Source: an uncultured Halomicronema sp. (GTDB taxonomy: Bacteria > Cyanobacteriota > Cyanobacteriia > Phormidesmidales > Phormidesmidaceae). Taken from it: a stretch of DNA of 51,915 bases. The notes under the pieces are model-generated. The model searched no databases. It was not told the DNA's origin and was given only the letters and a program-made list of their open reading frames with translations. Shown here piece by piece: positions 1 to 51,915 of this stretch. Each line of letters begins with the position of its first letter. Position 1 is the stretch's first letter. The stretch covers positions 1 through 51,915 of the forward strand of contig CALCCA010000028.1 of assembly GCA_937899725.1 (NCBI GenBank). Reading direction: 5' to 3'. The position numbers and the translations under genes were made by a program.

Positions 1-7
1 AGAAACG

Positions 8-28
8 ATATCTTCTAGGATATTTTTT
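8..28 (+). terminator. Weak stem-loop with T-run at left edge
   Basis: A 5-bp stem (ATATC/GATAT) with a 6-nt loop is followed directly by six T. It could end a transcript entering from the left on the plus strand. The stem is short and AT-rich, so this is tentative. Confidence 0.25.
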
Positions 29-120
29 CTACCATGAACGGATGACGTGCTCCCACTAGATCTCCTGCCGAGGCAGGGGGTAGATGACACCCAATTTCAT
101 CCGCTCAGGGATTCGATCCT

Positions 121-606
121 CTAACCTAAAACCTGCTCCAGGTCGCCCAATTCACTGCCATCCATGTCTACACCCTGTTCAAAGTTAGGGGCAGCCATCG
201 CCTGAGAAACCGGAACCCCGGCTTGAAAGGACTCAGCCACCCTCCGAAATCCCTGTTCAAGTACTCTTTCCAGTTGGCCGAAATCGCTAACCGTTTGGGT
301 GTCAGCTTTGGTCGCGGGATTGGCAATTCGATAACGGTCACAAAGGTCATCAATTTGCTTCGTCAGTCGCTCCACACAGTGACGCGCCATCTCCTGAATC
401 TCTGAGACTGACAACTCACCCTGGAATTCCTCTGCCATCGGTCGGTAAAACGCCATCATGGCATCCATGCCCTGTTGTCGCCCGTTTCGACTGGTGAAGT
501 GGAGATTGTGCAGCAGATAGTCTAAAACCACTGCTGTTGGTGCCGGAAACTGAGCGTTGTAGACGAACTTCACGCGCTCCGATCTCGCTTCACACGTTTG
601 CTTCAT
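121..606 (-). CDS. Small partner protein of ParM-like actin (ParR-like candidate)
   Basis: 161 residues, no family recognised from sequence alone. It starts inside the end of the ParM-like gene (shared ATGA, 4-nt overlap), so the two are translationally coupled. Type II plasmid partition systems have this order: parM, then a small DNA-binding adaptor parR. The N-terminal 65 residues hold a beta-like stretch (RVKFVYNAQF) followed by predicted helices with a basic segment (FTSRNGRQQG). The C-terminal 60 residues are acidic and Gln-rich and end in DLEQVLG. In ParR proteins the N-terminus binds DNA and the C-terminal tail binds the filament, which fits this layout, but I see no unambiguous ribbon-helix-helix motif. 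The ParR role is inferred from position and size. Confidence 0.6.
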   Translation of the reverse strand: MKQTCEARSERVKFVYNAQFPAPTAVVLDYLLHNLHFTSRNGRQQGMDAMMAFYRPMAEEFQGELSVSEIQEMARHCVERLTKQIDDLCDRYRIANPATKADTQTVSDFGQLERVLEQGFRRVAESFQAGVPVSQAMAAPNFEQGVDMDGSELGDLEQVLG

Positions 607-1727
607 GACGCTACCTTCATCCGATTCATCTCGCCGAGCAACGCTTGGAACAGACCAAAGCCATCGGTCATTCGCATGGATAACGAGGGCATCTCGTGAG
701 CTTCAGGCAGCTGGGCTGCAACCAAACGTGTCAGCATCTCTTGGTTCTCCCAGGCGAATGATAGACGAGAGCTAAATCCCCGCTCGTCGAAATATCGCCA
801 TAGAGGCTCTCGCATCAGATAAGCGGCTCCTCCTGCCAGAATCACGTCGCCTTTACCAGCCGCCAAATCAGGAATCAGATGATCGTTGAAGTGAGAGTCC
901 AGCACCGCCAGATACGCCGCTTCGACCTGAGCGATCGCCGCCGAAAAATTGATCGTGGCCCCTTTCGCCACTGAATACTGCTCTGGCTGCCGCGACTCTA
1001 GCGCCTGAAATAAGACCCCATACTCAGTCATGGAAACTCCAGCTGTATTGGCGGCTTTTTCAAACAACTCCCAGAAACCCGGAAACTTGGAGGTCGATTT
1101 CGCCGAGTTCAGCGTCCCCGTTTCAAAAGCCAGCTGAGTTCCATTGCGGTGTCCCAGCATTTCAATCCAGGTCGTGCGCTGAGCGATCGCTAGTCCAGCT
1201 TGCTGCACCTGCTGTTTCCGCAGGACATAGATGCCATAGCCCTCTGGGCGAAAGCTGAGCTTCAGTTCAATCCGATAATCCATCTCATCTTGAAACCGAA
1301 AGCCCTGACAAATTTCTATGAGTCGGGAGGCAATGTGCTGTCGCGTCGCGAGTTCATTGATCGGCAGCAGGATCAACACGATCGCCTCAAAGTGAGCCGG
1401 TAAGTTTTCCGTTTTGGCGATCGCCCCTAGAGCACCCGCAATGCGCTCAGCTGCTTTCAGGCACTTGTCTTCCTTGAAGCTGTTGTAGTCCAGAAACGCC
1501 TGGGCCGCTTTGCCCACAAACGTCAATTCATCACCAAGACGAAACCAGGCATTGTCTTGTGGACGTCCCCCTTGAATGACCTGAGCCACACCGGATGCAG
1601 ATCGTTTCGCTACTTCGGCCTCCATCCAGAGGGCATGGGTTTGTCCCTGTGGCAGCTTGTAGAAGAACTTCCCTCCAGATTTACCGAGGTCACAGGCCAG
1701 TAGCAGCGTCGGAGTGCGAGAAATCAT
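603..1727 (-). CDS. ParM/StbA-like actin-family ATPase
   Basis: 374 residues. The N-terminus has an actin-fold phosphate-1-like motif (LLACDLGKSGGKFFYKL, about residues 9-25), and the C-terminal third has the adenosine-type motif DVILAGGAAYL (near residue 295), as in ParM/StbA and related actin-like proteins. Such proteins polymerise with ATP and push plasmid copies apart. It overlaps the next gene by 4 nt, and its upstream region carries a pair of TCAGCA-type repeats (1755-1775), as expected for a parC-promoter region. It lies in the same element as an integrase, so it probably serves segregation of an integrative plasmid or its excised form. The family call rests on motifs; the phosphate-2 region is less clear by eye. 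Confidence 0.72.
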   Translation of the reverse strand: MISRTPTLLLACDLGKSGGKFFYKLPQGQTHALWMEAEVAKRSASGVAQVIQGGRPQDNAWFRLGDELTFVGKAAQAFLDYNSFKEDKCLKAAERIAGALGAIAKTENLPAHFEAIVLILLPINELATRQHIASRLIEICQGFRFQDEMDYRIELKLSFRPEGYGIYVLRKQQVQQAGLAIAQRTTWIEMLGHRNGTQLAFETGTLNSAKSTSKFPGFWELFEKAANTAGVSMTEYGVLFQALESRQPEQYSVAKGATINFSAAIAQVEAAYLAVLDSHFNDHLIPDLAAGKGDVILAGGAAYLMREPLWRYFDERGFSSRLSFAWENQEMLTRLVAAQLPEAHEMPSLSMRMTDGFGLFQALLGEMNRMKVAS

Positions 1728-1754
1728 ATCGTTATCTCCAAATAACTACTTCAA

Positions 1755-1775
1755 TTATCAGCACGATAACAGCAT
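1755..1775 (+). repeat. Pair of TCAGCA-core repeats upstream of parM-like gene
   Basis: TTATCAGCAC at 1755-1764 and GATAACAGCAT at 1765-1775. The hexamer cores start at 1758 and 1769, 11 nt apart, one helical turn. They lie about 30-50 nt upstream of the ParM-like start. The same motif occurs in pairs at 3355-3376 and 3553-3574. This is a candidate partition iteron or operator. Confidence 0.55.
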
Positions 1776-1897
1776 AAACCGTGCCTTTTCGTGAAACTTA
1801 ATTTATTTTTGCTGAGCATGCTATTGAAAACGTGACTAATTGTATTCGCTGTGGTTTCATGCTGAGTTAATGGAATATGATTGTGTGTATCAGGTTG

Positions 1898-2071
1898 CTA
1901 CGCCCCTATCGGGGACTGCGCGGAGGGGCCACACAACGCCGCCAAAGCCGGAATCGTCTCCTCCAGATTCTGCGGATATGGATCAATCTGGTCAGCATAC
2001 TTGTGGTAAGTCTGCGTGCAGGTGCAAAACTCCTCCAGCGTTAGGTATTTGCCCAGCTTCTGCGATCGCAT
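1898..2071 (-). pseudogene. Short ORF, likely 5' remnant of a larger gene
   Basis: A 57-codon frame with ATG at 2071, an AAGGTG ribosome-site-like stretch about 9 nt upstream and a TAG at 1898. The first 45 codons look like real protein: KLGKYLTLEEFCTC is followed by TQTYHKYADQIDPYPQN. To my recollection similar wording opens a longer cyanobacterial protein family, but I cannot name it with certainty. After ALAALC the composition changes to a GC-rich palindromic stretch (around 1900-1930) and the frame stops. I read it as a gene truncated by rearrangement inside the element; an intact small gene is possible. Confidence 0.42.
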
Positions 2072-2178
2072 AACTCATTCACCTTGAGCTATTCCCTGCT
2101 TTCAACATACAGCCCCCATTAGATAGCAAGCATCTGCTAGTAGGCGATGGCCCAGAAACATCAACACCGAAAGGTTCC

Positions 2179-2850
2179 CTAAGTTTCTAACTCCCTGGCT
2201 CTGGTCCGAACTCGCTCCGATTGTCCCACCTGCAGCGACTGAATTGCCTGCACTTGAGTGACTGTTCCATTGGCATATTGCTCGATGGTTGAAGGCGAAA
2301 CATGTTGAACATCCATTTGAAATCGCGCATAAGGCCCCTGCTGTAGCAATGAACCAACCCCCTGAGGCGTTTCTCCAGCCCCAAGCGCCGCTGCCGTCAC
2401 CTTCTGATCCAACTGAATCGCCGCCAGGTCACTGCCCACATACTCGCGATACAGATCTGGATAACTCTGGATTTTTCCCGTCACCGCACAGGCATATTCC
2501 AGGTATCGCTGCTGCTGCACTTCGTTCACCGTTTGCTGGGCATACTGCAACAGCTTGGATAACGCTGCCTGCTTTTCCTCTGGGGTCAGCGTGGCCGCTT
2601 GATGTTGGGTAAACGGCCCCTGCGCCAACAGCTGAATCACTTGCCGTGTTGAATTTCCCGCTTTCAGGGCAACCCCAGCAACTTCTTGATCCAAAGCCTG
2701 CGCCGCTATCGAGTTTGGCGCATAGCGCTGATACAACTCCCCATAATTTTTCACCGTCTTGCCGGTGGCCTTTGTCAGAGAGAAATACTGTTCTCGAACG
2801 GCTTTACCCTTTGCACTGTCCGGTTCTTTTGGCAGAGGCAATTCCGTCAT
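2179..2850 (-). CDS. Uncharacterised element protein with internal duplication
   Basis: 223 residues, function unknown. It holds two homologous copies of a helical unit of about 75 residues: roughly 20-95 and 114-190. Matching landmarks are YGELYQRY / YPDLYREY, AAQALDQEV / AAIQLDQKV, VALKAG / AAALGAG and LLAQGPF / LLQQGPY. There is no signal peptide or membrane segment; composition is Gln- and Ala-rich. Its start overlaps the stop of the upstream 167-aa gene by 4 nt, so the two form an operon. Genes in this position in integrated elements often serve mobilisation or regulation, but nothing in the sequence shows which. Confidence 0.75.
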   Translation of the reverse strand: MTELPLPKEPDSAKGKAVREQYFSLTKATGKTVKNYGELYQRYAPNSIAAQALDQEVAGVALKAGNSTRQVIQLLAQGPFTQHQAATLTPEEKQAALSKLLQYAQQTVNEVQQQRYLEYACAVTGKIQSYPDLYREYVGSDLAAIQLDQKVTAAALGAGETPQGVGSLLQQGPYARFQMDVQHVSPSTIEQYANGTVTQVQAIQSLQVGQSERVRTRARELET

Positions 2851-3350
2851 AAGACATCCGCAAACTCATCCAGCAAGTCAGCCTCCTGAGTGCTCACCAG
2901 AGCCGTTTGATCAGGTGCAGGCATTGGCGGCAATTGCACCGTACCCTCAGCCTCAACAGTAGACACCGACTCTGACGTCACCAGCGTTTCAGTCGCGAGA
3001 CTACTTCCGCCTACCCCGATGCCAAACTTTTCCCTTAAATGCTGAATTTGGGCCTCCATTTGCCAGATGGACTGCTGAGCTAAGTCCCGCAATTCTGCTT
3101 CCGAATGATTGCCAGATGCCTCATAGGCAAACGGTAGCCAAAAAGCACGAGTCGCCGTCGCGGCTTTCTCCTTTCCTTTATAAGTGCCATGAATCAACCA
3201 GGAGTAGGTGATGCCGTTAGGAGAAGTGCGATCGGGCTCGAAGATGAAACGTACCCGGGACTTTTTACCAGAATCGGCTTCTTCAGGGTTGGATGACGGT
3301 TTTCTTCCACGAGGCATGAGACTAAAACCAAACTGAGGACAGGTTTCCAA
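2847..3350 (-). CDS. Uncharacterised element protein with basic N-terminus
   Basis: Up to 167 residues; an internal Met at residue 12 (MPRGRKPSS, start at 3317) is an equally good start. The N-terminus is basic (RGRKP, GKKSRVRF), the middle has a compact region (GITYSWLIHGTYKGKEKA then AFWLPFAYEASG), followed by a helix rich in Glu and Gln (about 85-110) and a Pro/Glu/Val-rich acidic tail ending LLDEFADVL. The 3' end overlaps the duplicated-domain gene by 4 nt. Two TCAGCA repeats lie immediately upstream (3355-3376). I do not recognise the family. Basic head and acidic tail would suit a DNA-associated protein; this is inference only. Confidence 0.7.
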   Translation of the reverse strand: METCPQFGFSLMPRGRKPSSNPEEADSGKKSRVRFIFEPDRTSPNGITYSWLIHGTYKGKEKAATATRAFWLPFAYEASGNHSEAELRDLAQQSIWQMEAQIQHLREKFGIGVGGSSLATETLVTSESVSTVEAEGTVQLPPMPAPDQTALVSTQEADLLDEFADVL

Positions 3351-3354
3351 GCCG

Positions 3355-3574
3355 CTATCAGCATATGGATCAGCATCAGCGGCGAATAATCGACAATATT
3401 GTAGCGTGAACCCGGTGAATGCTGAATAGCAATGGCCGCAATGCTGATATAAAAGCTTTCAGACGCAGAGAAAGAGACCTGCATTTGTGATTCTTCAACT
3501 GTTTCTAGTCTTAATGAGGACAAAAAACATAGAACATGTATGCTTTTGTAAATTAATCAGCACTTTATCAGCAT
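3355..3574. repeat. Six TCAGCA-core sites in helical phase
   Basis: Direct copies are CTATCAGCAT (3355-3364), GGATCAGCAT (3367-3376), TTAATCAGCAC (3553-3563) and TTATCAGCAT (3565-3574). Inverted copies have the core TGCTGA at 3420-3425 and 3442-3447. Core-to-core distances are 12, 22 and 11 nt within pairs, so each pair sits on one face of the helix. The array fills the divergent region between the 167-aa gene and the excisionase-like gene. It could be an operator for both promoters, a centromere or a replication iteron cluster. Confidence 0.55.
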
Positions 3575-3699
3575 TAATGAAGTGGCGTATTTTAATATCG
3601 AGTTATCGAGGTAAATGATGCTTCTACCAACGTTCTTGCATTGGGTTCTCTAAATGGCCCGAAAGTGTGTGAAAGGTTTGCCGGATATAGGTTTGATGG

Positions 3700-4095
3700 A
3701 TGCCGGAAGACCGTTCGCACGACGGAGAACTCTCTACGCTGATGGATGACTGGAGAGAATCAGGCATGGATACCCCTGAAGTTTTGGAAGCTTTTTTTGG
3801 ACAGCTCAATGCTCGCCTTGATTTAATCGAAGGCAACCTCAGAGAATTGCACTATCGGTTGAATAGTGAGCTAGATGCGCCCAAGCTGGTGAAGCTCAAC
3901 GAAGCTTGGAAAGTCCTGGGCTATAAAAATTACGACGCCTGCCTATATAAGGTTCGGTCTGGCCACTACCGCGTCAACAAGGAAATCGTGGATCGCCGCT
4001 CTCCTCAATCGAGAAGACCTGATTGGTATGCCGATATTGAAAAGTGTCAGCTCCGCGATCGCACCCTGGTTGGCAAACGTTCTGGCCTCAAGTAG
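3700..4095 (+). CDS. Excisionase-like small DNA-binding protein
   Basis: 131 residues; downstream ATGs at 3742 and 3766 are possible starts, the latter preceded by GGAGAG. The C-terminal half (about 60-115) looks like an excisionase/MerR-type winged-helix unit: LVKLNEAWKVLGYKNYDA (recognition helix), then VRSGHYRVNKEIVDRR (wing) and RPDWYADIEKCQLR. The N-terminal half contains a probable coiled coil (FFGQLNARLDLIEGNLRELHYRLN). It is convergent with the integrase gene, the stops being about 10 nt apart. Small proteins of this type direct excision by tyrosine recombinases; the assignment is by fold resemblance and position. Confidence 0.6.
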   Translation: MPEDRSHDGELSTLMDDWRESGMDTPEVLEAFFGQLNARLDLIEGNLRELHYRLNSELDAPKLVKLNEAWKVLGYKNYDACLYKVRSGHYRVNKEIVDRRSPQSRRPDWYADIEKCQLRDRTLVGKRSGLK

Positions 4096-4105
4096 TCAAA
4101 CCGCT

Positions 4106-5219
4106 TCAAACCGATTGCTTCTTCTTCAACGCCGCAAAGTAAGTCTGAGCTGCCCGCTCTTTGGAAATATGCTTCTGATAGGTTCCGAGGTTGACATTCG
4201 GATTGTGCCCCATGAATTGAGAGGCAACCGCTGTGGGTAATTCGAGCCACAAAGCCGCTCTGAGACTCCAGGCATGGCGCAGGCTGTAAGGCGGAAAGGG
4301 CATCTTGGCTCGTTGAAAGGCTGTCGAAGTCCGGTCTCCATAGTCTTTATTCATCCGAACCGTTACCGATGGTCGTCGCACGTTCCACAGTTTCCACCGA
4401 TCAACCCACTCAGGCGGCAGAGGAAAGGTTTCTCGCTTACCGGTTTTCGTGCCGTCAGGAACCAGGGCCACCAGCCACCGCTGACCGTCATAGTCACGCC
4501 AGTCAACCTCACAGAGAAACGCTTCATGGTCTCTGAGGTTGTAAGTCGCCATCATGGCGGCCACCCACTGCCAAGACTTATTCTTCATCCCGTCGATGGC
4601 AGCGATAATGTCGTTGTCTTCAGGAATGACCCGCTCGACATTACTCAACCTGTACTCTCCCTGCCGATCTTTAAATATTTGACGAGACGGCTGCGAAATC
4701 GGCCAGTCGCTGAAACTTCTGGCAGGCAATCTGACGACTGCGACTATTCGGTTTCCAGCGATCTGCCACCTCATCCAGGAGTTGCGCAGTCAATTTCGCG
4801 TTCGGTGGTAGCCACTTAAACGCCGGGTACCAGAACTGTTCCCGCCAACGGAGAGAGATGGCCTCTTCCTCACCCTCCTGCTGTTTCAGCCAGTCCTGCT
4901 TAAAGCGTTCTATCCAAGACTCACAGGTGTCAGACTTCTCTTTAGGGTCGGCTTCAAGGTCTCGCCAGTCGAAGCGCTTTTGGGCCAATAAGGCTCCCAG
5001 ACGATAGGCTTCAGCTTCGGCAAACTCAATACCGGCAGGGTTGGCATAAACCCCTAAGCGAATAAGCTGCTGGCTGGGTCGATCCTTTTTACTGCCGGGT
5101 CTGGGGGGAAGGGTCCCTCTCAGGGAGAGCTTTTCTCCCCGTTGAAAGAGCCGCAAACCCATTTGAGCGGCTTCTAGCCGCTGATTGGCAGCTTTTACCG
5201 TCAACGCCTTCCGCCCCAT
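4106..5219 (-). pseudogene. Tyrosine recombinase/integrase split by a +1 frameshift
   Basis: Two frames make one integrase of about 370 residues. The first (start 5219, stop 4671) holds the N-terminal arm and SAM-like core-binding domain up to FQRLADFAAVSSNI. The second frame carries the catalytic domain down to 4106: first Arg in YNLRDHEAF, second Arg and His in SLRHAWSLRAA, the late His in FMGHNPNV and the likely nucleophile Tyr in GTYQKHI. Removing one T at 4673 joins them cleanly (NI-KDRQGEY). The shift occurs at the codons ATT TAA A. Either the gene is inactivated, the base is a sequencing error, or ribosomes shift +1 at the stop. The gene begins 140 nt from the 3' end of tRNA-Val, the usual place for an integrase after tRNA-targeted integration. 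Confidence 0.82.
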
Positions 5220-5359
5220 TTTGAACTAACTCCCGATCCAGACTGATCTAAAAGTGATCTAAAAATCACTCCGTTTATTCTAGTTCAGTGCCATTCAGTC
5301 AGTTCCGGCTAGACTAGAGCTACCGGACTCAAAAGGGCTCAGGGCTTGTGTTTCTTGAA

Positions 5360-5432
<73 letters not shown>

Positions 5433-5520
5433 TAACCACACGGCTTCTGATCATAACAGACAAGCATAGCGATCGCGGCACTGGATCAACTCTAAATCCA
5501 CCCTTGTTGGTTGAGCCGCC

Positions 5521-6213
5521 ATGCCCTCCGGAAAAACCCACGATCGCATCACAGCGTGGTGTGTGCCCTGGGTGGGCCTCACGGCCATGATTAGCACCAG
5601 ACATGCAGGCTATACACTCCTGACCGTTTTGGGGTTTGTGTTTGCGGGACTCATGTTTGGCCCTGATCTCGATATTCGCTCGGTGCAAAGCAAGCGATGG
5701 GGCTGGTTTAGCTGGATCTGGCGACCCTATCGTCGCAGCTTGCGCCATCGGTCAATGTGGTCTCATGGCTTTCTCGCGAGGACTGTGGTGCGGCTGGTTT
5801 ATTTGCTGGGGTGGATTTCGCTGGGCAGTTTGCTGGTTTTAGAAGTCAGCAATACGGCTGGCTATACCCAGATTACCTGGAACGATTTAGGGCAAGCGAT
5901 CGCTCAGACTCTGCTCGATTATTGGCATCTTTGGTTAGCGATCGCGATTGGAGTCGAGCTCGGAGCCATGAGCCACTACACTGCTGACTGGTTTGTTTCG
6001 GCTTGGCAGCGAGAGCTGAGAAAAACCCCTGCCAAGCCGCGCATTCCGCCGGATGAAGGGAAGCGATCACCTCGCAAAAAGTCCCGCCAAGGGGAAAGTG
6101 TCCCTGTAATTTTGCCCTGTGAACGCACCCAAATTCAGACTTGGAGCCGGTGCAGTGAACAATCCGACGAACATTTCTCAAGCAATACGGGCCGCGACTA
6201 CTGCGAATCTTGA
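5521..6213 (+). CDS. DUF2227 putative metal-binding membrane protein
   Basis: 230 residues. Features of the DUF2227 family of cyanobacterial proteins are plain: MPSGKTHDRIT at the N-terminus, a first hydrophobic segment (about 30-48), then GPDLDI and SKRWGWFSWIWRPYR, LRHRSMWSHG, two more hydrophobic segments (about 88-106 and 135-155) and HYTADW. The His and Asp residues (H7, D49/D51, H81, H152 region) are the proposed metal ligands. Function is unknown; the family resembles membrane metal-dependent hydrolases. The last 60 residues are low-complexity and basic, and their end overlaps the convergent TPR gene by 16 nt, so the true C-terminus may be a recent extension. Confidence 0.8.
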   Translation: MPSGKTHDRITAWCVPWVGLTAMISTRHAGYTLLTVLGFVFAGLMFGPDLDIRSVQSKRWGWFSWIWRPYRRSLRHRSMWSHGFLARTVVRLVYLLGWISLGSLLVLEVSNTAGYTQITWNDLGQAIAQTLLDYWHLWLAIAIGVELGAMSHYTADWFVSAWQRELRKTPAKPRIPPDEGKRSPRKKSRQGESVPVILPCERTQIQTWSRCSEQSDEHFSSNTGRDYCES

Positions 6214-7946
6214 ACTGACAGTATTTCTGCTGCAATACTCGCAAGTAGATAAGCTTTCGGTTCAGGAAACTCTGCATTTAGAGCGATTTGCAGCGCGGCA
6301 TCAGCATATCCCAACCGTACTAATTCCACTACAACCGGATCTAACCAGCTTATTCTAAGGTCACTTAACGGCTCTGCAAGCTGCAGGGTTCTGTCGATTT
6401 GTCCTGCTCTAGCAAACGCCACCAGAATCTCAGCAGACCAGTCAAGTCTAGCTGCTAGAGCTTGTTCGCTGCCTTCGAGCAGGAGGGATATGGCTTGAGA
6501 AAAGATTTCTTCAGCCCGTGCGGTCTGCCCAGCTTGCTCCAGAGCCTGACCAATCTCGACTAACACAAAACTTTTTGAAGACCTTTCCTGAATTTGCTCA
6601 ACTATTTGCACTGCTCGCTCAAAGTCACCAGAGTCCTTTAGTGAAGTGGCGATCGCGGCAAACACATTGTCCCGATAGCCTCTTGCTCTGGATTGTACGA
6701 GACCGTAGAGAACTGCCTGCTCGGGTGGCTTCTCAATCAACTCAACAACCTGTGATGCTCGTTCAATCTCACCCAGTTCTACCAGCCGGAGCGCAGCGGC
6801 AGCGACTGCGGCATATCCTTCACCCGTTCCGGAGTTTACGGTAGGCTGAATTTTGCCAATCACCTCTTCGATCTCACTCAAGGTGGCACTGTCACGCACA
6901 ATATCGCTGTAGGCGTAGCCCCGATAATCGTCAGCAATCTGCGAATACACATCGAAGCAATTGGGAATGTCCTCAGAAATGTCCAATGCTTCTGCGCGGC
7001 GCTGGACTGCTGACAACCCCTCGACGACGGCAGCGAGGGCGTCGCCACGCTCAACGTAGCAGCTACCATTGCTCAAATGCCCCCCGGTTAGAGTTTGGGC
7101 AACTGCCAAGGCTTCCGAGAGCAGGGTATTTGCTCGGGTGATTTGTCCTTGTTCGGCTAAGCCAACTGCAATATCTGCCCAGGCTTCTACCTGAGAGGCG
7201 CTAGGTCGGGTATCTTGCACGAGTTGTAGCGCCCGCTCAAACCGCTTTGCCGCAATTAGGTGATCAACAATCGTAAATAAAGAGCGTTCTTGGGTGATGG
7301 CGTTATCGCTGGGTTCAGCTTCGAGCTGTGCGATCGCTCGCTCAAACAATTGGTTGGCGGCTTCGTTGCGCCCAATCTCAGCCAGCTTGAGCGCGACTTC
7401 TGCGGAGTGCCGTATCTTTAGCTCTCCTAATGGCTCAGCTTCGAGTTGTGCGATCGCTTGCTCAAGCAGTTGGTCAGCGGCCTCGTTGCGTCCGGCTGCT
7501 GCCAACTGGAGCGCTACGTGCAGCGGCAATTTGTAATCATTGCTGGTTTCAGCAATTTGTCTCGCTCGATCCAGGAGCCCAGCGTTAGCGAGCTGATAAA
7601 CGATGTGCGATTTCAGCTCAAAACTTCCTTCCTCTTCGGCAATCTGAGTCAACCGATTTAGCAGTTTTTCTGGCTCTTTCACCAAAGCGTCTATTTCCTG
7701 CTCCAACTTCGACAATTCTGTCGAGAGAAGAGTTCGCCGCAGCATTTGCTCAGCCTTAGACTCTGACAGTATCAGCTCATTCTTAAAGAATCCACCCGTC
7801 ATTGGTCGTGGCGCTAGGTCGTTCCAAGCTCCCTCGGGTTCAACTTGGGCAGCGCGGGCTGTTTGTGAATTGTGGGAGCATGATATTGATACTTTTGAGA
7901 GCAGCGCGATCGCAATTAGTATCCCCAAGCGACTTTGTAAATTCAT
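6198..7946 (-). CDS. Secreted TPR-like repeat protein, probable lipoprotein
   Basis: 582 residues from ATG at 7946; the frame is open 63 codons further upstream, but that part would overlap the mazG start region and lacks a signal sequence. From 7946 the protein begins with a typical secretion signal (SRLGILIAIALLSKVSISC), with Cys23 as a possible lipid attachment site although the lipobox is imperfect. The rest is an array of 30-40-residue helical hairpins such as GRNEAADQLLEQAIAQLEAEP and GRNEAANQLFERAIAQLEAEP (about residues 155-235). These are near-identical tandem units followed by more diverged ones to the C-terminus. Likely a periplasmic or membrane-attached scaffold. Partner unknown. 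Confidence 0.75.
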   Translation of the reverse strand: MNLQSRLGILIAIALLSKVSISCSHNSQTARAAQVEPEGAWNDLAPRPMTGGFFKNELILSESKAEQMLRRTLLSTELSKLEQEIDALVKEPEKLLNRLTQIAEEEGSFELKSHIVYQLANAGLLDRARQIAETSNDYKLPLHVALQLAAAGRNEAADQLLEQAIAQLEAEPLGELKIRHSAEVALKLAEIGRNEAANQLFERAIAQLEAEPSDNAITQERSLFTIVDHLIAAKRFERALQLVQDTRPSASQVEAWADIAVGLAEQGQITRANTLLSEALAVAQTLTGGHLSNGSCYVERGDALAAVVEGLSAVQRRAEALDISEDIPNCFDVYSQIADDYRGYAYSDIVRDSATLSEIEEVIGKIQPTVNSGTGEGYAAVAAAALRLVELGEIERASQVVELIEKPPEQAVLYGLVQSRARGYRDNVFAAIATSLKDSGDFERAVQIVEQIQERSSKSFVLVEIGQALEQAGQTARAEEIFSQAISLLLEGSEQALAARLDWSAEILVAFARAGQIDRTLQLAEPLSDLRISWLDPVVVELVRLGYADAALQIALNAEFPEPKAYLLASIAAEILSVQDSQ

Positions 7947-8091
7947 TTCATTTATTTGCCAGATCAGTCGGCTGCTCTTCAGTCTAAACAGATTCCCAGT
8001 GATAGCGTATTCCTCATGACGAGATTTGATAGTCACGATTTCTCTTCGGAATGAAATTTCCTGGCATATTGAAAGGGTTTCTTTATCGGCA

Positions 8092-8952
8092 ATGACAATG
8101 GCGATTTCTCCGCAACATCGCACAGCAATCCTCACGGCGCTGGGACGGTTGGTAGACGTGGTGGCTGACCTGCGCCAACCTGAAACAGGCTGTCCTTGGG
8201 ATTTGCAGCAGACTCACAAGACGCTGGTCCCCTATGTGATTGAAGAAGCCTATGAAGTGGTCGATGCTATTCGTGGGGGCGATACGGCACACATCGCCGA
8301 AGAACTTGGGGATCTCTTGCTACAGGTGGTGTTGCACGCGCAGGTGGCTCAGGATGCAGGCACTTTTGATTTGCAGACCGTGGCCGACGGCATTGCCGAC
8401 AAACTGATTCGTCGTCATCCCCATGTGTTTGGTGATCTTCAGACTGACGATTTGGACGAGATTCATCGCAACTGGGACCGGATCAAAGCGGCAGAAAAAG
8501 GAGAAACCCATGAGCCCCAACGGTTATCGCCTAAATTACTCAAATACAGTCGCACCCTGCCGCCCCTGATGGCGACCACTAAGATCTCTCAAAAGGCGGC
8601 TAAGGCGGGATTTGAGTGGGATTCCGTCGAGGGAGTGTGGGACAAGTTTCATGAGGAACTGGAGGAATTTCGGACGGCGATCGCCCAAGAACCCAAAGAA
8701 AATCAGTTGGCTGAACTCGGCGATATCTTGTTCACCCTGGTCAACATTGCCCGCTGGCACGATTTAGACGCCACCGAAGCCCTACAAACGACTAACCGGC
8801 GATTTGTGCAGCGATTTGAGCAAGTTGAGACGCTGGCCGGTCGCCCGCTCACGGACTACACGCTGGATGAGTTAGAAGCGTTTTGGCAGCAGGCTAAAAA
8901 TAACCTGAAAGCAGGAATATCCGACGATGTCGCAACACCGCCTACCCGCTAA
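8092..8952 (+). CDS. mazG: Nucleoside triphosphate pyrophosphohydrolase MazG
   Basis: 286 residues from ATG 8092 (ATG 8098 is an alternative); the open frame starts at 8026 but the extension is unlike MazG. MazG hydrolyses (d)NTPs to NMP and pyrophosphate and clears non-canonical nucleotides. Two MazG domains are visible: the first with CPWDLQQTHKTLVPYVIEEAYE and EELGDLLLQVVLHA, the second with GFEWDSVEGVWDKFHEELEEF and ELGDILFTLVNIARW. The EExxE and ExxD metal-binding motifs are present in both. Length matches two-domain family members. It is transcribed divergently from the TPR lipoprotein gene. It is a stand-alone housekeeping copy, not linked to mazEF here. Confidence 0.93.
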   Translation: MTMAISPQHRTAILTALGRLVDVVADLRQPETGCPWDLQQTHKTLVPYVIEEAYEVVDAIRGGDTAHIAEELGDLLLQVVLHAQVAQDAGTFDLQTVADGIADKLIRRHPHVFGDLQTDDLDEIHRNWDRIKAAEKGETHEPQRLSPKLLKYSRTLPPLMATTKISQKAAKAGFEWDSVEGVWDKFHEELEEFRTAIAQEPKENQLAELGDILFTLVNIARWHDLDATEALQTTNRRFVQRFEQVETLAGRPLTDYTLDELEAFWQQAKNNLKAGISDDVATPPTR

Positions 8953-8997
8953 AATCCTGACCCGAATACAGGCGATGCACAAAAACGGCTGCCGTTC

Positions 8998-10923
8998 CTA
9001 AGGTTTGGCAAATTCAGACGGGCGGCGAAAATTTTCAACCGGGGTATCCGCCAGTGCCCGCTGCATAAAGTCGCGCCAAATCGGGGCGACATAGGTGCCT
9101 CCCGTAGCGCCGGAACCCATGGGCGAATAGTCATCGTTGCCGACCCAGATGGCCGTCGAGAGTTGCGGCACATAGCCGACAAACCAGACATCGCGCTGAG
9201 AGTCAGTCGTGCCAGTTTTGCCCGCTGCAGGGCGGCCAATTTGTGCTGCAGTACCCGTGCCACGAGTAATCACGCCCTGCAGTACATCCGTGAGTGCCGC
9301 CGTCGCCCAAGGGTCGAGAATCAACTGCGGTTTGGGCGTGTTATCCAGCAGGATGTTGCCGTTGCTGTCGGTCACTTGAACGATAAAGGTGGGGTCAGAA
9401 TGCCAGCCGTTGCTGGCAAACGTGGCGTAGGCTCCGGCCATTTCCATGGGGGTGAGATCAACTGCTCCCAGCGGCAGTGAAATGACTGGCTCCATCGGAC
9501 TCTCGATACCTAAGAGACGCGAAATTTCAACCACGCGATCGACCCCAACGCTCTGGCCCAGCTTGACAGCGGGGACATTCCGCGAGACTTCCAAAGCTTT
9601 ACGAATGGGAATGTTGCCCATAAAGCTGCCGTCGTAGTTACGCGGGTTGTAGTATTCGTAGCCGTCGGCATAGCTGGCTGGGGTGTCTTGAATAATGGTG
9701 TCAGGCGTGTAGCGACCTGAAGCAAACGCGGCGTAATAGACAAAAGGCTTAAAGGAAGAGCCCGGCTGCCGCTGGGCCTGCACAGCCCGGTTGAACTGGC
9801 TGTCGTCATAGCTCACTCCACCGACCATCGCTTTCACAAAGTGAGTACGCGGATCGATCGCCACCAGCGCCATCTGATCGGCCCGCACGCCCCGCGCTCG
9901 CAAGGCGGCATGGTTACGCTGCACCGTCTCTTCGGCCATGCGCTGCATGCCCAGCTCAACAGTCGTTTGGATGCGCATCCCCCCTTTGAGCACGGCATCA
10001 TCACCAAACGCCTCTTTCAACTCTTGCACCACCGCTTCGGTCACATAGGGTGCTTCGCTGCCACGGAACGAGGTAATTTCGCCGACCAATAGCGGTTGCG
10101 CTTTAGCGGCAGCCTCTTCGTCAGCAGTAATCCAGCCTAGTTGCCGCATGCGACCGAGCACTGTCGCCTGCCGCTGTTTGGCCAAGGGATAGTCAACGAA
10201 GGGACTGAAGCCTTCTGGGGCTTGGATCAGCCCCGCCATCATGGAGGCTTCCGCCAACGACAGATCCTTGGCTGACTTGTTGAAATAGCTTTGGGAAGCG
10301 GTCTCAACGCCATAGGTGTTGTGCCCCCAATAGACCTGATTCAGGTACATTTCCAGAATCTGGTCTTTCTCAAAAATCTGCTCTAGCCGCATCGACAACA
10401 CGGCCTCGGCAACCTTGCGGCTGATGGCCTGCTCAGGAGTGAGAAACAGGTTTTTCACCAGCTGCATCGTAATAGTTGAGCCCCCTTCCACCGTGGAACC
10501 CGCCTGTACGTTGGCCAACAAGGCTCGACCCACACTACTGGGATTGATGCCTCGGTGAGAATAAAAATAGCTGTCTTCGATCGCCAGAACAGCGCGTTTG
10601 AGATGGGGGGAAACTTCGTCTAAGTCCACCACCTCACGGTTAGCCTCATCGTGCAGGCTATAGAGCAGCGTCCCATTAATGTCGTAGACGTAGCTGGTTT
10701 CGCTAGGCAAGTAGTTGCGCAACACCCGCACGTCGGGCAAATTGCGAAAGCTAATCGCCAAGCCGACCAATCCACCGGCAGCAATTGAACTCACCAGCAT
10801 GGTTGAGCCCAACAGGGTCGCCACGGTGATTTGTCCAACATCTTGGACAAACTTAATGATGCCACCAGTGGCGGAGTTAGATCGAGGAGCCGCTGCTCGT
10901 TTAGGAATCGTGTTGGTCGACAC
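8998..10923 (-). CDS. Class A penicillin-binding protein (PBP1A type)
   Basis: 641 residues with a GTG start. A bifunctional peptidoglycan synthase anchored in the cytoplasmic membrane: cytoplasmic tail, one membrane segment (about 33-58), a GT51 glycosyltransferase domain with the catalytic region AIEDSYFYSHRG (Glu116) and GGSTITMQLVKNLFL (148-161), and a transpeptidase domain with SSFK (Ser389, Lys392), SRN (447-449) and KTGT (569-572). All key residues are intact. Cyanobacteria have several paralogues, so I give no symbol. It ends 45 nt from the convergent mazG stop and is divergent from tyrS. Confidence 0.93.
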   Translation of the reverse strand: MSTNTIPKRAAAPRSNSATGGIIKFVQDVGQITVATLLGSTMLVSSIAAGGLVGLAISFRNLPDVRVLRNYLPSETSYVYDINGTLLYSLHDEANREVVDLDEVSPHLKRAVLAIEDSYFYSHRGINPSSVGRALLANVQAGSTVEGGSTITMQLVKNLFLTPEQAISRKVAEAVLSMRLEQIFEKDQILEMYLNQVYWGHNTYGVETASQSYFNKSAKDLSLAEASMMAGLIQAPEGFSPFVDYPLAKQRQATVLGRMRQLGWITADEEAAAKAQPLLVGEITSFRGSEAPYVTEAVVQELKEAFGDDAVLKGGMRIQTTVELGMQRMAEETVQRNHAALRARGVRADQMALVAIDPRTHFVKAMVGGVSYDDSQFNRAVQAQRQPGSSFKPFVYYAAFASGRYTPDTIIQDTPASYADGYEYYNPRNYDGSFMGNIPIRKALEVSRNVPAVKLGQSVGVDRVVEISRLLGIESPMEPVISLPLGAVDLTPMEMAGAYATFASNGWHSDPTFIVQVTDSNGNILLDNTPKPQLILDPWATAALTDVLQGVITRGTGTAAQIGRPAAGKTGTTDSQRDVWFVGYVPQLSTAIWVGNDDYSPMGSGATGGTYVAPIWRDFMQRALADTPVENFRRPSEFAKP

Positions 10924-11158
10924 TGTTACACGGGGATTTACGCAAGGGGTACTGAATCACCTGAGGTTTTGTAATTATAGAAGCTGGGTTCTGAAACGGT
11001 GATAAATAGCCGCTGACCACAGGATAAAGTAACTAAACCAGGCTGAAGCGGTGATCGTGCCAGTTAAAAAGTTGCAGAAAGTGATGTAACTCGAATGCCG
11101 CCTTGAGCCTCAGCAAACTGCCCATTGATATCGGAGATGATTGCATCTTTTAGCTGTT

Positions 11159-12379
11159 ATGGCACAAATTCCAGACGAATTTCAGTGGATCTATCGGGGG
11201 GTGACGGAGGTTTTTCCGGACCAGCCGAAGGCTGACAGTGAGCAGGACAACTTATCGGTGCGCCTGCAGCAGAGCGATCGCCCCCTGCGCATCAAACTCG
11301 GCATTGATCCGACTGGGGCAGAGATTCATTTGGGCCACAGCATTCCGGTGCGCAAGCTGCGCGCCTTTCAAGATGCGGGGCACACAGCCGTGCTGATCAT
11401 CGGCGACTTTACGGCTCGCATTGGTGACCCGACAGGCAAATCAGAAGTACGCAAGCAGTTGACTACTGACGAGGTCAAGTCAAATGCCGCTACTTATCTT
11501 GATCAGGTGCGGTCAATTTTGGACTTTGACACGCCTGGCCGGTTAGAAATTCGTTACAACTCCGAATGGCTGTCAACACTCGATTTGAGCCAGATTTTAG
11601 AGATCTTTGCCACGATGACGGTGGGGCAGATGCTTGCGAAGGAAGGGTTCGCCGAACGCTACGAAAAAGGTACGCCAGTCTTTTTACACGAGTTCTTTTA
11701 TCCCCTCATGCAGGGCTATGACTCGGTAGCGGTGCGAGCGGATGTTGAATTGGGGGGCACCGACCAAAAGTTCAACATTGCGGTCGGGCGCGACCTGCAG
11801 CGACATTTTGGGCTGAAACCGCAGTTTGGGATGCTGCTGCCGTTGCTCATCGGCAGCGATGGCATTCAGAAAATGTCTAAATCTTTGGATAACTATGTCG
11901 GGCTGCAGGAAGATCCGCTAACGATGTACTCCAAATTGGAGAAAACGTCTGATGCAACCATTGAGCAATATTTTGAGCTGCTAACCCGGTTGCCGTTGGA
12001 CACGCTGCCGGAAAATCCGCGCGATCGCCAAAAGCTACTGGCGTTAGAGATCACCCACCAGTTTCATGGCGAAGCGGCAGCTCAGCAGGCCCAACAAGAT
12101 GCGGTCAATCTGGTCCAGGGCGGCGATGGCGGGGCAGCGGCTAGCGTGCCCGAGTTTTCCCTCGGGGAAGTCAACTTCCCGGCTAAGGCGTTTTACTTGT
12201 TGGGGGCCACCCCACTCTGTGCCAGCAGCAGCGAAGCACGCCGCCAAATTCAAGGTGGGGCGGTCAAGCTAGAGGGCGATCGCCTAGCCGATCCCAATAT
12301 TATGTTTGAACAACCCGCTGAGCTATATGGTCAAGTGCTGCAAGTCGGCAAGAAAAAGTTCGTGCGCCTAGTAAAGTAA
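11159..12379 (+). CDS. tyrS: Tyrosyl-tRNA synthetase
   Basis: 406 residues from ATG 11159 (MAQIPDEF); an in-frame TTG at 11141 is less likely. Class I synthetase that charges tRNA-Tyr. The HIGH signature appears as HLGH (57-60) after GIDPTG, and KMSKS is intact near residue 238 ([13 protein letters not shown]). The tyrosine-binding region reads [23 protein letters not shown] in two parts. The C-terminal S4 RNA-binding domain follows ([19 protein letters not shown]). The [15 protein letters not shown] motif marks the TyrRS variant common in cyanobacteria. Upstream of pyrF with a 69-nt gap. Confidence 0.95.
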
Positions 12380-12448
12380 CGGCCAGCAATGGGGAAGAAC
12401 GCACAATATTCATGCTGATTTCCATCAATTCATCGCGAGGTGATTGCC

Positions 12449-13168
12449 ATGACAAACCGTCTGCCCGCAGACCGCATCATCGTCCCCCTTGACGTGGCGA
12501 ATGCCGCAGCGGCCCATCGGTTGATTGACCAAACTCCCCAAGTCACCTTTTGGAAAGTGGGGCTAGAACTGTTTGTGAGTAGTGGCCCTGAAATCCTGCA
12601 GTATTTGAAAACCCAGGGAAAGCGGATCTTTCTCGACCTCAAATTTCACGACATTCCTAACACGATGGCAGGAGCTTGCCGAGCGGCGAGCCAGTATGGC
12701 GTGGATTTGCTGACGGTGCATGCGACCGCTGGCCCCGACGCCCTCAAAGCCGCCGTTAAAGCTGCCCAAGCCGGGGCTCAGGCAGCTCAGCAGTCGCCAC
12801 CTCAAATCATTGCCGTTACGGTTCTAACCAGCATCAGCAATCGTTCTTTAGCGTTAGATCTGAAGATTCCGCTCGAGCTGTCTGACTATGCATTACAGAT
12901 GGCCTTGCTCTCGCAGCAGGCGGGCCTCGCTGGCAGCGTGTGCTCACCCCATGAAGCAGACCTGCTGCGACGCTGCTGTGGTCAAGATTGGCTGCTTATC
13001 TGTCCTGGAGTCAGACCAACCTGGTCGCAAACCGGCGATCAAAAACGAGTTATGACGCCGTCAGAAGCGTTGCAGGCTGGAGCTGATTTTCTGGTAATTG
13101 GTCGACCGATTACTCAGTCACCTGATCCCAGTGGGGCGTTTCAACGCATCTGTGAATCACTGAGCTAA
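12449..13168 (+). CDS. pyrF: Orotidine 5'-phosphate decarboxylase
   Basis: 239 residues. Last step of UMP synthesis: OMP to UMP plus CO2. The start at ATG 12449 is chosen because a GAGG sequence lies 8 nt before it; a GTG at 12440 overlaps that site. The catalytic D-x-K-x-x-D motif is seen as DLKFHD (Asp63, Lys65, Asp68), the N-terminal strand as IIVPLDV and the phosphate-binding part as PGVRPTW and [11 protein letters not shown]. Length and motifs fit the bacterial short-form TIM-barrel family. Probably cotranscribed with tyrS. Confidence 0.95.
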
Positions 13169-13341
13169 AGATCAAACAGCAGTGCTCTAGCACTACCAGC
13201 TTAGCCCTAAGTCTTAGCTTTAAAAGTTGTTCAAAATTTTCCACAACAAAATCGCCATCTCCCAAACAGCAAAGTACTAGCTTTGCATCGGTAACATTCG
13301 GGCGATCGCGATCTGTTGATTCGTCTCTGTGGCGAAACTTG

Positions 13342-13533
13342 CTAGCTCTGACGGCGGAAACGTCTTCTCTGACGTCGTCTAGCGACCTCTTTACGCTTGC
13401 GCTTTTCGGCAGGCGTTTCAAAATGCCGCTTTTTTTTCATATCAGCAAAAATGCCGGCGCTCGACACTTTGCGTTTGAACCGTCTGAGAGCAGATTCCAG
13501 ATGTTCGTGCTCTCCAAGTACCACTTGGGCCAT
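13342..13533 (-). CDS. rpsU: 30S ribosomal protein bS21
   Basis: 63 residues from ATG 13533, preceded by a strong AGGAGG site. A basic protein of the 30S platform near the anti-Shine-Dalgarno end of 16S rRNA. The sequence has the bS21 core ([16 protein letters not shown]) and the Arg/Lys-rich tail ([15 protein letters not shown]). It lies downstream of an RRM protein gene on the same strand, a pairing known in cyanobacteria, with a strong hairpin between the two (13573-13602). Confidence 0.95.
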
Positions 13534-13572
13534 GCAGTTGCCTCCTAAAAATTGCATTTAAAGAAAAAGAAT

Positions 13573-13602
13573 GAGGACAGAGGGTACAGACCCCTTTGTC
13601 CT
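13573..13602 (-). terminator. Hairpin between rbp and rpsU
   Basis: An inverted repeat with about 12 pairs (GAGGACAGAGGG against CCCCTTTGTCCTC, one wobble) and a 6-nt loop. Read on the minus strand it is followed by ATTCTTTTTC, a T-rich tail. It could partly terminate the rbp transcript and set the rbp:rpsU ratio, or protect the rbp 3' end. Confidence 0.7.
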
Positions 13603-13652
13603 CCAAAGGTTTGACAGTCTCGGTCTGATGACTAAGCTATGCCTGAGAGCGA

Positions 13653-13973
13653 TTAGAAATCGCGGCCACCACCGCCACCATTTCCGCCGCCCCAGCCGCC
13701 ACGGCCGCCACCGCCCGAAGGCTTGCGCTCCGTACGAGGACGAGCCTTATTGACTTTGAGTGTCCGACCCATCCATTCGGCGCCATCAAGATCTTCAATG
13801 GCAGCATTTTCTTCTGCTTCTTCAGACATCTCTACGAATGCGAAACCTCTCATACGACCGGTTTCACGATCCACAGGCACCTGAATTCTTTTGACGCTAC
13901 CGTACTCTTTGAAAACTTCATTGAGATCATCTTCGGTGGCGTTGTAGGAAAGGTTCCCTACATAGACGGTCAT
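13653..13973 (-). CDS. RRM-type RNA-binding protein with Gly-rich tail
   Basis: 106 residues. A single RNA recognition motif: RNP2 as VYVGNL (3-8) and RNP1 as RGFAFVEM (42-49). The C-terminal tail is glycine-rich (about 86-104) with KARPRTERKP before it. This is the cyanobacterial Rbp family, several members of which are cold-induced or involved in mRNA localisation. The upstream region is long and gene-free (13974-14425), leaving room for a regulated 5' leader, as known for cold-inducible rbp genes. rpsU follows on the same strand. Confidence 0.93.
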   Translation of the reverse strand: MTVYVGNLSYNATEDDLNEVFKEYGSVKRIQVPVDRETGRMRGFAFVEMSEEAEENAAIEDLDGAEWMGRTLKVNKARPRTERKPSGGGGRGGWGGGNGGGGGRDF

Positions 13974-14425
13974 GGCTTACCTCACAAACAAGTAGATAGA
14001 CAAATCGAGATCGGAATACGGGGGAAAGCTTTCGAACCAGAGGCAAGAGAACGAAATCCCAAAAACCAGCGAACACTCAGCCACCGAAACCTAATCCAGT
14101 CTACATCATATCGTCAATCCCCTAAGTCGAGCGATCGCGGATTTTTGTTGAGTTTACAGTCTCTCTAGCTTCGATATGCTTCATAAAGTCGCGTTTTACT
14201 GACATTTGCGCGTCAGGCACAGGTTGCTCTGTCTGAACGACTCTAACTGTCATTAAGATCAGTCCTGGGAGAGCGGTATTGCCACCAATTGCAAGTCAGG
14301 TCGGCGGGTCTCAGGAGCAGAGAAATCATCCACGAGGATAATGCTGCAGTCAATCACCAAATATGCCAGCCCCTGAGTTCCTCTCATCTTGTCTCAGGTA
14401 TTAGAGGCCGGTGCTGGCCCAGTCA
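13974..14425. other. Gene-free interval between rbp start and murG end
   Basis: 452 bp. It must contain the rbp promoter and leader on the minus strand. It includes one HIP1-like site near 14131. I see no open frame, tRNA or convincing hairpin with T-run. Confidence 0.4.
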
Positions 14426-15526
14426 TTATTCAGCGAGGGGCAAGTCTGCATCTGCCGCGATCGCGCGATTAACGATCGTGGCTAACTGGGCGGCACTATT
14501 GGGAATTGATAATGCCGCTGCCGCCTGAGCCATCTGATGTCGCCGCTGCGGGTCATTGATCAGCTGCAGCACAGTATTTTGCAAAGACTCAACGGTTAAA
14601 TCTGCTTGACGACAGACCATGGCCGCATTGGCCGCCGCAAAGGCTGCCGCGTTGTAGGCCTGATGATCTTCGGCCGCAAAGGGGTAAGGAATCAACAAGG
14701 ATGGCGTTTGGGTAAAGGCTAGTTCTGTCAGGGTGCCAGCCCCTGCCCGGCTGATCACAATATCGGCTCGGTGTAGCAGCCCGGCCATCGTCTTGAAGAA
14801 AGGGCAATGAATATAGTGCGCGTGGCTAAGACTGTCAGCTTCTGCATCATTCGTGCCCGTTTGATGAATGACCCAAGCCCCCGCGTCGAACCAGGCGGGC
14901 GCGGCCGAGCGCACCAGCTGATTGACGGCGACCGCCCCCTGACTCCCCCCAATCACTACGACTAACGGCGCCCCATCTGGCACGGGCAGATCAGCTGGCA
15001 AGGCTGCCGGTTCCAGAAATTGCGATCGCACCGGAGTGCCCACCACCACGCTTTTGGCCCGAGGCAAATGACTGGTAGCCGCCTCAAACCCCAGGGCCAC
15101 GAGTGAACACCAAGGACTCAACCACCGAGTAACCTTGCCCGGCAAGGCATTCGACTCATGCAGCACCGTCGGCACTCCTAAAGAACGCGCCGCCAGAATG
15201 GCCGGTGCAGCAATATAGCCTCCCGTGGTAAATACGCCATCAAAGTCACCCTGCTTCAAGAGCTGGCGGACTTTGAGCGTAGCCTGCAACACCTGACCGA
15301 ACAACCGCAGCGATCCCAACCCGAGTCGCCCCTGAAAGCCGCCCAGCTTGACTGTGTGCAGGGGATAGGCCTTCGGCACCAGTTCAGTCTCCAAGCGATC
15401 AGGCACGCCCAACCACTCAATGCTGTAGTGAGAAAGCTTTTCCGCCGTGGCGATCGCCGGAAACAAATGTCCCCCAGTGCCACTGGCCGCGATGAGAAGT
15501 TTTTTGGGAGGATCTGACACGGCCAC
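14426..15526 (-). CDS. murG: UDP-GlcNAc:undecaprenyl-PP-MurNAc-pentapeptide transferase
   Basis: 366 residues. Membrane-associated GT28 glycosyltransferase that converts lipid I to lipid II on the cytoplasmic face. The N-terminal glycine-rich loop (ASGTGGHLFPA, about 14-24), GGYIAAP and LHESNALPGKVTRWL lie in the acceptor domain; GGSQGAVAVNQ, SRAGAGTLTEL and IPYPFAAEDHQAYNA form the UDP-GlcNAc site. Length is normal. ycf54 lies 65 nt upstream on the same strand. Confidence 0.95.
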   Translation of the reverse strand: MAVSDPPKKLLIAASGTGGHLFPAIATAEKLSHYSIEWLGVPDRLETELVPKAYPLHTVKLGGFQGRLGLGSLRLFGQVLQATLKVRQLLKQGDFDGVFTTGGYIAAPAILAARSLGVPTVLHESNALPGKVTRWLSPWCSLVALGFEAATSHLPRAKSVVVGTPVRSQFLEPAALPADLPVPDGAPLVVVIGGSQGAVAVNQLVRSAAPAWFDAGAWVIHQTGTNDAEADSLSHAHYIHCPFFKTMAGLLHRADIVISRAGAGTLTELAFTQTPSLLIPYPFAAEDHQAYNAAAFAAANAAMVCRQADLTVESLQNTVLQLINDPQRRHQMAQAAAALSIPNSAAQLATIVNRAIAADADLPLAE

Positions 15527-15590
15527 GCTCTCTGATGGGATTGATTCAGGTGGGAATCGTCACTAGCGATCGCCCCTTGCCGGGAGCTGT

Positions 15591-15926
15591 TTAGGACTGG
15601 GGAGCCGCCTCTAACGACGCGAGCGGATCTGGCAGCGTTTCCGTCGGAGCCTTGAAATCGCCAGTAATCACATATTCCAAGCGTAGTTTGAGCCAGGTAA
15701 TCAAGGTTTTATCAGTGGAAATCACCGCCACCGCTGGTTGGGGGCAGCGCTGCTTGACGTCGCCAAAGCCAGGGCTCTCTAAGAATGCGGGTTGCTTGAC
15801 CAGCCAAAAGTCAAGCACCTTCTCGTGTTCTTGGTAGTAGCGACGACGCTCTCGCAAAACCTCTTCGAGGGGCTCCTCTTCAAGCAAAAACTTTTGGCTG
15901 GCGAGTAAATAGTGATAGGTCTGCAT
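15591..15926 (-). CDS. ycf54: Ycf54, Mg-protoporphyrin ester cyclase factor
   Basis: 111 residues from ATG 15926; an upstream TTG (15956) would add 10 residues not typical of the family. Ycf54 is needed for assembly or stability of the oxidative cyclase that makes the fifth ring of chlorophyll. Recognised from TYHYLLASQKFLLEEEPLEE, then LRERRRYYQE, DFWLVKQPAFLE, and TWLKLRLEYV. Only oxygenic phototrophs carry it, so it supports a cyanobacterial host. Located between murG and pdxJ on the same strand. Confidence 0.93.
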   Translation of the reverse strand: MQTYHYLLASQKFLLEEEPLEEVLRERRRYYQEHEKVLDFWLVKQPAFLESPGFGDVKQRCPQPAVAVISTDKTLITWLKLRLEYVITGDFKAPTETLPDPLASLEAAPQS

Positions 15927-16017
15927 AGACTGCTGTTGATAACCACCGAGAGACAAAATTCTCTCATAGAAGGTTCGTGACTGAGTAGATGCTGGTTGTA
16001 AATCGATACGAAGGTCG

Positions 16018-16740
16018 TTAGTAGTCGCCCCGCATCACCTGTTTCATTTCCCGAACCGCCCGTTCTAGACCCACCAGAGCAGCACGACTAATAATGGTGT
16101 GGCCAATGTTGAGTTCTTCCATCCCTTCAATACAGGCAATGGGATAGGTATTCACATACGTCAAACCATGCCCAGCGTTAACCCGCAGCCCTGCCGCGAT
16201 CGCCTGCTGGGTCCCCTTCTTTAAGTCATTCAGCTCTTCGGCTTGCTCGGCTTCATCGTGGGCTTCGGCATATCGCCCCGTGTGCAGCTCAATAAACTTA
16301 GCGGTAGTTTGTTTAGACGCGGCGATCTGCCCCGACTCAGCATCAATAAACAGGCTGACGGGAATGGCGGCCCCTTGGAGCTTAGAAACCACTTGGGTCA
16401 GGCGATCGCACTGTCCAGCCACATCTAAGCCCCCCTCAGTCGTGACTTCTTCGCGCTGCTCAGGCACTAAAGTGACATAGTCAGGTTTGATGTCTAGGGC
16501 GATCTCAAGCATTTCGGCAGTCGCGGCCATTTCTAGATTTAAATGCGTGCGCACCGTCTGACGCAGTAAACGGACATCCCGCTCTTGAATATGGCGACGA
16601 TCTTCTCGCAGATGCACGGTAATGCCATCGGCACCGGCGAGTTCTGCTAAAACAGCTGCCGCAACAGGGTCAGGTTCAACCGTTCGACGCGCCTGTCGAA
16701 TCGTGGCAATGTGATCAATGTTGACACCCAGCGTTGGCAC
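16018..16740 (-). CDS. pdxJ: Pyridoxine 5'-phosphate synthase
   Basis: 240 residues. Condenses 1-deoxyxylulose 5-phosphate with 3-amino-2-oxopropyl phosphate to make PNP. The open frame begins at 16761, but AGGAGA sits 6 nt ahead of a GTG at 16740, giving the usual N-terminus [18 protein letters not shown]. Other family landmarks are [42 protein letters not shown] and NAGHGL. All are intact. Confidence 0.95.
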
Positions 16741-16898
16741 AGTCGATCTCCTGACATACAAAGAACAACGAATTCCACTTCGATTGTAGTGAGGAATCAG
16801 AACGGCTAGGAGGCTGGGGCGCTATTTCATCGGCTGACTCATCGTTGCCGAGTCCGAGGCTAAGGGCTGCCGCTGACGGTTGATGGCCCTAGACCACC

Positions 16899-17786
16899 CT
16901 AGGGTGATTCACCGGCGTGGTAAGAGCTGCGCACTAAAGGCCCTGATCGCACATGAGAGAAACCCAGATTACGAGCCACATCACCCAATTCTTCAAACTC
17001 GGCTGGCGTCCAATATTTTTGCACGGGCAAATGAGCCAGCGACGGACGCATATATTGGCCCAACGTGACGCGATCGCACTCTACCTGCCGTAAGTCTTGC
17101 AGCGTTTCGATGACTTCTGCAACCGTTTCGCCATGCCCCAGCATGAGCCCTGATTTGGTCGGCAGGGTGGGATTGACCGCTTTGGCATACTGCAAAACAG
17201 CTAAGGAGCGATCGTAGCGGCCGCCTCGGCGCACCGGCCCCTGGAGGCGTGGCACCGTTTCAACATTGTGGTTGTAGCAGGCAGGCGCAGCACTCGCGAC
17301 TGTTTCTACCCGCTGCCGCTGCTGTTCAGCCGCTGCGTCACCCCCCCAAAAGTCAGGGGTCAACACTTCCACCTGCGTGTCGGGCAGGCGGGTGCGGATA
17401 GCGGCGATCGTTTTAACAAACCAGCTAGCTCCTTTGTCGGGCAAATCATCGCGTGCCACCGAGGTCAGCACCACATATTTCAGCCCGAGTAGTGCCACCG
17501 ATTCCGCCACCTTGTCCGGCTCCTCTGGATCTAGCGGCAGCGGGGCATGGCCCTTATCAACTTGGCAAAAGGCACAGGCGCGGGTACAGGTCGGCCCCAT
17601 GAGCAAAAAGGTGGCCGTTTTATTGCTGTAGCATTCCCCCCGGTTAGGACAGCGTCCCTCCTCACAAATGGTGTGAATGCCCCGTTGCTTCACAATGCGT
17701 TGCACCGTCGAAAGCTCGCTAGCTCGGCCAATCGAAGGCCGCAGCCAGGGCGGCAAATTAATCAGATCACGAGTGGATGACGTCAT
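16899..17786 (-). CDS. lipA: Lipoyl synthase
   Basis: 295 residues from ATG 17786, which has GAGG 4 nt upstream; the frame is open to 17870 but those residues are not family-like. Radical SAM enzyme that inserts two sulfurs into octanoyl groups on lipoyl domains. The auxiliary cluster motif is [12 protein letters not shown] (Cys41, 46, 52), the SAM cluster motif CTRACAFC (67, 71, 74), and the C-terminal serine ligand motif RSSYHA is present. Cyanobacteria often hold two lipA copies; this one is solitary, with no lipB beside it in the window. Confidence 0.94.
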
Positions 17787-18338
17787 ATTCCTCAAACTAT
17801 CGGCCTCAAGAAATCCCGGTTGCTTGTGTGAAACTACTGACGGCGCTTGAGCGTAGGCGATCGCGCTCAATCTAACTGCCTCCGGCTCCCCAGTCTTGAG
17901 GTCTGTCGCAGTTAGGGGTGGCGAAGCAGCCCCACCCTACCCAGTCAATGTAAAGATAGCCTGAAGCTGGATTCGGGCATTCTAGCTCAGCAGGGTTAGC
18001 CATTAAATTCTAAAAGATAGCGTTGCTGAGGGTCAGGCTTAGCGTGAATTATCTTATGAGCACGGTGTGCTCAATGATGCCGGCACGGCCTCAGACCGGC
18101 TGCGCTTGACATTGTTTGTTGCGTGCAGCTAGAAAAATTAGGGATTAGCCTGTAACCCTCAAACTCCGCTAATATTTGCTTTACGAGTATTCATACTTCA
18201 ATCGTCGAGAGTCGTTTCCGAACTGGATAGTAATTGCTAAGTTATAAGACGGCAGCATTGAAGCAGCAGTTTTAACCGCAAGCGCTAGTTTGGAGTTGTT
18301 TGCTAGCCCATTGCATCTTTACCGCAGAGGAGTCCGCC
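17787..18338. other. Gene-free interval upstream of response regulator
   Basis: 552 bp between lipA and a CheY-like gene. It contains a hairpin of the type AGGGGTGG...CCCCACCCT (17914-17938, one bulge) and a perfect palindrome GAGCAC-GGT-GTGCTC near 18058. The latter could be a regulator site. I see no gene here. Confidence 0.4.
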
Positions 18339-18884
18339 GTGGCAACGCACAAAATTCTGGTAATTGATGATAGTCGCGTCATTCGGATGCGCGTTCGAGA
18401 CATGCTGCCCCAAGGCAACTTTGAAGTCTTGGAAGCCAAGGATGGGGTCGAGGGTCTCAATGCCATTCGCGAGCAGCGCCCTAACCTCATCATGCTGGAC
18501 TTTCTGTTGCCTCGCATGAGCGGTTGGGAAGTTTTTCAAGAAGTTCAAAAGCAACCTGATTTGCAGCACATTCCCCTCGTGCTCATGTCTGGGCGTCGAG
18601 AGGAAGTGACAGAGAAAATCACTGAGCCGTTTGAGTTCTTTGAATTCATTCAGAAGCCCTTTGAACAGAAGGAACTGATTGAAGCCATTAAAAAATCCAT
18701 GGCTAAGGCCCGGAAACCCCGGCCAAAAGCGGCAGCGGCACCCGCAGCACCCGCAGCGGCAGGCGGCGATGCGGCACAAATGCAAGCGCTACAGGCGAAA
18801 GTTGCCAAGCTAGAAGCAGAAGTTGCTCAACTCAAAGGACAAACGGCCAAGATTTTGGCCTTCATCAAGCAAAAGTTGAGATAG
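18339..18884 (+). CDS. CheY-like response regulator with C-terminal coiled coil
   Basis: 181 residues from GTG 18339, chosen because GAGGAG lies 6 nt upstream. The receiver domain (1-120) has the acidic pair Asp10/Asp11, phosphoacceptor Asp54 (IMLDF), the Ser/Thr switch in LMSGR and the conserved Lys106 (IQKPF). After an Ala/Pro-rich linker (about 125-145) comes a heptad coiled coil (MQALQAKVAKLEAEVAQLKGQ) rather than a DNA-binding domain. It should act through protein contacts, perhaps as a dimer. No kinase gene is adjacent. A strong terminator lies 90 nt downstream. Confidence 0.88.
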   Translation: MATHKILVIDDSRVIRMRVRDMLPQGNFEVLEAKDGVEGLNAIREQRPNLIMLDFLLPRMSGWEVFQEVQKQPDLQHIPLVLMSGRREEVTEKITEPFEFFEFIQKPFEQKELIEAIKKSMAKARKPRPKAAAAPAAPAAAGGDAAQMQALQAKVAKLEAEVAQLKGQTAKILAFIKQKLR

Positions 18885-18973
18885 CCTACCCTCAATCCAT
18901 CTCTCTGGAGCGTTTGCCTATCCGGCCAGCTGTTCCGGTCAGCTCAGGCAGCACCCAGCAATCGTTCGAAATA

Positions 18974-19020
18974 AACAAAAAAGCCGCAATTATGATAATC
19001 ACAATTGCGGCTTTTTTGTT
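18974..19020. terminator. Strong bidirectional intrinsic terminator
   Basis: An 18-bp perfect inverted repeat: AACAAAAAAGCCGCAATT at 18974-18991 and its complement at 19003-19020, with an 11-nt loop. GC core GCCGCAATT and T6 on either strand. It ends the response regulator transcript on the plus strand and can also work from the right on the minus strand for the 66-aa gene. Confidence 0.93.
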
Positions 19021-19115
19021 GACCTGTGTTGTCTCGGGTGAATAGTCGATTCAGCAGCGCTCAGCGATCGCCGAGATTGGCCATAGCACTGACCACCCAA
19101 CGACTCCATGATCGA

Positions 19116-19316
19116 TCAATCAATTAGATTGACCTTGCCCACTCGCACATAGTCTAAAAGGCGGTTGATGTGGAAGCGGTCAGTCGATTCCATATCGGGG
19201 TTTGACAGCATTGCCGAAGTTAGTTTGAGATGTTCTTGGCGGCTGAGTTGGCGCGATTTGACAGCCCGTTGAACCAACGACTGAATACCTGACTGACCAG
19301 GAACGACAGAGACCAT
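19116..19316 (-). CDS. Small conserved-looking cyanobacterial protein
   Basis: 66 residues. Helical, with SRQEHLKLTSAMLSNPDM then ESTDRFHINRLLDYVRVGKV and a short hydrophobic end. The wording resembles small cyanobacterial proteins whose segment LTSAxLS...DRxxINRxxDYVxxGxxxxxD recurs, also in some HetP-related proteins, as far as I can recall. Function is unknown. It sits between the strong terminator and gloB, in reverse orientation to both neighbours, so it forms its own transcription unit. Confidence 0.7.
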   Translation of the reverse strand: MVSVVPGQSGIQSLVQRAVKSRQLSRQEHLKLTSAMLSNPDMESTDRFHINRLLDYVRVGKVNLID

Positions 19317-19608
19317 GACGCACTCACTTATTACTCAAAACGATTTCCACTCAGGAGACAAGGACAAAACCATGGCTGACTAGTGAAGTCTGGCATGCAC
19401 CTGCCCTGCTCTCTAAACCAAGACTATCGCCTGACCCCACCCCTTGAGATCAGGAGAGTCACCGATCACATAAACCCTTTACAGAGGCTTGTCAGAGCTT
19501 TCACAGACGTTTTTGAGGAGGACGCTATTCAGGCTGACGGTATTCACGGTGAGAAGTCTATTCACACCCCTTAAGCTAGGAAATAAGCCCTCGTAAATCG
19601 ACAAGTCC

Positions 19609-20382
19609 ATGGAAATTTATCGACTCCCCGCCCTCTCGGACAACTACATTTTTCTGCTATTTGATGCCGCCACTCAGACGGCGGCAGTCGTTGATCCGGC
19701 GGAGCCAGAGCCAGTTTTACGGCAGCTGCAGCAATTGGGCGCGACCCTAACGACGATTTTCAACACTCACCATCATGCAGATCATGTGGGGGCTAACCGC
19801 TCCCTACTGCAGCATTTTCCTAATGTGATGGTTTATGGGAGCGAAGTGGATCGGGGACGGATTCCTGGCCAACAGGTGTTTTTGTCAGAGAACGATCGCG
19901 TGGCATTTGCGGGCCGAGAGGCGCACATCTATTTTTTGCCGGGGCATACGCGCGCCCATATCGCCTACTACTTTCCGCCCGTGATGGGTGATGACTGGGG
20001 CGAGCTGTTTTGCGGCGACACGCTATTTGCTGGGGGCTGTGGACGGCTGTTTGAGGGTACACCGCAGCAAATGCTGACGTCGTTAACAAAGTTGCGATCG
20101 CTGCCTGACACCACCCGCATTTGGTGTGCCCACGAATATACGCTCAAAAATCTGGAATTTGCCATCACGGTAGAGGGGGACAATCTCGCGCTGCAAGAGC
20201 GTCTGAGGGCAGTACAAGCCGCACGTCAGCGTGATGAGGCGACGGTGCCTTCGACTCTCGGACTCGAAAAGCAAACGAATCCCTTCTTGCGCTGGGACGT
20301 AGCCGCCCTGCAAGCCACGGCGAACACCACTGATCCGGCACAAACCTTTGCCCGCATCCGAGGCTTGAAAGATCAGTTTTAG
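19609..20382 (+). CDS. gloB: Hydroxyacylglutathione hydrolase (glyoxalase II)
   Basis: 257 residues. Metallo-beta-lactamase-fold enzyme that hydrolyses S-D-lactoylglutathione to glutathione and D-lactate. The metal motif THHHADHVG (His54, His56, Asp58, His59) is complete. Further ligands are in [29 protein letters not shown] and [12 protein letters not shown]. The C-terminal substrate-binding part ends with TNPFLRWD and [10 protein letters not shown]. Length is normal. The start codon is the only sensible ATG; no strong ribosome site is seen. Confidence 0.94.
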
Positions 20383-20607
20383 CCTGCCGGAGTTTGAGCC
20401 CACTAACCAGACGGCACCGAGGCAAGTGGTAGTCATCAATAACCGCTGCGGCAAGTGCTGTCAGGCGTAGCCGCAACGGCCCCTCTGCAAGGGTTTGAAG
20501 TCCACTAACACCTCGGCGAAGCCCTGCCAACAGAGGCAAAAATAGCCTACCAATAATGACGTTTGTTGACTGATTGAGAAAGCCGCCGATTAGTCGATCG
20601 CTCCGAG

Positions 20608-21087
20608 TCAGTAAACGCTTTGGGGGGCCGAGGCGATCGCCGCAGCGCCGTTAAGCAGCCAGATAGGCAGCCAGCTGAGGCCCAAACCAAGGAGGGAAAG
20701 TAGCAGCAGCGTCGTGAAAGCGAGGCGATCACTCATGCCATCAATCAGGCAATCAACCTTAACCAACAAAGCCGCGGCAATCAGCACCACGATGTAGGCA
20801 AACGCTCGGATTTGCACGACGGCGAGAACCGTGAGCGAGGCCAGCAGTAACACCATGACGGAATAGCCCACATCCGTTTTGAAACCCTTGAGCACAAAGT
20901 CTCTAGTCGGCTGCCAGAGCAGCGTCAGCACGCCAGCTTTGGCCACAGCGAACGCAAGGGTCGCGAGCCAGACATATTGGCTGGATTCGTCGGCATGTAG
21001 CAGCTGCCCATAGGTGGCATAGGCCAAAACGAGCAGTCCCCAAGACAACCAATGGCTTTTAAGTAACGAGGGTCTTGCCTGTTTCAT
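20608..21087 (-). CDS. Integral membrane protein, function unknown
   Basis: 159 residues with four hydrophobic segments, about 14-30, 42-60, 75-110 (long, possibly two) and 122-150. No catalytic motif is visible; charged residues lie mainly between helices (SSQYVWL, RDFVLKGFKTDVGYS, DCLIDGMSDR). The gene lies 37 nt downstream of the NIL-ferredoxin gene on the same strand, so the two may be cotranscribed. The 226-bp stretch to gloB (20383-20607) holds no gene I can support. Confidence 0.75.
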   Translation of the reverse strand: MKQARPSLLKSHWLSWGLLVLAYATYGQLLHADESSQYVWLATLAFAVAKAGVLTLLWQPTRDFVLKGFKTDVGYSVMVLLLASLTVLAVVQIRAFAYIVVLIAAALLVKVDCLIDGMSDRLAFTTLLLLSLLGLGLSWLPIWLLNGAAAIASAPQSVY

Positions 21088-21124
21088 TCCACTGACCAGG
21101 GGCTACAAAGTGAACGTCTCGATC

Positions 21125-21529
21125 TTACAAATTGGTGGAGATGGCCTGCACGGGGCAAGAGGGAATGCACTGCTCACAGACAATGCAGCGCGATCGCGCA
21201 AAGGTGAGCTTAAAGGAATCTGGATGTAGGCTCAGCGCCCCGGTGGGACAAACCCCTGTGCAAAGCCCACAATGCACGCAGCTCAGCTCATCAATCATGA
21301 TTTCGCGGCTCGCCTGGGAAACGCCAATATCGTGCTCTTGCAGCCACAAAATCGCGTCTTCTAGCTGATCAATGTCGCCCGATAGCTCTACAACCAGCTT
21401 ACCAATCTGATTAGGGGCAACCTGCGCCCGAATAATATTGGCCGCCACGTTGAAATCTTTGGCCAACCGATAGGTAATGGGCTGATGGACCGAGCGTTTG
21501 GGAAACGTCAGCGTCACTCGTTTTTTCAT
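21125..21529 (-). CDS. NIL-domain protein with two [4Fe-4S] ferredoxin motifs
   Basis: 134 residues from ATG 21529. Residues 1-75 form a NIL domain, the small fold also found at the end of methionine-type ABC ATPases (KKRVTLTFP, PITYRLAKDFNVAANIIRAQ). Residues 80-130 are a bacterial 2[4Fe-4S] ferredoxin: Cys84, 87, 90, 94-Pro and Cys115, 118, 121, 125-Pro. This fusion is common in cyanobacteria and has been linked to sulfur and amino-acid metabolism, but its partner is not certain. It is divergent from txlA, with only 76 bp between starts. Confidence 0.9.
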   Translation of the reverse strand: MKKRVTLTFPKRSVHQPITYRLAKDFNVAANIIRAQVAPNQIGKLVVELSGDIDQLEDAILWLQEHDIGVSQASREIMIDELSCVHCGLCTGVCPTGALSLHPDSFKLTFARSRCIVCEQCIPSCPVQAISTNL

Positions 21530-21605
21530 GGCCAACACGAGGGGTGGTGTCCGCTATCTTAAAAGATAGAGATTTTACGATGGGATAACTGCAAAGGTTT
21601 TCAAC

Positions 21606-22214
21606 ATGGATCAGTCTTCAAATGGGGCCTCGACGGTCACGACGCCCCCCATCGCCACCAACCTGGCGACTAAGGTGCGGAATTTGATTGTCGTCAGCGT
21701 GGCGGTCGCGCTAACAGTGTTGCTCGTGTTGGGCATTCGCACCCAAACTCCAGCCGCCTCGTTAGAAACCTTAGCGGCAGACTCGACGCCGTTAGAAACG
21801 GCATTGGTCAACGGGAAGCCTTCGTTAGTGGAGTTTTACGCCAACTGGTGTACGTCTTGTCAAGCGATGGCGGGGGATATGGCCGAGCTGCGCACCGCCT
21901 ATGGTGACCAAGTCAACTTTGTCATGCTGAACGTCGACAACACTAAATGGCTACCTGAAATGCTGCACTATCGGGTGGATGGGATTCCTCACTTTGTCTA
22001 CTTAGATCCGGCTGGCGAGGCCATCTCAACGGCCATTGGTGAACAGCCGCAGACCATCATTGCCAGCAATTTAGACGCGCTGGTTGTGGGCACAGACTTG
22101 CCCGATCAAACTGCCCTGGGGCAAACGTCAACTCTAGAGTCTCCTCAAAGTGCTGCCATCGCGCCTCGTAACGATGATCCCCGCAGTCACGGTGCTCAAG
22201 TAGTGGTGGATTAG
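21606..22214 (+). CDS. txlA: Membrane-anchored thioredoxin-like protein (TxlA/HCF164 type)
   Basis: 202 residues: one N-terminal membrane anchor (about 26-44), then a thioredoxin domain with the redox motif WCTSC (Cys82, Cys85) in LVEFYANWCTSCQAMAG and the cis-proline region GIPHFVYLD. This matches the cyanobacterial TxlA and plant HCF164 proteins, which pass reducing power into the thylakoid lumen for cytochrome b6f maturation. The tail beyond residue 165 is Ser/Pro/Gln-rich and probably disordered. The active site faces the lumen or periplasm if the anchor is a normal signal-anchor. Confidence 0.87.
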   Translation: MDQSSNGASTVTTPPIATNLATKVRNLIVVSVAVALTVLLVLGIRTQTPAASLETLAADSTPLETALVNGKPSLVEFYANWCTSCQAMAGDMAELRTAYGDQVNFVMLNVDNTKWLPEMLHYRVDGIPHFVYLDPAGEAISTAIGEQPQTIIASNLDALVVGTDLPDQTALGQTSTLESPQSAAIAPRNDDPRSHGAQVVVD

Positions 22215-22346
22215 TCCCCGATCAAGTCAGGCATTGAGTCGACTGGCCGGCATTTTGATCTGCCCTGGCAGCGCGACTCCCGAGTTTGAGTCTGTCGGCC
22301 TTTTTCCGAGAGCGGCGATCGCATGCGTAGCCTGCCAGCGGCAGGA

Positions 22347-22985
22347 TTAATCGAGCAGGGCAGCTTCGAGGGCAGCGATCGCCGCTTCCAGATCGTCATT
22401 GATAATTTTCAAGTCAAACTCATCCGCCGCTGCCAGCTCGGCTCGAGCCCGCTCTAGACGACGCGCAATCGCCGCTGCGTCATCTTGACCACGATCGCGA
22501 ATCCGACGCTCAAGTTCGGCCGCCGAGGGCGGCGCAATAAAAATCTTCAACGCTTCTGGAAAGGAGGCCGCGACCTGACGAGCCCCTTCTAGCTCAATTT
22601 CGAGAATCACCTGATTGCCACGCTCAATCTGCACCGCAACGGGATGTTTAGGCGTGCCGTAGTAGTTACCGGCAAACTCGGCCCATTCCAGCAGTTCACC
22701 GGTCTGAATCATCGCTTCAAACTCATCCCGAGTGACGAAATAGTAATGCTGACCATGTACCTCACCGGCGCGGGGTTGGCGAGTCGTCGCGGAGGTTGAG
22801 AGATACAGATCTGGATGACGTGCCCGCAAACGTCCCAACAGCGTGCCTTTACCAACACCGCTCGGGCCCGTCAACACGACTAATCGCCCCGGTGCCGTCA
22901 CGGTGGGATCGGCGCTGTCAGCAAGGCCTCCTTGGGCAGGCGACGACGGCAACGCAGAAGAGTCAGAAACAAGAGTATGAGTCAT
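22347..22985 (-). CDS. gmk: Guanylate kinase
   Basis: 212 residues. Phosphorylates GMP to GDP. P-loop GPSGVGKG (40-47), GMP-binding elements [21 protein letters not shown] and the segment [14 protein letters not shown], lid region with RIRDRGQDD, and NDDLE near the end. The first 32 residues (Ser/Pro/Ala-rich) are longer than in most homologues; a later start is possible but there is no Met before the core. In many cyanobacteria a RemA/DUF370 gene precedes gmk; I do not see one here. Confidence 0.93.
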
Positions 22986-23488
22986 GGGAGTTTGAGGATG
23001 ACACCAAGGAACAGAATTGCGAACCTAGATATGAGAAAAAGAGGCTCAGCTCAAATCAATGAGAGCCAACGAGAGAGTATGAGCAAAACAGGTTGAGGAC
23101 AGCCGACTTAATGCCTGTCTCAGATCAAACATTAAGGGATGAATTTGCTACAGGATAGCAGGATCTCTCAACTTTAGCCCTGCGCTGGCATCGTCGGAGC
23201 AAGCCACCCGATGGCCAGACAGCTCTCAGAGCAAGGTGTGCCCCAAAGTTTTTATCGTTGGGCAGCGAGTTTTGGCGTTCTGGCATGGCTCAGCGCAGTC
23301 ACGCTGTTGCAGCCTTGTGCACAGTTCATCGTCCTCGGCAGCGAGAAAGACCAGTCGCCCTGGGGAGAGGCGAATCGCTGTCGAGTTAGCTGGACAAAAA
23401 CAGCGATCGCCCAGATTGCCCGCGTTTCTTCCTGAAATCACAGGGGTATCAGGAGAATTAAGATAGAGTCCTATCCCTGTCACTGCTC
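22986..23488. other. Interval between gmk and TPR gene; one doubtful small ORF
   Basis: 503 bp between divergent starts. The only frame of interest is 23211-23435 on the plus strand (74 residues, hydrophobic stretch SFGVLAWLSAVTLLQPCAQF). It lacks a ribosome site and family resemblance, and an equally long frame runs on the opposite strand, so I do not call it. No RNA gene or terminator recognised. Confidence 0.35.
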
Positions 23489-25630
23489 GTGGTTACTGTT
23501 GCCCCTGTGCTGCCCATCAACTCCCAAGTTTTACCTGGTCACAATCAAGTGGTGTATCAGCAGCTACAGGCAGCTGTGCAGGCGACACCGCCTCACCAGG
23601 TGTGGATGGCCACCTGTGATGATCTGCCCTTGCAGCGTCAGTTAGCCGCCACGCTGGAAGAAAGCCTGCAGGATGGTGCCGCGATCGCGACGACGCAGCT
23701 CGTCCTCAATACTGAGTGGCCGGATGTGGCGCAGCAGGTGCAGCAGTGGGGGCATGAGACGATTGCGGCCCGACCATCTCTCCTGCAACTTTTAGGCATT
23801 GAGCAACTCACCTATCGCGGCTCGGATGCCCAGTATCAATTTCTGCGATCGCTGCATCAGCTGCTGCCGCTCTGGCCACAGTTGGACTGCAGCTTACTGA
23901 TTTGGGTACCGCGGCCCTGGTTGAAACAAATTCGGCGAGAAGTGCCTCAGCTTTGCACCACCGTGTTTGAGTTTATGGGCGAGCCGACGCCCATTTCTGC
24001 CATCGTCGGACAGCCCGCTTATCAGGCCGCATTTTCGCCCGTCAGGCGCTGGCAGTTTTTAGGCAAGCCGGCGCCAGAAGTGCCTGCCCCACCGCCCGCT
24101 GATAGTCGCAGCGAGGCCTTTTCGGTGCAGCCAGGGTCGACTGCCGTGCCTGCTGTGCCCAGTGAAGCCGCACCCAGTGAAGCGGCGTCCAGTGACGCTG
24201 AGTTAGGTACTTCGCCCGCCTCGGCGACCGCTGATGAGCTGTCCCCCTTCTCGGATGATCTGTGGCAGCAGCTGCAGGCCGATCTGTCAGAGTTTGAGCA
24301 ATCTACGCCACCGCCATCGGCTGAGACGACTCAGCCAGTAGCACCGGATGAGCCAGCCGCCAAGATTGATGAACTCGCACTGAGTGAACCGCCTGCGACT
24401 CCCCCGGCCTCAAGTATCGACACGGTCGAAACCAGTAAGTCCACAACCGTATCACCGCCAATAACGGAGATGCCTGCACCGGATGATTGGGCGATCGCCT
24501 ACGAGCTGCGCGATCGCGTCCAGGCGGGTGACCACAGTCCAGCGACCTTGGCCGCAGCGGTGCAAGCCTATGAGCAGCAAATCCCCCAACTCACCGCGAC
24601 TGATCGCACCGAAGTGCTGAACGACCTGGGGAGTCTTTACTGGCTCTGGGCGCAGCAGGCCACCACGGTAGAAAATTACTGGCAGCGACTATTGCGCAGC
24701 AGCGAACTCTATGAAGCGGCGTTATCACCCGCCAGCCCCCACACCGAGATTGAAATTCTCAACCGCCTGCACAGCAACTTAGGCAGTGTTTATAGTCTGC
24801 TGGCGGCGCATCAAGATCCCCTACAGTATTTGGCCAAAGCGGTGCGGGCCTTTCACCGGGCGCTGCAGTATGCCCCCGTTGAGGTCATGCCCGAAGAGTA
24901 CGCCACCTTGCAAACTCACTTGGGCACCGCCTACTGGAGCCTCTCGCAACACACGCAAGAGGCGCATCATTTACATCGGGCGATCGCGGCCTATCAAGAG
25001 GCCCTGCGCCAATCTCACCCCCAGCAGCAGCCCCAACCCTACGCTCAACTGCAAAACAATCTGGGCATTGCCCTGTGGAGTCTCTCTCGCCATGAGCGAC
25101 CCATTTTCCTCTTGGAACAGTCTATTCAGGCCTATCAAACGGCGCTGGCCTACCGCACATTAGAGCATGATCCCGCCGGATGTGCAGCGACCCACAACAA
25201 CCTCGGCACCGCCTATTGGGATCTCGGCGGTCACTACGAAGAACGCTCAACCGAACAACAGCAAGCTTGGCAACAGGCGATCGCCGCCTACGAAGCCGCC
25301 CTACTGGCAGGGGAACAGGCTCCCGCCGCCCACCTCAGCTTTGACCAGTGGGCCACCCACCATAGCGTCGGCGTGGTGTATGACCAGTTGGCGATCGCCT
25401 TAGCCCCCGATGCCACGGCGCAGCAGCCCCTGCTGACCAAAGCCACGACCCATTACATCAAAGCGCTCACGGGCTGGCAGGCGATGGAGGCCGCCACCAC
25501 AGATACGGCCTTTCAAGCCTTGGTGAGGAACTTGCATCTGCAGTCGCGATATCTAGGCATGGAATCGCAGCAGCAGTCTCTCAGTCAAGTGCCGGTGGAT
25601 TGGCTACCAGAAATCTGGCGTCAATTGTAA
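23489..25630 (+). CDS. TPR protein with novel-looking N-terminal domain
   Basis: 713 residues, GTG start. Three parts: residues 1-190 form a globular domain without recognised motif (VWMATCDDLPLQRQLAATLEE, LLIWVPRPWLKQIRREVP; the alternation suggests an alpha/beta fold, perhaps a degenerate NTPase lacking the P-loop). Residues 190-330 are a disordered Pro/Ala/Ser/Glu linker. Residues 335-690 are tetratricopeptide repeats with recurring units such as LQTHLGTAYWSLSQHTQEAHH, LQNNLGIALWSLSRHERP and THNNLGTAYWDLGGHYEER. Probably a cytosolic scaffold. Its last 10 bases overlap the end of the convergent rnc gene. Confidence 0.82.
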   Translation: MVTVAPVLPINSQVLPGHNQVVYQQLQAAVQATPPHQVWMATCDDLPLQRQLAATLEESLQDGAAIATTQLVLNTEWPDVAQQVQQWGHETIAARPSLLQLLGIEQLTYRGSDAQYQFLRSLHQLLPLWPQLDCSLLIWVPRPWLKQIRREVPQLCTTVFEFMGEPTPISAIVGQPAYQAAFSPVRRWQFLGKPAPEVPAPPPADSRSEAFSVQPGSTAVPAVPSEAAPSEAASSDAELGTSPASATADELSPFSDDLWQQLQADLSEFEQSTPPPSAETTQPVAPDEPAAKIDELALSEPPATPPASSIDTVETSKSTTVSPPITEMPAPDDWAIAYELRDRVQAGDHSPATLAAAVQAYEQQIPQLTATDRTEVLNDLGSLYWLWAQQATTVENYWQRLLRSSELYEAALSPASPHTEIEILNRLHSNLGSVYSLLAAHQDPLQYLAKAVRAFHRALQYAPVEVMPEEYATLQTHLGTAYWSLSQHTQEAHHLHRAIAAYQEALRQSHPQQQPQPYAQLQNNLGIALWSLSRHERPIFLLEQSIQAYQTALAYRTLEHDPAGCAATHNNLGTAYWDLGGHYEERSTEQQQAWQQAIAAYEAALLAGEQAPAAHLSFDQWATHHSVGVVYDQLAIALAPDATAQQPLLTKATTHYIKALTGWQAMEAATTDTAFQALVRNLHLQSRYLGMESQQQSLSQVPVDWLPEIWRQL

Positions 25631-26307
25631 GGGTCTGCAACCAGGCCTAATTGTTGCAGCGCGGCCAGCGCCGCCGCCTTTTCGGCATCTTGTTTGCGGC
25701 GGCCGCACCCGGTACCCCATACCTGAGGGCCAATGCGGACAGTGGCGGTGAACTCTTTAGCGTGATCGGGGCCAGATTCCGCCACGATATCGTAGGTGGG
25801 TATCGTACCGGCCTGAGCCAACGCCCATTCTTGTAGGGCGCTTTTTTCGTTGATATTTTGGGTGGGATCAGCCAGCGACTCTACCACTGACTCAAACAAG
25901 GGAAACACAAAGTCACGAACGGGTTCGATGCGCGATCGCTGATCTAAAAAGTAGGCACCGATCCACGCTTCAAAGGCGCTGCTGAGCAGGCGGGTGTTGG
26001 TTCTACCGCCACTGCCCTCGACGCCTTTGCCCAACCGCAGATGCTGCGACAGCGCCAACTGCTGGGCAAAGCGACCCAGTTGCGTTGCATCTACCAGCGA
26101 GGCCCGCAGCGGCGTTAGCGTGCCCTCAGCACTGTGGGGATACCGCGCGAACAAAAACTCACCGCACAAAAAAGTCAGAATGGCGTCGCCCAAAAATTCC
26201 AGCCGCTCATTGTCACCGGGCACCTCGGCATGCTCACGGGCATAGGACTTGTGGGTCATCGCCTGACGAAACAAGTCAGGATTTTGAAAGGGTGGCAAAC
26301 TCACCAT
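25621..26307 (-). CDS. rnc: Ribonuclease III
   Basis: 228 residues from ATG 26307; the frame is open to 26400, but the extra 31 residues are not family-like. dsRNA endonuclease for rRNA and mRNA processing. The catalytic signature NERLEFLGDAIL (33-44) is intact, with a second acidic site in SSAFEAWIGAYFLD and the C-terminal double-stranded RNA-binding domain from about residue 155 (NEKSALQEWALA ... GCGRRKQDAEKAAALAALQQL). Bacterial length. No strong ribosome site before either start. Confidence 0.94.
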   Translation of the reverse strand: MVSLPPFQNPDLFRQAMTHKSYAREHAEVPGDNERLEFLGDAILTFLCGEFLFARYPHSAEGTLTPLRASLVDATQLGRFAQQLALSQHLRLGKGVEGSGGRTNTRLLSSAFEAWIGAYFLDQRSRIEPVRDFVFPLFESVVESLADPTQNINEKSALQEWALAQAGTIPTYDIVAESGPDHAKEFTATVRIGPQVWGTGCGRRKQDAEKAAALAALQQLGLVADPYN

Positions 26308-26610
26308 GCCAAAAAATTGCTTCAACGCTTCGATGATTGATGGTAGCCGTTTTAGCTGCCAAGAACGGGAGCTGCCGACCACATTGCCCGACAATATCAA
26401 AGACTAGCAACAGCCAAAACTGGCGACAGCCAAGGCCAAAGCAATCTGCCGAATGCTCGGGTAAACCTCCGTTAAGCCAAGCCACTTCAGACGATTGAAG
26501 CGGCGATTTGACCAGCATCTCAATTCCGAATTCCGACCGCCGAATTCTACGATGGCTTCAGGTCTACTTCTGGATACGCAGCGAGATCCCTACTCGTTGA
26601 ACGGGGTGAC
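26308..26610. other. Interval between rnc start and tetR end
   Basis: 303 bp, containing the rnc promoter on the minus strand. I see a short direct motif (AATTCCGA / CCGAATTC around 26521-26546) but no gene and no clear terminator for tetR. Confidence 0.35.
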
Positions 26611-27213
26611 TCAACCCTTGCAGGGGCGCTTCAGCATGAGGTCCACCATGGTGGTGATATAGCGCTCTTTGCTCAGCGGCATGATGTCGCGACCGTGCAA
26701 AATGTATTGAGTTAAACACATATAAATGGCCGAACCGAGAATAATTTGGGCCGTCGCCTGTGAGTCGGCAGCGTCAAACTCAGGATGCTCATTGAGATAG
26801 GCCTGCATGAGCTCTAGTCCAGGCTTTGACAGATAGGTAATGAAGGTTCTAGCCAGCTCGGGAAACCGCCCCGATTCGCCAATCACCAACCGGACAAAGT
26901 CTTGATAATCTTCATCTTCGGCGATCGCATCCACCATTTTGGTCAGTAACTGTGGCAGCGACTCAGCCGGCGGCTCTTGCAAGGTTTCAGGGGTGAACTT
27001 AATTTGAAACCGCTCACAGGCGATCTTTTGCACTAGGGCGCGAAACAGCCCCTCCTTATCTTGAAAATGGTTATAAACCGTCGGCTTTGAAACTCCTGCG
27101 GTGGCGGCAACGCGATCCATACTCGTGCCCGCATAGCCGTGGGCTAAAAATTCCTGCAACGCGCCATTCAAAATTTGCGAGGCTTTATCGGACTTGTTCA
27201 AAGCAACGGTCAT
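26611..27213 (-). CDS. TetR/AcrR-family transcriptional regulator
   Basis: 200 residues. The N-terminal helix-turn-helix is typical: ILNGALQEFLAHGYAGTSMDR followed by VAATAGVSKPTVYNHFQDKEGLF (about 13-57). The C-terminal ligand domain resembles AcrR-type members with TetR_C extensions (DYQDFVRLVIGESGRFPELAR). It probably represses its own gene through the 18-bp palindrome at 27255-27272. The target may also be the solute-binding protein gene upstream; the ligand is unknown. Confidence 0.92.
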   Translation of the reverse strand: MTVALNKSDKASQILNGALQEFLAHGYAGTSMDRVAATAGVSKPTVYNHFQDKEGLFRALVQKIACERFQIKFTPETLQEPPAESLPQLLTKMVDAIAEDEDYQDFVRLVIGESGRFPELARTFITYLSKPGLELMQAYLNEHPEFDAADSQATAQIILGSAIYMCLTQYILHGRDIMPLSKERYITTMVDLMLKRPCKG

Positions 27214-27254
27214 AGATAAACGGTCATAAATAAATTCTGCAGCTTGCCTTGATT

Positions 27255-27272
27255 TTAATCGCTACCGATTAA
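27255..27272. promoter_or_regulatory. Palindromic candidate operator of tetR
   Basis: Perfect inverted repeat TTAATCG-CTAC-CGATTAA (7-bp arms, 4-nt spacer), 42-59 nt upstream of the TetR-type start. Position, size and symmetry fit a dimeric TetR-family operator for autoregulation. Confidence 0.6.
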
Positions 27273-27477
27273 GGCCAGACAGGTTTTCCCTGTTCACCAT
27301 AGCGAATCGAGAGTCAGACCTGAGCTGACCTTGAGGATATTGAGACATCGAAAAAAAGCGCCATCGTCACCAGTCGTTGGGCCAGCTATGACGAGTGCTG
27401 ACCTCTAGCAATTTATCCCCTTAAGGGAGACTTATTTTGATAAGTTTGGTGATCGCCAGACTTCACCCTGCTACAGA

Positions 27478-29166
27478 TTAGCCACCTTTGCTAATTTGCC
27501 ACATTAAAAATTGTTGGGTGGGTTGAATGGCCACACCGTCAATCCCAGCTTGAGAAAAGACATAGTCTTTGTTTTGCCACAGGGGAATGTAAGGCACATC
27601 GTCTTTGACTAAGGTTTGCAGATCTTTGATGATCTGATCACGCACCGCCGGATCTTGCTCAGCTTGCTGCGCCGCGACTAGCTCATTCGCGCGATCGCTG
27701 TAGTAAAAAGAGCCGTTGCCCTGGCTAGCGCCAACTTCACACAGCGTCTCTTCCGAGCCGGTTTCGCAGCTGAGAAACGGCTGCACAAAGGTATCAACGT
27801 CGTAATAGTCGGGATACCAGTTCGCCAGCACCGAGGGATAGACGCCTTTGTCGACATTGCCCCAGAGGGTAGCGCTTTCGGCCGTTTGCACAGTGACGGT
27901 GATCAGTCCCGGCAGACCCGTTTCAAAGGACTCCTTCAGAGTATTGGCGACCACGCTGCGGGTGGTCGAAGCTGAAGGGTACCAAATTTCAAAGTTGAAC
28001 GGATTCTCTTCCGAAAAACCAGCTTCTCGCAGCAGGGCTTCCGCTTGCTCAAAGTCGCCGTCGCCATAGGCTTCCTGCAGCACCGGCTCATACACCTCAA
28101 AACTCGTGGGAATCAAGCTGTAGAGCGGCTCCGCCTGACCTTGAAACACCCGCTCGTTGACCAGGTTGCGGTCAATCATGGCCGCGATCGCCTGACGCAC
28201 CCGGACGTCATTCAGCGGCTCAATCTTCTGATTCAGGCTCATATAGTTGACCACCGTGGTGCCCGCTTCGACCACCTGCCAGTTGCCGGTGTCGGCATCG
28301 CGCTCTAGGGCCGAAATTTGCTCGGGGTCAAGGGTCTGGTAGGCCACATCCACGCCGCCGGTCGTAAAGGTGTTGTAAAGGTTAACCGCACTGCTGAAGA
28401 TTTGAATGTCGATACCACCGTTAGCAGGCTTTTCGCCCCAGTAGTCTTCGTTGACGTCGAGCTTGACGGAGTCGCTGTTGAATGCCGCTAATTTGTAAGG
28501 GCCAGTTCCGATAAAACTGTCGGGCACGAAGCTGCCTTCGGCAATTTCGTAGGCGTCAGGGGGCACAGGGGTGACGCCCCAAAAAGTCATTAGGGCCGTA
28601 AACGCCGCAAAGGGCGAATTGAGCGTGACGGTCATTTCGTAGTCGCCCGTGGCTTCGACCGCCGCGATGCGATCAGCCAGCAAGAACGCGGGTCGCCCAG
28701 CATTTTGCATAAACCGGTCGAGCGAGAACACCATCGCGGCCGCATCAAAGGGCGTGCCATCATGAAAAACCACGTCGTCCCGCAGGGGGATCGTATAGGT
28801 CAAACCATCGTCGCTGACGGTAGGCAGCTCGGTCGCTAACTGCGGAATCAGATCAGTGGTGCCGGGTTCGTAGGCATAGAGCTGGTCGCCCAGGTTATGC
28901 AGCAAAATGCCCGGAAAAATCTCGTAGGCGTCGGCGGGGTCCAAAGTGCGAGCGGTCAGAGTGGTGCCAATCGAGATGCGATCGCTGCCCGTTTCACCGG
29001 CGGCATCGGCTGGCGCGTCGGCCTCCGGTGTGGGATTGCTCGTGCAGGCCACGATGAAGGCAAAGCTCAGACTTAACAGCGCACTAAACCGCCAGAGCGA
29101 TCGCCAGCGCCGCAGCGCCAAGACCCGACGGACCTGCAGCAAACCAGACAAAGCAGACGAAACCAT
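27478..29166 (-). CDS. Family 5 ABC solute-binding lipoprotein (peptide type)
   Basis: 562 residues. Extracytoplasmic receptor of an oligopeptide/nickel-type ABC importer (SBP_bac_5). N-terminal region with hydrophobic signal ending in FIVACTSN (lipobox Cys near residue 41), followed by an acidic linker and the family signature YTIPLRDDVVFHDGTPFDAAAMVFSLDR (in the 130-160 region), then GTGPYKL and VRQAIAAMIDRNLV. The rest fits an oligopeptide receptor, though Cys in SCETGSEETLCEVG suggests a disulfide. No permease or ATPase genes are adjacent, so it must work with a transporter encoded elsewhere. Lies upstream of tetR on the same strand, 264 nt apart. Confidence 0.9.
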   Translation of the reverse strand: MVSSALSGLLQVRRVLALRRWRSLWRFSALLSLSFAFIVACTSNPTPEADAPADAAGETGSDRISIGTTLTARTLDPADAYEIFPGILLHNLGDQLYAYEPGTTDLIPQLATELPTVSDDGLTYTIPLRDDVVFHDGTPFDAAAMVFSLDRFMQNAGRPAFLLADRIAAVEATGDYEMTVTLNSPFAAFTALMTFWGVTPVPPDAYEIAEGSFVPDSFIGTGPYKLAAFNSDSVKLDVNEDYWGEKPANGGIDIQIFSSAVNLYNTFTTGGVDVAYQTLDPEQISALERDADTGNWQVVEAGTTVVNYMSLNQKIEPLNDVRVRQAIAAMIDRNLVNERVFQGQAEPLYSLIPTSFEVYEPVLQEAYGDGDFEQAEALLREAGFSEENPFNFEIWYPSASTTRSVVANTLKESFETGLPGLITVTVQTAESATLWGNVDKGVYPSVLANWYPDYYDVDTFVQPFLSCETGSEETLCEVGASQGNGSFYYSDRANELVAAQQAEQDPAVRDQIIKDLQTLVKDDVPYIPLWQNKDYVFSQAGIDGVAIQPTQQFLMWQISKGG

Positions 29167-29239
29167 AGGTCAAACCCAGCGTTAGAAAACCTAAATGTGG
29201 TCTATTAACCCGTGTCTTGGGGCCAGTGTCAATCAGACC

Positions 29240-29725
29240 TTATACAGCAGACGGCTCTGACGATGTGCTGTTCTCCTCCGGTTGAAAGAAGCGCTGCACA
29301 ATCGCGGCGGTAAAAAAGTGGGTGAGCAAGCCTAAAGGCCCAGCAAACAGGCACAACGCTAAAGAATGGCGGATAAAGATGCCATGGTCTTGACCTTGCC
29401 AATAGATCCACCGGCCGACAAACAGATCCATCACTAAAAAGTGCGTCCACCCGGTCGCCATCACGTGGGAGTTGGCAAACATGCCCGCCAAGGTATCAAG
29501 CTTGAGCTGCGGGTCCGAAAAGGCTTCCACAATGCTGCTATCCACCGTCACGAAGAGGTAAACATACAGACAAGCCAGCGCGGCAAAGGGAATGTAAGAC
29601 CGCATCACCCGCTGCGTCACTGCCCAATTGGGCAGCAGCACCATCAGCACCCAAAAGGGCAGCACGACTAAATTAGAAACTTGAAAAATATTTTGCAGAT
29701 CGATCGCAGTGGGGACAAAAGACAT
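29240..29725 (-). CDS. ABA4-like family membrane protein (DUF4281)
   Basis: 161 residues, four membrane segments (about 15-33, 45-62, 85-105, 117-140). Landmarks of the ABA4-like family: FWVLMVLLPNWAVTQRVM, GWTHFLVMDLFVGRWIYW and LCLFAGPLGLLTHF. Plant ABA4 is required for neoxanthin formation, and cyanobacterial relatives are presumed carotenoid-related, but their activity is not settled. Conserved His in the third segment and Trp/Asp in MDLFVGRW are intact. Confidence 0.85.
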   Translation of the reverse strand: MSFVPTAIDLQNIFQVSNLVVLPFWVLMVLLPNWAVTQRVMRSYIPFAALACLYVYLFVTVDSSIVEAFSDPQLKLDTLAGMFANSHVMATGWTHFLVMDLFVGRWIYWQGQDHGIFIRHSLALCLFAGPLGLLTHFFTAAIVQRFFQPEENSTSSEPSAV

Positions 29726-29788
29726 GGGCGCTCTGGCTGGGAGGACGCCTTCACTATAGACAGTGGAGACAGTGGAAGGAAACCGGAC

Positions 29789-29998
29789 TTAGCGCGATCG
29801 CAACGTTAACCAACCGCCCCCGAGAGAAACCGCCTCGACCGCAAACTGCAGCTCTGCCGGAGAGTGAAAAAAGCCGAACAGCATCGCGATCGCGCCGGTG
29901 GAAACCAGCGCAATTCGTATGACTTCTTCCGCTATGCGAAAGGCCAGCCAAATACTGCCCAGACCCACACCAAACAGAGCCAAATATGCCAGCATCAT
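29789..29998 (-). CDS. Small two-helix membrane protein
   Basis: 69 residues with two hydrophobic helices (about 2-22 and 28-48) and a short Gly-rich C-terminus ending RSR. No family recognised by function; cyanobacteria carry many such proteins near thylakoid genes. Same strand as the ABA4-like gene, 63 nt upstream, and may form a transcription unit with it. Confidence 0.6.
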   Translation of the reverse strand: MMLAYLALFGVGLGSIWLAFRIAEEVIRIALVSTGAIAMLFGFFHSPAELQFAVEAVSLGGGWLTLRSR

Positions 29999-30225
29999 CG
30001 CTTAACTCTTTCTCGCAGCGGCAAGCATTAGGATCAGCTTCTTAATGAGTGCAATTCTATCACAAGCCTCAACTAGATAGACAATATTCTATGGGCATTT
30101 GAGTCTCTGCCCATCGAGTTAGGCAGCTTGAGCACTGCAGTCGATTCGCTCCTAGGACAGCACTGTTCTCGATCAGGGTGGGGCATACCAAGCCTCAGTA
30201 ATCAGGACGCGATTAGGCAACGGCC

Positions 30226-31164
30226 TTACTCTTCGCGCTGATAGCCCAGCTCAGCCAACCGCGTGCGCGACTGTCGCCATTTGGGCTGCACCTTCACAAA
30301 CATCTCTAAATAGACTTTGCCCGTGATCAGCTTTTGCATTTGTTCGCGCGCGCCAGTGCCGATCGTCTTCATCATGCTGCCTTTTTTGCCGATGAGAATG
30401 CCCTTTTGCGAATCGCGTTCCACATGCACCGTGGCCAGAATGCGGGTGATGTTTTCGTCTTCTTCCACTGCTTCGATCGCGATGGCGACCGAATGCGGTA
30501 CCTCTTCGCGGGTGTGATAGAGCACCTGCTCGCGAATCAGCTCACCCATAATGAACCGCTCGGGCTGATCGGTAATTAAATCGGGGGGATAGTAATAAGG
30601 CCCCGGCTCCAGCCCTTGAACGAGGCGGGTCTGCAGTTCCGGCAGGCGATCGCCCGTCGCTGCCGAAAATTCCAGCAGCGGCCATTGATGGGCATCGGCG
30701 AGGGCTTGATAGCTAGCTGTGATCGCCTCAGCCTCGTCGGGTGATCGCAAATCAGTCTTATTCATCCCCAAGTAAACCGGGGTGGACTGCTGCGCCAGCA
30801 AGGTCGCCACAAACTGATCGCCGCGTCCGGCGGGCACCGAGCCATCCACCACAAAGAGCACCAGATCCACCGAGGCGATCGCCACGCGGGCATTGTGCAC
30901 CAGCACTTTCCCCAACTCATGGTGAGGCTTATGGATGCCCGGTGTATCGACAAAGATGATTTGCGCTGCCTCCGTGGTAAGGATGCCGCGCAGGCGATTG
31001 CGCGTGGTTTGGGCCACCGGAGAGGTGATCGCGACCTTTTGACCGATCAAATAGTTCATCAGGGTCGATTTGCCCACATTGGGGCGACCGACAATACCCA
31101 CAAATCCTGAACGGAAATCAGGGGGTGAGGCGGGAATCATCGACAGACTCAGGGAATCAACCAT
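30226..31164 (-). CDS. era: GTPase Era
   Basis: 312 residues from ATG 31164, which follows the yjbQ stop by 4 nt, giving translational coupling. Ribosome-assembly GTPase that binds 16S rRNA. G1 is GRPNVGKS (26-33), G3 DTPG, G4 NKTD and G5 SAATG; the C-terminal KH domain has GILIGKKGSMMKTIGTGAREQM. Length and motif order are canonical. Confidence 0.95.
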   Translation of the reverse strand: MVDSLSLSMIPASPPDFRSGFVGIVGRPNVGKSTLMNYLIGQKVAITSPVAQTTRNRLRGILTTEAAQIIFVDTPGIHKPHHELGKVLVHNARVAIASVDLVLFVVDGSVPAGRGDQFVATLLAQQSTPVYLGMNKTDLRSPDEAEAITASYQALADAHQWPLLEFSAATGDRLPELQTRLVQGLEPGPYYYPPDLITDQPERFIMGELIREQVLYHTREEVPHSVAIAIEAVEEDENITRILATVHVERDSQKGILIGKKGSMMKTIGTGAREQMQKLITGKVYLEMFVKVQPKWRQSRTRLAELGYQREE

Positions 31165-31168
31165 AGTG

Positions 31169-31603
31169 TTAACTGCCGACCACATGAACAACGACTTCGC
31201 GGGTGTGGCTACGGGTGCGATGCTCCCACAAATAAATGCCCTGCCAGGTGCCCAAGGCGAGGCGCCCCTTAACGATGGGAATCGTCTCTGACGTACTGGT
31301 CAACACGGTGCGAATGTGGGCCGGCATGTCATCGGGGCCTTCGGCATGGTGGATATAGTGATGCCCCTCAGGCACGAGCTTCGCTAAAAACGCTTCCAAA
31401 TCGACTAATACATCCGGGTCAGCATTTTCCTGAATGGTCAGACTGGCCGATGTATGGCGAATAAACACGGTACAGAGTCCCGTGGTCAGGCCCGACTCAC
31501 TGACGGCCTGCTGCACCGGCTCAGTCAAGCGACGCAGTGATTTGCCCTGAGTCGAGACGTTGATCAGTTTTTGATAGTGATGAGTGATCGCCGTAGCAGT
31601 CAT
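31169..31603 (-). CDS. YjbQ/UPF0047 family protein
   Basis: 144 residues. Family landmarks are LCTVFIRHTSASLTIQENADPDV, HHAEGPDDMPAHIRT, and the end WQGIYLWEHRTRSHTREVVV. The conserved His and acidic residues around the metal site are present. Family members have been described as having weak thiamine phosphate synthase activity, but their main role is unclear. The gene ends 4 nt before era on the same strand, so the two form an operon. Confidence 0.9.
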   Translation of the reverse strand: MTATAITHHYQKLINVSTQGKSLRRLTEPVQQAVSESGLTTGLCTVFIRHTSASLTIQENADPDVLVDLEAFLAKLVPEGHHYIHHAEGPDDMPAHIRTVLTSTSETIPIVKGRLALGTWQGIYLWEHRTRSHTREVVVHVVGS

Positions 31604-31838
31604 AGGGGAGCAACCATGGGACTTGCAATGAAAACGTTCATGGTAACGGACAGTGAGGGGCGATCGCCGACTTCAGCCAAGGTCTCTTTAGGTTTGACCA
31701 GGCCTTGCATCCGGCATGATGGTGGAAAACACTGATGCGGCTCCCTGACGTCGGTGAGAATTTCTCGGGCCAGTGAGGAATACTGGATCTTAACCATCAG
31801 CCAATTGCTATGACTCGTCTGCACTCAGGAAATTTTTC

Positions 31839-32879
31839 ATGAAAACCGCCCAGCCTATGGGCTTGTTGGCCCAGGGCGTCACCACTTGGAATGATTGGCG
31901 ATCGCAGGCAGAAACGGGTATCAACGCCTCACCCAGCCGCCGTATTAACCTGCGGGAAGCCCCCCTCAAGCGGGCCCAGCTGCGAGCGGTCAATCTTTCC
32001 CTCGTTGACTGCTGCATGGCTGATTTGCGCTACGCCGATTTGGGCCATGCCGACTTGCGCGAGGCGCTTTTTTATACCGCTAACCTAAGCTACGCCCATC
32101 TCGACTATGCCAACCTCACCGGGGCCGACTTGCGCGAGGCGTCTTTGCATGACAGCCACCTGCGGGGGGCACTCCTCAATGCCGCCGTGCTCACAACGGC
32201 TGACCTTACCCGCAGCGTGTTGCGCGAGGCTCAGCTCAAACAAGCCGATTTGAGACAAGCCAGTCTGAGCCAAGCCGATGCCTGCATGGTGCAACTCACT
32301 GAAGCGAATCTGGCGGGGGCTGACCTCAGCGGGGCCATCCTCTATACCGCTGACTTGGGACGCTGCAACTTGGCCAGCGCCACGCTCAACCAGGCCGATT
32401 TGCGGGAAGCCAATTTTGCCATGACCACCTTGCAAGATGCCGTCATGCATGGCGTTGACCTCACAGCGGCGGTTTGTAGCGCGGCCAATATGATCGGGGC
32501 GGCGCTCCACGGGGCCAATCTCACGATCGCCAACCTGAGCTTGACCAATCTCTGCATGGCGAACCTCAGCCGGGCTTGTCTAGAGGGCACGACGCTGATC
32601 GGCGCCAATCTAATTGGCGCTAACTTGCACCAGGCCCGCTTGCGGCATGCCAACTTTGAAAACGCCGATTTGCGAGAAGCCATTTTGCGGGGCGCTGACC
32701 TGCGAGATGCCAACCTGCGATTTGCCGACTTAAAGATGGCCAACCTGTCAGAAACCAACTTAAAGGGAGCTAACTTGACAGGGGCCGATTTGTCTCACGC
32801 CAGCGTCTGGAACGCCAATATTAAAGAGGCCTGTTTGATCGATGCGGTCATGCCGGACGGCACGCTGTTTTCACCCTAG
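31839..32879 (+). CDS. Pentapeptide-repeat protein
   Basis: 346 residues. After a 35-residue head, almost the entire protein is A(D/N)Lxx pentapeptides (about residues 38-335), for example ADLRYADLGHADLREA, ANLTGADLREASL and NLIGANLHQARL. This should fold as a right-handed quadrilateral beta helix of about 14 turns. ATG is preceded by AGGAA at 7 nt. Such proteins are abundant in cyanobacteria; roles are mostly unknown, with a few DNA-gyrase inhibitors. No signal peptide, so cytosolic. Several Cys (C57, C58 and others) are unusual in the repeat core. Confidence 0.88.
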   Translation: MKTAQPMGLLAQGVTTWNDWRSQAETGINASPSRRINLREAPLKRAQLRAVNLSLVDCCMADLRYADLGHADLREALFYTANLSYAHLDYANLTGADLREASLHDSHLRGALLNAAVLTTADLTRSVLREAQLKQADLRQASLSQADACMVQLTEANLAGADLSGAILYTADLGRCNLASATLNQADLREANFAMTTLQDAVMHGVDLTAAVCSAANMIGAALHGANLTIANLSLTNLCMANLSRACLEGTTLIGANLIGANLHQARLRHANFENADLREAILRGADLRDANLRFADLKMANLSETNLKGANLTGADLSHASVWNANIKEACLIDAVMPDGTLFSP

Positions 32880-32930
32880 GTCTGGGCCGGTTATCCAGTG
32901 GCAGTCGGGACATGGCAACTATATTCTTGA

Positions 32931-33866
32931 CTAACGCACCGCTAACTCCGGGATGTAGTTGCCGGGGTCACGGGCCACCCAACCCAGAGACGTATTCGTC
33001 CGCACTTCAAAGTAGAGGCGACTGGTATCTGTCGTATGGGGCGCAGCGGTAGCGATCGCCTGCCCCGCTGACACGCGATCGCCCACCTCGATTACCGGCG
33101 CCGTGACGCCCACATAGCGAGTTTGCAAACCCTGGCTGTGGTTGATCACGATAAGAATGCCGGGTGAGCCCGCCTCGCCAACATAGGCGACCGTGCCACT
33201 CCCCGCTGATTGCACGGCAATATCTGGACTGGCTGCCAGACTAATGCCACTGCTAAAGACCAACTCGTTACCGTTGGCATCGGTTTGCCAGCCATAGTTG
33301 CCGACGATGACTCCCATCTCCCCCAAGGGATAGGCCGATAGCGGGTCGGTATCCGCCGCCGCCGGATCAGTGGCGGCAGGGGCCGCATTGTCGAGCAGCC
33401 AGCTGACACCCGGCACAAAAATCCGCCCCGGCACGGCCGCTGGGCAGCCGTTGACCTCAAACAGCACATCGGCGCGGGACTGATAGGCGGCAGCTAAGTC
33501 TTGCCAGGTTTGACCGGCGGTGACCGTGATCTCGGCCCCATTGAAGGGGGGAATCCGTAACGAGCTGCCCGGTGTCAGGGCATTGACCGCCGCCGGATTC
33601 ATCGCCAATAGGGTGATGGGCAACAGGTCGTAGGCCGCCGCGATACTATCGATGGTTTCTCCCGACTGCACCGCATGGGTGGTCAGCCGCGACAGCACCG
33701 GCGCGGGGCAGAGTTCAGAGGCTTGCGCGATCGCGCGGGGCAGCGTCACGCTCAGCGCCATCATCGTCGTGCTCAATAATCCTGCGCTCACCGAAGCGAT
33801 CGCGCGGCGAGTTGATGCCCCCCAGGGGAACCCTCGCGGCCCATTTCGTGTCGATTTAACCACCAT
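32931..33866 (-). CDS. LysM plus degenerate M23/LytM peptidase-like protein
   Basis: 311 residues. Signal sequence (about 20-47, ending AQA), a LysM-like module (THAVQSGETIDSIAAAYDLLPITL with LTPGSSLRIPP), a second LysM-like piece (EITVTAGQTWQDLAAAYQSRADVLFEVN), then a C-terminal M23-like domain (VVFSSGISLAASPDIAVQSAGSGTVAYVGEAG region and YFEVRTN). The zinc ligands of active M23 enzymes are missing: the H-x3-D motif is absent, and LHFEVR is SRLYFEVR; where TRYAHL is usual, TRYVGV stands. I read it as a catalytically inactive wall-binding or amidase-activating protein of the EnvC/NlpD kind. Confidence 0.83.
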   Translation of the reverse strand: MVVKSTRNGPRGFPWGASTRRAIASVSAGLLSTTMMALSVTLPRAIAQASELCPAPVLSRLTTHAVQSGETIDSIAAAYDLLPITLLAMNPAAVNALTPGSSLRIPPFNGAEITVTAGQTWQDLAAAYQSRADVLFEVNGCPAAVPGRIFVPGVSWLLDNAAPAATDPAAADTDPLSAYPLGEMGVIVGNYGWQTDANGNELVFSSGISLAASPDIAVQSAGSGTVAYVGEAGSPGILIVINHSQGLQTRYVGVTAPVIEVGDRVSAGQAIATAAPHTTDTSRLYFEVRTNTSLGWVARDPGNYIPELAVR

Positions 33867-34035
33867 CAATGCTTACTATCCCTGTACTGACTAATCCTGA
33901 TTGAGAGATTCGTCCGACCCCGGCGAATTAAGTCGCTACAGCCCTCGCCCCCATTTGTGAACCAGATTACTCATAGGCCTCATTTTCGCTAAAGTAGAGG
34001 CATTCTGAACACACCCGATGTCTAGGAGATTTGCG

Positions 34036-35256
34036 ATGGCCATTGCTTTTAAGCAAATTGGGCTGACTGTAGCCACGCTCATTGTAGGCTGTGGCACTGG
34101 CTGGGCTGGCCATCAGGTGTGGACGGCACAAAAATCCCAACCGGCAGACACCGCTGCGACCGCGCCCGTGGTGCAACCGGCGCTCAACCGTCCTCAGGCT
34201 AATGAATCTCCGGCGATCGCTTTAGTTCCCCCGACCCAAGCCAATCCTAATTTTATTGCCGATGCCGTTAATCAAGTCGGCGCTGCCGTCGTGCGCATTG
34301 ATGCGGAAAGCAGCAACGTCGAGATGCCTGAAGCCTTTGAAAATCCTTTCTTCCGTCGCTTTTTTGGCGATGAAGTTCCCCTACCGCCCGAGTCCTTTCC
34401 GCAGGGTACAGGCTCTGGCTTCATTATCTCAACCGATGGTCGCATCATCACCAATGCCCATGTGGTCGAAGGGGCGACGAAAGTTACGGTAACGCTGACC
34501 GATGGTCGGTCGTTTGAGGGCACCGTAATCGGCACCGATAAGGTCACCGATGTGGCGGCAGTCAAAATTGAAGCCGAGTCGCTGCCAGCAGTCTCGTTTG
34601 GTCGCACCGAAGATTTATCACCGGGTCAGTGGGCGATCGCGATCGGGAATCCTCTCGGGCTTGATAATACGGTGACCGCTGGGATTATTAGCGCACTGGG
34701 CCGTAGTAGCTCAGAGGTGGGTATTCCCGACAAGCGGGTGCAGTTTATTCAAACCGATGCGGCCATTAATCCCGGCAACTCGGGTGGGCCGCTGCTGAAT
34801 GATCGCGGCGAAGTGATTGGCATGAACACCGCCATTCGCAAAGACGCCCAAGGTTTGGGATTTGCAATTCCCGTCGAAACCTTTACCCGCATTGCGAACC
34901 AACTGTTTGAAACCGGCGAAGTAGAGCATCCCTATCTCGGGGTGCAAATGGTGCTGTTGACCCCTGAAATGCGCGATCGCATCAACGCCGAAGAAGAACT
35001 GGGCGTGCAAGTCACCGCTGATGTCGGCGTCCTCATTGTGCGCGTGATGGAAGATACCCCCGCAGCAAAAGGCGGGCTCAAAGCTGGCGATATTATTACG
35101 CAGGTGAACAACAACTTGGTCGAAACCCCAGCAGACGTGCAAGCCCAAGTCGATGCCAGCGAAATTGGGGAACCCCTAGACGTTGAAGTGACCCGTGGGG
35201 AAGCGACCCAAACAATTACGCTGCGGCCGACCGCCCTGCCTGCTCAGCTGCAGTAG
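34036..35256 (+). CDS. HtrA/Deg serine protease (HhoA/HhoB/HtrA type)
   Basis: 406 residues from ATG 34036; AGGAG sits 8 nt before it, inside an upstream in-frame ATG at 34018. Signal-anchor (about 8-28), then a trypsin-like domain with His142 (TNAHVV), Asp172 (TDVAAVK) and Ser249 (GNSGGP), followed by one PDZ domain (about 290-395; YLGVQM, AAKGGLKAGDII). One PDZ and this length match the cyanobacterial Deg proteins in thylakoid lumen/periplasm that degrade damaged proteins. Paralogues cannot be separated by eye, so no symbol. A GNAT gene follows 14 nt downstream. Confidence 0.94.
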   Translation: MAIAFKQIGLTVATLIVGCGTGWAGHQVWTAQKSQPADTAATAPVVQPALNRPQANESPAIALVPPTQANPNFIADAVNQVGAAVVRIDAESSNVEMPEAFENPFFRRFFGDEVPLPPESFPQGTGSGFIISTDGRIITNAHVVEGATKVTVTLTDGRSFEGTVIGTDKVTDVAAVKIEAESLPAVSFGRTEDLSPGQWAIAIGNPLGLDNTVTAGIISALGRSSSEVGIPDKRVQFIQTDAAINPGNSGGPLLNDRGEVIGMNTAIRKDAQGLGFAIPVETFTRIANQLFETGEVEHPYLGVQMVLLTPEMRDRINAEEELGVQVTADVGVLIVRVMEDTPAAKGGLKAGDIITQVNNNLVETPADVQAQVDASEIGEPLDVEVTRGEATQTITLRPTALPAQLQ

Positions 35257-35270
35257 ACGGTGGCAGTCTG

Positions 35271-35807
35271 ATGACCGACGCAATCATTCGCCCAGCCTCA
35301 AGCGCTGACCTGCCAGAGATTCTGAGCATCTACAATGATGCCATTTTGCACACCACAGCCGTCTACGACTACGAGCCCCATAGTTTAGCCATGCGTCAGA
35401 CCTGGTTTGCCGCCAAGCAAGCGGCCGGGTTTCCGGTTTTGGTCGCTGATCGCGCGGGGCACGTGACGGGATTTGCCGCCTTGGGAGCCTTTCGCGCTTG
35501 GGAAGCCTATCGCTACACGGCAGAAACCTCAATTTATGTCGCGCCTCAGAGCCGTCGCCAAGGGCTAGGTCAGCAGCTGTTGGCTCACCTAATCGAAGCA
35601 GCTGAAGCGCAAGAATTTCATGCACTGGTAGCGGGCATTGATGCCGACAACACCGTCAGCCTAGATTTGCATGCAAAATTTGGCTTTCAAGAAGTCGCCC
35701 ACTTTCATCAGGTCGGCTACAAATTCGATCGCTGGCTAGATCTAAAGTTCATGGAGCGCCTCCTGCCCCTGGCACCGTCTTCACGCATATACGAGAAAGG
35801 CCGCTAG
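35271..35807 (+). CDS. GNAT acetyltransferase, phosphinothricin-acetyltransferase-like
   Basis: 178 residues. GNAT fold: IRPASSADLPEILSIYNDAI at the N-terminus, the acetyl-CoA loop SRRQGLGQQLL (Q/RxxGxG/A), and DADNTVSLDLHAKFGFQEVAHFHQVGYKFDRW near the end. These are landmarks of the pat/YwnH-like subfamily that acetylates methionine sulfoximine, sulfone or phosphinothricin. Natural substrate here is unknown. The gene follows htrA closely and may be cotranscribed. Confidence 0.88.
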   Translation: MTDAIIRPASSADLPEILSIYNDAILHTTAVYDYEPHSLAMRQTWFAAKQAAGFPVLVADRAGHVTGFAALGAFRAWEAYRYTAETSIYVAPQSRRQGLGQQLLAHLIEAAEAQEFHALVAGIDADNTVSLDLHAKFGFQEVAHFHQVGYKFDRWLDLKFMERLLPLAPSSRIYEKGR

Positions 35808-35867
35808 CCCCATCGAAGACTGGCGTTAAAGAACTGCCAGGCAAGCCAAGGTGACTGTCAACAGCTG

Positions 35868-36473
35868 CTAGAGCGCGTTATCGCGGAACCCTTCGTCAGA
35901 AGACGACGGCGACTCGCGCGGCCGCCAACTGACTCGGCTGCCGTAGGTACCCGGTCGCCAAGCTGTGTTGTGATGGGCATCCTCACCGCTAACGGGTTGG
36001 GGCTTGGGGGCAACGGGCCTGGCAGCGGCAGGTCGCGGTCTCACCGCCTCTGATTGCCGCCGATCTTGAATTCGCTGAATTTCACGCAGGGCTGACTTCC
36101 AGTCCAGATTAGGTTCTTTGAGCAGCTCTCGCAGGGCTTGCAAAACCGCTTCTTCTTCTTGATTGAGCTGCAGCGGTTGCGACAGCCGAATCGGATCGAC
36201 CTGCACAGCCGCAAAAGCTTGACGCACCGCACTGAGAATCTCGGCCCGCAGATCATGCTGAGCATGCTCGTATTGGTGCTCAAGCCCTTTTTCACTGGAC
36301 GCATAGAGAGCAGGCAGGCGATTGAGGGCAAAGGTTTCCACCTCTGTCCGCTTCACATATTTAGAAACTCGCTCTGGCAGGCCGGCCAGCTGCCGCCCGA
36401 CTTCTTCGGCAACCAGCAGTTCCATGACATTGACATAGAGCTTAGGATGAGCAGTCTTCGATACGCTACCCAT
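35868..36473 (-). CDS. ComFB-domain protein
   Basis: 201 residues. The ComFB domain (about 10-95) is clear: VNVMELLVAEEVGRQLAGLP, YVKRTEVETFALNRLPALYAS, SEKGLEHQYEHA and AVRQAFAAVQVDP. Single-domain cyanobacterial ComFB proteins have been reported as c-di-GMP (also c-di-AMP) receptors that affect motility and natural competence. Beyond residue 110 the tail is Pro/Arg-rich and disordered, longer than in minimal ComFB proteins. The gene is isolated, with a 311-bp gene-free stretch upstream. Confidence 0.88.
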   Translation of the reverse strand: MGSVSKTAHPKLYVNVMELLVAEEVGRQLAGLPERVSKYVKRTEVETFALNRLPALYASSEKGLEHQYEHAQHDLRAEILSAVRQAFAAVQVDPIRLSQPLQLNQEEEAVLQALRELLKEPNLDWKSALREIQRIQDRRQSEAVRPRPAAARPVAPKPQPVSGEDAHHNTAWRPGTYGSRVSWRPRESPSSSDEGFRDNAL

Positions 36474-36784
36474 AATTCAACCCTGTAACGATAGATAGAT
36501 TTAAGCTCTGGCGAGCATCGGGTCACCGATAGTTGACTCGCCGATCGCTGACTTGTTCAAACGTGACCACTCGCATGCACCTCTGCCACTAGCTAAAGAC
36601 TGATCGGGTCTCATCCCAAACTGGCTCACCATGACTCTGGGATCACGAACATTCATCAAATCTTTAGATAACCCAGTATAACAACAGTCTCTAGAATGCT
36701 TCTATCCGCCAGACTGAGATTTCAGAAAGCGCGCCTAAATTCTCTTCCAGCTTTATCCGATTGGCCCTTATCGCAGCGGGGATA
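36474..36784. other. Gene-free upstream region of comFB-like gene
   Basis: 311 bp containing the comFB-like promoter on the minus strand. AT content rises near 36655-36690. No gene or RNA recognised. Confidence 0.3.
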
Positions 36785-36952
36785 ATGCCGTTATTTCAAG
36801 GGCTATGCTGCAATCGCCGCCGCCGCCGCTTTTCTCGCTTGACGTCTTGGCTAAAAGACACCGATTTGGATTCAAACTCGCCTAAAACGACAGCATACGG
36901 CGATCTAATCCAATTCTTTTACGAGAGCCAGCAAGACGACAAAAAACCGTGA
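36785..36952 (+). CDS. Possible small basic protein
   Basis: 55 residues from ATG 36785 with GGGGAT just upstream. It reads as a short Arg-rich head (CCNRRRRRFSR), a WLKDTDLDSN centre and an acidic/aromatic end (YGDLIQFFYESQQDD). Codon use looks plausible, and the downstream stretch AAAAAACCGTGAATTAAG is AT-rich, but no homologue comes to mind. It may be chance. Confidence 0.3.
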   Translation: MPLFQGLCCNRRRRRFSRLTSWLKDTDLDSNSPKTTAYGDLIQFFYESQQDDKKP

Positions 36953-37019
36953 ATTAAGCCTGATTTCGCGCTTTTGGGGAAATTATAGGATATTTTTCTC
37001 TCCACCGTTTTTCTAATAA

Positions 37020-37157
37020 TTAAGATGCGTAAAGTATTAAGAAATAGCGATATCGCGAGTCATCAAGCAACTGCCGATGCTGGCCATTAAAGTAGCCTTG
37101 TTGACCGGCAAGCCCGGCATCCTGCAAGCCTAGACAGGCTAGGCGCAATCGAGACAT
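37020..37157 (-). CDS. Small ORF with strong ribosome site
   Basis: 45 residues from ATG 37157, preceded by TAGGAGA at an 8-nt distance, one of the best ribosome sites in the window. The protein is Leu/Gly/Arg-rich with a YRYFLILY end (LRLACLGLQDAGLAGQQG then YFNGQHRQLLDDSRYRYF). The reading frame extends upstream to 37265 without start quality. I recognise no family. Isolated between two gene-free stretches on the minus strand. Confidence 0.45.
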   Translation of the reverse strand: MSRLRLACLGLQDAGLAGQQGYFNGQHRQLLDDSRYRYFLILYAS

Positions 37158-37547
37158 GAGGGCTCTCCTAAAACGGGCTCTGCCGCTTACACACATTTCA
37201 TCAACTGGCTGACAAGACCGCATTGCTCTCCCCTTTCTCGAATTTGGGGAGAGAGAAGGGCACAATCACCGCCTGCGGCCCTTCTACTTTATTAAGAAAA
37301 GGCTAAAAATCTGATTACGCTCTTTGACCAGGCGGCGAAATGAAGTGTTCTTGTCAGGTCAGGAGCCAGATCGCAGGAGCAGTGAAAGTTTGAGGCGGGT
37401 TTAGCCGCTTTGATGCGGCCAGCCGATACCGTCTATGTCTAGAGGTTGAGGCGCTAAATCCCACATAAATGGCCGATCGAGAGTGGCGCTCACCACAGTC
37501 ACTAAACTCAGGAACTTTTAAGGTGTCGTTCATGTGAGTTTGGAGTC
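37158..37547. other. Gene-free interval before the YnjBCD-like operon
   Basis: 390 bp. At 37502-37540 AAACTCA and TGAGTTT could pair across a loop of about 25 nt, placing the GGAG before the operon's first ATG next to the stem. I found no match to thiamine, cobalamin or other riboswitch cores by eye. Confidence 0.35.
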
Positions 37548-38693
37548 ATGTTAACTATGATACTCACAGCCTTTAATGCGTTTTGCTCCAGTCTATTGTC
37601 TGCTTCAACCTTGCTAAATTTAGGTCAGCTGTGCGAGGCGTTGCGATCGCACCTCCAAACCCGCCGTTTGCTGAATGATCGTGACGCATTAGAACTCATG
37701 GCCCATGGCGAGGCCAACGTCATTTTTCGGTGGGGCAGCGATCGGCTGGTACGGGTGGCAGTCAACACCCCCAATCAGCGCTTTCAGGGCAACTTTAGCC
37801 GATTGACCGAGTTTGAAGGCAGTATCCTGCGCTATCTCACCGGGTCAGAGTTGGGGCATGACCTCTTGGGTGAGCAACGCACCGCGACGGCGGACTTTCC
37901 CTACACATATCTCATCACCAACTATATTGCCGGTGGGCCGATGGACTATAGCCGTCGGCACCTGCAGCAGTGCGCTACCACGCTGGCTCGCCTGCATCGA
38001 CTCCCGCGGCGATCGGGATATGAGTCGGTGCATCAGCTGGCGCCGCTGGTGCCGCTGGTCAGTCATCCCCTCAGGCTGTTTTGGCAAGAAGCGCGAGACT
38101 ATGCTCAGCCCTATTTAGACTCGCCCGCCGCCGATGCCACAATCAGCGACCTGCTCCAGGCGGTGCTAGCCCAGGCGGAGACTCGACTCGCTAGCGAAGC
38201 GCTGCTGACCGAGTATCGCTATGCCTGTCTGGTGCACAGTGACCATACCTATGACAATTGGGTAGTGACTGATCAGCAGGCTTACTTGATTGATTGGGAA
38301 TGGGCCGAAATTGGCTCGCCAGCCGGTGATTTGGGACATTTTCTCTCCCCGATCACGGTGCAGCGGCGGCAGGGCTACCAGCTGCCCCATGCCGATCGAC
38401 AATTTTTTCTCAATGCTTACTACGCCGCGCTCGAAGATGCCGAGCTGGCGCAAATTATTCAGGTGCATTTCGCCGTCTTTGGCGCATTTCCGGCCTTGCG
38501 ATCGCTCTGTTGGCTGGCGAACTATGGCCTCACCACTCACCGCTGGTATGCCGACGCCGCTGACAGAGCCCAGGCCAGTACCTCAGCTAATAGCAGTACA
38601 GTCGCTCGCCTGGAACGTGCACAGGCCGGTCAACAGCGGCTGACGCAGATGGGAGCCGAGGTCATGGCTCTGCTGGAGGCTCCCCTGCCATGA
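37548..38693 (+). CDS. Choline/aminoglycoside-kinase-fold phosphotransferase
   Basis: 381 residues. APH-family kinase: catalytic Brenner-type motif HSDHTYDN (His230, Asp232, Asn237), then the metal-binding aspartate in IDWEWAEIGSPAGDLGHFL (about residue 249). The N-terminal lobe has ANVIFRWGSDRLVRV as ATP-binding strand with Arg where Lys is common. Family substrates include choline, thiamine, homoserine and aminoglycosides; the sequence does not tell which. Its stop overlaps the start of the first permease (ATGA), so it belongs to the transporter operon. It likely phosphorylates what the transporter brings in. Confidence 0.85.
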   Translation: MLTMILTAFNAFCSSLLSASTLLNLGQLCEALRSHLQTRRLLNDRDALELMAHGEANVIFRWGSDRLVRVAVNTPNQRFQGNFSRLTEFEGSILRYLTGSELGHDLLGEQRTATADFPYTYLITNYIAGGPMDYSRRHLQQCATTLARLHRLPRRSGYESVHQLAPLVPLVSHPLRLFWQEARDYAQPYLDSPAADATISDLLQAVLAQAETRLASEALLTEYRYACLVHSDHTYDNWVVTDQQAYLIDWEWAEIGSPAGDLGHFLSPITVQRRQGYQLPHADRQFFLNAYYAALEDAELAQIIQVHFAVFGAFPALRSLCWLANYGLTTHRWYADAADRAQASTSANSSTVARLERAQAGQQRLTQMGAEVMALLEAPLP

Positions 38694-39628
38694 CGACCGC
38701 CCCCGTTTCACAGAATTCCCGGCAGCAATGGTGGGCGCGAGTCTGGTCGGCGCACGCTGAGACCTCGTGGCAGGCATATTTACTGGTGCTCCCGGCGGTG
38801 AGCCTGATTGCGGGGCTGTTTGGGGGCGGGCTGATGCTGGCATTTTTGCAGAGCGTCGGGCTGTTGGGGCTGACCACCGACGGCACCTTTTCGCTCAATG
38901 CTTATCAAGCAGCCTTGAGTCACAGCGCCTTTTGGCACTCTTTGGGCTTAAGCCTCTATATCGCCTTCACGACCACGGCGCTTTCGACGCTGCTCAGTTT
39001 GGGGTTAGCGCTGCTGCTGCAGGGGGCTGGACGCTGGGCCAGCTTTGCCTGTCAGCTGACGCTGCCGATTCCGCACCTGGTGGGCATTGCGGGAATTTTG
39101 CTGTTGCTCTCTCCCAGTGGTCTACTCTCGCGGCTATTGTTTAACCTCGGCTGGCTCAGCTCCGACCAAGATTTTCCCCTGCTAGTCAATGACGCAGCCA
39201 ACCTGGGTGTCATGATCCACTTCTTGTGGAAAGAAATTCCGTTTATGACCTTAATTTTGCTGGCGGTGCTGCGGGGCATTCGCCCGGAGTATGGCATGCA
39301 GGCCCGAGCGCTGGGGGCCAGTCCCTGGCAGTGCTTTTGGCACGTGACGCTACCCCTGCTGCGATCGGGCATTATTTCCGCCAGTTTGATTGTCTTCGGC
39401 TTTATCTTTGGCTCCTTTGAAGTGCCGTTTCTGCTGGGTTCCACCTTTCCCAAAACGTTGCCCATTTTGGTGTATCAGGCCTTTACCGATAGCGATTTAA
39501 CCCAGCGCCCGATCGCCGTGGCTCTGGGGCTGATCCTCTCCCTGATTTCCCTCGGCGTGATTGCCCTATACCTCTGGCTCGGCTCAGGCAGTCCCTTCCG
39601 GCAGACCACTTTTAGGAGGCAGCCATGA
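38690..39628 (+). CDS. ABC transporter permease (YnjC N-half type)
   Basis: 312 residues, six membrane helices in the binding-protein-dependent transport fold. The EAA loop is seen as YGMQARALGASPWQCFWHVTLPLL (about residues 200-223). Overlaps both the kinase (4 nt) and the second permease (4 nt). In E. coli YnjC is a single fused permease, as I recall; here the halves are separate genes. Substrate discussed with the binding protein. Confidence 0.9.
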   Translation: MTTAPVSQNSRQQWWARVWSAHAETSWQAYLLVLPAVSLIAGLFGGGLMLAFLQSVGLLGLTTDGTFSLNAYQAALSHSAFWHSLGLSLYIAFTTTALSTLLSLGLALLLQGAGRWASFACQLTLPIPHLVGIAGILLLLSPSGLLSRLLFNLGWLSSDQDFPLLVNDAANLGVMIHFLWKEIPFMTLILLAVLRGIRPEYGMQARALGASPWQCFWHVTLPLLRSGIISASLIVFGFIFGSFEVPFLLGSTFPKTLPILVYQAFTDSDLTQRPIAVALGLILSLISLGVIALYLWLGSGSPFRQTTFRRQP

Positions 39629-40416
39629 CGCGCAAAGTGGTGTTATCGCTGATTATTGGCGTGCTGTTTCTGCCATTTTTGCCGCTGCTGATCTGGTCGT
39701 TTGCCCAGGGCTGGTACTTTCCGCAGCTGCTGCCCGCACAGTGGACAGTGACTAACTGGCAAGCCATTTTCACCGCCAGCACGAAAGTGGGGCAGGGCTT
39801 TGTCCAAAGTTTAGCGATCGCCAGTCTGGCCACAGCACTAGCTTTGGTCGTGGGGCTCCCGGCCGGTCGCGCCTTAGGGTTGATGGAGTTTCCCGGCAAA
39901 GGGGCAATCAAACTATTTCTGCTGTTGCCGATTATTGTGTCACCCCTGGCCACCCTGATGGGGATTCAGTTTGTGCTGATTCGCCTGGGGCTGAGTGGCA
40001 CCCTACTGGGCGTGGTGCTGGTGCATCTGTTACCCACCATCCCCTACATGACGTTGGTGTTGAGCAGCGTTTACGCCAATTTTGACATCAGCTACGAGGC
40101 CCAAGCTCGCACACTGGGAGCTTCCCCCCTGCAGGTGCTGAGCCAAGTTACCCTACCGCTGATTGCGCCCGGTGTCGTCGTCGGGGCGCTCTTTGCCTTC
40201 CTGATTTCGTGGAATGAGTTTTTGCTCACCTTCTTTGTTGGCAGCGGTCGCGTGTTGACGCTACCAATGGTGTTGTTCACGTCACTGCAGGGCGGCAATA
40301 CCGGGCTGACCGCCGCGATCGCCATCACGTCGATTCTGCCGGCGCTAGTGTTCCTGCTGTTTTCGAGCCGCGCCCTGAGTGATGACGCGGCGATCGGAGG
40401 GTTGGGCGATGTCTGA
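39625..40416 (+). CDS. ABC transporter permease (YnjC C-half type)
   Basis: 263 residues with six membrane helices and the EAA loop YEAQARTLGASPLQVLSQVTLPL (about 155-178). Shares ATGA with the preceding permease, and its end overlaps the ATPase gene by 8 nt. An AGGAGGC ribosome site lies inside the upstream coding sequence 6 nt before the ATG. It forms a heterodimeric channel with the first permease. Confidence 0.92.
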   Translation: MTRKVVLSLIIGVLFLPFLPLLIWSFAQGWYFPQLLPAQWTVTNWQAIFTASTKVGQGFVQSLAIASLATALALVVGLPAGRALGLMEFPGKGAIKLFLLLPIIVSPLATLMGIQFVLIRLGLSGTLLGVVLVHLLPTIPYMTLVLSSVYANFDISYEAQARTLGASPLQVLSQVTLPLIAPGVVVGALFAFLISWNEFLLTFFVGSGRVLTLPMVLFTSLQGGNTGLTAAIAITSILPALVFLLFSSRALSDDAAIGGLGDV

Positions 40417-41503
40417 GTTGGGCTATCTCTCCCTACAACAGCTGACGAAGCGGTTTCGCGGCGTCCCTGCAGTCAACGATGTGTGGCTAGAGATTGCTGC
40501 CGGTGAACGGTTGTCGTTACTCGGCCCCTCAGGCTGCGGCAAATCGACTACCCTGCAGCTAATTGCCGGAATTTTACGCCCCGATCAGGGACAGATCACC
40601 TTACAGGGGCGGTTGCTAAATCGCCTCCCCCCGGAGCGGCGGGAGATGGCCCTAGTACTGCAAAAAGGGCTGCTGTTTCCCCATTTGAGCGTCGGCGAAA
40701 ATGTCGCTTTTGGCCTCAAGATGCGGGGCGTGAATCGGGTGGAACGCGAAGCCCGGACGCTGGCTCTGCTGGATCAGGTACAGCTCACCGGCTTTGAGGA
40801 TCGCCAACCAACGGAATTGTCTGGGGGGCAGGCGCAGCGGGTCGCGCTGGCGCGATCGCTGGTGATTCGCCCCAAAGTGTTGCTGTTAGACGAGCCCCTC
40901 TCCGCCTTGGATGCCAATCTGCGGGGCGACATGCAAACGCTCATTCTGCGATTGCAGGAAGAAACCGGCGTCACCATGGTGATCGTCACCCACGACCAAA
41001 GCGAAGCAGTGGTCATGTCTCACCGCATTGCCCTGATGTTTGACGGCTGCCTGCGCCAGGTCGAGACGCCCGAAGGGCTCTATCAGCGCCCGGGCGATGC
41101 CAGCGTCGCCCGCTTCTTCGGCGGCGTCAATTTTTTCACCGCAGCGGCAGACCATCATCGGCTCACCCTGGCCGGTGGCGACGTGCTCACCACCGACTTT
41201 CCCCAGCAGGGCACTGTGCAGGTGACCATTCGCCCCGAATGCATTCACCTGCTGGCCGACCAAATTTGTGGCACCAACCTACTCCCCGTCACCGTCAGCC
41301 AAAACCGGTTTACCGGCACCCAGCGCCACCTCACCCTACAAACGCCAGCAGGCTTAGAGCTGCAAGCTTGGGTGCCCCCCAGTCAAAACTGGGCGATCGG
41401 TCAAACCGCCTTTGCCCATCTGCCCGCTGACGCCCTCTGGAGTTTCCCGACACCGACAGTTCCAGCCCCGCCTCAATCCGTGCCCAAAGCGCTGTCTCCT
41501 TAA
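40409..41503 (+). CDS. ABC transporter ATP-binding protein (YnjD/PotA-like)
   Basis: 364 residues from ATG 40409, chosen because GGAGG lies 7 nt ahead; an upstream ATG at 40379 would lengthen the overlap. Walker A GPSGCGKST (39-47), ABC signature LSGGQAQRVALARS (about 137), Walker B VLLLDEPLS (about 158) and switch His in IVTHDQ. The C-terminal 110 residues form a TOBE/MOP-like regulatory domain, longer than in E. coli YnjD and similar to PotA/FbpC-type ATPases. Energises the two overlapping permeases. Confidence 0.93.
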   Translation: MSELGYLSLQQLTKRFRGVPAVNDVWLEIAAGERLSLLGPSGCGKSTTLQLIAGILRPDQGQITLQGRLLNRLPPERREMALVLQKGLLFPHLSVGENVAFGLKMRGVNRVEREARTLALLDQVQLTGFEDRQPTELSGGQAQRVALARSLVIRPKVLLLDEPLSALDANLRGDMQTLILRLQEETGVTMVIVTHDQSEAVVMSHRIALMFDGCLRQVETPEGLYQRPGDASVARFFGGVNFFTAAADHHRLTLAGGDVLTTDFPQQGTVQVTIRPECIHLLADQICGTNLLPVTVSQNRFTGTQRHLTLQTPAGLELQAWVPPSQNWAIGQTAFAHLPADALWSFPTPTVPAPPQSVPKALSP

Positions 41504-41568
41504 CCCTGAAATCTTAAGCAGATCAGGGCTTTGATCCAATTAAGACTGGCAAACTGTTGACCTCCACT

Positions 41569-41607
41569 CTCTATCCACAACTCTCCACCCTCTACCCACA
41601 ACTCTCC
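41569..41607 (+). repeat. Two-copy direct repeat in transporter intergenic region
   Basis: CTCTATCCACAACTCTCC at 41569-41586 and CTCTACCCACAACTCTCC at 41590-41607: 17 of 18 positions agree, period 21 nt. It is a polypyrimidine-rich tandem repeat between the ATPase and binding-protein genes. Confidence 0.6.
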
Positions 41608-41624
41608 CTAATCACTCTTCATCC

Positions 41625-42875
41625 ATGCACTACCTGCCGCGCCGCCGTTTCCTCTATCTCTCTGCCAGCGCTACCCTGGCCACACTGGTCAGCAATTGCG
41701 ATCGCGGTCAACAGGCCACTCTGCCAGCCTTTGACCCGACCGTGACCACTTGGAATGAGGTGATAGAACTCGCCCGTGGCACCACCGTCAACTGGGCCAT
41801 GTGGGGTGGCAGCGATCAGGTCAATAGCTACGCCGACGGCTGGGTGGCCGAGCAGCTACAGACTCAGTACGAGGTCACCCTCAACCGCGTGCCGCTGAAT
41901 GACACGGTCGAAGCGGTGAATAAAGTTGTGGGCGAAGTGCAAGCGGGTGTGACCACCGGGGGCAGCATCGACCTGATTTGGATCAACGGCGAAAACTTTC
42001 GCACCTTAAAACAGGGCAATCTACTGTTTGGCCCCTTTGCCGATAAGCTGCCCGCGATGCAGTACTACGATGCCAACGATCCGGCTGTCAGCAATGATTT
42101 CGGCTTGCCGATTGAGGGCTATTCCGCGCCCTATACCGGGGCGTTTTACCTAATGGCGGGCGATAGCGCTCGGGTGCCGACGCCCCCCACTGACTTTGAA
42201 GAACTGCTGGCTTGGGCACAGGCCAATCCCGGTCGGTTTACCTATGTCGCTCCACCGCAGTTTGACGGCAGCCGCTTTTTGCTGACGGTCTTATACGGGG
42301 TGACTGGTGGCTACGAACAATATGCCGGAGCCGAGTTTGACGAGGCATTGTGGAACCAGAACTCACCTGAGGTGTGGGCCTATTTGCAGGCACTAGAGCC
42401 CTATCTCTGGCGCGAAGGCTCCACCTATCCACCCACGCAGAGCCGCCTGCAAGAATTGTTTTCCAATGGCGAGATTTGGATGATGCCTGCCTTTACCGCC
42501 CGCATCGCCGAAGGCATTGCGACTGGCCAGTTTCCTGACACAACCCAAGCGTTTGCCCTGCCCGGTGCCGCGCTAAACGATCCCTCCTTTACAGCTATTC
42601 CTGTCAATGCCAATAATCCAGCGGGAGCGATGGTGCTCGCCAACATGCTGTCGAGTCCGGCGGGGCAATTGCAAAAGTTCAATCCCACAGTTTGGGGCGA
42701 TCCGCCTTTGTTGACCCGATCGCTACTCCCCCCCGAGCTGCAGGCAGACTTTGATCAGGTCGAAGCGGCCTATGGCATGCCCCTGCAAACGCTCTCGCAA
42801 GACACTGTGCCGGTGGTGAATGCCGAATACACGACGCGCCTAGAGTCAGAGTGGGAGGCGCAAATTGCGACTTAG
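41625..42875 (+). CDS. ABC transporter solute-binding protein (YnjB family)
   Basis: 416 residues. Signal with RRRFLYLSASATLATLVSNC: both twin-arginine-like and lipoprotein-like (Cys25). YnjB-family landmarks: ARGTTVNWAMWGGSDQVNSY, LNDTVEAVNKVVGE, GGSIDLIWINGENFRTLKQ and LLFGPFADKLP. Periplasmic receptor for the preceding permease pair, 121 nt downstream of the ATPase. The YnjBCD substrate is not established to my knowledge; thiamine or related amines have been suggested by context. The kinase at the head of the operon favours a phosphorylatable alcohol. Confidence 0.88.
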   Translation: MHYLPRRRFLYLSASATLATLVSNCDRGQQATLPAFDPTVTTWNEVIELARGTTVNWAMWGGSDQVNSYADGWVAEQLQTQYEVTLNRVPLNDTVEAVNKVVGEVQAGVTTGGSIDLIWINGENFRTLKQGNLLFGPFADKLPAMQYYDANDPAVSNDFGLPIEGYSAPYTGAFYLMAGDSARVPTPPTDFEELLAWAQANPGRFTYVAPPQFDGSRFLLTVLYGVTGGYEQYAGAEFDEALWNQNSPEVWAYLQALEPYLWREGSTYPPTQSRLQELFSNGEIWMMPAFTARIAEGIATGQFPDTTQAFALPGAALNDPSFTAIPVNANNPAGAMVLANMLSSPAGQLQKFNPTVWGDPPLLTRSLLPPELQADFDQVEAAYGMPLQTLSQDTVPVVNAEYTTRLESEWEAQIAT

Positions 42876-42967
42876 ATTTTTAGCGTAGGGTGTCCTAACC
42901 CATGCCCCAGTTTTCCATTCCCTCGTCCACAATTTCCGGTCAACTCGATTAGAGAGGCAGCTTAATC

Positions 42968-43807
42968 ATGGTTTTTAAAGAACGGGCATCGCGGGCCAGA
43001 GGCGTGGTTGCAGACAATCGCCTGATGGAACTGCACCTATATCCGGGCAATCAGTGCAATCGAGACTGTGATTTTTGCACGGTCTTTGGCACACCGAAGG
43101 GCTGGTATACGGATTACACCGCCGAGCATTTGGATGCCACCCTAAACAGCGTCATGCTACACGCAGCGGGTGCGATCAAGTTCTACGGCGGGGAGCCGAC
43201 GTTAAATCATGACAACGTCATGTGGGCGATCACCTATCTGCGCGAGCACGGCTTTCAAGGGGCGATCGTGATCTATTCCAATGGCATTCAGGCCGATCGC
43301 CTGTTGGCGATTTTGGCCTCTGACCCGCTGGACAAAACCACGGCATCGCTGAACTATTCCATCGCGACGGGGGACGGCGCACCACAAATGCCGCTGTCGT
43401 CTTTGCGAAAGTTAGAGGCCCATGAGCAAGCGCAGCCAGGGACAATCGCGATCGGACATCCTGACATTGTGGACTCGGGGCGGGGCGTTGATCCGTTCAC
43501 CGGCGAGGAAACCCGACCCAAAGACACCCATCGCTGCCCCCACTGTTATCCCGTGCTCAAAACGGATGGCACCTTCCATGCCTGCCCCTTTGCAGTGGAA
43601 AATGCCGATCCTCACTTTCAACTGGGCACGGTGCAAGATTCTCCCAAAATCGTCACGCAGAACTTTCAGACGTTTCTCAACTGGATTGATACGGTGCACG
43701 AACCCTATGCGATCGCAAACGATTTGCCCGCTTGCACCGTCTGTTGGAAGCATCTGGAAGACTTAGCGCCGCCGACCTATGCCCAGTCTGAGAAAGTGCA
43801 AGCTTGA
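42968..43807 (+). CDS. Radical SAM protein
   Basis: 279 residues. Radical SAM cluster CNRDCDFC (Cys30, 34, 37), followed by the GGE-type motif IKFYGGEPTLNHDN and a typical partial TIM barrel. The C-terminal part has additional cysteines (CPHCYPV, FHACPF and ACTVCWKH), consistent with a SPASM/twitch-type auxiliary iron-sulfur cluster. No peptide precursor is visible nearby. The gene follows the transporter operon by 92 nt on the same strand with AGAGAGGC before its ATG. Function is not recognised; peptide or cofactor modification is possible. Confidence 0.85.
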   Translation: MVFKERASRARGVVADNRLMELHLYPGNQCNRDCDFCTVFGTPKGWYTDYTAEHLDATLNSVMLHAAGAIKFYGGEPTLNHDNVMWAITYLREHGFQGAIVIYSNGIQADRLLAILASDPLDKTTASLNYSIATGDGAPQMPLSSLRKLEAHEQAQPGTIAIGHPDIVDSGRGVDPFTGEETRPKDTHRCPHCYPVLKTDGTFHACPFAVENADPHFQLGTVQDSPKIVTQNFQTFLNWIDTVHEPYAIANDLPACTVCWKHLEDLAPPTYAQSEKVQA

Positions 43808-43880
43808 GGCAATTTTTCAGGGCTAGGGGGCAGAGGAGCTAGGGAGCAGCACTGGTGAACAGCTCTGAACTCAGCTGCCT

Positions 43881-44561
43881 TCAGGCACCGGGCAAGTTGG
43901 CTCTCATCGCGGATAATTCATCTTCGATCGCGGCTTCTTCGTCCTGCTCCAGCGCGGCAAAGCGACCTTCTAACGAGCCGGCGGCCATGGACTGATTCAA
44001 TTCGGCCATGGCGTCGGCTTGAGCTTCCAGATCCAGCACACGATCTTCCATCCGACCGAGCGTGCCGAGCGATCGCTCGTTGCCGACTTGGGCGATCGTG
44101 TCTTGAATTCGTTGGGACGCCGCCGCAGAACGCGCGCGTGCAATGTACATATCGCGGCGAGTGCGGACGTCAGCGATTTTAACTTCCAGGTCTCGCATGT
44201 TGGCTTTGAGCTTGGTGATAATGCCCTTCTGTTCGCCAATATGACTTTCTAGCTGTGCCCGCATCCGCAAATAGCTATGGCGCTGAGCGAGCGCTTCGCG
44301 GGCCTGCGCTTCGTTGCCCTTTCTCAGCGCCAACTGCGCTCGGTTGTACCATTCTTGCGTCAGAGTCGTCGTTTGATGGCACTGGCGTTCGGTGCGTTTT
44401 TGGGTGGCGATCGCCTGCGCCACCGACTGCCGCAGCTGAATCAAATCGCCTTGCATGTCTGCCACCGCTTGCTCCAAAAGCTTTTCGGGATCTTCGGCGG
44501 CTTGCACCCAATCACCGACCTGAGAGCGAATTACCCGCGCCAAGCGTCCCCACACGTTCAT
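43881..44561 (-). CDS. PspA/IM30 (Vipp1-like) membrane-remodelling protein
   Basis: 226 residues from ATG 44561 (NVWGRLARVIRSQVGDWVQ); the frame extends upstream to 44711, but that extension runs through a perfect inverted repeat and is not family-like. The amphipathic helix at the N-terminus is followed by long coiled-coil helices (DPEKLLEQAVADMQGDL, QRIQDTIAQVGNERSLGTLGRME). Without the extra C-terminal tail of Vipp1, it matches PspA size. ESCRT-III-related; binds stressed membranes. Confidence 0.9.
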   Translation of the reverse strand: MNVWGRLARVIRSQVGDWVQAAEDPEKLLEQAVADMQGDLIQLRQSVAQAIATQKRTERQCHQTTTLTQEWYNRAQLALRKGNEAQAREALAQRHSYLRMRAQLESHIGEQKGIITKLKANMRDLEVKIADVRTRRDMYIARARSAAASQRIQDTIAQVGNERSLGTLGRMEDRVLDLEAQADAMAELNQSMAAGSLEGRFAALEQDEEAAIEDELSAMRANLPGA

Positions 44562-44686
44562 GACTTTGCTGCTGTCCTTGAATGAGCCAGTGTCTGTTAG
44601 CAAGATAACAGGACAAACCACCCAATGAAGCAGACGCGCTGAGGAGAGTGGTATGGCCTGTCTTGTCTTAAAACTGACCGCAAAAG

Positions 44687-44726
44687 CCACAGCCTGCTTG
44701 AGTTTTGCCATTCAAGCAGGCTGTGG
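44687..44726 (-). terminator. Perfect 15-bp inverted repeat
   Basis: CCACAGCCTGCTTGA at 44687-44701 pairs with TCAAGCAGGCTGTGG at 44712-44726, loop of 10 nt. On the minus strand it is followed by CTTTTGCGG, a short T-run. It lies about 100 nt after the aminotransferase gene on its strand and is its likely terminator. Confidence 0.7.
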
Positions 44727-44825
44727 AGCAGTTAAAGAGGGGGTAGACGAGATCGATCTGAGTCGCTTCCCCAGAGGAATACAGCGATAGTGCTGTGGTC
44801 AGTTCACTCAGTCACTCACCGGGCA

Positions 44826-45983
44826 TCAGGCAGACAACACCTGCTGAGCCGCTGCGAGGCCAGCGCCCGGCGAGAAACCATTGGCTCCCAACTTGGCGAG
44901 GGTAGCTTCTAGAGACGCGATCGCCGTCAAAATGTCGCGATCGCCGACAAAACCCAGGTGCCCCATCCGGAAAATTTGGCCCTTCAAGTGGTCTTGGCCG
45001 CCCGCTAGCGCAATATCAAAATCCTTACGCATAGTGGAACGAATTTTTTCGGCTTCCACCGTTTGGGGCATGACCGCCGTCACCGCCGGGCTCGCCACCT
45101 CATCGGCAGCAAACAGGGGCAGGTTAAGCGCCTTCATCGCTGCCCGAGTCGCCTGTTGGAGTCTGGCATGACGGGCAAAGATATTATCTAACCCCTCTTC
45201 TTGCATCATCTTCAACGCGACCTGAATCGCAAAGAACAGACTCACCGGCGGCGTAAATGGCGTCGTGTTTTTCGCCCCACTCTTGCGATAGGGGCCGAGA
45301 TCTAGATAAAACTTGGGAATATTTGAGGTTTCGTAGGCTTGCCAGGCGCGATCGCCCATCGTGACGAATCCTAAGCCGGGGGGCACCATGTAGCCTTTTT
45401 GCGAGCCCGAGGCGACGACATCCAACCCCCACTCATCAATAGGCACGCTGCAGGCTCCTAAGCTCGTGACGGCATCCACCAAGATCAGCGCTTCGCCGTG
45501 GGCGTGGACGTAGCCCGCAATCGTTTGCAGGTCGTTTAACACCCCGGTCGAAGTCTCGCTGTGGGTGATAATCACAGCCTTAATACTTTTCTCGGTGTCA
45601 GCTTCTAGTGCCACTTTAAAGTCATCGGGGTTGAGCGCCTTGCCCCACTCTGATGAAATGACCTCAGTCTTGAGGCCAAAGGCTTCGCAGACATCTACCC
45701 AGCGCTGGCCAAATTTGCCATTGCTGCCAACGAGCACGCGATCGCCCACGCTCAAAACGTTGATAATGCCCGCTTCCATCGCGCCGGTGCCGCTGGCGGT
45801 CAACATCAACACGTCATTTTTGGTTTGATGAAGCCACTTGAGCCCATCAGACACCTCAGCCATAATCTGGCTGAATTCACCACTGCGGTGACCAATCAGG
45901 TGCTGGGCTTGGGCGAGTAAAACGCTCTCTGGCACCGGAGTCGGCCCCGGAATCATCAGCATAAATTTGTCGTCCATGGGCAT
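44826..45983 (-). CDS. Class V alanine/serine-glyoxylate aminotransferase
   Basis: 385 residues; ATG at 45977 is an alternative start. PLP enzyme with the Schiff-base lysine Lys196 in GSQKGYM, N-terminal MIPGPTPVPESV, TASGTGAMEAG and LVDAVTSLGA. Close in pattern to the cyanobacterial protein once annotated as soluble hydrogenase 42-kDa subunit, now placed with alanine-glyoxylate aminotransferases in photorespiration. Stand-alone on the minus strand, followed by a strong inverted repeat. Confidence 0.9.
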   Translation of the reverse strand: MPMDDKFMLMIPGPTPVPESVLLAQAQHLIGHRSGEFSQIMAEVSDGLKWLHQTKNDVLMLTASGTGAMEAGIINVLSVGDRVLVGSNGKFGQRWVDVCEAFGLKTEVISSEWGKALNPDDFKVALEADTEKSIKAVIITHSETSTGVLNDLQTIAGYVHAHGEALILVDAVTSLGACSVPIDEWGLDVVASGSQKGYMVPPGLGFVTMGDRAWQAYETSNIPKFYLDLGPYRKSGAKNTTPFTPPVSLFFAIQVALKMMQEEGLDNIFARHARLQQATRAAMKALNLPLFAADEVASPAVTAVMPQTVEAEKIRSTMRKDFDIALAGGQDHLKGQIFRMGHLGFVGDRDILTAIASLEATLAKLGANGFSPGAGLAAAQQVLSA

Positions 45984-46531
45984 GCCTATCGAATCATGTT
46001 CACTAAGTACGGGCGTAATTTAGCATCGCACAAGTTAGAGGGACTGCCTGAAACCTTTGGACTCTTGTTAGTAATCGATCACGTAGGCAGTTTTAGGTAG
46101 TGAGTAAACCGTGGCGTTTGAGGACGAGGGAGCGGAGGGGCAAGAGGGTGGAGGGGCAAGGGAGCGGAGGGGTAAGGGAGCGGAGGAGAAAGGGAGAGGA
46201 GGGGCAAGGGGGAGAGGGAGCAAGGACGATAAGGAACTAAAAAGAAAATGACCAATACCGAATTCCTGCATGGTCGTTAGCGATCGCCAAATATCGAATT
46301 CTCTAAAAACCCTCTTGGCAGGTGGGGCCAATCCCCGATGATTGCTCAAAATTACCGACCAGCGAGCTTCCGACCGACCCTAACTGAATATATGACCGCA
46401 TCTTTGTCATGCTTTGGATTAGCGTGCCCGTGCTCTCAAAATCGCGTCCAGATCACAAAGGCTGAGCAATGCCAAATCCTGCCAGACAGGGCTTCTGGGC
46501 TGGAGTGTGATGTCAGTATCGAGCCCTAACG
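45984..46531. other. Gene-free interval with minisatellite
   Basis: 548 bp between amiC end and aminotransferase start. Contents: the aminotransferase promoter on the minus strand and the 16-nt tandem repeat at 46128-46224. Frames across the repeat are purine-biased low-complexity products and are not genes. Confidence 0.5.
46128..46224. repeat. 16-nt G-rich tandem repeat, six copies
   Basis: Consensus GGAGCGGAGGGGCAAG. Unit starts: 46128 (17 nt), 46145, 46161, 46177, 46193 and 46209. Almost entirely purines on the plus strand, with repeated G3-G4 runs that can form G-quadruplex or triplex structures. Confidence 0.9.
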
Positions 46532-48037
46532 CTAGCGGCGATAGGGTTCGAGGTATTGCAAGAGGCCTTGGGCGATCGCCTGGGCCATGCGTTCTTGCCA
46601 GGCGGGATCACGCAGTCTGACAATATCTTCAGAACCGGTGAGAAAACCCAGCTCTAGCAGAGCTGCAGGCATGGCCGTATTGCGCAACACGTAGAATCGG
46701 GCCTGCTTGACCCCGCGATTGCCCAGACCCGAAGCGGGCTGCACATTGGCGTGAATGATGCTGGCCAATTGTCGACCGTTCTCTGAGTAGTAATAGGTTT
46801 CGACTCCGTTGACGTCGGGCCGACTCAGGCTAATGGCGTTGGCATGAATGCTGAGAAAGATGGTGGCGTTGGCGTTGTTAGCAATGTTGACCCGTGGCTC
46901 TAGATCGAGAGTGCGATCGTCGACCCGCGTCATCACCACGTCAACGCCAGCCTCTCGCAAGAGCTGCGCTACGCGAGTGGAGACCGGGAACACCACGTTC
47001 TTTTCTTGCAAACCCCCAATGCCCACGGCACCGGGGTCGCGTCCGCCATGTCCCGGATCGATCGCCACCAAAACTCGACTATTGTTGACCCGTGGCGGCA
47101 CTCGCGGCGTTTGGGGCTGCGGGGGAATCTGCGGCTGGGGAATCTGCGCTTGCGGCGGCTGTTGCGCACCGGGCGGTACCGCGATCGTGGGGTTGGTGCT
47201 TGACGGCTCATCCGGAATGGAGCTGATGGAAACCCCACTGGGCGGAACGATGACAATGCCACTTTGACTGCCCACACTGGTGGGGGTGACTTCCCAATCC
47301 GGGCTGTCGGGGGATAGCGTCATCACCACCCGAGTCGTCAAGCTTTGATTATCTTGAGCAATATCCCAGCGGCTAACACTGTAGCGATTGCCGGGGAGAC
47401 CCTCCGCTTCGAGAAAGGGCGAAATCGAGCTGTTGAAAATGTCAATCACAATCTGGCGCTCGCGCCCGAAACTGCCGACCCGTTCTAGATTGATCGTCGG
47501 GATCGGGCCATCGGTGCGAATAAAAAAGCCATCGGGCGTCGTCACAATATTCGAGAGAAAGCTCGTCGCCTCGTTAGAAAAATCCCCCGTGATGGAGTTG
47601 CCACTGTTACCGGCAGGCGCAGTGGGCGTGGGCGTGGCTGATTGTTCTGGCTCTGGTAGCTGCACGACCCACTGATTGCTGCTGATGCCGCGGATCTCGA
47701 CTGCCCGTGGGTCCAAGGTGTATCCGGCAGCCAGCTCAATCACCAGGCGAGCCGTTTGGGCATCAAATTGACCCGATCGCACTTCGCGAATCGTCCCGCC
47801 GACGGCCTGACGCCGAGAGGATCGCCCTAACGTAGTGCCCGGCAAATCGATGACCACTCGGGTGGGGTTAAACACCAGCTGGGCGCGCGGCTGCACCGCC
47901 GTATCAGTGGTAAACACCAGCTGATTTTCGCGTTCATTAAACTGCCAAGACTGCAGCTGAGCCGCCGCTGCGGGCAAGGTTAGAACTAGCGCGCTAGTCA
48001 CCCCCAACCCTGTTGAAATTAGCCAATCAAATCGCAA
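46532..48037 (-). CDS. amiC: AMIN-domain N-acetylmuramoyl-L-alanine amidase
   Basis: 501 residues, TTG start at 48037 with AAGGAG about 9 nt upstream. Signal peptide (1-26, ending AAAA), two AMIN domains (about 28-130 and 155-260) separated by Pro/Ser-rich linkers, a Pro/Gln linker (about 285-318), then an Amidase_3 domain with LVAIDPGHGGRDPGA, the Glu in LQEKNVV, SIHANA (second zinc His) and a catalytic Glu in LLELGFLTGSED. In filamentous cyanobacteria AmiC-type amidases shape septal nanopores. AMIN domains direct it to septa or the outer envelope. Confidence 0.92.
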   Translation of the reverse strand: MRFDWLISTGLGVTSALVLTLPAAAAQLQSWQFNERENQLVFTTDTAVQPRAQLVFNPTRVVIDLPGTTLGRSSRRQAVGGTIREVRSGQFDAQTARLVIELAAGYTLDPRAVEIRGISSNQWVVQLPEPEQSATPTPTAPAGNSGNSITGDFSNEATSFLSNIVTTPDGFFIRTDGPIPTINLERVGSFGRERQIVIDIFNSSISPFLEAEGLPGNRYSVSRWDIAQDNQSLTTRVVMTLSPDSPDWEVTPTSVGSQSGIVIVPPSGVSISSIPDEPSSTNPTIAVPPGAQQPPQAQIPQPQIPPQPQTPRVPPRVNNSRVLVAIDPGHGGRDPGAVGIGGLQEKNVVFPVSTRVAQLLREAGVDVVMTRVDDRTLDLEPRVNIANNANATIFLSIHANAISLSRPDVNGVETYYYSENGRQLASIIHANVQPASGLGNRGVKQARFYVLRNTAMPAALLELGFLTGSEDIVRLRDPAWQERMAQAIAQGLLQYLEPYRR

Positions 48038-48266
48038 TCGGGATGTCTCCTTTCAGGAAACTTCATGGTGATCAATGACGCTGTGCCTACGGATCTGTGC
48101 CTACGTTTGCTGACAACTCGGCAAGTTTCGCACCTCGCGGTTTCAAAGTCTAGCGCAGGAGAGCTGAATGTCACGGGCAGACACTATGAATTTCCGCAAT
48201 CTTGCGGGGTTACCCGGAAAGTCAGCTTGGGCGCACTAAAAGCAGCTGCAATTTTGGGGGCAGGTT

Positions 48267-49691
48267 GTGCGTCTTTCCTTTCATCCAGGTCGGCTCGGTG
48301 CGTTACTGCTGGGGGCGCTGCTCTTGGTGCTGGCCCTACATCACGGCTGGCCGGGGCTGGCCGGCCCCTCGCTCGCACCGGCGCTGCCGCAAGATCCTTA
48401 TATTCAGGTCTATTTCAACCAATCACCAGCGGCTGCTTACACCGATCCCTACCGCCGCATTCAACGTCATGGCGATGATTTAGAAGCCACGATTGTTGAG
48501 GCGATCGCAGCTGCTAACACCTCTATCGACGTGGCAGTGCAGGAGATCAATTTGCCTCAGGTGGCGATCGCCCTGCGGGATCAGGCCCAAGCGGGCGTTG
48601 CCGTGCGCGTCATTGTGGAAGATCAATACAACCGCCCCTGGCAGCCTCTAGCCGAGTTTCAGTCGGCCCAGCTGGATGAATATCAGCAATCGAAACAGGC
48701 CGAACGCCAGCAGCTGATCGACGCTGATCGTAATGGAAAAATTATCGCTCAGGAACTGGAAAAACGAGACGCCATTCGCATTTTGACCAAAGCTCAGGTG
48801 CCGCTAATCGATGACACTGCCGATGGCTCGAAGGGGAGCGGCTTGATGCACCACAAATTTATGGTGGTGGATGGCAAAACAGTGCTACTGGGCTCTAACA
48901 ACTGGACTTTGTCAGGCACCCACGGCGATTTTGCCCACAAGGACAGCCGGGGCAATGCCAACGCTCTGCTCAAAATCGAGAGCGCAGAACTGGCCGCAGT
49001 GCTGACAGAGGAGTTTGATTTGATGTGGGGCGATGGCCCCAAAGGCAAAGAGGACAGCCTGTTTGGCCTGCAAAAACCAATGCGATCGCCCCGCACAGTC
49101 AGCCTGCCCGGCTCGCAAGTCACCGTGCAGTTCTCACCCGTTTCTGAAAGCAAACCCTGGAGCCAAAGCGTTAACGGCCTCATCAGTACCACGTTGGCTC
49201 AGGCAACCGGCAGTGTTGACCTGGCGCTGTTTGTCTTCTCGGATCAGGGCATTAGCGATCGCTTGGCCCCCAAATCTCAGGCGGGCGTGAAGGTGCGGGC
49301 GCTAGTGGATAGTAACTTTATCTACCGCAGCTACAGCGAAGCGCTGGATATGCTCGGCACGGCGATTCCCGATCATCGCTGCAAGTACGAAGCCCACAAC
49401 AAACCCTGGGCCGCACCGATTTCACAGGTGGGCATCCCCAGCCTGCCGGAGGGCGACAAGCTACACCACAAGTTTGCGCTGATCGACAATCACACGGTAA
49501 TCATCGGCTCCCACAATTGGAGCGCTGCCGCCAACCATACGAATGATGAAGACCTGCTTGTCATCCGCAATCCCACCGTCGCTGCCCACTTCCGTCGTGA
49601 GTTCGATCGCCTCGCAGCCGACGCCGACATGGGCCTCACCAAAGACTTACAAAATCGTATTCAGCGACAGCGCAAACAATGTGGCGGTTAA
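48267..49691 (+). CDS. Secreted phospholipase D-like protein with EF-hand-like loop
   Basis: 474 residues, GTG start (GGGGGCAGG upstream). Signal/anchor at 10-30. Two HKD motifs of the PLD superfamily: HHKFMVVD (His195, Lys197, Asp202) and HHKFALID (His400, Lys402, Asp407), each followed by GSNNW/GSHNW. Two HKDs in one chain make a complete active site, fitting a phosphodiesterase that acts on lipids or nucleic acids. Between strands of the first domain lies a helix-loop-helix with a canonical EF-hand calcium loop, D152 to E163 (DADRNGKIIAQE). The 3' end of this gene is partly duplicated downstream (50507-50588). Confidence 0.88.
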   Translation: MRLSFHPGRLGALLLGALLLVLALHHGWPGLAGPSLAPALPQDPYIQVYFNQSPAAAYTDPYRRIQRHGDDLEATIVEAIAAANTSIDVAVQEINLPQVAIALRDQAQAGVAVRVIVEDQYNRPWQPLAEFQSAQLDEYQQSKQAERQQLIDADRNGKIIAQELEKRDAIRILTKAQVPLIDDTADGSKGSGLMHHKFMVVDGKTVLLGSNNWTLSGTHGDFAHKDSRGNANALLKIESAELAAVLTEEFDLMWGDGPKGKEDSLFGLQKPMRSPRTVSLPGSQVTVQFSPVSESKPWSQSVNGLISTTLAQATGSVDLALFVFSDQGISDRLAPKSQAGVKVRALVDSNFIYRSYSEALDMLGTAIPDHRCKYEAHNKPWAAPISQVGIPSLPEGDKLHHKFALIDNHTVIIGSHNWSAAANHTNDEDLLVIRNPTVAAHFRREFDRLAADADMGLTKDLQNRIQRQRKQCGG

Positions 49692-49789
49692 ACAGCCTCA
49701 GCGCGCGCGGTGCCTTCTCGCTTACTCAGTTTGCTACTCTAAGTAGGAAGTATTTGATTAGTAGGAAGTTCCAATTAAACGTAAGACAC

Positions 49790-49857
49790 TGTAGGTTGAG
49801 GTTGAGAAACGAAACCCAACGCCTGCATGGGTTACGCTATCGCTAACCCATCCTACA
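49790..49857. repeat. Palindromic interspersed repeat (MITE-like)
   Basis: Ends TGTAGGTTGAGG and AACCCATCCTACA form imperfect terminal inverted repeats. Inside, ATGGGTTA and TAACCCAT pair around CGCTATCGC. Sequences of the type AACGAAACCCAACGC followed by GGGTTACGCTATCGC are familiar as dispersed repeats between cyanobacterial genes. Just upstream AGTAGGAAGT occurs twice (49742 and 49760). Confidence 0.7.
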
Positions 49858-49894
49858 TTTGAATTAGCCCAGCTACTTTACCCAAGGTATGACC

Positions 49895-50119
49895 ATGCAG
49901 GCTGAAAAAGTGTCTGTCTCCTTGCCAACCACCTTGCTTGAGTTTGTTGAAAGCTACAAGGCGTCTCATCAGTGCCGATCGCGCTCTCAAGTTATTGAAC
50001 GCGCCCTGGAATTGTTGCGCCTGCAAGAGCTAGAAGTCGCCTACCGAGAAGCTGCTCAGGAAGTAGATCCCGTGTGGGATGTCGAGATCGCCGATGGGTT
50101 GAGCGATGAAACGTGGTGA
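49895..50119 (+). CDS. mazE: MazE-type antitoxin (ribbon-helix-helix-like)
   Basis: 74 residues from ATG 49895, with AAGG 7 nt upstream (ATG 49889 is an alternative). N-terminal beta strand KVSVSLPTTLLEFVESYKAS then RSRSQVIERALELLRLQELE matches the ribbon-helix-helix/CopG-like antitoxins that pair with MazF toxins in cyanobacteria. The acidic C-terminus (EVDPVWDVEIADGLSDETW) is the part that should wrap the toxin. Overlaps the toxin start by 14 nt. Confidence 0.87.
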   Translation: MQAEKVSVSLPTTLLEFVESYKASHQCRSRSQVIERALELLRLQELEVAYREAAQEVDPVWDVEIADGLSDETW

Positions 50120-50456
50120 AATCTATTACGCTGACCTGAATCCAACAGTGGGGTCAGAAATTGCCAAGCGTCGCCCGGTGTTGTTGGTCAGCAATAACGC
50201 TAACAATCGTGCTGCCAGCACGGTGACTATTTTGCCCATTACCTCTAACGTGAGTCGGGTGTATCCCTTTGAGGTGCTGATGCAGCCGGAGGACAGTGGG
50301 CTACCCAAGCTTTCCAAGGTACAGGCTCAGCAAATCCGCACTATTGCAATGCAGCGGCTAGAAAAAGCCGTGGTCGGTCGTTTAAACAAATCCACTGATG
50401 GAGCGGGTGAATGCGGCCCTGAAACTGCACCTAGCGTTGACCTAACTTCTGCATAA
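50106..50456 (+). CDS. mazF: MazF/PemK-family toxin with frameshifted C-terminus
   Basis: 116 residues as read. MazF endoribonuclease landmarks: MKRGEIYYADLNPTVGSEIAKRRPVLL in two parts, NANNRAASTVTILPITSNV, YPFEVLM and KVQAQQIRTIA. Active-site Arg (RRPV) and Thr/Ser in TILPITS are intact. From codon 97 the frame changes: the +1 frame from 50395 reads LMERVNAALKLHLALT and stops at 50445, which is what MazF family members carry as their final helix. An extra base near 50394 therefore replaces the last helix by an unrelated tail. Toxicity may be reduced, or the base may be a sequencing error. Confidence 0.85.
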   Translation: MKRGEIYYADLNPTVGSEIAKRRPVLLVSNNANNRAASTVTILPITSNVSRVYPFEVLMQPEDSGLPKLSKVQAQQIRTIAMQRLEKAVVGRLNKSTDGAGECGPETAPSVDLTSA

Positions 50457-50506
50457 AGTCAGCTACCAGCAGAGAGGTTCTGTACGGCAAGGGAAAAGAC
50501 TTTAGG

Positions 50507-50588
50507 CGATCGCCTTGCAGTAGAGGCTGACATGGGCCTCACCAAAGACTTACAAAATCACATTCAGCGGCAACGTAAAAAATGTGGT
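50507..50588 (+). pseudogene. Degraded copy of the PLD gene 3' end
   Basis: Aligns without gaps to 49604-49685, the end of the upstream PLD gene, with about 13 mismatches in 82-84 positions and a 31-nt run of identity beginning GACATGGGCCTCACC. It translates as a variant of the PLD C-terminus (LTKDLQNHIQRQRKKCG). No start or upstream PLD sequence remains. It is the tail of a second, lost PLD paralogue or a repeat produced when the mazEF region was inserted. Confidence 0.85.
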
Positions 50589-50742
50589 GTGAATAAGTCA
50601 TTAGAAACGATTGCACTTCATAGGAGAAAATTCAAAATCTTCTACCAAATCACCTGGAAAAGCTTTTCAAAAGCTCATACCTTGTCGTTATGAGGGAACA
50701 TTATAAATATTTCTCCAGCAGTATTGGCAAAAACTACTCATC

Positions 50743-51903
50743 ATGGCTTCAGAGATCAAGATCATCAGAATCCCATTTAAACCAGCTTCTGGAAAATATG
50801 ACAATTATGTTGCGTCAATAATCACTTTGTGGAGAAGTCATTCAAGCAAACTTGGTGAACTTCCTAGTGAGGAAAAAATTCTCGAATACATTTCGAAGCA
50901 TAAGTTGATTGGTGTAATCAGTGCTAGCGATCAGTGTGTTGCCTATGGAATGTATAGAGAGATTAATCAAGTAGCCCAGATTAAACATATCTGCGTTCAT
51001 AGGGACTGGAGGAGACAGAGACTAGGGAAGCAAATTGTAGAAAAAATCATTGACGATGCCAGTCATTTGTATGAAGCAAAGGTTTTATGTCGAAGGGACT
51101 ACAATCTCGACAGTCTCTGGAAATCTTGCGGTTTTGTAGCCATCAAAGATAGAGATGGAAGAAATCAACAGAATCAACCTATAACAGAATGGGTTTTACA
51201 ATATGGAAGGCCAAATTTACTGACGTTGTTGCATGAGACAACAATCATAACTAAAATTTGTGCCGTCATTGATACCAATATATTTATCGATTTAACAGAA
51301 GATTCCTTGACCAGAAACAAGGAAGATTCTCTTGTCTTACAATCAGAGTGGCTTTCAGACGATGTAGAGATATGTGTAACCTCTGAAATTTTTAATGACT
51401 TAGACAGAATAAGTAGTCGACAGGCTAGAGAAGAAAGGAAAGCTAGAGTTCACCACTTCAGAGTTATTCCTGATTCGCAAGAAAAGTATTCAGAAATCAA
51501 AAAGGTAACATCCAAATACTTCTCGAAGTCTTTGACTGAGCAAGACAAATCTGACATGGGGCACTTGGTCAGGGCGATTGTTGGTAATGCACAATGCTTT
51601 ATTACCAGAGATACTGGATTACTGGAGCTTGATGAGCCCATTTATCAAGCATTTGGCCTAGCCATTCTTAGACCAAGCGACTTCGTCCTCTATATTGACA
51701 GCCTGTCTCAAGAGGCAAAATATCAGCCGAGGCGGTTTTTAGGAACCACCATTGAAGCACAGCTTGTCGTTCCAGGAAAACAGAAGGAATTAGTAGAGGA
51801 ATGGCTCTACCGGGTCAACTATGCAGCCGTGGCAGGAAAATGCCAGCTAATTAGGCAGCGTGGTAGTGCTACACAAGTAATGATGCATTGTAGTGATGGA
51901 TGA
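50743..51903 (+). CDS. GNAT acetyltransferase-PIN nuclease fusion protein
   Basis: 386 residues. Residues 5-155 are a GNAT domain: acetyl-CoA motif HICVHRDWRRQRLGKQIVEK (about 82-101, with RRQRLGK as Q/RxxGxG/A-like) and NLDSLWKSCGF (121-131). Residues 172-320 are a PIN domain: CAVIDTNIFIDL (Asp177), TSEIFNDL (Glu215), SDMGHLV (Asp271) and FITRDTGLLEL (Asp290), the four acidic positions expected for a Mg-dependent RNase. A 65-residue C-terminal part (FLGTTIEAQLVV onwards) is unassigned. The gene is visibly AT-rich and has no GCGATCGC, unlike its neighbours, which suggests recent transfer. Likely a toxin or defence effector; the architecture is unusual. The stop overlaps a possible next start (51896). 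Confidence 0.85.
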   Translation: MASEIKIIRIPFKPASGKYDNYVASIITLWRSHSSKLGELPSEEKILEYISKHKLIGVISASDQCVAYGMYREINQVAQIKHICVHRDWRRQRLGKQIVEKIIDDASHLYEAKVLCRRDYNLDSLWKSCGFVAIKDRDGRNQQNQPITEWVLQYGRPNLLTLLHETTIITKICAVIDTNIFIDLTEDSLTRNKEDSLVLQSEWLSDDVEICVTSEIFNDLDRISSRQAREERKARVHHFRVIPDSQEKYSEIKKVTSKYFSKSLTEQDKSDMGHLVRAIVGNAQCFITRDTGLLELDEPIYQAFGLAILRPSDFVLYIDSLSQEAKYQPRRFLGTTIEAQLVVPGKQKELVEEWLYRVNYAAVAGKCQLIRQRGSATQVMMHCSDG

Positions 51904-51915
51904 AATACCAGATGG
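51896..51915 (+). CDS. Possible start of next gene, cut by window edge
   Basis: ATG at 51896 overlaps the GNAT-PIN stop (ATGGATGA) and opens a frame MDEIPD to the window edge. Overlap of this kind suggests a coupled partner gene. Too short to identify; it could also be the continuation of the PIN protein after a frameshift. Confidence 0.3.

Follow-up and report, generated by a model that had tools for sequence, protein, structure and literature searches.

The closest precedents for the locus analysed here, judged by analogy, appear to be the StbA protein and stbDRs repeats of plasmid R388 and the srpMRC genes of the SXT/R391 elements. According to the available sections of the work on R388, StbA recognises 9-bp repeats that are separated by 2 nt and lie beside oriT. 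It represses its own promoter 50-fold and acts as a repressor at other promoters as well, and further copies of the motif are found at other promoters (PMC3098194, PMC3937220). The account of SXT/R391, likewise available in part, has SrpR binding the region upstream of srpM, where four 13-bp repeats lie (PMC4489591), and for ParR of plasmid R1 the consulted passages give two repeats as the minimum for binding (PMC9426499, PMC4949242).

Here we describe a set of TCAGCA sites in an integrated element of an uncultured Halomicronema sp. that resembles each of these systems in part. As in R388 stbABC/stbDRs, 11-nt-period repeats lie around a promoter next to an oriT-like segment, and copies of the motif stand in groups of two or three at further promoters of the element; the R388 binding protein serves stability, transfer and repression, and we propose a similar role here (PMC3098194, PMC3937220, as far as the available sections go). 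Unlike R388 as presented there, the partner is ParM-like and not the Walker ATPase StbB, the repeats are fewer, the element is integrated, and there are two paralogous candidate binders. As in srpMRC, the ParM/ParR-like genes belong to an integrative element and lie beside int and near oriT; the locus differs in its motif (13 bp there), in its hosts, and in having a second ParR paralog and shared excisionase-promoter sites, neither of which appears in the available part of the srpMRC account (PMC4489591). The gene order is that of R1 parMRC, a ParM gene with a ParR gene (here a ParR-like one) downstream and 11-bp repeats flanking the promoter, but parC of R1 has ten repeats against about 2+2 here, and the sites here recur elsewhere in the element. 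The cyanobacterial FcmB/FcmC are also an actin-like pair, derived from plasmid partition genes; FcmB is described in the sections at hand as chromosomal and as shaping cells (PMC12645912), whereas the gene studied here lies in a mobile element and its product gives no match to the FcmB model. A second ParM of the same genome, on contig C148, matches that model far below the cut-off (57.8 of 300 bits). No description of such a regulon was found in the accessible portions of the literature searched, the motif itself having been outside those searches. We think it probable that the TCAGCA sites are element-encoded operators for two paralogous proteins, p161 and p167, tying parM, the 167-aa gene and excision-linked genes under common control.

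The window, by which we mean the whole stretch of 51,915 nucleotides analysed, forms the beginning of contig C28 and has cyanobacterial relatives; the genome is assembled as 216 contigs with a total of 7.0 Mb. Genomes, contigs and loci are cited below by our own handles (G, C and L). Its first 5.4 kb is one end of an integrated element (Table 1). Because the end of the tRNA gene recurs as an exact 47-bp copy on contig C106, the element probably runs from that copy through an unsequenced gap, between C106:42596 and window position 1, to window position 5405; a search for an empty attachment site within the genus yielded no joined flank. An integrase-like gene, here in two frames, and attachment repeats at a tRNA gene are found, as in an ICE; as to the relaxase and transfer genes that an ICE has of its own, no relaxase was found in the part of the element that lies in the window. 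The integrase homolog in G406 (L128:7349-8470) is a single open frame of 374 aa, and the split in the window reflects either decay or an assembly error. A phage origin was rejected, as no relative of parM was found among phage records or viral contigs. The 131-aa gene beside the integrase had been called excisionase-like in the sequence-only reading, a name that no family match of the 131-aa protein backs. Two observations concern the gene row. The halves of the 223-aa protein both match the same stretch of one relative, in G406 and in L070, and the protein seems to be internally duplicated. In L132 (2782-5200; G406), from a group of loci with about 42% identical parM, the parM, p161/p167-like, 223-aa-like and excisionase-like genes stand in a row, which suggests that the two operons of the window came from the splitting or duplication of one.

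Table 1. Features of the element end in the window (positions are those of the window)
Feature	Position	Strand	Remarks
161-aa ParR-like gene	121..606	-	4-nt overlap with the end of parM
ParM-like gene	603..1727	-	374 aa; homologs annotated ParM/StbA
parM-proximal pair TCAGCA-N5-ACAGCA, 11 nt	1758..1774	+	on the parM strand TGCTGT-N5-TGCTGATAA
Middle parM-promoter site	1810..1815	-	exact also in L063 and L069; not in most others
Distal parM-promoter site	1860..1865	-	exact in 14/14 aligned upstream regions, window included
Conserved stretch without coding function, probably the right half of oriT	1881..1930	-	
TGTGT junction where a truncated gene meets the oriT-like segment	1931..1935	-	about 47 codons kept, start at 2071
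223-aa gene	2179..2850	-	overlaps the end of the 167-aa gene; apparent internal repeat
167-aa gene	2847..3350	-	156 aa if the conserved ATG at 3317 is used; paralog of the 161-aa protein
Pair TCAGCA-N6-TCAGCA, 12 nt	3358..3375	+	adjoins the 167-aa gene
Two TCAGCA sites, 22 nt apart	3420..3447	-	distal part of the 167-aa gene promoter
Pair TCAGCA-N5-TCAGCA, 11 nt	3557..3573	+	127 nt before the 131-aa gene
131-aa gene	3700..4095	+	adjoins the integrase; divergent from the 167-aa gene
Integrase gene	4106..5219	-	two overlapping frames in the window; phrog_216 integrase match only E 0.23; box motifs by eye
Attachment repeat, 3' part of tRNA-Val(TAC)	5359..5405	.	identical 47-bp copy at G000:C106:42160-42206
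tRNA-Val(TAC)	5360-5432		

Homologs of the ParM-like protein occur in 77 plasmid records, in 68 of them over at least 80% of the query, and 16 of 20 among the matches listed are annotated ParM/StbA; it is through these annotated homologs that the actin-like ParM of a type II partition system (ParMRC) is recognised. The protein has no relevant Pfam, NCBIfam or PDB match of its own, and another homolog from this genome, 28% identical to it, matches the partition protein family phrog_691 (E 5e-12). In a type II system ParR is a ribbon-helix-helix DNA-binding protein whose gene comes directly after parM. The gene for p161 overlaps the end of parM, and its product is homologous to p167, the product of the 167-aa gene, over 89 columns (hhalign probability 97, E 1.1e-10). 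Both proteins combine a conserved N-terminal half with a variable linker and a conserved acidic tail, the layout expected of ParR adaptors. Searches of Pfam, PHROG and PDB gave no match that identifies p161 as a ParR, p167 has no accepted family match, and the PDB sequence searches returned nothing useful; structure-based identification of both proteins was dropped because the AlphaFold models were too poor (mean pLDDT 49 for p161 and 51 for p167). A replication role for the 167-aa gene was rejected, since p167 is a paralog of the ParR-like p161, and with no replication gene recognised among the element proteins tested the earlier idea that the motif also governs replication lacks support. The idea that a single protein unites the sites is uncertain, given the two paralogs.

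Exact TCAGCA or TGCTGA occurs at 1758, 1810, 1860, 3358, 3370, 3420, 3442, 3557 and 3568. The sequence-only reading had listed eight sites in pairs spaced by 11, 12, 22 and 11 nt; the spacings are correct and seven of the eight sites are exact, that at 1769 reading ACAGCA instead. It also gave an additional TGCTGA at 1810, which is present and exact, and its list lacked the conserved site at 1860. Its three promoters are in fact two intergenic regions, as the groups at 3358-3447 and 3557-3573 lie in one gap between divergent genes. In the parM-proximal pair the nearest copy is 36 nt before the ATG, and a scan of 1700-3750 found no sigma-70-type promoter. Since TCAGCA is common in the window generally (72 copies of TCAGCA/TGCTGA against 38.4 expected, a number that 0 of 100 shuffles reached), counts alone mislead. 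Six copies nevertheless lie in the 349 nt that separate the 167-aa gene from the 131-aa gene (3351-3699), where 0.31 would be expected (0 of 5,000 shuffles), and three in the stretch before parM (1728-1880), against 0.14 (2 of 5,000 shuffles). Within the window, 349-nt stretches with at least four copies occur only around these two regions and the adjoining end of the 167-aa gene. Equal density elsewhere, which would have told against the motif, is not seen, either in the window or between genes in two related 100-kb stretches. In the 7.0-Mb genome as a whole, TCAGCA-N4-6-TCAGCA has 20 matches against five for a control with the pattern reversed, two of them 199 nt apart within the 3351-3699 gap and the other 18 elsewhere.

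Relatives whose parM is 75-87% identical come from Nodosilinea, Kaiparowitsia, Leptolyngbya and two further filamentous cyanobacteria, and their parM promoters follow a common plan, with a distal TCAGCA and a proximal TGCTGA that has a second copy 11 nt before it. The set compared comprised 14 loci, window included, L032, L033, L036, L037 and L039 being left out for identical upstream DNA or match figures and L070 because it has no parM start. TCAGCA is the top over-represented hexamer before parM (34 copies against 2.96 expected, in 14/14 loci), a figure that overstates independence because the loci are related. At the parM-proximal place 12/14 loci have a pair that is spaced by exactly 11 nt and has no more than one mismatch, the exceptions being L063, which has its pair at the distal place instead, and L038, with two mismatches. 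Repeats upstream of parM, as in a parC, are conserved (sites in 14/14 loci, an 11-nt pair in 13/14), at only about 2+2 sites. We also inspected 18 more distant parM loci. The 28%-identity group (seven loci, one of them C148 of the same genome) has clusters of 11-nt AAGTCGTGAAT-type repeats upstream, L006 and L009 have TTGGCGT-type repeats and L008 is without them, and in the 42% group (eight loci) the repeats are short (TAACC, TCCCAT) or unclear. In the C148 element the repeat cluster is at parM only.

Before the 167-aa gene TCAGCA again ranks first, with 25 copies against 3.65 expected in 10/10 non-redundant loci, the window left out. Of 20 matching loci 16 were used, L059 being the window's own; L061 and L001, which are further copies of the window, and L076 and L079, which have too little upstream DNA, were set aside, and for the ten-locus test the near-duplicates L077, L100, L081, L083 and L086 were dropped together with the window. 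One exact TCAGCA only is found in 5/16 loci, and 3/16 (L073, L082, L083) lack the 11-nt pair. For four of the loci the genome has no intact closely related parM: G390 has none, G410 has a 29-residue fragment, and G394 and G403 have only about 43% identical ones. The 167-aa promoters of these four hold nine sites against 1.40 expected (0 of 3,000 shuffles), with the 11-nt pair in 3/4; L086 (G398), a near-duplicate of L085, and L079 (G412), which lacks upstream DNA, were left out of this test. Sites that are kept without a close parM point to self-regulation by p167, with p167 itself a likely binder, although the absence of a close parM from G390 and G394 is weak evidence because these genomes are about 90% complete.

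Several relatives have, after the 161-aa gene, a gene of 84 aa whose product matches the excisionase family phrog_539 (E 7e-6) and also phrog_66, "excisionase and transcriptional regulator" (E 7e-4). An integrase adjoins this gene in L126, L063, L172 and L171, with PF00589 above the cut-off for L126 and L172, and in L065 it is followed by genes other than an integrase. Nine of 14 loci entered the counts, L132, L048, L046, L088 and L070 having been inspected outside them. TCAGCA is found upstream of the 84-aa gene in 9/9 close loci, and between -330 and -140 it ranks first (20 copies against 1.58 expected, 9/9 close loci), this stretch having been picked after the sequences were viewed; over the full 330 nt it ranks second. 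Two of the nine loci (L065, L069) are without the 11-nt pair. In G426 the excisionase-like gene lies about 26 kb from parM, yet the pair is kept, and the longer pattern GCTGAN5TGCTGATWA occurs there twice only, before parM and before the excisionase-like gene. In the 42% parM group, the excisionase-like gene is preceded in L132 and L048 by one TAACC but by no TCAGCA pair, and in L046 and L088 by neither. That the front of this gene appears to differ with the parM group, which amounts to an operator-swap test, is suggestive only. Among the parM groups compared, a regulon that reaches excision and a second ParR-like gene would seem to be a feature of the TCAGCA group.

No other single result is as strong as the 11-nt phasing. 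When no more than one mismatch in total is allowed, pairs spaced by exactly 11 nt occur at 13/14 parM, 13/16 167-aa and 7/9 84-aa excisionase-like promoters, against shuffled means of 0.03, 0.07 and 0.05 loci, respectively, and against 0-4, 0-1 and 0 loci for spacings of 9, 10 and 12-16 nt, although these locus counts are not independent because the loci are related. One turn of the helix is kept while the rest of the promoter varies, and the place and orientation of the pair differ among the three promoter sets. The suggestion of a shared, helically phased, parC-like control motif is borne out by the dominance of the 11-nt spacing in all three sets, and the conservation in related elements on which it depended is seen at the parM, 167-aa and excisionase-like promoters alike. 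At a place like window 3557..3573, L075, L099 and L077 also have an 11-nt pair, with one mismatch. Scanning 100-kb stretches of G426 and G406 for pairs spaced 10-12 nt with at most one mismatch returned 17 pairs, 13 of them inside genes; all three that are labelled intergenic are at parM or 167/131-aa promoters (G426 parM, G426 167-aa, and the gap between the 131-aa and 167-aa genes of G406), and a fourth promoter pair, before parM in G406, is labelled as inside a 77-aa reading frame. The pattern GCTGAN5TGCTGATWA gives 39 matches in 25 of 63 genomes against four for the reversed control; 13 of the 39 are placed by position at these promoters, which leaves 26 unplaced, many of them in element-free genomes.

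In the relatives a gene for a TrwC-type relaxase is divergent from parM (PF08751, E 2.5e-83 in L062), and the gap between the two includes a conserved segment in which GCCAAAACCTTGGC is followed by GTACTGTGT and this by GG. A hairpin followed by nic is the layout known for this relaxase class, and the segment of the relatives resembles it. The truncated gene of the window is related to a 199-aa gene in L079. The sequence of the relative at the place of the junction, TTGGCGGCGTTGTGT, resembles TTGGCGTACTGTGT of oriT, and the junction itself (1931-1935) lies inside similar TTGGCG...TGTGT sequences. The window copy appears to be without the transfer region, with its break at a nic-like sequence. 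Premature termination of transfer at the nic-like site would fit the order and strand, as would a plain short-repeat deletion. According to the consulted part of the work on TrwC, this relaxase is able to integrate the DNA it transfers at nic sites (PMC3264647). The relaxase of the relatives has one match in the window's own genome, 49% identical and on C148. That contig carries a second ParM-relaxase region (L133 5923-7053 and 8010-10688, G000:C148), with clusters of 11-nt AAGTCGTGAAT repeats and an oriT-like core, GTGTGTGG, and it is this region that includes the genome's one relaxase match.

On the reading we favour, p161, as the partner of ParM, and p167 would bind the TCAGCA sites, typically as pairs 11 nt apart and hence on one face of the helix. 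The sites, their 11-nt phasing and conservation and the paralogy of the two proteins are observed, whereas the binders, the repression and the centromere role are inferred. Binding at the pair that ends 31 nt before the parM start would repress the parM-p161 operon, and the same sites would let the 167-aa gene regulate itself, its operon being repressed in turn. The excision-linked neighbour, which is the 131-aa gene in the window and in relatives an excisionase-like gene of 84 aa, would come under the same control. Next to the oriT-like segment, the array on the parM side may also serve as a small parC by which ParM would move the excised circle, although the case for a centromere is weaker than that for an operator because parM has only about 2+2 sites against the ten of R1 parC.

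That shortage of sites also bears on the converse arrangement, in which a parC centromere would be the main function and promoter control a by-product, ParM filaments capturing p161 at the parM-side sites and the others being secondary copies. The position of the sites upstream of parM, their 11-nt pairs and the true 11-nt arrays of the 28%-identity parM group would all suit a centromere, but in related elements the same pairs are also found at promoters that are tens of kilobases away from parM, which regulation fits better, and we consider it unlikely that the centromere is the main function. Transfer offers another role, since the distal parM site adjoins the oriT-like segment, which in relatives is next to a TrwC relaxase gene, and 7 of 10 members of the p167 family have weak Pfam MobI matches (best E 2.5e-4, the scores shown being below the curated cut-off). 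The sites would then be accessory to oriT, and p167 and p161 would be MobI-like transfer factors that aid relaxase loading, their binding near oriT serving transfer. With no MobI match for p161 and many of the sites at promoters far from oriT, this seems improbable.

It is slightly more improbable still that TCAGCA is bound by a regulator of the host, or by the 131-aa protein or the excisionase-like one, and not by the ParR-like proteins. An excisionase-like protein (phrog_539, phrog_66) is indeed encoded beside the sites in relatives, and genomes have such pairs at other places too (18 of the 20 in the window's own genome). Against this reading, the 167-aa promoters keep their sites even where a genome has no intact close parM, and the excisionase-like genes of the 42% group (L132, L048, L046, L088) have no TCAGCA pair in front.

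Operators for p161 and p167 thus remain our preferred account of the sites. A bolder extension of it, which we offer tentatively and rather doubt, is that a ParR-type regulon couples partition to the excision decision and that the window copy is a mini-element produced by premature relaxase termination at a nic-like site. The ParR paralogs, sitting on phased TCAGCA pairs, would keep the excisionase-like gene off, and loss or titration of the paralogs, for example on a newly arrived copy, would turn partition and excision on together; the mini-element would keep the regulon and the integrase and drop the transfer genes.

The best reading of the locus is that the TCAGCA sites link partition with excision in this integrative element, the relatives of which carry a TrwC-type relaxase. 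If this is true, how excision is linked to the segregation of integrative elements would become directly testable through a shared set of phased sites, and the operators, the compact integrase module and the oriT would provide tools for filamentous cyanobacteria.
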